Positions 1 to 34,258 of a stretch of DNA of 34,258 bases are shown one piece after another. The position numbers were made by a program, and so were the translations under genes. The first letter of the stretch is position 1. Each line of letters opens with the position of its first letter. Source of the stretch: Clostridiales bacterium (GTDB lineage: Bacteria > Bacillota > Clostridia > Caldicoprobacterales > DTU083); contig DUOA01000140.1 in the NCBI GenBank assembly GCA_012839095.1, positions 1 to 34,258 of the forward strand, in the 5' to 3' direction. The notes beneath the pieces were generated by a model. That model was not told where the DNA came from, searched no databases, and saw nothing but the letters and a program-made list of their open reading frames with translations.

Positions 1-992
1 CCCAGCATAAGGCCGGCAGCCAGGCCGATGACAGCATTTCTTGAATTGCTGGGGCTGGATTTTCTATTTGGTGCAACAGGCTTGGAAGGAAGATATATGC
101 TTGTCTCTGTCACGCCTATCAGACTGGGCTGTATACTCTCATCTTCGCTGCCGGTTTCGTAGTATCGGCCAAAAAGCTCCTTCTCCTCATCCAGCTGTGT
201 CAGATATTCATTGTTGAGTCTGATGGCATCTTCTATGGAATAAATGGCTTGCTGCAATTCAATAATTTTCTTTTCAATCTCAACATAGTTTTGATTAATC
301 ACATTTTCCAGCACAATATAATCAATTGAATCCAGGAGGTTTTCCTCTATCTCCTGCATTGCTTCCTTCTGGTGAATGGTTTTGGATGTCATGGCCAGAA
401 GTTCTTCATTTTTTTTCAATAACTCCTGATTACTCTTAAGCGTATTCTCCAATGACAGGAGCTCGGTACTGTAATAGTTGTAAAAATATTCAACCGCTTT
501 TTGTTTGGTCATCACGTCGATAAATTCAACATAATTGTCAAACAGTGTTTCGGCAAGCTTCAGAGATTCCTGTGGACTGCTTGCTGATACAGTTACTCCA
601 AAAATATTGTTTTTGCCGGAATTTGCTGTACTATTTATGGATATTCTGCTCCCTATGCTTTCTATGGAAGTGCCCTCATCATAACCCATATCTGCTATTG
701 TGTTGAGCAGAACAGTATTGCTGGTAATCAAACCAATATACTGATCATTGGAGGTAATTGGCAAAGTGTAGTTGCCAAAGCGGGTATAAAGTTCATCCGG
801 CATATTAATTACTATTTCCAGTTTTGTATGATATACAGGCGTTACCAAAAACATACTGTACAAGCCGGCCAGTAAAGCTGCAATCAAAGCCAGGCTCAAT
901 ATAATATACCTGTTTTTCCATATAGCAGCAAATAGCTCCCGAAGATCAATTTCATCTTCATAGGCTTTAACATCATTTGATATCTCGCTCAT
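1..992 (-). CDS. Wzz/YveK-type polysaccharide chain-length determinant protein (partial, C-terminus off window)
   Basis: About 330 residues are present, running off the left edge. The start is ATG at 992, preceded by GGGAGGAAAC. The N-terminal half has the plan of the Wzz family: a short cytoplasmic stretch with DEIDLRELFAAIWKNRY, a first membrane helix (about residues 28-47), then the extracytoplasmic segment with PVYHTKLEIVI. Residues about 170-290 are rich in Leu, Glu and Lys and look like the family's long coiled coil. A Pro-rich PSKPVAPNRK motif follows, leading into the second membrane helix (NAVIGLAAGLMLG) at the window edge. In Gram-positive bacteria such proteins act in the membrane as chain-length regulators and as activators of a separate BY-kinase in capsule or exopolysaccharide assembly. 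The partner kinase and glycosyltransferases would lie beyond the left edge; none are visible here. The family is clear; the polysaccharide made is unknown. Confidence 0.88.
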   Translation of the reverse strand, partial: MSEISNDVKAYEDEIDLRELFAAIWKNRYIILSLALIAALLAGLYSMFLVTPVYHTKLEIVINMPDELYTRFGNYTLPITSNDQYIGLITSNTVLLNTIADMGYDEGTSIESIGSRISINSTANSGKNNIFGVTVSASSPQESLKLAETLFDNYVEFIDVMTKQKAVEYFYNYYSTELLSLENTLKSNQELLKKNEELLAMTSKTIHQKEAMQEIEENLLDSIDYIVLENVINQNYVEIEKKIIELQQAIYSIEDAIRLNNEYLTQLDEEKELFGRYYETGSEDESIQPSLIGVTETSIYLPSKPVAPNRKSSPSNSRNAVIGLAAGLML

Positions 993-1053
993 GTTTCCTC
1001 CCATATTTCATGGTTTGTTCTGAAATCTATGTAAATTACATGCACTTTTATCA

Positions 1054-1082
1054 ATTATAGCACTTTTAAATAATCCAGGCAA
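1054..1082 (-). promoter_or_regulatory. Sigma-A type promoter for the Wzz-like gene
   Basis: On the minus strand, TTGCCT (1082-1077) and TATAAT (1059-1054) are separated by 17 bases. The predicted start of transcription, near 1047, leaves a leader of about 55 bases before the ATG at 992. No operator or terminator was recognised in the rest of 993-1215. Confidence 0.65.
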
Positions 1083-1215
1083 CAAACTTGATATTTTAAT
1101 AATTCATTGCCTATTTGTAATCTTGATTCTGCCGCAAAAGCCGGATAACTGCAAAAACCAAAAGAGCCTGCACTTATATATACATATTTTTGACAAAACA
1201 GAATAAAAACAGACA

Positions 1216-2475
1216 TCACAGAATGCTGGTCATAACCGGATAGGAGGCATCATCACTCAATCCGCCTTCCATAGGAGCAAGGCCGCTCCAAAGAAAATTG
1301 GAACGAATAACGGAGCCCGGCCCGAACTTCATTCTTATCTGATCTACTGCCCGGTCGATTACCTTTTGCTTTTCCCATTCCTTTTCGAACATGGAAAGCT
1401 GAATATGAACAGCCGGAGATAAATCGCTTACCCGTACCCCGAGGTGCCGGATAGGTTCTCCTCCCCATGCCTCATCAAACAATCGTTTGCAATATTCATA
1501 AATAGCCGTGGTGCTGTCAATTGGTGTCTGTATTTTTAACTGATGACTGTAAAAGGTCAAATCTTCCGCTCTTCTGATGGAAATCGCAATTACCCGGCAG
1601 CATAAGCCGCTGAAGCGCATCCGCATACCGACGGTCTCCACCAGAGACAATAAAACCTGATGTGCTGTCCTCCTGTCCTCCACATCAAAGTGAACGGTGG
1701 TGGAATTGCCAATCCCCTTTACCGTATCCCGGCTTGAAGAGGAAACTGCGGAACTCTCAATTCCATTGGCATAATCCCAAAGGAGTTTTCCCCAGCTTTT
1801 GAATTTATATTTTAAAAGCTCCAAATCACAATTGGCAAGACTGCCAATTGTGCCAATACCCATTTTGCGTAATTTTAAGGATGTTGCACGCCCCACCATA
1901 TACAAATCCTCTACGGGCAGCGGCCACATCTTCCCGGGAATTTCCGGAGGAAACAATGTGGATACCGCATCCGGTTTTTTCAGCTCCGATCCCATCTTGG
2001 CCAGCAGTTTATTACTGCTGATTCCAATGCTTACAGTAAAACCCAGCTTCTTTTTAATCCGCTTCCGGATAATGTGGGCCAGTTCCAGGGGCTGATCTGC
2101 TCCCGGCATTCCCGTCACGTCCAAAAAAAACTCATCTACGCTGAAAACCTGTATTCTGTCGGAAAAGTTTTTCAACAGTTCTTTCAGCGAATTATGGCAG
2201 AACATGTAAAGGGCATAGTTGGGAGGAACCGTAACCAGTTGAGGACATTTTTGCCTTGCTTCCCAGGTAGGCTCTCCTGTTTTGATTCCGTATTTTTTGG
2301 CAGGGATGCTTTTGGCCAGAATAATTCCATGCCTGGTGGCCTGAGAACCGGCCACTGCAGAGGGAATGTCCCGCAAATCCACCGTTTCGCCGTGTTGAAG
2401 CCTGTATACTGCCTCAAAGGATAAAAAAGCCGAATTGACGTCTATGTGCAAAATCAGTCTCTCATTGCTGTTCAT
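1216..2475 (-). CDS. dinB: Y-family translesion DNA polymerase (DinB/Pol IV type), SOS-regulated
   Basis: This 419-residue protein has the Y-family layout. The palm begins with LHIDVNSAF: Asp12 is the first metal ligand and Phe17 sits at the steric-gate position. The second catalytic motif, SVDEFFLDVTG, supplies Asp114 and Glu115. Helix-hairpin-helix and little-finger regions follow. A QLSMF sequence at 359-363 matches the beta-clamp binding consensus QLxLF and should tether the enzyme to the sliding clamp. Such enzymes copy past damaged bases at the cost of accuracy. The start at 2475 is supported by AAGGTG seven bases upstream. It is a single-gene unit with its own SOS promoter. Clostridia carry several DinB/UvrX-like subgroups, so the exact subgroup is uncertain although the family is not. 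Confidence 0.93.
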   Translation of the reverse strand: MNSNERLILHIDVNSAFLSFEAVYRLQHGETVDLRDIPSAVAGSQATRHGIILAKSIPAKKYGIKTGEPTWEARQKCPQLVTVPPNYALYMFCHNSLKELLKNFSDRIQVFSVDEFFLDVTGMPGADQPLELAHIIRKRIKKKLGFTVSIGISSNKLLAKMGSELKKPDAVSTLFPPEIPGKMWPLPVEDLYMVGRATSLKLRKMGIGTIGSLANCDLELLKYKFKSWGKLLWDYANGIESSAVSSSSRDTVKGIGNSTTVHFDVEDRRTAHQVLLSLVETVGMRMRFSGLCCRVIAISIRRAEDLTFYSHQLKIQTPIDSTTAIYEYCKRLFDEAWGGEPIRHLGVRVSDLSPAVHIQLSMFEKEWEKQKVIDRAVDQIRMKFGPGSVIRSNFLWSGLAPMEGGLSDDASYPVMTSIL

Positions 2476-2494
2476 AATTAATCACCTTGCATAT

Positions 2495-2524
2495 ATTATA
2501 ATACAGAACGTACGTTCGTGTAAA
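2495..2524 (-). promoter_or_regulatory. dinB promoter, -10 TATAAT and -35 TTTACA
   Basis: On the minus strand TTTACA (2524-2519) and a perfect TATAAT (2500-2495) are 18 bases apart. The spacer is almost entirely filled by the LexA box, so repressor and RNA polymerase could not bind at the same time. Confidence 0.75.
2505..2518 (-). promoter_or_regulatory. LexA (DinR) SOS box
   Basis: The minus strand reads CGAACGTACGTTCT, matching the Gram-positive LexA consensus CGAAC-N4-GTTCG at 13 of 14 positions and containing a perfect 12-base palindrome. It lies between the -35 and -10 elements of the Y-family polymerase gene, so the gene should be repressed by LexA and induced by DNA damage. Confidence 0.9.
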
Positions 2525-2618
2525 GTATAGTATGCCAAATCGTATAAATATATGCAAGTAAAGATTGCGTACATTTTTCAACTATTTGCAAAAAGAATAA
2601 GCACAAAACTCAGACTTA

Positions 2619-3383
2619 CTATTCAAAAGCCAGTATTCCCAGAGCTTTGTATGTCCCCCAATCCACATAATGATTTACTGGCAGATTGTTTTCCTCCTTG
2701 AATCTTATCAGGGCAGCTTTGGTACCTTCACCATAGATGCCATCTATGGATCCATCGTAGTATCCCAGCTTCTGAAGACGTTTCTGCACTTCTGCCACCT
2801 GTGATTTTCTGTCTCCCGGGGCAAGCCTGTCAAATGAGCTGCCCATACTTCCGTACGGGCCGCCGTACACCACGACCGGCGTCTTATAGGGAACAATGCT
2901 GTACAATTCCTCCACATCTCTGTTCCTCATTCGAAAACAGCCGGCAGAGGCACGATGACCTATGGAACCCGGTCTGTTGGTTCCGTGGATCCCGTATACG
3001 CCCCAGGGAACATTCAACCCCATCCAGCGGGTGCCGAATCCACTGCCCCAGTTTCTGGCTTTATTGGTAATATGCCACACTCCAATCGGTGAGGGAGTGT
3101 CCGGTTTTCCCTGAGCAATCGGGTATTTCTTAATAAGCTTGTTGTTCTCGAACAAATAAAGCATGGATTGAGTCAAATCTATGAGTATATCATATTCCGG
3201 CTCCTTATGTCCCTCCTGTTGGCCTGCAGCCGGCAGCTCTGAATATACTGCCTTTTCTCCCACCTTTACCGGCAGATGTGCATCCAGATAGGTAAGTTGC
3301 TGATTCAAGGTGGAATAGAGCAGCAGAATGAGCACAATATATACAACAGCTTGAATTTGTCTAAACCATGCTCTTTTCAACAT
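2619..3383 (-). CDS. Membrane-anchored L,D-transpeptidase (YkuD domain) with C-terminal peptidoglycan-binding domain
   Basis: The 254 residues start with an uncleaved-looking membrane anchor (about 8-26) that puts the rest outside the cell. A YkuD catalytic domain spans about residues 63-174. It shows the family's active-site pattern: GIHGTN with His133, then GHRASAGCFRMRN with Cys149 as the nucleophile. Residues about 194-250 form a PG_binding_1 domain (VAEVQKRLQKLGYY, GIYGEGTKAALIRF). These enzymes make 3-3 cross-links in peptidoglycan, or in some spore formers act on spore or stationary-phase wall. The order of catalytic then wall-binding domain is common in Clostridia. GGAGGTG upstream supports the ATG at 3383. 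The gene appears to be transcribed alone. Its exact wall substrate cannot be read from sequence. Confidence 0.92.
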   Translation of the reverse strand: MLKRAWFRQIQAVVYIVLILLLYSTLNQQLTYLDAHLPVKVGEKAVYSELPAAGQQEGHKEPEYDILIDLTQSMLYLFENNKLIKKYPIAQGKPDTPSPIGVWHITNKARNWGSGFGTRWMGLNVPWGVYGIHGTNRPGSIGHRASAGCFRMRNRDVEELYSIVPYKTPVVVYGGPYGSMGSSFDRLAPGDRKSQVAEVQKRLQKLGYYDGSIDGIYGEGTKAALIRFKEENNLPVNHYVDWGTYKALGILAFE

Positions 3384-3441
3384 AATAAAAACACCTCCGC
3401 TACTATAGAAATATATTCTTTAGTATGTAGGTGTTAGAACC

Positions 3442-3470
3442 AGTATATGCCGGGCTTTTACCCTTCCCAA
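3442..3470 (-). promoter_or_regulatory. Candidate promoter for the L,D-transpeptidase gene
   Basis: TTGGGA (3470-3465) and TATACT (3447-3442) lie 17 bases apart on the minus strand, about 60 bases before the start codon at 3383. The -35 element is imperfect, so this is a moderate call. Confidence 0.42.
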
Positions 3471-3478
3471 TTTGTCAG

Positions 3479-3507
3479 CTGCCAAAAAACCGTCAGGCAT
3501 TTGGCAG
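3479..3507. repeat. 8-bp inverted repeat CTGCCAAA / TTTGGCAG
   Basis: CTGCCAAA at 3479-3486 and TTTGGCAG at 3500-3507 are perfect inverted copies around a 13-base loop. The element lies between the substrate-binding lipoprotein gene and the transpeptidase promoter. It lacks a clean T-run after the stem, so it may be either a weak terminator or a protein-binding palindrome. Confidence 0.45.
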
Positions 3508-3564
3508 TATAAAATATATGGAATACCATTGCTGCAGTTTTATCGGGTTTTCTGCCGGAATGAC

Positions 3565-4479
3565 TTATCTCACAAGATCTGCTGCTGTTATTACCTCATA
3601 TCCTGCTTCAATCTGTTCCGATTCAGTTTGGTCTGATTGACGATTCAGGGCAGCCTTTACTGCCTTATAGCCCATATCATAGGATTTCTGACTCACGCAG
3701 CCATAAAACTGCCCTTTCCTGATATACTCCAGTGTCTCTTCCGTATGATCAAAGCCGACTATTCTAATATTATGATTTTTTGCCCATGCTGCGGCCGCAG
3801 CAGAAGTCTCGGGACAGGCAGCAAAAATTCCTTTGATATCCGGATGGGATGCATATATGTCCTGAAGGGTCTTCTGGGTATTTTGTCTGTCGCCGCTGCA
3901 ATAAAAAATATTGATAAGCCGAACATCCGGATAGTCGGCAACAGACTTCCGGAATCCGGCCTCCCTGTCGATTGCCTTTGGATTGTCCGCAACAGTATTC
4001 AGCATGATAATATCCCCTCTCTGTCCTATGGCATCCGCAAGCATTTGCCCGGCTTTCTCGGCTGCTGCTTCATTATCCGAAGTAATATAAGTTCCGGGAG
4101 TATCATACTTTTGCAAAGCATCCAGATAAATGAGGGATATTCCTTTTTGATGGGCTTTTTTCATCAGTTTATATAACTCGTCATGTTCAAAAGGGGTAAT
4201 TATTATTGCCTTTGTAGAACGCCGGATCGCCTGTTTAATGGCTCTGAGAGCGGTGCCCGTATCATCATCCGTCACATTGATTTTTTGTATATCCAGGTCT
4301 GCATTCCATTCAGCTGCACCAGCTTCCAATCCCTTTATCATCTGCTCAGTATGTGTGCCGTCAGAGGAATGTATAAATGCATAAACCTCAGGCATCTCAT
4401 TTTGTATGTAGAGTTCCATATTGCATCCGGACAAGACAGTCAGAAGCAGCAAGGCAATGATAACAGTCAGCTTTCTCAC
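3565..4479 (-). CDS. Substrate-binding lipoprotein, periplasmic-binding-protein type I (RbsB/LacI-like fold)
   Basis: The protein has 304 residues and opens with a lipoprotein signal: a hydrophobic run, then LSGC with Cys19 as the lipidation site, so it should be anchored on the outer face of the membrane. The rest matches the sugar-binding Peripla_BP_4 fold: an EQMIKGLEAGAAEW helix, a TKAIIITPFEHDEL strand-loop, YITSDNEAAAEKAGQMLA, then GIFAACPETSAAAAAWAKN and IVGFDHTEETLEYI near the hinge. The start is GTG at 4479, about 11 bases after AAGGGGG. Proteins of this kind deliver sugars or autoinducer-like ligands to ABC importers or to membrane sensors. No permease, ATPase or sensor kinase is adjacent, so the partner is unknown. 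The CoA-binding gene lies 31 bases upstream in the same direction and may be cotranscribed. Confidence 0.85.
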   Translation of the reverse strand: MRKLTVIIALLLLTVLSGCNMELYIQNEMPEVYAFIHSSDGTHTEQMIKGLEAGAAEWNADLDIQKINVTDDDTGTALRAIKQAIRRSTKAIIITPFEHDELYKLMKKAHQKGISLIYLDALQKYDTPGTYITSDNEAAAEKAGQMLADAIGQRGDIIMLNTVADNPKAIDREAGFRKSVADYPDVRLINIFYCSGDRQNTQKTLQDIYASHPDIKGIFAACPETSAAAAAWAKNHNIRIVGFDHTEETLEYIRKGQFYGCVSQKSYDMGYKAVKAALNRQSDQTESEQIEAGYEVITAADLVR

Positions 4480-4510
4480 GACGGATCTCTACCCCCTTCC
4501 TGACAAAAAA

Positions 4511-4888
4511 CTATTTCAAAGCCACCAAAACGCAATCTTTTACATAAGCAATGCCCTTTTCCTCTATCAGCTGAGTGAGCTCCTCATTGTGTGTTCCGGG
4601 CTGAAGCCATATAAAAGAAATTCCAAGTTCAGCAGCTTCTTCAACTATATTTCTGCCGATGCGGGGATTAACCACCATATCAATTACCTCAGGCTTTTCC
4701 GGTAATTCCGACAGGCTGGAATAGCATTTGTCTCCATCAATCATGTCGTGGCCCGGATTAATCGGATACACTCTATAGCCGTGTTCCTTCAGTTTCTTGT
4801 AGATCTTGTATCCAAATTTCTCCGGATGGGTACTGGCGCCTACTACCGCCCAAGTTTTTTTCTTCAGCATTTCCTGAGAAAGTTCCAT
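4511..4888 (-). CDS. CoA-binding domain protein (CoA_binding_2, YccU-like)
   Basis: This is a 125-residue single-domain protein with a Rossmann-type nucleotide fold. It has the family's TWAVVGASTHPEKFGYKIYK motif near the N-terminus, the YRVYPINPGH strand in the middle, and FIWLQPGTHNEE followed by a conserved cysteine (VKDCVLV) near the end. Small proteins of this family bind CoA in structures of homologues, but their biological role is not settled. AAAGGA stands about ten bases before the ATG at 4888. It is followed closely by the substrate-binding lipoprotein gene. Family assignment is firm; function is open. Confidence 0.88.
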   Translation of the reverse strand: MELSQEMLKKKTWAVVGASTHPEKFGYKIYKKLKEHGYRVYPINPGHDMIDGDKCYSSLSELPEKPEVIDMVVNPRIGRNIVEEAAELGISFIWLQPGTHNEELTQLIEEKGIAYVKDCVLVALK

Positions 4889-4950
4889 ACATTCTCATCC
4901 TTTCGATTAAAATCGGATATCTGATTATATAATATCAACAGCTTTGGCAC

Positions 4951-6117
4951 TTACAAATCGATAATTTCTATATTATCCAGCGCTTCCCGTATTAATTCCT
5001 CTCCATTGATTAGCTGCTCCGACTTCAGGATTCTATTAAGACGCGGACGGGTTACCGGGTGCTTCGGCGTAAATATGGTGCAGCAGTCCTCATAGGGCAG
5101 TATTGATGTCTCATAGGTACCAATCTCTTCTGCCAGATTCATAATATCTATTTTGTCAAAGCCTATTAGTGGACGAAAGACAGGCATGGAGACAGCGTCG
5201 TTGGTAACAACCAGACTGTTTATGGTCTGACTGGCCACCTGGCCTATGCTTTCACCGGTTATCAGGGCTGCGGCTCCCTCCCGCCGGGCAATCTCCTCAG
5301 CAATTTTCATCATGTAACGACGCATCAGTATGGTCAGCTCTTCATCAGGGCATTTTTCATACAGCTCCTGCTGAATTCGGGTAAAGGGCACTATATGCAG
5401 CCGCATTGGACCGGTATAGCGGGCAAGTATTCTGCCAAGTTCTATTACCTTCTCCCTGGAACGATCGCTGGTAAAGGGGAAGCTGTGATAATGCACAGCT
5501 GTCAGGGCGACACCTCTCTTGGCAATCATCCAGCCGGCTACAGGACTGTCAATGCCGCCTGAAAGCAAAAGCGCTGCCTTCCCGTTTGTTCCCACCGGCA
5601 TGCCCCCGGCACAGGGGATTACCTTGTGATACAGGTAGATAAACTCGCGGACCTCCACATTCAGCAAAATCTCCGGTTTATGGACATCCACCTTTAAATT
5701 CGGGATGGCTTTCAGCAGCCTGCTGCCCAATTCACGATTGATTTCCATGGAATCCATGGGGAATCTTTTATCGGATCGTCTGGACTCAACCTTGAATGTT
5801 ATTATATCCTTTTGAATGCGGCTCAGCAAATCCTCTATCATTTTGACAGAATGCTCCGCCAGTGTTTCAAAATTCTTTTCTATCTTTAAGGCCGGACTGA
5901 TGGAGACGATTCCAAACACCCGGGTCAGAGCATTTATAACTGCTTCCTCATCGGCATAGTTTTCTACATAGTAGCGTCCCTGTGCCTTTATTACCCTGAT
6001 ATCAGGAAAATCCTTCAGTGCCTTTTTAATGTTGGTCAGTAAAACCCTTTCAAAAAAAGGTCTGTTCTGCCCCTTCAGATGTATTTCACCATATCGGATC
6101 AGTATTGCTTTTTCCAT
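4951..6117 (-). CDS. thiI: tRNA 4-thiouridine synthase / sulfurtransferase ThiI
   Basis: The 388-residue protein has the order typical of Bacillota ThiI: an N-terminal ferredoxin-like region (EKAILIRYGEIHLKGQNRP), a THUMP RNA-binding domain (about 60-165), and an adenylating PP-loop domain with LLSGGIDSPVAGWM (PP-loop SGGIDS at about 186-191). There is no C-terminal rhodanese domain, as in Bacillus ThiI. It activates uridine 8 of tRNA with ATP and inserts sulfur to give 4-thiouridine; in some organisms it also feeds thiazole synthesis. The sulfur comes from the cysteine desulfurase encoded just upstream, three bases away. The SD sequence AGGAGG lies in the last two Arg codons of that gene, so translation is probably coupled. 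Confidence 0.96.
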   Translation of the reverse strand: MEKAILIRYGEIHLKGQNRPFFERVLLTNIKKALKDFPDIRVIKAQGRYYVENYADEEAVINALTRVFGIVSISPALKIEKNFETLAEHSVKMIEDLLSRIQKDIITFKVESRRSDKRFPMDSMEINRELGSRLLKAIPNLKVDVHKPEILLNVEVREFIYLYHKVIPCAGGMPVGTNGKAALLLSGGIDSPVAGWMIAKRGVALTAVHYHSFPFTSDRSREKVIELGRILARYTGPMRLHIVPFTRIQQELYEKCPDEELTILMRRYMMKIAEEIARREGAAALITGESIGQVASQTINSLVVTNDAVSMPVFRPLIGFDKIDIMNLAEEIGTYETSILPYEDCCTIFTPKHPVTRPRLNRILKSEQLINGEELIREALDNIEIIDL

Positions 6118-6120
6118 TCA

Positions 6121-7278
6121 CTACCTCCTGGTATATCTTTCAATTCTGGCAACAGCGCGGGTCAGGACAGGGAGAAAGGCTTCGATTTCTTCCAAAGTAG
6201 TCAGATAGGAGGTGCTGATGCGTATGGAGCCCTCCAGGAGCTGATTATCGAGCCCCATTGCCTTAAGTACATGGCTTTGCTTTCTGTTCCTGCTGGAACA
6301 GGCTGAACCGGTACTGACATAGACCCCTTCTTCCTCCAGGGCGTGCAGCAGGACTTCGCCCCGCAGCCCCGGAAAGCCCACATTTATAATATGCGGAGCG
6401 CTGGTATCCCGGCTTCCGTTTATAACAGCTGTGGGAACAGCCTGACTGATTCCTTTTACGAGCCGGTTCTTTAATTCTGACAGATAACTGCCACGCTCAT
6501 TTTGCTGTTTCGCTATCCAGCCAGCACCAGTCCCCAGGCCAACGATACCTGGTATGTTTTCTGTTCCGCTTCGTATTCCGCCCTGCTGATTACCTCCGAA
6601 TAGGATTGGTTTAATCCTCACACCTTTTCTTATATAAAGTGCTCCTACCCCTTTAGGTGCATGAATTTTGTGCCCGCTGACGGACAACAAATCAATTCCC
6701 ATTTGTTCCGGATACACAGGCAGTTTTCCAAAGGATTGAATTGCATCCACATGAAAAACCGGCTTGCGGCTGCAGCCATTCAGAACAGCTCCAATTTGCC
6801 GGATAGGCTGAACAGAACCGGTTTCATTGTTAATATGCATAATGCTCACCAAGATGGTATCGTCCCTGATACTCTTCTTAAGTTCATCCAGGGAGATAAT
6901 ACCGTTTCTGTCCACAGACAAATATGTTACCTCATAGCCCTGCTCCTCCAGATGAGCAAAAGCCTGTAATACCGATGGGTGCTCGATGACTGTGGTGATA
7001 CAGTGCATTCCTCTTCGTTTCTTGTCATAAGCGGCACCAAGTATGGCCATGTTATTGGATTCGGTCCCGCCGGAAGTAAAGACAATTTCATCCGGAGCTG
7101 CATTCAACAGGTGAGATACCTGATTCTTAGCATCCTTTATTCTTTTTTCAGCCTGTATGCCTAAACGATGCATGGAGGAAGGATTTCCATAATCGTTTTT
7201 CAAACAATCAGTAACTGCCTCGATAACTTGGGGTATTACCGGTGTCGTTGCTGCGTAATCGAGATAGATTTCCGTCAT
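6121..7278 (-). CDS. nifS: Cysteine desulfurase (NifS/IscS-like), partner of ThiI
   Basis: This 385-residue enzyme removes sulfur from cysteine using pyridoxal phosphate, leaving a persulfide to pass on. The motifs are complete: YLDYAATTP at the start, His100 in TVIEHPSV stacking on the cofactor, Asp178 and Gln181 in HVDAIQS, the cofactor lysine Lys204 in SGHKIHAPKG, and the catalytic Cys327 in STGSACSSRN on the mobile loop. The short loop and the link to thiI fit the Bacillus pattern in which a dedicated desulfurase serves tRNA thiolation. The start at 7278 follows AGGAG. No Fe-S scaffold gene (iscU or sufU) is nearby, which favours the tRNA role over general cluster assembly. Confidence 0.94.
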   Translation of the reverse strand: MTEIYLDYAATTPVIPQVIEAVTDCLKNDYGNPSSMHRLGIQAEKRIKDAKNQVSHLLNAAPDEIVFTSGGTESNNMAILGAAYDKKRRGMHCITTVIEHPSVLQAFAHLEEQGYEVTYLSVDRNGIISLDELKKSIRDDTILVSIMHINNETGSVQPIRQIGAVLNGCSRKPVFHVDAIQSFGKLPVYPEQMGIDLLSVSGHKIHAPKGVGALYIRKGVRIKPILFGGNQQGGIRSGTENIPGIVGLGTGAGWIAKQQNERGSYLSELKNRLVKGISQAVPTAVINGSRDTSAPHIINVGFPGLRGEVLLHALEEEGVYVSTGSACSSRNRKQSHVLKAMGLDNQLLEGSIRISTSYLTTLEEIEAFLPVLTRAVARIERYTRR

Positions 7279-7404
7279 TTTCCTAACTCCTGTACCAACG
7301 CTTATTTTTTTCTTTTTTCTTCTCCCTCGTATTATCCGCTCTGCCGTATTTTCTTAACTGTTATTCTTATAAACAGATAAATAACTCTTAATATAGGTTT
7401 ACCC

Positions 7405-7451
7405 TTCCCATGACCTTGTAACCAGAAATTTTTCAATGCCTTACATGGGAA
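7405..7451. repeat. Inverted repeat TTCCCATG / CATGGGAA in the nifS upstream region
   Basis: TTCCCATG (7405-7412) and CATGGGAA (7444-7451) are perfect inverted copies separated by 31 bases. The inner GTAA and TTAC can extend the stem past a small bulge. The element lies about 130 bases before the nifS start. No T-run follows, so it could be a leader-RNA hairpin or an operator. Confidence 0.4.
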
Positions 7452-7480
7452 AATTCCTTAATTCCACATTCATATCCGAG

Positions 7481-7507
7481 AAAAAAGCCCCCTGTTGAGG
7501 GAGCTCT
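7481..7507 (-). terminator. Rho-independent terminator after the small membrane-protein gene
   Basis: On the minus strand GAGCTCCCT pairs with AGGGGGCT around a CAAC loop and is followed directly by six T residues. It starts immediately after the stop codon at 7508-7510. Confidence 0.8.
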
Positions 7508-8062
7508 TTATCTAGTCTTTACATTCCTGGGATTTACTAACTTGAACAGCCTGACCATTTCGTCGCTCGGCTCAAAGACCAGGATAGACTTCTCTCCGTT
7601 ATGGGTAAATACACCATAATACAATCCCCCGCCCCTGTTCAGGAAATAATTATACTTTTTTATGCCCGGGTGCTGGAGCATGCGTTGAAATCCGCTGTCG
7701 CTGGTGGGTGCTATGATTTCAAATTCCTTCACATCAGCGCTGAGCAGCTTCTTACGCCTTGTATTATTGATGATCTTGGCAATATCCAGAGTACCGTTGG
7801 TAAAGGTATAATCGTATTCAATTCTTTGATTGTTGCGGGTAGTAAAACATAAGTATGTAAGTCCGCCAAAGATCAGGAAAAATATTATCGAAAACAAATT
7901 AAAGTTTCCGCTGAACAGTTGATTGAATATGCTCTGAAACAGGATAACAGCAATGATTCCAAATAGAATCATACCAATCCACGACAGTACATAGATCAAG
8001 GTGTTCAGGCCTGTATCAACCTTATGCACCGATTCTTCCCGAAATAAATCCATTCTCTCCAC
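7508..8062 (-). CDS. Two-helix membrane protein of unknown function (possibly DUF6106-like)
   Basis: The protein has 184 residues. Two hydrophobic helices (about 22-44 and 54-74) separate a short polar N-terminus from a soluble C-terminal region with EYDYTFTNGTLDIAKIINN, RRKKLLSADVKEFEIIAP and KSILVFEPSDEMVRLF. This resembles small proteins found in Lachnospiraceae and relatives annotated as DUF6106, but I assign that only tentatively. The C-terminal region, with its alternating beta-like stretches, resembles a small PH-like fold; this is inference. The first possible start is GTG at 8062; ATG at 8053 is an alternative, as the SD signals (GGGAG and GGAG) do not decide. It is monocistronic, ended by the terminator at 7481-7507 and divergent from the zinc-ribbon gene. 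Confidence 0.75.
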   Translation of the reverse strand: MERMDLFREESVHKVDTGLNTLIYVLSWIGMILFGIIAVILFQSIFNQLFSGNFNLFSIIFFLIFGGLTYLCFTTRNNQRIEYDYTFTNGTLDIAKIINNTRRKKLLSADVKEFEIIAPTSDSGFQRMLQHPGIKKYNYFLNRGGGLYYGVFTHNGEKSILVFEPSDEMVRLFKLVNPRNVKTR

Positions 8063-8293
8063 TCACTCCCTGTTAGTCCTACATTGGCTTCCCTATAAAT
8101 TAGAGAAGCTGTAATATGTTCATTTTACCATGATTTAAGGTCAAGTGGTACCCCAATTGTCCAAAATCGTAAATATTTCCTATATCCGCTGCCATAATAG
8201 GAGGAAAATCATCATATCAATGCGAATATTATATTATGTCGAAAACTGAGAACAATGTAGCTTTTTATCTATCACTGCAAAGGAGGAAGGCGT

Positions 8294-9901
8294 ATGATTT
8301 GCCCATCCTGCGGCACCAGAAACAACTATTATCATCGATTCTGTTATTATTGTGGTGCTCGTTTGACCGAAAAAACGCCTTTGGAAAACAAACAGCCATT
8401 TGAAGAGAATGTTTTTTTGGCTGACGAAACGTCCCCGCCGGAAGATAAGATTTTCACTGATATACAGTCGCAGGCAGACAGTTCGAATATTAGAGAACCA
8501 TTGTCAGAGGAGCCCTATGATTTCCGGGATTCATCTGCCAGCGCTGAACCAGCTGACGACAGTAAAAATAATCTGATTTTTGATAGTTTTTCTGATTTCA
8601 AATATGAGGACTCGGAGTTCAATCTGCAGGACCAGCTTCCTCTCAGACGCTATCACAAGTCAGAAAGAGACTCTGATTTTTTGCAGAGATTCATTAAGGC
8701 CGGCATAAGCATTGTATTAATAGCATTCATAGCATTTTTAGGCTATGTAGGCTATGACGAACTGATCCGAAAGCCGAAGGACAGGGAGCCTGTATATAAA
8801 GTCATCGATCTGGACTATGAGGTGGAAGAGACGGAAATTGACGGACAAACTGCCCGAAGAATCCTGATTCTCAGTGAAGTCGGGGAACAGGCCAGGCTGA
8901 ATGATAAGAATACAGCAATAATAAACGGTCAGGCTGAATTCATCCTGCCTGACAGGGAATTTGATTTGGATGACTATGAAGAAATAGACGGAGCCCTGCA
9001 GGTTGCCCTCCCGCTTACAGTATTGGCTGACGGCTATCCCAATCGCCAGGTGGAAATAGAGTTTGAAGTGCCCATTCAAAGTGCTCCTTTGAGATTCATT
9101 TCTCCTGCTGAAAAGGAGACAGTGGTGGAGGGAACTTCTTATCAGCTCATTCTGGAGGTATTGCCGGGTTCAAATGTGTACGTGGATGGCAATAATTATT
9201 CCCACATACTAAACGAAGAGGGACAGCTTTCCCTGCAGCTGGAAATACTTGAACAGCCGGAAACCCAATATGAAATACGTGTTTCTTCCAAGGGTTATGC
9301 AGAAGCAGTTGAGAATATTATTTTCAGGAAAAAGCAGATGGCCTTCCCTCTGGCAGTGGACCAGAGCATACCTATACAGGCAGACGGGGAATGGGTTGAG
9401 GTTACCGGTAATACCCATCCGGAAGCAGTATTATCCACCAATCTGGAGCTGAGGGAAGAAGTCAGCCCGGATCCTGATACCGGCGATTTCAAAATGTATG
9501 TCAAGGCTTCAGCCAAGGGTTATACTCCCTTTATTCTGACTGCCAGTCTGGATGGAAGCGAGGATTCGGTGCTGGAGATGGTTATACAGCGGCAGGTAAC
9601 TGAACTTGATTATACCTCCAGTGCCTGGGCCCCCGAATATGAGAACATGAAGCAGTATCCTAATCTGCATAATGGTATAATCTTCCTCTTCACAGGTGAG
9701 ATCAAAGAAATACAATCCACGGGAACCAGAACGAGCCTGCTGGTTGACGTTGCAAAAGAGGGGCAGCCGGAACAGCTGATTTACGTGGATTACTGGGGTT
9801 CCCTGCAACTTGCTCCGGGCCAGCGGATTAGGATATTTGGAAACCGCTGGGGAAACAAGGAAGGAAATCCATATATCCTGGCTCCTTTTATTTATAAATG
9901 A
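8294..9901 (+). CDS. Zinc-ribbon single-pass membrane protein with large extracytoplasmic region, unknown function
   Basis: This is the only clear plus-strand gene. It encodes 535 residues. Residues 3-20 form a zinc ribbon (CPSC...CYYC; Cys3, Cys6, Cys17, Cys20). An acidic, low-complexity linker (about 25-130) leads to one membrane helix (about 134-153, IKAGISIVLIAFIAFLGYVG). By topology the ribbon is inside and the remaining 380 residues outside. The outer part contains several beta-rich repeats that read like Ig-like or PEGA-type modules (for example GSNVYVDGNNYSHILNEEGQ and a later copy around TGNTHPEAVLSTN), ending in a domain with IRIFGNRWGNKEGNPYI that resembles an OB-like fold. The start follows AAAGGAGGA. 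Clostridia and Bacilli have zinc-ribbon membrane proteins of this plan (TcaA/YvbJ-like) linked to wall stress, but similarity to a named family is not established. Confidence 0.82.
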   Translation: MICPSCGTRNNYYHRFCYYCGARLTEKTPLENKQPFEENVFLADETSPPEDKIFTDIQSQADSSNIREPLSEEPYDFRDSSASAEPADDSKNNLIFDSFSDFKYEDSEFNLQDQLPLRRYHKSERDSDFLQRFIKAGISIVLIAFIAFLGYVGYDELIRKPKDREPVYKVIDLDYEVEETEIDGQTARRILILSEVGEQARLNDKNTAIINGQAEFILPDREFDLDDYEEIDGALQVALPLTVLADGYPNRQVEIEFEVPIQSAPLRFISPAEKETVVEGTSYQLILEVLPGSNVYVDGNNYSHILNEEGQLSLQLEILEQPETQYEIRVSSKGYAEAVENIIFRKKQMAFPLAVDQSIPIQADGEWVEVTGNTHPEAVLSTNLELREEVSPDPDTGDFKMYVKASAKGYTPFILTASLDGSEDSVLEMVIQRQVTELDYTSSAWAPEYENMKQYPNLHNGIIFLFTGEIKEIQSTGTRTSLLVDVAKEGQPEQLIYVDYWGSLQLAPGQRIRIFGNRWGNKEGNPYILAPFIYK

Positions 9902-9905
9902 CATC

Positions 9906-10044
9906 AAATGGGGACAGTTCTCAAGAGTATAAAATGGGGACAGTTCTCAAGAGTCTCGTTTAAGTGACTTAAATTGAGAACTGTCCCCTACTTACGTAAT
10001 TTTATGCAATTCTTGAGAACTGTCCCCAAGTAGTGCAAGTAGTG
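9906..10044. repeat. Cluster of GGGGACAGTTCTCAA repeats, two direct and two inverted (REP-like)
   Basis: A 23-base unit starting AAATGGGGACAGTTC is repeated exactly at 9906-9928 and 9932-9954. Inverted copies of the core follow at 9974-9988 and 10012-10027. Between them TTTAAGT-G-ACTTAAA (9959-9973) is a palindrome, so copies 2 and 3 can fold into one long hairpin. A shorter direct repeat, AAGTAGTG, occurs at 10028-10035 and 10037-10044. The cluster fills the gap between two convergent genes, where it may also stop transcription. GGGGACAG repeats of this look are associated in other genomes with REP/RAYT elements; no transposase is present here. Confidence 0.85.
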
Positions 10045-10053
10045 TTAGCGGGA

Positions 10054-11280
10054 TCAGTCGTAGACGTCTCTGCCGCCGAGTTTGACCTTCAGAGCAAATT
10101 CGTCTCCTTCCCTCCACAATTTCAAGTCCACTACCTCACCCACTTCGTGGCTTTCCAATGTGGATTGTAATTCTTCAATGGTTTTCAGCGTCTTTTCATT
10201 CATGCCAATGATTATATCACCCGGCTTCACCCCGGCTTCAGCAGCGGGGCTGTTTGTTTCAATGTCAATAACCTGAATACCTACCGGGTAACCGGATTCC
10301 CTTGAGAAAGCTGCCGTTATTTCCCTGATATATACCCCCAGCCAGGGCTTCTGAGGATAGGTTACTTTTCCGGTTTCAATAATTTCCTGGGCAAGGGGCT
10401 TGAACACATTGGAGGGAATGGCAAAACCCAGTCCTTCCACCAGTTCTCCGCCAAACTTTACGGTATTCATGCCAATGACTTCGCCATCCATGTTAACCAG
10501 AGCACCGCCGCTGTTACCTCTGTTTATGGCAGCATCTGTTTGAATCAACTCCATGGTTCTCCCGTCCAGCTGCAATTTCCGATTGACGGCACTGATGACT
10601 CCGAAATTTACCGTACCGGCCAGCTCATGCCCCAGGGGATTGCCGATAGCAATGGCAAAATCTCCTTTCCGCACCTTGTCGGAATCCCCTATTTTTGCCA
10701 CTGTCAGATCAGGATGGTCGATTTTCAATACGGCAATGTCACTTTGTGGATCTGAACCAATCAACTCAGCCTCAACCTTTTCTCCGTCGAATAGGATGAC
10801 AAAAAGCTGTTTTGCCCCTGCTATTACGTGATGGTTGGTCAGGACATGTCCTTCCTTGCTTATAATGATTCCCGAACCGTAACCCTCAACATCCTGTGTT
10901 CTGGAGCGGTCATAGAAGAAGAAATCCGGCACTGTTACCTCAGAACGATTAGTAATTCCGACTACTGCCTTTTCCATCTTTTCAGCAATATCCGCCACAG
11001 GATTGTCCCGGCTGATAAAGAAGTCTTCCTGGCTGCCTATAACCGTAACAGACTGGTTATTATCTCCGGTTGCAACATTCCTGTCAGGTTCAGGGGCAGG
11101 GGTGTTATCGACTATAGCCGGACCCCGATCTCCATTTTCATTCCACCCTCTTATATAGGGAGTTATGCTGTATACTGCCAGACCTCCCATCAGCGCAAAA
11201 ATCAAAGCCACAATAATATAGCTCTTTATGCTGTTCTTTCTTTGATAACGTTCCTCATCAAATTCATAGAATTCCCTCAT
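10054..11280 (-). CDS. htrA: HtrA/DegP-type membrane-anchored serine protease
   Basis: This 408-residue protein has a short cytoplasmic tail, one membrane helix (about 19-38), a Pro/Asp-rich linker, a trypsin-like protease domain (about 95-300) and one PDZ domain (about 310-400). The catalytic triad is complete: His151 in TNHHVIAG, Asp181 in SDIAVLKID and Ser257 in GNSGGALVN. The oxyanion-loop region GNPLG is also conserved. Such enzymes degrade or refold damaged exported proteins at the outer face of the membrane. GGAGGTG precedes the ATG at 11280. The gene lies directly downstream of a two-component system, and evenly spaced hexamers upstream of its promoter suggest control by that system, as CssRS controls htrA in Bacillus subtilis. 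The GGGGACAG repeat cluster follows the stop. Confidence 0.95.
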   Translation of the reverse strand: MREFYEFDEERYQRKNSIKSYIIVALIFALMGGLAVYSITPYIRGWNENGDRGPAIVDNTPAPEPDRNVATGDNNQSVTVIGSQEDFFISRDNPVADIAEKMEKAVVGITNRSEVTVPDFFFYDRSRTQDVEGYGSGIIISKEGHVLTNHHVIAGAKQLFVILFDGEKVEAELIGSDPQSDIAVLKIDHPDLTVAKIGDSDKVRKGDFAIAIGNPLGHELAGTVNFGVISAVNRKLQLDGRTMELIQTDAAINRGNSGGALVNMDGEVIGMNTVKFGGELVEGLGFAIPSNVFKPLAQEIIETGKVTYPQKPWLGVYIREITAAFSRESGYPVGIQVIDIETNSPAAEAGVKPGDIIIGMNEKTLKTIEELQSTLESHEVGEVVDLKLWREGDEFALKVKLGGRDVYD

Positions 11281-11308
11281 TGATTACACCTCCGATGAAT
11301 TAGCGATG

Positions 11309-11372
11309 TCTCTATTACTCTCTGTCATTATTGTAAACGGCATTTTTGAATAAAATATGAACTAGGTGTAAA
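11309..11372 (-). promoter_or_regulatory. htrA promoter with three phased hexamers (candidate OmpR-family regulator site)
   Basis: On the minus strand, TTTACA (11372-11367), TTCATA (11361-11356) and TTCAAA (11350-11345) begin exactly 11 bases apart, one helical turn. This is the arrangement of direct-repeat boxes bound by PhoP/OmpR-type regulators. A further TTTACA (11337-11332) and TAGAGA (11314-11309), 17 bases apart, could be the -35 and a weak -10. The hexamers would then lie just upstream of the -35, an activator position. The weak -10 fits a promoter that needs activation. The link to the neighbouring response regulator is inference. Confidence 0.5.
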
Positions 11373-11393
11373 CAAACAGCAGAGAAGAGCGAA

Positions 11394-12821
11394 TCACTGC
11401 TTCCTGCCTGGCTTAAGCGAAAAAATGAAGGCTGAGCCCTCGCCTGTTTGACTGTTTAACCATATATTCTGCTCATGTCCTTCTATTATTTTCTTTACAA
11501 TGGAAAGCCCCAGTCCGGTACCGCTTTTTTTGCCGCTTCTGGACTTGTCTGTCTGATAAAAGGGTTCCCAGATGTGAGGGATTTCTTCACTTGGAATGCC
11601 CGGTCCCTGATCTGCCACCTTAACATATACCAAATCCTTGAACTGCCAAGTTTTCAGTGTAATAAGCCCCCCCGGACGGTTAAACTTGATTGCGTTATCC
11701 AGCAGATTAATGACCACCTGCTGCAGACGATCCGGATCACCCTCTACCAGGCACTCCTCCCTTTCAAAGTCGACCTCGACATCCATACCCTTCTCATTGA
11801 TCTGATCTTCACGGGCAATCAGCACCCTTCGTATTGTCTCATTGATATCGAAAACCCTGAACTTCATGGAGAACTGTCCCGTTTGAATCTGGGACAGGTC
11901 CAGCAGCTCATTTATCAGTCGGTTCATCCTTTCCGTCTCATCCAGGGCAATTCGCAAATACTTTTCCTCTTCTTCCCTGTCAATATTGTGATCCAGTACC
12001 CCCTGTATATACCCCCGCATGGAAGTCAGGGGAGATTTCAACTCATGAGATACATTGGCCACAAAGGTCCTTCTCATCAGTTCCAGCTTCTCCAGTGCAT
12101 CTGCCATGGCATTAAAGTTCATGGCCAGCTGGCCTACTTCATCTCTGGTTCGGATCCTGACCCGTCTCTTGAAATTACCTGTAGCAATTTCTCTGGAAAT
12201 CAGGTTCATTTCCGTCAAAGGTCTGGAAAACCGCCTGGAGATAACATATAGGAGCAGGATGGATAAAAGAGAGGACAGAATGGCAGACCGCCAGATGCTT
12301 TCATAGGTATCCCGGAGGGTGCGGTTGATACCCTGAATAGGAGAATGCAGAAATATTGTACCTGCAATTCTGTCGTTTATCTTCAATGGCATTCCTACTG
12401 TCAGAACCGGCACCGGAAAGCTTTCTCCGAATCGGCCTATCCGCGTTATGGAGTTCCCTTCCAGAACCTGAACAAACTCATCCAGGGTAAGTTTCTGGTT
12501 TTCCCAATCCACCTGCTCCAATTCCGAGGAATTGTAACTGCTCCAGATATATCCCCGCTCATCCGTTACCCAGATTGTAACTCCCAAAAAGCGATCGATA
12601 ATCTGATACTGGTAATGCAGAGTTCTGCTGTCAATAAAGCCGAGCAGATACAGCCGAATATACTGGGATATGGCTTCCCCTTCCCTGGTCAGTTCTGCTT
12701 TGCGGGTTTCCATTATATAGCTTTGGAAAAAGGAGGAAAGCAGAATGCCCAAAATAAGAAGGGCTGACAGTATAATGACAAAGTAAGTTACCATCAGCCT
12801 TACAAACAGTGATCGAAACAT
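11394..12821 (-). CDS. Sensor histidine kinase with extracytoplasmic sensor domain, HAMP, HisKA and HATPase_c
   Basis: The 475-residue protein has a first membrane helix (about 9-31), an extracytoplasmic domain of about 145 residues, a second helix (about 177-195), a HAMP linker (about 196-248), the dimerisation and phosphoacceptor helix with His259 in VSHELKSPLT, and an ATPase domain with the N box (NLLDNAIKF, Asn377), G1 (DQGPGIP) and G2 (GTGLGLS). It should sense an envelope signal and phosphorylate the regulator encoded upstream. The stop of that gene (TAG) is followed at once by this ATG, with the SD GAGGTG inside the regulator's last codons, so synthesis is coupled. The absence of a PAS domain separates it from WalK. 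The signal is unknown; the HtrA neighbour suggests wall or protein-export stress. Confidence 0.94.
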   Translation of the reverse strand: MFRSLFVRLMVTYFVIILSALLILGILLSSFFQSYIMETRKAELTREGEAISQYIRLYLLGFIDSRTLHYQYQIIDRFLGVTIWVTDERGYIWSSYNSSELEQVDWENQKLTLDEFVQVLEGNSITRIGRFGESFPVPVLTVGMPLKINDRIAGTIFLHSPIQGINRTLRDTYESIWRSAILSSLLSILLLYVISRRFSRPLTEMNLISREIATGNFKRRVRIRTRDEVGQLAMNFNAMADALEKLELMRRTFVANVSHELKSPLTSMRGYIQGVLDHNIDREEEEKYLRIALDETERMNRLINELLDLSQIQTGQFSMKFRVFDINETIRRVLIAREDQINEKGMDVEVDFEREECLVEGDPDRLQQVVINLLDNAIKFNRPGGLITLKTWQFKDLVYVKVADQGPGIPSEEIPHIWEPFYQTDKSRSGKKSGTGLGLSIVKKIIEGHEQNIWLNSQTGEGSAFIFSLKPGRKQ

Positions 12822-13505
12822 CTATTTCACCTCAAATTTGTAGCCTACACCCCAAACAGTTTTGATCTGCCAGTTGTTATCGGCCTCATTGAGCTTTTCC
12901 CGGATACGCTTGATATGTACATCAACAGTTCTGGAATCACCATAAAAATCAAAGCCCCATACTTGTTCCAGCAGCTGTTCCCTGGTAAAAACCTTGTTGG
13001 GATTGGAAGCCAGGAAATAGAGAAGTTCCAGTTCCTTAGGCGGTACTTCCAGCTTTTTGCCGTGATATGTCACCGTATAGTCGGTTAGACTTACAGTCAG
13101 ATTGGGATAGGAAACTTCCCTGGTATTGTCTGTCATGGGTTTGTGCCTTCTGAGCACGGCCTTGATCCTGGCAATCAGCTCTTTGGGATCAAAGGGTTTG
13201 ACCATATAATCGTCAGCTCCCAGTTCCAGACCCAGCACCTTGTCAAAGGTTTCCCCCTTGGCAGTAAGCATTATAATGGGAATATCACTGATTTTTCGAA
13301 TTTCCCTGCAGATATCCCAGCCATCAAGGCCGGGAAGCATAATATCCAGAACCACCAGTGAAGGTGGATTTGCCCGAAAGGCGGATAATGCCTGGTATCC
13401 ATCATGGAAGGGCTCAACTCGGAACCCTTCCTTTTCCAGATACAACTTAATCAGCTGATTGATGCTATAGTCATCTTCAACTACCATAATCCTGTGTGCA
13501 TTCAT
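12822..13505 (-). CDS. OmpR/PhoB-family response regulator
   Basis: A receiver domain (residues about 5-115 from this start) and a winged-helix DNA-binding domain (about 130-226) are joined by a short linker. The acidic pair VVEDD, the phosphoacceptor Asp in VLDIMLPG, Thr in MLTAKG and Lys in MVKPFDP are all present. The C-terminal domain has the recognition helix SRTVDVHIKRIREKL and the wing VWGVGYKFEV. Two in-frame ATGs compete. ATG 13505 has GGGGAG seven bases upstream and gives the usual short N-terminus, so I chose it. ATG 13520, preceded by AAGGAG at eleven bases, would add five residues. Its start is overlapped by the end of a possible 39-codon leader ORF in another frame. It is cotranscribed with the sensor kinase. 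Confidence 0.93.
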   Translation of the reverse strand: MNAHRIMVVEDDYSINQLIKLYLEKEGFRVEPFHDGYQALSAFRANPPSLVVLDIMLPGLDGWDICREIRKISDIPIIMLTAKGETFDKVLGLELGADDYMVKPFDPKELIARIKAVLRRHKPMTDNTREVSYPNLTVSLTDYTVTYHGKKLEVPPKELELLYFLASNPNKVFTREQLLEQVWGFDFYGDSRTVDVHIKRIREKLNEADNNWQIKTVWGVGYKFEVK

Positions 13506-13596
13506 GCTTCCACTCCCCATCAGCTTCAGTACTCCTTAAGAGCTTAAGTACCTTCTGTATTTCTATGGGCACCACACCCGGTAAATAACCCATCAT
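13477..13596 (-). CDS. Possible 39-residue leader ORF overlapping the response-regulator start
   Basis: A minus-strand ORF starts with ATG-ATG at 13596, five bases after a perfect AGGAGG (13607-13602), and ends at TGA 13479-13477, inside the regulator gene but in a different frame. It would encode 39 residues, beginning MMGYLPGVVPIEIQKVLKLL, with a short amphipathic helix-like middle. I do not recognise the peptide. The SD is better than that of the regulator itself, so ribosomes probably load here. It may be a real small protein or may serve only to couple translation to the regulator gene. Confidence 0.45.
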   Translation of the reverse strand: MMGYLPGVVPIEIQKVLKLLRSTEADGEWKHECTQDYGS

Positions 13597-13655
13597 CCAA
13601 ACCTCCTGCACTTGCTCAGTATTCTATAATTATTTTATAACATAATATCTTAAAG

Positions 13656-16028
13656 TCACTTGATCTCCACTACAGTTACGCCTGTTTCACCCTCACCGTA
13701 TTTACCCAGACGGAAGGACTCAACATGGGGATGGTTCTTTAAAAGCTGATGAATGGAGCTTCTAAGTATCCCGGTACCTTTACCGTGGATGATGGTAACC
13801 TCTTTAAGCCCCGCCAGGAAGGCATTGTCCAGGTAAAGATCGGCCTCAACCATGGCTTCCTCAGCATTCCGGCCCCTCAGATCAAGTTCAGGCGAAACGG
13901 AAACCGACCTGGGCCTGACCTTTCTTCCTGTTCCGGCCTCCTTGCGTGTTTCTTCCTTTACCAGCCGCAGGTCGGAAATATTAGCATTTACCTTCATAAT
14001 GCCTACTTGTATGAGTACATTTCCATCCTGATCGGGAGCATCCAGTACCTGTCCCTTCTGATCCAGGGTGGTAATATAGACGGTCTGACCCAGCTGCAGA
14101 TTTTTAGGTGATTTAGCAGATGAGTAACGGGATGGCTTTTTTCTGTGAATTTCATCCTCCATCCTGCCCAGGGTGTCCCTCAGCCTTTTGCGGGATTCTT
14201 CAATAGCCCTGTTTCGTTTCTTTTCATCCTCTTCCCTTGCAAGCAGCTGAAGCTCCCTGATAATATGATCAGCTTCCGCCCTGGCGCTCCGCAGCACCTG
14301 CCGGGCTTCCTCCCTGGCTTTGGCAATAAGATTCGCTTTCTGCTCGTTCAGTTCTGCCAGCTGACTTTCATGCCTGCCTCTAAGCTCCTGTGCCTCGGCC
14401 AGTAAGGCTCTGGTCTGCTGCCGTTCCTGTTCTGCGGCAGTACGGTTTCTTTCTATGCTGCCCATTATATCTTCAAACCGCACATCTTCCTGACTCAAAT
14501 ACCTGGCTGCCCCCTCAATCAGCTCATCGCTCAGCCCCAGCCGCTTTGATATCTCAAAGGCATTGGATTTTCCAGGCACTCCAATTAGTAACCTATAGGT
14601 GGGGCGCAGGGTTTCCACATCAAATTCCACAGAAGCATTTTCCACACCTTCTCGGGTGATTGCATACATTTTAAGTTCACTGTAATGGGTGGTTGCCATG
14701 GTGCGTATGCCTCTAAAGTGAAGATGGTCCAGGATTGACATGGCCAGTGCAGCCCCTTCCGTTGGATCGGTTCCTGCACCCAGCTCGTCAAAGAGCACCA
14801 GGTCCTCTGTGTCGGCCTGTTTCAGAATTTGTACAATATTGGTCATATGAGAAGAAAATGTACTCAGGCTCTGTTCGATGCTTTGCTCATCTCCTATATC
14901 AGCAAAAACATTAGTGAAGATGCCCATCTCGGTGCCAAAATCTGCCGGCAGGTGCAATCCGGATTGAGCCATAAGAACAAAAAGACCGGCAGTTTTCAAT
15001 GTAACGGTTTTTCCTCCCGTATTCGGCCCTGTAATAATCAGTGCAGTGAAGCTCCGTCCCAATTCCAGCGAAACAGGCACCACCTGCTGTGGATCGATCA
15101 GGGGATGTCTTCCTCTGACTATCCGCAGTGACGGATTGTCTGCCAATCGGGGCTGCACTCCGCTGATGGACAGGCTGTAGGCTCCCCTGGCAAAAATAAA
15201 GTCCAGCTCTATTAAAATTTCCAGTGAGGATAATATTTCACCGGCCGCTTCCTCGACATGGGCCGTTAAGTCAGCAAGAATGCGCTCAATTTCATCTTCC
15301 TCCCTTGCCATTAGCTGCCTTATTTCATTGTTGGCTTCTACCACTGACATGGGTTCAACAAATAGGGTTGCACCGCTGGAAGACTGGTCATGAACAATGC
15401 CGGGAAGCTGGGAACGGTGTTCCTGCTTAACCGGCAGTACATACCGGCCGTTGCGCATGGTAATAATGGGTTCCTGAAGATATTTAAGCATTTGAGGCGA
15501 ATGAAGAAATCCGTTGAGCCTTTCCCTCACCTTGTCATTGGCCCGTCTGATGAGCCGCCTTATCTGAGCCAGCTCCGGACTGGCATTATCATACAATGTG
15601 TTCTCCGTCTCAATACACCTGCGTATATCATCAAGTAAGATACGCTGAGTTTGCAGCGATTCAATCATAGAAGGAATAAGCTCAAGCTCCGCCTTGGCTT
15701 TATGTTCGCTCATTCCGGCTTTGACTGAACTGATAAGCGACAAGACCCGGGCAACCTGAAGCAGTTCCCCTGGACTTAAGACAGAACCGATTTCAGCTTT
15801 CCTAAGCTGATGCCTGATATTGGGAAAGGGTGCAAGAAATCCGCTTCCCTCCACGGCAAGAATGGATTCAGCCTCAGAGGTTTCCTTTTGCAGCCTGATT
15901 ATTTGATCCCTGTCCGATACAGGTTTGAGCTGCAGGGCCCGTTCCCGGCCGGAATCCGACTGGGCGAATCCTGCCATCCGATCAATTATTTTGTTGTATT
16001 CCAATACCCTTAATGTTCTCTCGTCCAT
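13656..16028 (-). CDS. mutS2: MutS2 ATPase / endonuclease
   Basis: The 790 residues match MutS2 in length and order: a clamp/lever region (about 1-290), an ABC-type ATPase core with Walker A GPNTGGKT (334-341) and Walker B VLFDELGAGTDP (from about 411), a long charged coiled coil (about 520-640) and a C-terminal Smr nuclease domain (about 713-790) with ELDLRGRNAEEA and IIHGKGTGILR. The mismatch-binding domain of MutS is absent, as expected. MutS2 suppresses recombination in some bacteria, and in Bacillus it also binds collided ribosomes and helps split them. The SD GAGGAG precedes the ATG at 16028. It follows the U32 peptidase gene by 50 bases and is probably cotranscribed with it. Confidence 0.97.
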   Translation of the reverse strand: MDERTLRVLEYNKIIDRMAGFAQSDSGRERALQLKPVSDRDQIIRLQKETSEAESILAVEGSGFLAPFPNIRHQLRKAEIGSVLSPGELLQVARVLSLISSVKAGMSEHKAKAELELIPSMIESLQTQRILLDDIRRCIETENTLYDNASPELAQIRRLIRRANDKVRERLNGFLHSPQMLKYLQEPIITMRNGRYVLPVKQEHRSQLPGIVHDQSSSGATLFVEPMSVVEANNEIRQLMAREEDEIERILADLTAHVEEAAGEILSSLEILIELDFIFARGAYSLSISGVQPRLADNPSLRIVRGRHPLIDPQQVVPVSLELGRSFTALIITGPNTGGKTVTLKTAGLFVLMAQSGLHLPADFGTEMGIFTNVFADIGDEQSIEQSLSTFSSHMTNIVQILKQADTEDLVLFDELGAGTDPTEGAALAMSILDHLHFRGIRTMATTHYSELKMYAITREGVENASVEFDVETLRPTYRLLIGVPGKSNAFEISKRLGLSDELIEGAARYLSQEDVRFEDIMGSIERNRTAAEQERQQTRALLAEAQELRGRHESQLAELNEQKANLIAKAREEARQVLRSARAEADHIIRELQLLAREEDEKKRNRAIEESRKRLRDTLGRMEDEIHRKKPSRYSSAKSPKNLQLGQTVYITTLDQKGQVLDAPDQDGNVLIQVGIMKVNANISDLRLVKEETRKEAGTGRKVRPRSVSVSPELDLRGRNAEEAMVEADLYLDNAFLAGLKEVTIIHGKGTGILRSSIHQLLKNHPHVESFRLGKYGEGETGVTVVEIK

Positions 16029-16078
16029 TCCTTCTCCTCGTCTTCATGCTTAAGCACTCTTGCCTCATCTTCTTTTTT

Positions 16079-18673
16079 CTATTCCACTCCCCTGAAGAAG
16101 TGCCCTCTGGTAAAGCCTTTTTCTTTTACAGATTCTGCACAGCCGGCTAAATCTGCCGGCAGACTGCTCCCCGGATAATCCAGGGCATAGCGGTAGCACT
16201 GAATGACAGACTGATATTCCTGCGCAGGAAGGCCTTCCAGCTTAAGCCCCCATGATTGAACCTGCAGGCGGTGAAATGGCTCCATTTTGTCTGCCAGAAA
16301 CAAAGGCTGGCTGTTAAGAAGCTCGCTGTAGCAGCGTGCAATCCTTTTCTTCCTTATTGGGAAGGTGTAGCCCTTACGATCCGTAAGTGTATGAATGCCA
16401 TTGAATCTGCAGTTGTGGCAGCTGTTTTTTTCATCCGCCAAAGGACAGTATTCCAGTGTCATGAGTACAATCCGGCCATATACCAGGAGCTCCAATTGCA
16501 GCAAAGATTTATTAATTATATCATTTATTTCTGCAATTGTTAACTCAGTAGAAAGGGTAACACCCTTCAGGCCAAGATCATACAACTGCGCCAGAGACAG
16601 GGAGTTGGCTGCATTCAATGGATGGCTGCCATAAAACCTTTCAATGCCCATTTCCTGCAATAGCTTAATCTGCCCTATATTTCCTATCTGGAAATCGTCA
16701 AACAGGTTCCAGAAAGCATCCGGCAGGCTGCGCAGAAGATTCATATCCTGCTTCCTGGTAATGGCGGGCAGCACCAGCCGGACCGGGATTCCCAGTTCCT
16801 GTATGGCTCTTATCTGTTCCTGCAGGGCTCCCATCCTGAAAGTAAAGGAATCAGGTTCAAAGGAAATACTATCCAAACCTGTCAAATGCTGCGGATGGAA
16901 ATCAAGACTGCTTACATAGCCGTTCAGTAAAGGTTTATTCTTTTCATTCATGCTATGATCATTTATCTCATTGGGTTTTTCTCTATCCGGAACCCCGGTA
17001 AATACTCTTACGGGCAGCCGTGAGCAGGCTGTTTCCGGCCGGCCTCTGCCGTGTTGGTTTATAGCCTGCTGATCATAAAAGGCAATCCTTTTGCCAGTAA
17101 GATCCTTAGCAGCCTCACGGCGAAGCTGATTTAAAACCGAAACCGGGATAAAGCAGTTATCATCATATTCCAGGTTTAATGAGGCAATTTCAAAAGGTGT
17201 GTCTCCCAGCCGGCTAAGCTGCTCCTGCATTGTATTCTCATCCAACGCTCTCTTAACAGCTGCCTGCACCTCGAATTCGCCTGCAGCCTTGCCCTCCAGG
17301 CCATTGCTGTCCCGAAAAACCAATACCGGGCTTTTTCCGATTTTAAATACTGCATGAGCAGTAACAGGTATTTTTCTGTTGTAACAGCTGCTGTATGAAG
17401 CCTGGGCTGCCTTTAACCCGGCCGCGCTGGATGTCCGATACACCAGGGAACCTGCCTCAGGCTGAATGGAGGAGGGAATGCCAACCACCTGTCCACTGCT
17501 GCCCCGGTCGGTCTGCCTGCCCTTAAGCAGCAGACTGCTGACAGTCTGACCCTTGTTTCCGGGTTTCCCGCTCCAGAACTCAATGCCGTCCCCGATCTCC
17601 AGTTCCTCCTCCAGTGCCACCCAAACCACGCCTCTTTCCACTCCTGTAACCCTGCCCAGGAAGATGCCCCAGTGATTGGGTTTTTCCCTGGCAAAAAGAT
17701 CAGTGTGATCGGTTCCAAAGTAGTAACCCTTTGTAAACCCTCCGCGGTTGAATACTTGTGCCAGCTCCGTCTGAACGGTAGTATCAGGTTTTGCAAAACC
17801 TGACGACCACGGCTCATTTGGTGCAGCAGGATTTGAATCTCCATAGCCGGCTTTCAGAATACCGTCCAGGACCTTGCGATATTCCCGTGTAACAATGGCA
17901 ACATATTCCGGTCTTTTCATCCTGCCCTCTATCTTAAGACCGGTTATCCCCGCTGCCAGAATTTCATCCAAGTATTCAACCGTGGAAAGATCCTTCATAC
18001 TAAGATGGTAAGCAGGCTGACCGGCATTATTTTGAGCCTTGTTCAGAGTATATGCCAGACGGCATGGCTGGGCACACATACCCCGGTTGCCGCTGCGTCC
18101 GCCCAGCATGCTGCTCATAAGGCACTGGCCGGAATAGGATACACAAAGGGCACCGTGGATGAAGGTTTCCAGTTCCAGACAGCTGCTGCCGGATATATGC
18201 TTAAGCTCTTCAAGGGTAAGTTCCCTGGCCGGAATCACCCTGCTGAAACCCATCTCCTCCAGAACCTTTACCCCTTCCAACTGGTGAATGGTCATCTGCG
18301 TGCTGGCATGGAGGGAAAGAGCGGGATGATTCTGTGCTATGTAGCGGGCAGCACCCAAATCCTGAACAATAACCCCGTCCACTCTGAGTTCTTCCAGTTC
18401 CGACACAAATGCCTTCATTTCGTCCAGTTCCTTCTCCTTAATCAGGATGTTCAGGGTAATATATATTCGAACACCATACAGGTGGGCATACTCCACTGCT
18501 TTTCTCAATGATTCGTTGTCGAAATTATCTGCCAGTCTGCGGGCATTAAAACGGGTTCCGCCCATATAAACAGCATCCGCCCCGTTTTGAACGGCAGCAG
18601 TCAGGGCTTCCCAGCTGCCGGCAGGACTGAGCAGTTCAGGTAATCGTTTCTGCAATAGCTTCACTTCCTTCAT
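16079..18673 (-). CDS. U32-family peptidase, long form with DUF3656-like region
   Basis: This 864-residue protein carries the U32 core in its N-terminal third. The family signature is seen at 169-187 (ETFIHGALC, then SGQCLMS), with Cys177, Cys184, Cys200 and Cys204 placed to hold a metal or Fe-S cluster (GNRGMCAQPC). The middle and C-terminal parts correspond to the long clostridial form with a DUF3656-type region and a second barrel-like domain that has its own Cys pattern (EYCPLADEKNSCHNC). Although named peptidases, characterised relatives such as RlhA, TrhP and UbiU/V act in RNA or ubiquinone hydroxylation, so the activity is open. The longest reading starts at ATG 18673, but TTG 18655 may be the true start: it has AAGGAAG eight bases upstream and lies downstream of the predicted transcription start. 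mutS2 follows 50 bases on. Confidence 0.9.
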   Translation of the reverse strand: MKEVKLLQKRLPELLSPAGSWEALTAAVQNGADAVYMGGTRFNARRLADNFDNESLRKAVEYAHLYGVRIYITLNILIKEKELDEMKAFVSELEELRVDGVIVQDLGAARYIAQNHPALSLHASTQMTIHQLEGVKVLEEMGFSRVIPARELTLEELKHISGSSCLELETFIHGALCVSYSGQCLMSSMLGGRSGNRGMCAQPCRLAYTLNKAQNNAGQPAYHLSMKDLSTVEYLDEILAAGITGLKIEGRMKRPEYVAIVTREYRKVLDGILKAGYGDSNPAAPNEPWSSGFAKPDTTVQTELAQVFNRGGFTKGYYFGTDHTDLFAREKPNHWGIFLGRVTGVERGVVWVALEEELEIGDGIEFWSGKPGNKGQTVSSLLLKGRQTDRGSSGQVVGIPSSIQPEAGSLVYRTSSAAGLKAAQASYSSCYNRKIPVTAHAVFKIGKSPVLVFRDSNGLEGKAAGEFEVQAAVKRALDENTMQEQLSRLGDTPFEIASLNLEYDDNCFIPVSVLNQLRREAAKDLTGKRIAFYDQQAINQHGRGRPETACSRLPVRVFTGVPDREKPNEINDHSMNEKNKPLLNGYVSSLDFHPQHLTGLDSISFEPDSFTFRMGALQEQIRAIQELGIPVRLVLPAITRKQDMNLLRSLPDAFWNLFDDFQIGNIGQIKLLQEMGIERFYGSHPLNAANSLSLAQLYDLGLKGVTLSTELTIAEINDIINKSLLQLELLVYGRIVLMTLEYCPLADEKNSCHNCRFNGIHTLTDRKGYTFPIRKKRIARCYSELLNSQPLFLADKMEPFHRLQVQSWGLKLEGLPAQEYQSVIQCYRYALDYPGSSLPADLAGCAESVKEKGFTRGHFFRGVE

Positions 18674-18678
18674 TTTCT

Positions 18679-18706
18679 ATTATACTATGATAAGCAAAAA
18701 AAGAAA
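18679..18706 (-). promoter_or_regulatory. Candidate promoter for the U32 peptidase-mutS2 unit
   Basis: A perfect TATAAT occurs on the minus strand at 18684-18679. A weak -35 (TTTCTT, 18706-18701) stands 16 bases upstream. Transcription would begin close to 18672, which is at or inside the ATG of 18673; this is why a start at TTG 18655 is considered. Confidence 0.45.
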
Positions 18707-18742
18707 CGATTTGTTGGACATTGATATTATGGACAGGAAAAA

Positions 18743-18781
18743 CAAAAAACAGCGCTGATACTGCCTGTGCGCTGTTTTTGA
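18743..18781 (-). terminator. Terminator after fhs, end of the one-carbon module
   Basis: The arms CAAAAAACAGCGC and GCGCTGTTTTTG form a strong stem around a loop of about 13 bases, with T-rich ends on both strands. It follows the fhs stop and separates the module from the U32 gene. Confidence 0.85.
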
Positions 18782-18806
18782 AATTACGGCAACAACCGGG
18801 TAAGGC

Positions 18807-20486
18807 CTAGAAAAGACCCGAAATCACACCTGTTTCATCCACATCTATTTTTTCGGCTGCCGGAATTCTGGGAAGCCCGGGCATGGTCATGATCTCACCG
18901 GTCAGGACTACAAGGAAACCGGCTCCGGCCGATACTTTGACATTCCGAACCGTTATTTTGAATCCCTTCGGCCGTCCAAGCTTTTTGGGATCATCGGAAA
19001 GAGAGTACTGAGTCTTTGCCATACATACCGGCAAAGGGCCGAATCCATAAGATTCCAGCCTGGTTATTTCTTTCAGGGCAGCCGGAGCAAAGTCGACCCC
19101 GTCAGCTCCGTAGACTTCTCTTGCAACGGCCTCAATTTTTTCCTTAAGCGGCATTTCATCCTCATAGATAAAGCGGAAGCTGCCTTCCTCTTTTTCAGCC
19201 AGCCGAATAACCTCCTCAGCCAGTTTCAAGCCGCCTTCCCCGCCCTTGGCCCATACTTCGGACAGGGCGACATTGACTCTCATCTCTCTGCATTTTTCTT
19301 CCACAAACCGAAGTTCCGCCTCGCTGTCCGTGGGGAAACGATTGATGGCTACAACTGCAGGCAGACCAAACTTCACGGTAACATTCTCTATATGCTTCAG
19401 CAGATTTGGAATGCCCTTTTCCAGTGAAACCAGATCCTCTTCTCCAAGATTCTTTTTAAGAGCACCGCCGTGATGCTTCAAGGCACGGACTGTCGCTACG
19501 ATTACGACAAGAGAAGGTCGGATGCCTGCCATACGGCACTTAATATCAAGGAATTTTTCTGCGCCCAGATCCGCTCCGAATCCAGCTTCGGTTATGGCAT
19601 AATCCCCCAATTTCATTGCCATCCTTGTTGCAATGATGCTGTTGCAGCCATGGGCTATATTGGCAAAGGGCCCTCCGTGAACAAAGGCAGGCGTATGCTC
19701 AAGGGTCTGAACAAGATTTGGCTTCAAGGCGTCCTTGAGAAGTGCAGCCATGGCCCCTTCCGCCTTCAGCTGTCCGGCAGTGACAGGCTGATCATCCCTG
19801 GTATAGCCGACCACTATGTTTTTAAGCCTTTGCTTCAGGTCCTGGATATTCCGCGACAAACATAAGACCGCCATGATCTCGGAAGCAACGGTAATGTCAA
19901 ATCCATCCTCCCGTGGAAGGCCGTTGATTCTTCCGTTCAATCCGTTGACAATAAACCGCAGCTGTCTGTCATTCATATCCATGCAGCGTTTCCAGGTAAT
20001 CTTTCTTACATCGATATTCAGCTGGTTGCCCTGGTAAATATGATTATCCAGCATGGCAGCCAGCAGGTTGTTGGCTGCGCCGATGGCATGTAAGTCGCCT
20101 GTAAAGTGCAGATTTATATCCTCCATAGGCACAACCTGGGCATAACCGCCTCCTGCAGCCCCGCCCTTTACGCCGAATACAGGACCTAAAGACGGCTCCC
20201 TGAGAGCAATAACAACCCTTTTTCCAAGCCTTTTAAGCGCATCGCCCAGACCTACAGTAGTAGTGGTTTTTCCCTCTCCTGCAGGCGTGGGATTGATGGC
20301 TGTAACCAGGACCAATTTTCCGTCCTCCCGATCATTCATGCTCTCCAGCAGATTATAATCCACCTTGCACTTGTATTTGCCATAAAGTTCATAGCTCTCA
20401 TCATCCAGCCCCAGGGATGCTGCTATCTCCTGGATAGGCTTCATTGGAACACTTTGCGCTATTTCTATGTCGCTTTTATACATCAT
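18807..20486 (-). CDS. fhs: Formate-tetrahydrofolate ligase (formyl-THF synthetase)
   Basis: The 559 residues agree with the usual FTHFS length. The ATP-binding loop [16 protein letters not shown] lies at about 65-80. [23 protein letters not shown] and [15 protein letters not shown], two hallmark stretches of the family, follow. The enzyme joins formate to tetrahydrofolate using ATP, or makes ATP in reverse. It is the entry step of the methyl branch of the Wood-Ljungdahl pathway and also a source of formyl groups for purines. Two adjacent ATGs exist; that at 20483 has better spacing from GGGAGG. It is the last gene of the one-carbon unit, 23 bases after the formate channel gene, and is followed by a terminator. 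Presence of fhs alone does not prove acetogenesis. Confidence 0.98.
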
Positions 20487-20509
20487 TTATCCTCCCTTAA
20501 TGACCCTTC

Positions 20510-21355
20510 CTATTCTTTCACCTGAAACAGATAGCAGAACCAGTAGCTTATACCCACAAATAAAACACCGCCTGCAATATTGCCAAGGGTTACCGGAATA
20601 AGGTTTTTTGTAAAAAATGTAACAATATTCAGGTTATCCAGCATAGCAGATGTGACACCCATATTATAGGCAGCCTGCACCCACTCCGGATTGCTTTTTG
20701 CCATTATGCCTGCACTGATATAGTACATGTTGGCGACACTGTGTTCAAAACCCGATGTGATAAACAGCCAGATGGGAAAGAAGATGGCCAGCAGTCTGCC
20801 GGTCATATCCCTGGCTCCTGCAGACATCCATACAGCCAGACAGACCAGCCAATTGCATAAAAGGCCCAGCAGGAAGGCATTCTCAAAAGGCAGCCCGGTT
20901 TTATATGCTGCTGTTTTTATTGTAAATCCTCCCAGGGCTCCACCGGAGGCATTCAGCTGGCCTGACCTGACTATAAAAAATGCTATCAGCAGCGAACCTA
21001 AAAAATTTCCCAGATAAACATAGAACCAGTTTCGTAGGAGGCCGGTCCATTTTGACTTTCTTTCCAGACACGATATGACAATCAGGCTGTTACCGGTAAA
21101 TAATTCTCCGCCGGCAGCAATCACCAGCATCAGGCCTGCAGTAAACAGCGCTCCGGCCAGGGTTTTGGCCAGGCCTGCCGATGCTATGCCATGGACGGCA
21201 TAGTTTGAAGCCTGTGAAGCAAAGGCTATGAAGGCACCTGCCAAAATACCCAGAACTATCAGCTTCCCGGCTCTGCTGCGGGTTTTAGCCGCACCGATTT
21301 CAATGAATTCCGCCGCAATTTCCGGCGGTGTCAGATAAAGCCTTTTTTCGGACAT
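20510..21355 (-). CDS. Formate/nitrite transporter family channel (FocA/FdhC type)
   Basis: The protein has 281 residues and six hydrophobic segments. It shows the FNT signatures GELFTGN (83-89) and GFEHSVANMYYI with the pore histidine at 205, and a PVTLGNIAGG motif in the C-terminal part. FNT proteins are pentameric inner-membrane channels for formate, nitrite, hydrosulfide or related small anions. Its position between a methyl-THF methyltransferase and formyl-THF synthetase argues strongly for formate. The start codon overlaps the stop of the upstream gene by one base (TGATG), so the two are translationally coupled. Direction of flow, import or export, cannot be read from sequence. Confidence 0.93.
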   Translation of the reverse strand: MSEKRLYLTPPEIAAEFIEIGAAKTRSRAGKLIVLGILAGAFIAFASQASNYAVHGIASAGLAKTLAGALFTAGLMLVIAAGGELFTGNSLIVISCLERKSKWTGLLRNWFYVYLGNFLGSLLIAFFIVRSGQLNASGGALGGFTIKTAAYKTGLPFENAFLLGLLCNWLVCLAVWMSAGARDMTGRLLAIFFPIWLFITSGFEHSVANMYYISAGIMAKSNPEWVQAAYNMGVTSAMLDNLNIVTFFTKNLIPVTLGNIAGGVLFVGISYWFCYLFQVKE

Positions 21356-22155
21356 CAGACATCCAGCCTGCCTTCCCTATAGGCGGTCAGGTAATTCATG
21401 CAGAATTCGTCCCTGTCATGCAAGAGCTCTGAGGAATAAACAAAGGACATGATCCTTTTATCCAGCGGATCGAGAATGGCACTGTCAAGCCCAGCTGCAA
21501 TAGCTGATATCAGGAAAGTCTGATTTATGATTTTTCGGCCGGGCAAGCCGAAGGAAATATTGCTCAGCCCGCAAGTGGTATGGACGCCGGGAAACTCTGT
21601 CATCACCCGTCTTATGGTATCCAGGGCAACAATGCCGTAATGAGAGCCTGTGGAAACAGGACGGACCATGGGATCTATATAGATGTCACTGATATCAACG
21701 CCTTCCTTTGTCATCCGGTTGATCAGCCAATCGGCAATTTTTACCCTTTGATCGGCATCCTCCGGCATTCCATTGTCGTCCATGCACAAAGCTATGATAG
21801 AGGTATTATACTCGGTAACAAGGGGAAAGATGGACTCAAATCTATCCTTCTCAGCGGTTACGGAGTTTATCAGGGGCTTGGCACCTTTGTAAACCTTCAG
21901 CCCTGCACTCAAAGCCTCCGGATTGGGGCTGTCAATACAGAGGGGCAGATCCGTAGCCTCCTGTACAGTTTCAACCAGCCAGGTCAGCAGCTCCACCTCT
22001 TTGAAGGGAAAGGTTCCGCAGTTCACATCGATATAGTGTGCCCCTGCTTCTGCCTGTTTCCGGGCTACCGACTGTATTGCTTCCCTATCCATGTTTTCCA
22101 CTGCCGGCCTGATGGCCTTTATGCTGGTATTGATCTTTTCGCCGATTATGATCAT
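21355..22155 (-). CDS. acsE: Methyltetrahydrofolate:corrinoid protein methyltransferase (AcsE/MtgA-like)
   Basis: At 266 residues this is a single pterin-binding TIM barrel of the MeTr type, without the other domains of methionine synthase. Residues that bind pterin in the Moorella enzyme have clear counterparts: Asp75 (LCIDSPNP), Asn97 (LINSVTAEKDR), Asp161 (YIDPMVRPV) and Asn199 (CGLSNISFGLP). The family moves a methyl group between 5-methyl-THF and a corrinoid protein. In acetogens the partner is the corrinoid Fe-S protein of CODH/ACS; related enzymes (MtgA, MtvB) serve demethylation of glycine betaine or O-methyl compounds. No corrinoid protein gene is present, so the partner is unknown. 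GAAGGAGG precedes the ATG at 22155. The gene lies 104 bases after etfA, in the same direction. Confidence 0.88.
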   Translation of the reverse strand: MIIIGEKINTSIKAIRPAVENMDREAIQSVARKQAEAGAHYIDVNCGTFPFKEVELLTWLVETVQEATDLPLCIDSPNPEALSAGLKVYKGAKPLINSVTAEKDRFESIFPLVTEYNTSIIALCMDDNGMPEDADQRVKIADWLINRMTKEGVDISDIYIDPMVRPVSTGSHYGIVALDTIRRVMTEFPGVHTTCGLSNISFGLPGRKIINQTFLISAIAAGLDSAILDPLDKRIMSFVYSSELLHDRDEFCMNYLTAYREGRLDV

Positions 22156-22259
22156 TCGTATGACCTCCTTCGCGTAACATTCAATAGTTTATTAATAAAA
22201 TTCTGCACTTTTCTTCAGTAATGATTATAATTACCGGCCCCAAAATCCCATCCCCTTAC

Positions 22260-23276
22260 TTACAGCTTTGGAAGCTCATTCAGGATTTCAGGAACTATTT
22301 CAAACAAATCACCCACTATTGCAATATCCGCCATTTGCATCATGGGCGTGTCAGGTACCTTGTCAATTGCCACTATGACATCGCAGGACTGCATTCCTAC
22401 CAGATGCTGAATCTGACCGGAAATCCCACAGGCTATATAGAGAGTTGTCTGTACTGTCTGGCCCGTCTGCCCTATCTGGTGGGTATAAGGAATCCAGCCT
22501 GCATCCACAGCTGCCCTGCTGGCACCAACCGCCCCGCCCACTCTGGAAGCAAACTTTTTCAGCAGCTCAAAACCCTCCGGACCCTTCATCCCCCGCCCGC
22601 CTGCAATTATGATCCTGGCATCAGACAAGTTCAAAGTGGCTTCACTGCTATGGAAAATCTCAATAATTTTCTTCACTTTATCTGCATCCGTATCCAGAAT
22701 GCATTCGCTTATGATTTCTCCCTGGCGGCCCCTGTCCGGTTCGGGTGCCTTCATAACTCTCGGCCGGACTGTAGCCATCTGAGGCCTGTGATTGGAGCAG
22801 CGGATTGTGGCAAGGATATTCCCTCCGAATGCAGGTCTGGTCTGAAGGAGATCTCCGTTTTCAGGATCTATGGAAAGGCCTGTACAGTCTGCGGTCAGGC
22901 CGCAGTTTGCCATAACCGCCACCCTGGGGATCAGGGCTCTTCCTTTGACAGTGGCAGCACACAGAACCACTTCCGGCTTGTATTTATTGATAAGCCTTAC
23001 CAGAGCCTTTGCCTCCACTTCGTCCTGGATCCCGTCAAGCCGGGCATCATCCACAACTATAACCTTATCGGCTCCGTATGCAAACAGGGATTTTGCATCA
23101 CTGCTGATGTCAGAGCCCATTGCAACCGTCCAAACCTCGCTCTTTCTTGCATCCGCCAGCTCCCTTGCCGCACCAATCAGTTCATGGGTGACAGGCTGGA
23201 CAGCTCCGGATGAGACCTCGGCAACAACCCATATATTGCTGTATTCTTTCCTTTCAATATCAGTTAATGTAAGCAT
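22260..23276 (-). CDS. etfA: Electron transfer flavoprotein alpha subunit
   Basis: The 338 residues form an N-terminal ETF domain and a C-terminal FAD-binding domain. The FAD motifs are GASRAAVDAGW (251-261), QIGQTGQTV (267-275) and GISGQIQH (284-291). Most relatives have Lys in GQTGKTV; here it is Gln, which may tune the flavin and is worth noting. There is no N-terminal ferredoxin-like extension of the sort found in some clostridial EtfA proteins. With EtfB it forms a dimer that carries electrons between a flavin dehydrogenase and NADH, ferredoxin or a quinone-type acceptor. It starts 15 bases after etfB. In this module its likely partner is the methylene-THF-reductase-like protein; that is inference. 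Confidence 0.95.
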   Translation of the reverse strand: MLTLTDIERKEYSNIWVVAEVSSGAVQPVTHELIGAARELADARKSEVWTVAMGSDISSDAKSLFAYGADKVIVVDDARLDGIQDEVEAKALVRLINKYKPEVVLCAATVKGRALIPRVAVMANCGLTADCTGLSIDPENGDLLQTRPAFGGNILATIRCSNHRPQMATVRPRVMKAPEPDRGRQGEIISECILDTDADKVKKIIEIFHSSEATLNLSDARIIIAGGRGMKGPEGFELLKKFASRVGGAVGASRAAVDAGWIPYTHQIGQTGQTVQTTLYIACGISGQIQHLVGMQSCDVIVAIDKVPDTPMMQMADIAIVGDLFEIVPEILNELPKL

Positions 23277-23291
23277 CTCAACACTCCTTTG

Positions 23292-24080
23292 CTATACCAG
23301 GCTGCGAAGCCTGAGCTCTCGTACCAGGGCCCGGGCGCACTCCTGAGCTGTTCCTTCAATCCGGATGGTGTCAGTCTGTCTTGGATCAGGCGGCTGGGTT
23401 TTGACAACACGGGTAGGCGATCCGTTCAGGCCAAGCTTATCCGGGTCGGCACCGATATCCTCCGGCTTCCAGACAGGTATCTGGGCTTTCTGGGCTGCAA
23501 GCCTGCCTTTCAGGGAAGGAATGCGAGGCGTATTGATATCCTTTACTACAGTAAGAACTGCAGGCAGCTGCATTTTGCAGATATCATGTCCTTCTTCATG
23601 CATCCGTTTCACAGTAATGCAGGACTCATCCACCTGCTCAACAGCCATGACGGAGGCAGCCTGCATCCAGTTCAGGTGGGCGGAAATCCCGGGGCCGACC
23701 TGGGCGGTATCTCCGTCTATAGCCTGTTTGCCGCATATAACCAGATCAACATCTCCTATTTTTTCTATTGCCTTGGCCAGAGCATAACTGGTTGCCCAGG
23801 TATCAGAGCCGCCAAATGCCCTGTCGCTAAGCAGGATTCCTCTGTCCGCTCCGGCTGCAAGGGCTTCCCGCAGAACAGCTTCCGCCTTAGGCGGCCCCAT
23901 TGTCAGCGCAATTACTTCGCCGCCCAGTTTTTCCCTGAGCCGGACACCCTCCTCCAGTGCATAGGTATCGAAGGGATTCATTATTGCCTTCAGGCCTTCT
24001 CTTATGATACGTTTGGTTTCAGGATCAATTTTCGCATCATTAGTGGCAGGAACCTGCTTAATGCACACTACTATCTTCAT
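23292..24080 (-). CDS. etfB: Electron transfer flavoprotein beta subunit
   Basis: This 262-residue protein has the full EtfB fold. It opens with MKIVVCIKQVPATND, has the MNPFDTYALEEGVRLREK segment, and carries CGKQAIDGDTAQVGP (117-130). The last motif, which holds the nucleotide or second flavin, is the form seen in clostridial, often bifurcating, ETFs. In bifurcating ETFs this site carries a second FAD instead of AMP; sequence alone supports that only weakly. The gene has a strong SD (GGAGGAGG) before ATG 24080. It lies 24 bases after the reductase-like gene and 15 before etfA. Confidence 0.95.
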   Translation of the reverse strand: MKIVVCIKQVPATNDAKIDPETKRIIREGLKAIMNPFDTYALEEGVRLREKLGGEVIALTMGPPKAEAVLREALAAGADRGILLSDRAFGGSDTWATSYALAKAIEKIGDVDLVICGKQAIDGDTAQVGPGISAHLNWMQAASVMAVEQVDESCITVKRMHEEGHDICKMQLPAVLTVVKDINTPRIPSLKGRLAAQKAQIPVWKPEDIGADPDKLGLNGSPTRVVKTQPPDPRQTDTIRIEGTAQECARALVRELRLRSLV

Positions 24081-24104
24081 AATACCTCCTCCAATTAAAG
24101 GGTG

Positions 24105-24902
24105 TTATACCCAAATGTCCTTAATCAAATCGTACTGCCTCTTGAAACCAAGCAATGCCAGATATACTCCGCATTGGGGGTATGTCTGATGAAGCATTTT
24201 AAGCGTTGCAATCGGATCGTAGTCCTGATCCTCGGGAATGGTGTAGCCTACTGCCTCGGACAGTAAATACAGTTTTTTGCTCATCCATGCCTCGACGATA
24301 ACAGGAATATCCGGATACTTCTCCAAGAGCCTGTCAACCACGGCGTTTTTTTCTATCAGCGGCTGGGTCACAATAAAGGTTGCACCGGCTGCTATTTTTC
24401 TTTCCATTTTTTCAAATTCATGTTCAGGCGGCTCATAGGGGTTGAATGCCACTCCCAGGACAAATTTGCCTGCATACTCTCTCCTGATGTACTGCAGCAA
24501 TTCTACTGAGGTAACGGACTCTGAGCCGGTTACGCCGATGTCGGAAGGCTTGAGTTTCGGCAGACGCTCGGAACCGTCGCCGCTGATAATGAGCAGGTAC
24601 TTAATACCCAGATTAACACAGTCATTCAGGATCTCATCCAGGTTTTCCTTTGTGTGGAAAGTGTTCAGGTGAATCATGACCTGTTCGGGAATGACCGGCA
24701 GCTCCAGCTCCTGTATCATCTCAGTTCCCTGGAAGGAAAGGTTTCCCATGGCATTATCGGTAATGCAGGCGCAATACCCGCTTTCCATGACCCGGGTGTA
24801 TTTTTGTGCAAACAGCTCCAGATCCTTTTCCAGCTTTTCCGACTCTTGTTTTGGCGGTAATATTTCTACGTGGTAAATTTTGTTTTGGATGTGATGCAGC
24901 AT
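24105..24902 (-). CDS. metF: Methylenetetrahydrofolate reductase-like protein (short MetF type)
   Basis: The protein has 265 residues, somewhat shorter than E. coli MetF. It keeps the family's key positions: Glu13 in HVEILPPK (equivalent to the FEFFPPK motif), Asp109 in LLIISGDGSE and Gln180 in FIVTQPLIEK. It should therefore be a flavin TIM barrel that interconverts methylene- and methyl-THF, but the sequence is divergent. The zinc-binding MetV partner found in several acetogens is not encoded next to it. The neighbouring EtfBA would be a natural electron donor or acceptor, which is inference from gene order. It is the first gene of the unit; TAGGAGG lies eight bases before ATG 24902. Confidence 0.85.
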   Translation of the reverse strand: MLHHIQNKIYHVEILPPKQESEKLEKDLELFAQKYTRVMESGYCACITDNAMGNLSFQGTEMIQELELPVIPEQVMIHLNTFHTKENLDEILNDCVNLGIKYLLIISGDGSERLPKLKPSDIGVTGSESVTSVELLQYIRREYAGKFVLGVAFNPYEPPEHEFEKMERKIAAGATFIVTQPLIEKNAVVDRLLEKYPDIPVIVEAWMSKKLYLLSEAVGYTIPEDQDYDPIATLKMLHQTYPQCGVYLALLGFKRQYDLIKDIWV

Positions 24903-24937
24903 GATGAATTCCTCCTATGATATCATTTGATTGCAGA

Positions 24938-24967
24938 ATATTATTGACATAGGCTAGTGTGGGTCAA
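24938..24967 (-). promoter_or_regulatory. Promoter of the one-carbon module
   Basis: TTGACC (24967-24962) and TAATAT (24943-24938) are 18 bases apart on the minus strand, upstream of the first gene of the unit. A small palindrome, TGTA-TTG-TACA, sits just upstream of the -35 (24969-24979) and may bind a regulator. I saw nothing else convincing in 24980-25114. Confidence 0.55.
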
Positions 24968-25114
24968 ATGTATTGTACATTCTTTACATACATATAAGCA
25001 AGGGTTTTTCCAAGAATGCTCTTTATTCTCCATATTCTGTGCAAGATTGTACAATTTGACAAAAATTAAACAAACAACTAAAAGAAATGTTATGGAATCC
25101 GAAGAGCATTTGAG

Positions 25115-25150
25115 CAAAAAAAAACAGCGACGTAGTGATAATCGCTGCTT
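25115..25150 (-). terminator. Terminator after zapA
   Basis: On the minus strand GCAGCGA and TCGCTG form a stem around an 11-base loop, followed by nine T residues. It separates zapA from the one-carbon module. Confidence 0.85.
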
Positions 25151-25196
25151 ATTTTTTATGAGTATGTTTTCTGTCTGCAAGGGCAGCCGCCTACTC

Positions 25197-25535
25197 TTAT
25201 CGTTTTCCTTTTCGGGTTACATCATAAATGGCAGGCGCGTTGGATTCGGATGCAGATGGCATGGCAATTGTCTTTTTGGATGCTTCCTTCAATTCACTAA
25301 TTTCAGCCTGGAGAGCTTCCACCTCTGCCTTTAGCCTCAGAACTTCATCGCCCAGGTTAATGGCAGTCAGAACCGCTGCCATGGCTGTGCTCAGCCCGGG
25401 CTGCCTGTTTGTAACCTCTTCCATCTTGCGATTCACATGAATCGCCACCCGGTGAATATATTCCTCGGTTTCATTTGCCCGAATTGTATATTCTCTGCCG
25501 GCTATCCGGACAATGGTTCTAACTTTTTCCACCAT
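25197..25535 (-). CDS. zapA: Cell division protein ZapA
   Basis: From ATG 25535 the protein has 112 residues. It begins MVEKVRTIVRIAGREYTI, the usual ZapA opening, then has the helix with NRKMEEVTNRQPG, an Ala-rich helix (AMAAVLTAINLGDEVLRL) and a C-terminal coiled coil (about 65-90). ZapA binds FtsZ and bundles protofilaments at midcell. An upstream in-frame ATG (25583) would add 16 residues, but it lies before the predicted transcription start and is not SD-linked, so I reject it. Following pheT with its own promoter and preceding mutS2-region genes is a familiar clostridial order. Here the one-carbon module stands between zapA and the U32 peptidase-mutS2 pair. Confidence 0.93.
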   Translation of the reverse strand: MVEKVRTIVRIAGREYTIRANETEEYIHRVAIHVNRKMEEVTNRQPGLSTAMAAVLTAINLGDEVLRLKAEVEALQAEISELKEASKKTIAMPSASESNAPAIYDVTRKGKR

Positions 25536-25571
25536 CTGCGAACAACCCCTGTTATGATAATGTTTGATACT

Positions 25572-25600
25572 ATTATACATCATCTTCCAATTTTATACAA
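25572..25600 (-). promoter_or_regulatory. zapA promoter
   Basis: TTGTAT (25600-25595) and a perfect TATAAT (25577-25572) are separated by 17 bases on the minus strand. Transcription would start near 25565, which places the ATG at 25583 outside the message and supports the start at 25535. Confidence 0.65.
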
Positions 25601-25618
25601 TAGTTTTGTCGAAATATT

Positions 25619-28012
25619 TCATCTTAATTTAGCACCCAGCTCAGTTTCCAGCAAACTCACAATTTTCTCATGAGCCTTGTTGACTTCTTCATCCTTTAAG
25701 GTTCGATCAGCTGCTCTGTAAGTCAGTGAGTAAGCCATGCTTTTGCATCCCTCAGGTATCTGGCTTCCCTCATAGATGTCAAAGAGGGATACTTCCTCCA
25801 GAATCCTTCCGCCGCCCCTTCGTACCCTTTCCAGTATTTCGGCAGCCAAAACCTTTTTATCCACAACAAAGGCAAGATCCCTGGTCACCGCAGGATACTT
25901 GGGCAATGAACGATATTGTCTTACGGTATTTGCTTTATCCAGCATGATCTTAAGATTCAGCTCACCCAAAATAGCCCTTGTATTAATGTCGTAGTTGGCA
26001 GCCGTGTTAGGATGCAACTCACCGAACTTGCCTATGGATTCTCCATCCAGCAGCACTTCCGCAGTCCTTCCCGGATGCAGGGCGGAATGCAGGGCAGCTT
26101 TAAACTCTACTCTTTCATCCAGCCCCAAAAAGGACATCAGTGCCTCAATTATTCCTTTCATAGCATAGAAATCTGCATCTTCCCCATATTCACCCATAGC
26201 CAGAGTCAGAACTTCCTCCGGCAGATCGGTCATAGGCAGAGATTTGGGAATAAAAACCGGATTTATCTCAAAAATGCTGCAGTTTTCTATCCGGCGGTTA
26301 TAGTTCCGGGACAAGACCTCCAGCAGGCTGGGCAGCATGGTGGTACGCATGACACTCTGATCCTCTCCCAGGGGATTGGCTATCCTTACCGTATCCGGAT
26401 AATCTGCCTTGTCTTTGATGCCGATGGACTCATAAACATTGGGGCTGGTAAAGGAATAAGTAATAACCTCGTACATGCCCATTCCGGTCATAATTCCTTT
26501 TATTTCATCAAGCAGCCTTTGCTCATCTGTCCTGCTTCCTTTTGCAGCAGAGCCTTCCATCAGGGTCATGGGAATGCGGTCATATCCGTAAATACGGGCA
26601 ACTTCCTCTGCCAAATCCGCCATTCCCTCAATATCATTCCGGTAGGTTGGAATAACAGCCGTCATGGTTTCACCCTCCACCGAAACATCTATGCCCAGAC
26701 TTTCCAGAATCTGGGATATTTCATCAGCCGTAAGTTCCAGACCCAGTAACTTATTTATCCGATTCCATTCCACAGTCAGCTTTTTCTTTTCAACAGAAGT
26801 ACCCAGCACATCAATCCGGCCCTCCACAAGGGTACCGGCACCGAGTTCCTGCACCAGCTGAACAGCCCTGTCCACAGCAGTAAGAGCCATATTGATGTCC
26901 AGCCCCTTTTCAAAACGGCTGGAGGATTCGCTTCTAATACCCAGGGCCTTGGAGGTCATGCGCACGCTTGCTCCCTGAAACAGGGCACTCTCAAATACAA
27001 TTTGCCTGGTATCTTCAGTTATCTCCGAATTGGCTCCGCCCATCACGCCTGCGAGGGCTATCGGCTTAACCGCATCTGCAATAACCAGCATTTCCGGTGT
27101 CAGCTTTCTCTCCTGGTCATCCAGGGTTATTATGCTTTCTCCCGGCCGGGCGGTGCGGACAATAATCTTCCGGCCTTCCAGTTTTTCCAGATCAAAGGCG
27201 TGCATGGGTTGTCCCAGCTCCAGCATGACATAATTGGTAATATCCACAATATTGTTTATGGGACGCACCCCTGCCGCAGCCAGCCGGCGCCGCATCCAGC
27301 GGGGAGACGGCTGTATTTTGATGTCCCTGACAACTCTTGCCAGGTACCTGGGGCAAAGATCCGGGTTTTCCACCTCTACCTGAAGTTCATCCTCTACCCT
27401 GCCCTTACCCGGTTTTACTTCTATCTTCGGCATGGCCCAGGATTTTCCTGTTGTCACTGCAATTTCTCTTGCCATACCAACTACGCTGAGACAGTCGGGG
27501 CGGTTGGAGGTGATTTCCAGGTCAAATACAACCCCGCCCAGATCCAGTGCTTCCTTTATGTCCATGCCCGGGGGATACTCTTCCTGCAGGATCAGAATAC
27601 CGTCTGTCTCTGCTCCGGGATAATCGCTGTCTTTAAGTTCCAGTTCCTCGCCGGAGCACAGCATTCCCTGGGACTCCACTCCCCTGAGCTTCCCCCTCTT
27701 AATGGTTATATCCCCCGGCAGCCTGGCGCCGTGCAGCGCAACGGGCACCAACCGGCCGGGTGCAACATTGTCAGCGCCGGTAACAATCTGCACTGTTTCA
27801 GTTCCAACATCCACCTTGCATACCAGAAGTTTATCGGCATTTGGATGACTCTCCACAGAGAGCAGCTTACCCACTACAACGCCTGATATTTCTTCACGCA
27901 GAGTAATTATATCCTCCACATTGGAACCGGTCATGGTCAGTTTATCAGCCAGTTCCTTCATATCTGCATCTACTTCAACATATTCTTTTACCCAATTAAT
28001 CGGCAGCAACAT
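25619..28012 (-). CDS. pheT: Phenylalanyl-tRNA synthetase beta subunit
   Basis: The 797 residues have the standard bacterial PheT order: an N-terminal EMAP-like tRNA-binding domain (about 40-150), B3/B4 editing domain (about 205-390), B5 domain (about 405-475), a catalytic-like core and a C-terminal anticodon-binding FDX-ACB domain (about 700-797). The B3/B4 region removes mischarged tyrosine. The protein forms an alpha2-beta2 enzyme with PheS, whose gene lies 12 bases upstream. The SD GGAGGAG comes directly after the pheS stop. Expression should follow the T-box that precedes pheS. Confidence 0.98.
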   Translation of the reverse strand: MLLPINWVKEYVEVDADMKELADKLTMTGSNVEDIITLREEISGVVVGKLLSVESHPNADKLLVCKVDVGTETVQIVTGADNVAPGRLVPVALHGARLPGDITIKRGKLRGVESQGMLCSGEELELKDSDYPGAETDGILILQEEYPPGMDIKEALDLGGVVFDLEITSNRPDCLSVVGMAREIAVTTGKSWAMPKIEVKPGKGRVEDELQVEVENPDLCPRYLARVVRDIKIQPSPRWMRRRLAAAGVRPINNIVDITNYVMLELGQPMHAFDLEKLEGRKIIVRTARPGESIITLDDQERKLTPEMLVIADAVKPIALAGVMGGANSEITEDTRQIVFESALFQGASVRMTSKALGIRSESSSRFEKGLDINMALTAVDRAVQLVQELGAGTLVEGRIDVLGTSVEKKKLTVEWNRINKLLGLELTADEISQILESLGIDVSVEGETMTAVIPTYRNDIEGMADLAEEVARIYGYDRIPMTLMEGSAAKGSRTDEQRLLDEIKGIMTGMGMYEVITYSFTSPNVYESIGIKDKADYPDTVRIANPLGEDQSVMRTTMLPSLLEVLSRNYNRRIENCSIFEINPVFIPKSLPMTDLPEEVLTLAMGEYGEDADFYAMKGIIEALMSFLGLDERVEFKAALHSALHPGRTAEVLLDGESIGKFGELHPNTAANYDINTRAILGELNLKIMLDKANTVRQYRSLPKYPAVTRDLAFVVDKKVLAAEILERVRRGGGRILEEVSLFDIYEGSQIPEGCKSMAYSLTYRAADRTLKDEEVNKAHEKIVSLLETELGAKLR

Positions 28013-28024
28013 CTTGATCTCCTC

Positions 28025-29044
28025 CTAGAACTGTTTCAGGAATCGTATATCGTTTTCAAACAGCAGACGGATATCATCGATTCCATATTTCAGATTGGTG
28101 ATACGATCCAGACCCATTCCAAAGGCAAAACCGCTGTAGACTTCAGGATCAATGCCGCAGTATTGCAGAACCTTGGGATGGACCATTCCCGCACCCAGGA
28201 TCTCTATCCAGCCGGTGTGGGAGCATATGCGGCAGCCTTCTCCATGGCAGATGGCACAGGTTACGTCCACTTCGGCGCTGGGTTCCGTAAAGGGAAAATG
28301 GTGGGGACGGAACTTGGTTCTGGTACCCGGGCCGAATACTTTCTTGGCGAACACATCCAGAACCCCTTTCAAATCTCCCATGGTAATATTCCTGTCAACC
28401 ACCAGGCCCTCTATCTGGTGGAATATGGGAGAGTGGGTGGCATCCACCGCATCAGAACGATAAACCCGGCCAGGACATATTATCTTGATGGGGGGCTTTT
28501 GCCTGAGCATAGTTCGTATCTGAACCGGTGAAGTGTGAGTGCGAAGAAGCATATTCTCATTTATATAAAAGGTGTCCTGAACATCCCGGGCAGGATGATT
28601 CTTGGGGATGTTAAGGGCTTCAAAATTATAGCTGTCCCATTCCACTTCCGGGCCTTCAGCTATATCAAAGCCCATGCCCAGGAAGATTTCGGTGAGTTCA
28701 TTAAGCACCTTGGTTATAGGATGCAGTTTACCCAGCACAGGCCTCTTACCTGGTATCGTAACATCAATGGTTTCAGCCTCCAGCTGTTTTTCCATGGCGG
28801 CCTGCTTCAGGGCAGCGGTCCGCTTCCTGAGACCTTCCTCCAGTTCATTGCGGATTTCATTTGCCAGCTGTCCTATAATCGGTCTTTCCTCCGGAGGCAG
28901 ACTGCCCATTCCCCGAAGGACCTGGGTTAATTCTCCCTTCTTTCCCAGTTTCTTAACGCGGAATTCCTCCAGCTGACCAAGATCATGCAGACCGCCCAGT
29001 GCTTCCATGGCTTCTTTTCTTATCTGCTCCAGCTTGTTTTTCAT
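28025..29044 (-). CDS. pheS: Phenylalanyl-tRNA synthetase alpha subunit
   Basis: The protein has 339 residues: an N-terminal coiled-coil arm that contacts tRNA (about 1-90) and a class II catalytic core. Motif 2 ([22 protein letters not shown] region, about 192-213) and motif 3 ([11 protein letters not shown], 305-315) are complete. Between them, residues 263-274 read [12 protein letters not shown], a four-cysteine insertion common in Firmicute PheS and probably zinc-binding. It charges tRNA-Phe together with PheT. AAAGGAG lies 12 bases before ATG 29044. A T-box leader upstream provides control by uncharged tRNA-Phe. Confidence 0.98.
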
Positions 29045-29110
29045 TATTTACAGCATCTCCTTTCGCATTTCTGCGCATTGACATATATATCCATCATGTA
29101 TGAAGTCATA

Positions 29111-29352
29111 CAAAAAGCCTCCACCCCATAGGATACATGGGACGAAGGCTGTTTACCACGTGGTACCACCCAATTTCATTTCGTGTGAAACCTTAATACG
29201 CATAACGGGCCTGGCCCGGCAGGACCTACTATAAGTTCAGACCTGCGGCTCGGAAGCGAACTTCGATTCAGGATTAAGAGGAATGCTTTCAGCCTGTGGT
29301 ATTCCCTCTCTGGCATAACCCGGTTGAATCTACTTTTCTTCGTCACAGCCTT
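29111..29352 (-). promoter_or_regulatory. T-box leader (tRNA-Phe responsive) before pheST
   Basis: On the minus strand the Stem I opening GACGAAGAAAAGTAG starts near 29350, followed by the CAGAGAGGGAATACC distal region. UUC, the Phe codon, occurs at 29260-29258 and again at 29255-29253, where the specifier loop is expected. The T-box core GGGTGGTACCACG lies at 29171-29157. A terminator with stem arms AGCCTTCG... and ...GGTGGAGGCT and a T-run at 29116-29112 follows. Uncharged tRNA-Phe should stabilise the antiterminator and let pheST be transcribed. The specifier position itself is not resolved. Confidence 0.9.
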
Positions 29353-29353
29353 T

Positions 29354-29449
29354 TCATTTTGACATAACCATTTGTTTATAAAGAATATACGCTGTTACGG
29401 AACCTGTGGTTTCAAAGAGTCTCCAGAAGAACTCGGATACCATGAGCAT
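29354..29449 (-). CDS. yqzL: YqzL-like small protein (31 residues)
   Basis: A 31-codon ORF starts at ATG 29449 (or ATG 29443) and stops at TGA 29356-29354. AAAGGAG (29460-29454) precedes it. The peptide contains SEFFWRLFETTGSVTAY followed by ILYKQ, which resembles the YqzL family of tiny Firmicute proteins (aromatic-rich opening, then TG(S/N), then a Y-hydrophobic-Y/F-K stretch). In Bacillus subtilis yqzL lies between era and recO; here it sits between the SpoU methyltransferase gene and the pheST T-box. Function is unknown. The promoter at 29478-29506 is its own. Its SD lies in a hairpin that spans part of the coding sequence. Confidence 0.72.
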   Translation of the reverse strand: MLMVSEFFWRLFETTGSVTAYILYKQMVMSK

Positions 29450-29467
29450 CAGACTCCTTTACAGGTT
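29401..29467 (-). repeat. Hairpin covering the yqzL ribosome binding site
   Basis: AACCTGT...AAAGAGTCT (29401-29422) and its inverted partner AGACTCCTTT-ACAGGTT (29451-29467) can pair with one bulge and an internal loop. On the minus strand the left part of the stem contains AAAGGAG, the yqzL SD, so folding would hide it from ribosomes. Confidence 0.6.
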
Positions 29468-29477
29468 ATTTTACATA

Positions 29478-29506
29478 ATTATAACACAGGAAAATAAGCT
29501 GTTCAA
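29478..29506 (-). promoter_or_regulatory. Promoter for yqzL and pheST
   Basis: TTGAAC (29506-29501) and a perfect TATAAT (29483-29478) are 17 bases apart on the minus strand. Transcription would start near 29471, about 20 bases before yqzL. No terminator separates yqzL from the T-box, so pheST probably shares this transcript. Confidence 0.75.
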
Positions 29507-29510
29507 GGGA

Positions 29511-30344
29511 CTACCCGTCCATTTTTCTCCCTTTACGGAAAATTTCGTAAATTAGTATACCTGCTGCCACCGAGGCATTCAGAGATTCCGCTCCGCCCTT
29601 CATGGGTATTTTGACCAGGCTGTGGGCGTAACTTTTCACTTCCCTGCTGATCCCATGAGACTCACTGCCTATGATCAAAGCGATTCTGCCGCAGCCGCCC
29701 TTCCAGGCAAAAACATCCTCACCGCACAAATCACTGGCAGCAATATGAAAGCCGGCCTCGGCCGTCTTTTCAAGCAGCTCACTGCTTCTGCCTTCCCGGT
29801 AGATGGGAACCCGGAAAACTGAACCCATTGTAGCCCGGACAGCTTTGGGATTATAGGGATCAACACAATCGTTTATCAAAACAACCCCGTCTCCGCCTGC
29901 AGCGTCTATAGTCCGTATAATGGTGCCCAGGTTGCCCGGATCTTTTATTCCATCCAGAATTACCAGAAAACCCGGGTTTTGCTTCAGTGCCTTCTGAAAA
30001 TCGTATTCCTTTTGCCCAGCCACTGCCAGCACCCCCTGGGGAGACTGGGTATCCGACAGGGATTTGAAAAGCTTTTCTTTTACTATAATACAGCGAATAC
30101 CACTCTCCAGCGCCTGCACGGCAAGGGGATGATCGGACCAGGCTTCTGAAAAGATCAGCATGTCCAAAGCAAAATCAGATTTCAGTGCTTCTTCCACCAT
30201 TTTTTGCCCTTCTGCAATGAACCGCAGGTGCAGATCCCGATACTTTTTGTTCTGCAGGCTTCTCACATATTTAATGGTATTGTTTGAAGAGCCGGTAATT
30301 AATTCCGGCCTTTCCCTTTCTTTATTTCCGTCTCTTCCCTGCAT
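29511..30344 (-). CDS. SpoU/TrmH-family RNA 2'-O-methyltransferase (YsgA-like)
   Basis: From ATG 30344 the protein has 277 residues. A short substrate-binding domain (LQNKKYRDLHLRFIAEGQKMVEEAL) is followed by the knotted SPOUT methyltransferase domain with its three motifs: LDGIKDPGNLGTIIRT, IGSESHGIS and IPMKGGAESLNASVAAG. It uses S-adenosylmethionine to methylate a ribose in RNA, most likely rRNA. In Bacillus subtilis a homologue, ysgA, also lies just before pheST. A longer reading from 30395 would overlap ktrA by 74 bases; ATG 30344 has AGGAGA six bases upstream and overlaps by 23, so I prefer it. The target nucleotide is unknown. Confidence 0.9.
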   Translation of the reverse strand: MQGRDGNKERERPELITGSSNNTIKYVRSLQNKKYRDLHLRFIAEGQKMVEEALKSDFALDMLIFSEAWSDHPLAVQALESGIRCIIVKEKLFKSLSDTQSPQGVLAVAGQKEYDFQKALKQNPGFLVILDGIKDPGNLGTIIRTIDAAGGDGVVLINDCVDPYNPKAVRATMGSVFRVPIYREGRSSELLEKTAEAGFHIAASDLCGEDVFAWKGGCGRIALIIGSESHGISREVKSYAHSLVKIPMKGGAESLNASVAAGILIYEIFRKGRKMDG

Positions 30345-31005
30345 CTGAACTCTCCTGAAATCTTTCAATATCTTCCGTACTGCCCAGCACCACAAGAATA
30401 TCCCCGTTATGAATTATATCTTCACCTGAAGGCGATATATTGATATCATCGCCGCGCTTGACAGCCATCACATTAATGCCGTATCTGGCGCGTATATCCA
30501 AATCTCTTAAGGAGCGATTATTCCACACATCAATTGCCTGCAGCTCAACCAGCCTGTAGTGAGGTGTCAGCTGAATGTAATCCAGTATATTGGTGGATAC
30601 CAGGCTTTGTGCTATCCGCACTCCCATATCCATTTCAGGCAAAACCACCTTGTCAGCTCCGATCTTGTAGAGCAGTTTGGAATGCAGTTCATTCTGGGCT
30701 TTGGCCAGAACATACTTCACTCCGGCCTCCTTGCAAAGGAGTGTTATCAGGGTGCTGGATTGAATGTCCTGCCCGATTGCCACCACTGCCACATCAAAAT
30801 TACGAATACCAAGGGTGTGCAAGGCGTTCTCATCTGTTGCATCTGCCTGGACAGCATGAGTTATTTTTTCTGAAACCGCCTGTACCTTGTCCTCATCCTT
30901 GTCAACGGCCAGCACCTCATGACCCATGCTGTGCAGGGTTACAGCAATGCTCTCGCCAAACCTTCCTAATCCAAAAACCACAAATTGCTTCATGATCTCC
31001 ATCAT
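30322..31005 (-). CDS. ktrA: Potassium uptake regulatory subunit, TrkA/KtrA (RCK) family
   Basis: The 227-residue cytoplasmic protein has one RCK_N Rossmann domain (GLGRFG at 12-17, followed by VDKDEDK that binds the adenine nucleotide) and one RCK_C domain (about 145-220). A single RCK unit matches KtrA rather than E. coli TrkA, which has two. It assembles as an octameric ring on the membrane subunit and gates it in response to ATP/ADP. Start choice among M1, M2 and M5 is not resolved; AAAAGGAG stands immediately upstream. It lies 18 bases after the channel gene and overlaps the SpoU gene, so all three are probably one operon. Confidence 0.93.
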   Translation of the reverse strand: MMEIMKQFVVFGLGRFGESIAVTLHSMGHEVLAVDKDEDKVQAVSEKITHAVQADATDENALHTLGIRNFDVAVVAIGQDIQSSTLITLLCKEAGVKYVLAKAQNELHSKLLYKIGADKVVLPEMDMGVRIAQSLVSTNILDYIQLTPHYRLVELQAIDVWNNRSLRDLDIRARYGINVMAVKRGDDINISPSGEDIIHNGDILVVLGSTEDIERFQESSDAGKRRK

Positions 31006-31023
31006 TCTCCTTTTAACCGGCTT

Positions 31024-32394
31024 TTAACCAACCATAATACGTTCCTCAGGATATCGTATATGGTTTCCATCCTGCTTTTGTCTTCTGGCCAGAGCCAGGG
31101 TAAGAGAAAGAGGCCCGACCCTGCCCAGATACATTGTCATCATAAGAATAATCCTGCTGATATAATGCATTCCGGCTATGTCCATGACAGACAGTCCGGT
31201 GGTGCTCACTGCTGCTGCTGCCTCAAACATGATATCCAGAAAGGGAACGAATTCTATGAAGGATAGTACCAAAGTAACAGCGACCCAGGCCAGGAGGGAA
31301 ATCAAGGCTATGGCCAAAGCCCGGTGGGCTATGGAATAAGGGATGCGCCTTCGAAAAACAACTATGTCATTCTGCCCTTTTGCTACACTCCATGCCATCA
31401 GGAGTATCAGACTCATGGTCGTAGTCTTGATACCGCCTCCCGTTGAAGTAGGAGATGCCCCTATGAACATCAGCAGAATCGTCATAAATTTGGAGGCATT
31501 TGTCAGTTCCGCCGCATCTATGGTATATATGCCCGCTGTTCTTACATTAACTGAAAGGAAGAGGGATGCCAGAAGCTTTTCCTTCATAGCAAGAGGTCCA
31601 ATAGTATGGGGATTGCCGTATTCCGCCAGAAAGAAAAACATAAAACCCAGCACGATCAGGGCCAGAGAAACCGTTATCACAATCTTTGTATGCAAGGCCC
31701 ACTTTCGAAAGCGATAACCATGATTGTTCAAATCCAATATGACTGTAAAGCCCAGGCCTCCCAGAAATACCAATGCCATGGTGACCAGATTGATAATCAG
31801 GTCACCTGTATATTCCATAAAGCTTGTATAATGCCCCAGCAAATCAATTCCCGCATTACAGAATGCGGAAATGGAATGAAATATGCTGTAGTATACTCCT
31901 TTACTCCAGCCAAACAGCGGGACAAAGCGCAATGCCAGCAGTAATGCCCCAATACTTTCAATGACAAAGGTAACTGTGAGTATGTATTTGGTAAGGCGTA
32001 CCACTCCTTCCAGCTTGAACTGGTTGAGTGCCTCCTTCATCAGAAGGCGTTCCCGGAGGGTAATTCGTTTTCCCATCAGCAGAAAAACCAGCGTACTGAT
32101 GGTCATGAGCCCCAGACCCCCTGCCTGAATAAGGCACAAAACAACGGTCTGTCCGAACAGGGAAAGCTGTGTGCCTATATCCACGACCAGCAGACCGGTA
32201 ACACATACTGCGGATGTAGCAGTAAACAGGGCATCAAACCATCCCATGCTCATTCCGTCGGCGGATGCAAGGGGAAGAACCAGCAGTATGGCCCCCGCCG
32301 GTATGATAAGCAGAAAACTCAAAGCCAGCATCCTGACAGGTGATATGTAAATTGATCTTCTTACTGTAACGCGATTCAAGTACTTCAACCCCAT
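31024..32394 (-). CDS. ktrB: Potassium uptake membrane subunit, TrkH/KtrB family
   Basis: This 456-residue protein repeats the membrane-pore-membrane motif four times, as in KtrB and TrkH. Filter-loop sequences are seen in TATSAVCVTGL, SISAFCNAGID, SVNVRTAGI and AVSTTGLSV, each with the conserved Gly of a potassium filter. It conducts potassium inward, and its length fits KtrB (about 450 residues). ktrA follows 18 bases on. The SD region, GAGGAG, lies in the loop of a perfect 9-bp hairpin 12 bases before ATG 32394. The ion-coupling, sodium or proton, is not visible from sequence. Confidence 0.94.
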   Translation of the reverse strand: MGLKYLNRVTVRRSIYISPVRMLALSFLLIIPAGAILLVLPLASADGMSMGWFDALFTATSAVCVTGLLVVDIGTQLSLFGQTVVLCLIQAGGLGLMTISTLVFLLMGKRITLRERLLMKEALNQFKLEGVVRLTKYILTVTFVIESIGALLLALRFVPLFGWSKGVYYSIFHSISAFCNAGIDLLGHYTSFMEYTGDLIINLVTMALVFLGGLGFTVILDLNNHGYRFRKWALHTKIVITVSLALIVLGFMFFFLAEYGNPHTIGPLAMKEKLLASLFLSVNVRTAGIYTIDAAELTNASKFMTILLMFIGASPTSTGGGIKTTTMSLILLMAWSVAKGQNDIVVFRRRIPYSIAHRALAIALISLLAWVAVTLVLSFIEFVPFLDIMFEAAAAVSTTGLSVMDIAGMHYISRIILMMTMYLGRVGPLSLTLALARRQKQDGNHIRYPEERIMVG

Positions 32395-32397
32395 TGA

Positions 32398-32422
32398 CAG
32401 GCTGCTTCTCCTCAGCAGCCTG
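32398..32422 (-). repeat. 9-bp hairpin with the ktrB ribosome binding site in its loop
   Basis: CAGGCTGCT (32398-32406) and AGCAGCCTG (32414-32422) are perfect inverted copies around a 7-base loop. On the minus strand the loop reads GAGGAGA, the only SD candidate for ATG 32394. Folding would present the SD and bring it closer to the start codon. Confidence 0.65.
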
Positions 32423-32477
32423 CTGTTTACCTGTTAATGACTGAAATGGAAACTGCTTTTTGATTTTTGATCGCTAT

Positions 32478-32508
32478 AAATAAAAAAGGCCGCCGCATGG
32501 AGGCCTTC
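32478..32508 (-). terminator. Terminator after rplT
   Basis: On the minus strand AAGGCC and GGCCTT form a stem, extended by two further GC pairs, followed by a T-run. It starts six bases after the rplT stop at 32514. Confidence 0.85.
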
Positions 32509-32513
32509 CATTC

Positions 32514-32876
32514 TTATGCATTATTAAGTTTTTCCTTGGCAATTCCTACCAGCTCAGCAAAGCCTGCGCTGTCGTTAACCGCCAGGTCAGCCAGAATTTT
32601 TCTGTCCACCTGAATATTGGCTTTTTTAAGGCCGTTTATGAATCGGCTGTAGCTCAGACCGTTCAATCTGGCAGCAGCATTGATTCTGGCTATCCAAAGC
32701 TTTCTGAAATCTCTCTTTCTTAGCTTTCTTCCTGTATATGAAGCAGCCAGGGCCCGAATAACTGCCTGGTTGGCCGGGCGGAAATTCTTGCTTCTTGCTC
32801 CGTAATAGCCCCTGGCCAGCTTTAATATCTTCTTATGCTTTTTCTTGGCATTAACTGCACTTTTCACTCTAGCCAT
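32514..32876 (-). CDS. rplT: 50S ribosomal protein L20
   Basis: The 120-residue basic protein matches L20 along its full length: [20 protein letters not shown] at the N-terminal tail, [16 protein letters not shown] in the core and [20 protein letters not shown] near the end. It is needed early in 50S assembly on 23S rRNA, and in Firmicutes it also represses its own operon by binding the infC leader. It is the last gene of infC-rpmI-rplT, 20 bases after rpmI, and is followed by a terminator. Confidence 0.98.
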
Positions 32877-32896
32877 TCTAAAAACCTCCTTTTGTA

Positions 32897-33094
32897 TTAT
32901 TTATACGGAATCAGTTTCCTGATATTTTTTTCTTCCTGAGCTGCAACATAAGTTCCTTTTCGGAGATTTCTCTTTCTCTTGGGAGACTTTTTGGTCAGGA
33001 TATGGCTTTTATAAGCTCTGGACCTTTTGACCTTTCCGGATTTGGTCAGGCCGAACCTCTTTGCTGCTCCACGGTGCGTCTTCATTTTAGGCAT
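32897..33094 (-). CDS. rpmI: 50S ribosomal protein L35
   Basis: This 65-residue, very basic protein has the L35 hallmarks: [21 protein letters not shown] at the start and a [16 protein letters not shown] stretch in the second half. It is a small 50S subunit protein. It lies between infC (20 bases) and rplT (20 bases), the standard operon order. Confidence 0.98.
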
Positions 33095-33114
33095 TCGTAC
33101 TTCCTCCCTTCCAG

Positions 33115-33627
33115 CTACTCTTTTGGTGCTAATACCATGATCATGCTTCTGCCTTCGATTCTTGGTTTTCTTTCAACAACCATTTCCGAAGTAAGCATTT
33201 GGTTGAATTTCTCCATAACCTGAAAGCCTATTTCACGATGGGCCATTTCCCGCCCGCGAAAACGAATGGACACTTTGACCTTGTCGCCGGAACGCAGGAA
33301 TTTGTCTGCATGCCTGGCCTTCACACCCATATCGTGTTCCTCGATGGAAGCAGACAGACGCACTTCCTTTACATCAATCACACGCTGATTCTTACGGGCT
33401 TCCTTCTCTCTTTTGGCAACCTCAAACTTATATTTCCCGTAATCCATGATTTTACATACTGGTGGATTACCTGTAGGAGCGATAAGAACCAGATCAAGCA
33501 TCTTTTGATCGGCCAGCTCCAGAGCCCTGCGGGTGGGCATGATACCCAACTGACTGCCATCGGTATCGATGACCCTGACTTCTCTTGCCCTGATTTCCTC
33601 ATTAATGGAGAATTCCTTATTGCTAAT
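33115..33627 (-). CDS. infC: Translation initiation factor IF-3, with AUU start codon
   Basis: The reading frame begins at ATT 33627, six bases after GGAGGTGA, and gives 170 residues, close to the 173 of Bacillus subtilis IF-3. The new N-terminus reads [20 protein letters not shown], the normal IF-3 opening, whereas a start at TTG 33549 would remove 26 conserved residues. The N-terminal domain is followed by a basic linker ([17 protein letters not shown]) and the C-terminal domain ([20 protein letters not shown]). IF-3 keeps the ribosomal subunits apart and rejects wrong start codons. A non-AUG start is a known device by which IF-3 limits its own translation. Confidence 0.95.
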
Positions 33628-33629
33628 AT

Positions 33630-33811
33630 TCGTTCACCTCCGGTGTATTTGGCAGCCGGCAGTACCGGCTTTGTGACTTAAACCCACTCAATAAAAATAA
33701 AAGGAGCGGGCAGCCTCTACCCACTCCAAAATATGCACATAACATATCATTGTATGACCTTGCCTGGCTTCTTGCCGGAAGGTGAGAAGTGGATAGCTTC
33801 TACTTGTTCAC
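33630..33811 (-). promoter_or_regulatory. L20-type leader of infC-rpmI-rplT
   Basis: About 180 bases of untranslated leader lie between the promoter and the ATT start. They contain local stems (AGAAG/CTTCT around 33785-33803 and a CCGGC...GCC(A)GG stem) and an internal terminator. Firmicute infC operons have such leaders, where L20 binding favours early termination. Assignment to that RNA family is by position and layout; a covariance-model search would settle it. Confidence 0.75.
33690..33728 (-). terminator. Attenuator terminator in the infC leader
   Basis: On the minus strand GGAGTGGG pairs with CCCGCTCC (one G-T pair) around a 9-base loop, followed by TTTTATTTTTATT. It stands about 60 bases before the infC start and is likely the regulated terminator of the leader. 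Confidence 0.85.
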
Positions 33812-33817
33812 TGCAAA

Positions 33818-33846
33818 AGAATATCACATCCTGCTTATATTGTCAA
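33818..33846 (-). promoter_or_regulatory. Promoter of the infC-rpmI-rplT operon
   Basis: A perfect TTGACA (33846-33841) and TATTCT (33823-33818) are 17 bases apart on the minus strand, downstream of the thrS stop. Confidence 0.8.
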
Positions 33847-33902
33847 TTATTTTGTTTCAGTTTTTGGAAGCTGAAAATTACTGATACAAATTATGAAAAG
33901 CA

Positions 33903-34258
33903 TCAAAATGCTTTTTCCCTTATTTCCTTCAGTAACATGGCTTTGAAGTCTTCTGTCTTCATAGCGCCCAAGTCGCCTTTGCTCCTGGAGCGAACTGCCA
34001 CAGTGCCATTTTCCACTTCCTTATCCCCTACTACAAGCATGTAGGGAGTTTTTTCCACTTGAGCTTCCCTGATTTTATAGCCAATTTTCTCGTTCCTGAG
34101 ATCGCTTTCCGCGCGGATGCCGCTGTCAAGAAAATCATTCATGATACCGGCAATATATTCATTGGAACGGTCAGTAATGGATAAAAGCTTCACCTGCACC
34201 GGCGCCAGCCAGGCCGGAAAAGCCCCGGCGAAATGCTCGATCAGTATGGCTATAAACC
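33903..34258 (-). CDS. thrS: Threonyl-tRNA synthetase (partial, C-terminal end only)
   Basis: The last 118 residues of ThrS are present; the gene enters from the right edge. The segment opens with FIAILIEHFAGAFPAWLAPVQV, a strong ThrS hallmark at the join of the catalytic core and the anticodon-binding domain. The anticodon domain follows, with DSGIRAESDLRNEKIGYKIR and YMLVVGDKEVENGTVAVRSR. ThrS charges tRNA-Thr. In Clostridia and Bacilli thrS commonly stands before infC-rpmI-rplT, as here. Its start and leader lie outside the window. Confidence 0.97.
   Translation of the reverse strand, partial: FIAILIEHFAGAFPAWLAPVQVKLLSITDRSNEYIAGIMNDFLDSGIRAESDLRNEKIGYKIREAQVEKTPYMLVVGDKEVENGTVAVRSRSKGDLGAMKTEDFKAMLLKEIREKAF

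Follow-up and report, generated by a model that had tools for sequence, protein, structure and literature searches.

The window (the whole stretch of DNA analysed, 34,258 nucleotides of contig DUOA01000140.1 from a Clostridiales bacterium) carries pheS and pheT preceded by a T-box leader, a short open reading frame assigned below to the YqzL family, and a gene that we take to encode a TrmH/SpoU-type RNA methyltransferase, here called trmH. All are on the same strand (Table 1), with the trmH stop codon a short way ahead of the yqzL promoter. At 30322-30395 (-), a trkA-like ORF overlaps the TTG listed as the trmH start. In many relatives the alignment begins only at about residue 13-31, so the true start of trmH is probably further downstream. 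Elsewhere in the window, a ribosomal protein L20 leader [RF00558] at 33692-33811 (-), scoring 61.2 bits, precedes genes that are presumably infC-rpmI-rplT.

Table 1. Features of the trmH-pheT region of the window.
Feature	Position	Strand	Evidence or remark
TrmH/SpoU-type RNA methyltransferase gene (family name presumed)	29511..30395	-	ORF; synteny
Promoter, -35	29506-29501	-	TTGAAC; 17-nt spacer to -10
Promoter, extended -10	29483-29478	-	TG.TATAAT; score 10 of 12 plus TG
yqzL Shine-Dalgarno (SD)	29460-29454	-	AAAGGAG; sequence
yqzL ORF, form first described	29354-29449	-	31 codons, start 29449
Short yqzL, probable form	29354..29443	-	ATG 29443, 29 aa MVSEFFWRLFETTGSVTAYILYKQMVMSK; PF14006, alignment, pN/pS, AlphaFold
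T-box leader RF00230	29135..29355	-	Rfam, 104.9 bits
T-box specifier UUC (Phe)	29260-29258	-	GUUC invariant in 16 aligned sequences
T-box antiterminator core UGGUACCACG	29168-29159	-	Invariant in 16 aligned sequences
T-box intrinsic terminator stem, then T run	29116..29150	-	Terminator search
pheS	28025..29044	-	ORF; homologues 62-87% identical in 24 related loci
pheT	25619..28012	-	ORF; synteny

A preliminary description of this DNA reported a 31-codon YqzL-like ORF with a good SD ahead of the pheST T-box. That frame exists, but the alignment of relatives begins at its third codon, so the start is probably the ATG there and the protein 29 aa. The window peptide matches the Pfam YqzL profile [PF14006] with 31.1 bits (E 2.8e-7), above the gathering cut-off of 27 bits, and 46 of the 47 aligned homologues also match at E 0.001. 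The match spans only positions 1-22 of the 44 in the profile. Pfam has no curated requirement for full-length coverage, and the partial coverage marks a short branch of the family while leaving membership intact. No NCBIfam model matches any member of this branch. The SD is kept as AAGGAG or AAGGGG in all relatives from the window's order. Values of pN/pS for short yqzL are 0.10-0.33 in all groups tested, and the gene is therefore under purifying selection; variability is 0.40 at third, 0.22 at first and 0.09 at second codon positions. Lack of conservation of the peptide in related genomes had been named in advance as an observation that would count against the proposal, and the peptide is instead strongly conserved. 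The profile match, selection and conservation bear out the description of a real YqzL-like gene.

An AlphaFold2 model built with the 47 homologues has two helices, at residues 4-15 and 18-30 (mean pLDDT 92.7, pTM 0.60), and short YqzL is thus confidently modelled as a two-helix hairpin. A Foldseek search of the PDB with this model and a PDB search with the sequence gave nothing significant, and a literature search on YqzL function returned nothing useful.

A second, canonical YqzL is encoded in the same genome, in the arrangement cdd-era-yqzL-recO on contig C12. The era-recO position is typical of the family though not defining, and the window copy lies instead between trmH and pheS. The two forms were compared in a sample of the phylum, using 79 loci of the short branch (some occur twice, leaving about 72 distinct; the motif search misread one, L154) and 28 era/recO loci. 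Both have the core W..F..TG....Y..Y, but short-branch proteins end 20-33 residues past the invariant Trp, against 33-55 in the recO-linked branch; the C-terminal tail is missing throughout the short branch, most members of which carry an [AS][DE]FFW signature. Within the window's order, where both copies are usually present, a short-branch profile separates them cleanly, scoring copies at trmH-pheS at 52-66 bits and the others at 20-44 bits. Judged by sequence and position, the window ORF belongs to a separate branch of YqzL, short and linked to pheS.

Of 30 genomes of the order searched with this profile, 24 have short yqzL, and there the gene order trmH - short yqzL - T-box - pheS - pheT recurs. 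In one more genome (locus L276) a copy with a weak score occupies the corresponding position. Across 24 related loci, 23 from the order and one from the class, yqzL adjoins pheS with the T-box between them, although at one locus (L057) the T-box scores 84 bits, under the Rfam cut-off; trmH is upstream of yqzL in the 22 of these loci where it was detected. In a phylum-wide sample, 100 of 199 genomes carry short yqzL, whereas only 8 of 99 taken from the class of the window do, a patchy distribution. Named genomes carrying it upstream of pheS include Tepidanaerobacter sp. and, weakly, Syntrophomonas sp.; it was not found in this position in the sampled Bacillus, Paenibacillus, Lachnospiraceae and Oscillospiraceae records.

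The preliminary description also proposed a strong promoter, no terminator before the T-box, and a transcript common to the small ORF and the riboswitch, and these proposals hold. Transcription is expected to start near 29471. Upstream of yqzL the mean promoter score is 10.9 in the window's order and 11.3 at 54 other loci, compared with 7.8 and 7.0, respectively, inside the ORF, and almost every relative has an extended -10 promoter at this position. At two loci that have lost yqzL (L274 and L275), the same kind of promoter runs straight into the T-box. Since the promoter upstream of yqzL is conserved and that of the yqzL-less relatives leads into the T-box, the predicted transcript is one shared by yqzL and the Phe T-box, and this promoter is best read as that of the pheST operon. 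The only terminator-like site on the strand between promoter and pheS (29150-29116) is the T-box's own.

The T-box begins at 29355, inside the yqzL stop codon. It exceeds the RF00230 gathering threshold of 93 bits and has the UUC specifier, the UGGUACCACG core and a terminator. Comparison of the loci shows, at the level of sequence, that promoter, yqzL and T-box are separable modules. L274 and L275 have promoter and T-box ahead of pheS without yqzL, and family f79 (L245-L247, L265-L270) has yqzL and terminator without the T-box, which its sisters L271 and L272 bear. Six of the f79 loci (L245, L246, L247, L265, L267 and L270) keep a CUUUCGUCC...GGACGAAAG terminator between yqzL and pheS where the T-box has been lost. 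Another tiny ORF (ATG after AAGGAGG, several Phe codons) overlaps the L246 terminator and was set aside, as it is not conserved in the sisters L245 and L247. At L273 (genome G004) both yqzL and the T-box sensor are deleted, while promoter and terminator stay before pheS.

Given the established gene, family, selection, synteny, promoter, T-box and separability of modules, we think it probable that short yqzL is a genuine small-protein gene, the first of the pheST unit, whose product is made with or without termination at the T-box. It would lie between the only strong promoter of the operon and the Phe-specific T-box, so that RNA polymerase starting near 29471 would transcribe yqzL and then the T-box. 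With charged tRNA-Phe, termination at the T-box would leave a short mRNA still making YqzL; with uncharged tRNA-Phe, read-through would add pheS and pheT. Because yqzL precedes the terminator, YqzL would be made in both tRNA states. The transcript ends and expression predicted from this arrangement would make YqzL roughly constitutive and pheST available on demand. The likeliest view of yqzL is therefore that of a microprotein gene which uses the pheST promoter and is expressed constitutively, the T-box behind it acting as a conditional terminator. The modelled two-helix protein probably works through binding a partner.

That partner may be PheRS itself. The strict link of yqzL to pheST across many families could mean that the gene is functionally tied to PheRS and is not a passenger. 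YqzL might then have been retained in the operon because it acts as a partner or a modulator of PheRS, or else of the adjacent RNA methyltransferase. As a dedicated microprotein partner it would be made continuously, and the enzyme on demand. Linkage of yqzL to trmH and pheS is seen again in many families of the phylum and survives loss of the T-box, and the predicted helical hairpin is well folded. However, three genomes of the order (L273, L274 and L275) keep pheST with no yqzL upstream of pheS, and at two loci (L111 and L116) yqzL follows trmH without pheS, which disfavours an obligatory partnership; the YqzL family also occurs at era-recO. We regard a dedicated partnership as rather unlikely on this evidence. 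At L111 and L116 the absence of pheS refers to the fetched stretch, and the frames downstream of yqzL include a membrane-protein-like ORF.

A second sensor had also been suggested. In such a scheme yqzL would be a Phe-rich leader peptide, and ribosomes stalling at its Phe codons during Phe starvation would alter T-box folding or terminator choice and add to tRNA sensing. The window yqzL does have three Phe codons (TTC TTC ... TTT), many short-branch members share FFW..F, and the tandem T-box and Trp leader peptide of Bacillus subtilis rtpA [PMC2311275] offers a precedent. In the window's order, moreover, AGUA mostly lies 12-17 nt after the yqzL stop, which abuts stem I, and a ribosome terminating there would sit over the base of that stem, a residual possibility for that order; outside it, the distance from stop to stem I varies. 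The Phe codons fall within a protein motif, [DE]FFW..FE.TG. Its last Phe is invariant in both branches, including recO-linked YqzL with no Phe operon, and at the first two (positions -2 and -1) L, V, I, M, A or Y also occur, the pattern of an ordinary hydrophobic face. Families f2, f3 and f4 of the order retain the T-box with a single Phe in yqzL. Phe count does not track T-box presence, with three Phe at 42 of 64 T-box loci and at 13 of 15 loci without a recognised T-box core, some of which carry diverged T-boxes. The T-box also occurs without yqzL in other genomes of the same family and order.

Nor does yqzL have the marks of an attenuation leader peptide. Cognate codons are not conserved (one to three Phe, one in f2-f4), and mutually exclusive pairing of the ORF or leader with the terminator arm was not found in the T-box-less relatives, to which that comparison was confined. 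Among them, no duplex between leader and terminator arm does better than shuffles at the 5% level. A candidate antiterminator pairing after the yqzL stop in the T-box-less L126 and L270 was suggestive but not beyond shuffles, and was rejected. Double sensing is accordingly very improbable, the Phe codons being accounted for by the protein motif.

The remaining proposal was that translation of yqzL is regulated by structure, the SD being sequestered in a hairpin with its own coding region. The SD can indeed pair 9/9 with ORF bases just past the Trp codon (AAGGAGUCU/AGACUCUUU), but in the minimum-energy fold it pairs elsewhere, and the fold of the region as a whole is no stronger than that of shuffled sequences (z -0.46). 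Only the window has exactly this stem, of which relatives keep 4-8 of the 9 pairs. Predicted accessibility of the window SD is low at 0.23, yet synonymous shuffles give 0.21, with 53 of 100 at or below the window value. Against such shuffles, the mean z for accessibility is 0.02 (s.e. 0.12) over 78 short-branch loci, -0.31 (s.e. 0.19) in the window's own order and 0.10 (s.e. 0.24) for era/recO copies. The predicted sequestration is what the amino-acid sequence and the SD together would give, not selected codon choice. With no excess sequestration and no stem kept in relatives, the hairpin lock is largely refuted by comparison and very improbable.

On the preferred reading of yqzL as a constitutively expressed first gene of the pheST unit, roughly half of the sampled genomes of the phylum encode, within the apparent pheST leader, a conserved protein of about 29 residues with a predicted fold, and the T-box would be no simple 5' leader but a conditional terminator placed internally, behind a protein gene. 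The short branch is also a practical starting point for studying what the uncharacterised YqzL family does. YqzL and T-boxes are already known separately. Neither the pheS-linked short branch nor a T-box as conditional terminator after a conserved protein gene appeared in the literature searched, which did not extend to the principal survey of T-boxes or to most journals that require a subscription.

Three known systems resemble parts of this arrangement. Canonical era-recO YqzL shares with the window protein the core motif and an above-cut-off match to PF14006, and the two occur in one genome, but the short form is without the C-terminal tail and the NCBIfam match, has its own signature in most members and lies at trmH-pheS. 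A T-box is normally the first element of its transcript. The window T-box resembles other pheST leaders in its full-length RF00230 match, UUC specifier, antiterminator core and terminator directly upstream of pheS, and differs in having a conserved protein gene between promoter and stem I. The leader of B. subtilis rtpA, the gene for anti-TRAP, likewise combines a T-box and a short ORF on one RNA; there the short ORF precedes rtpA, and the sensor that regulates translation is its Trp codons [PMC2311275]. Here, in contrast, the ORF precedes the T-box and encodes a conserved protein with a predicted fold, and its Phe codons are not conserved.
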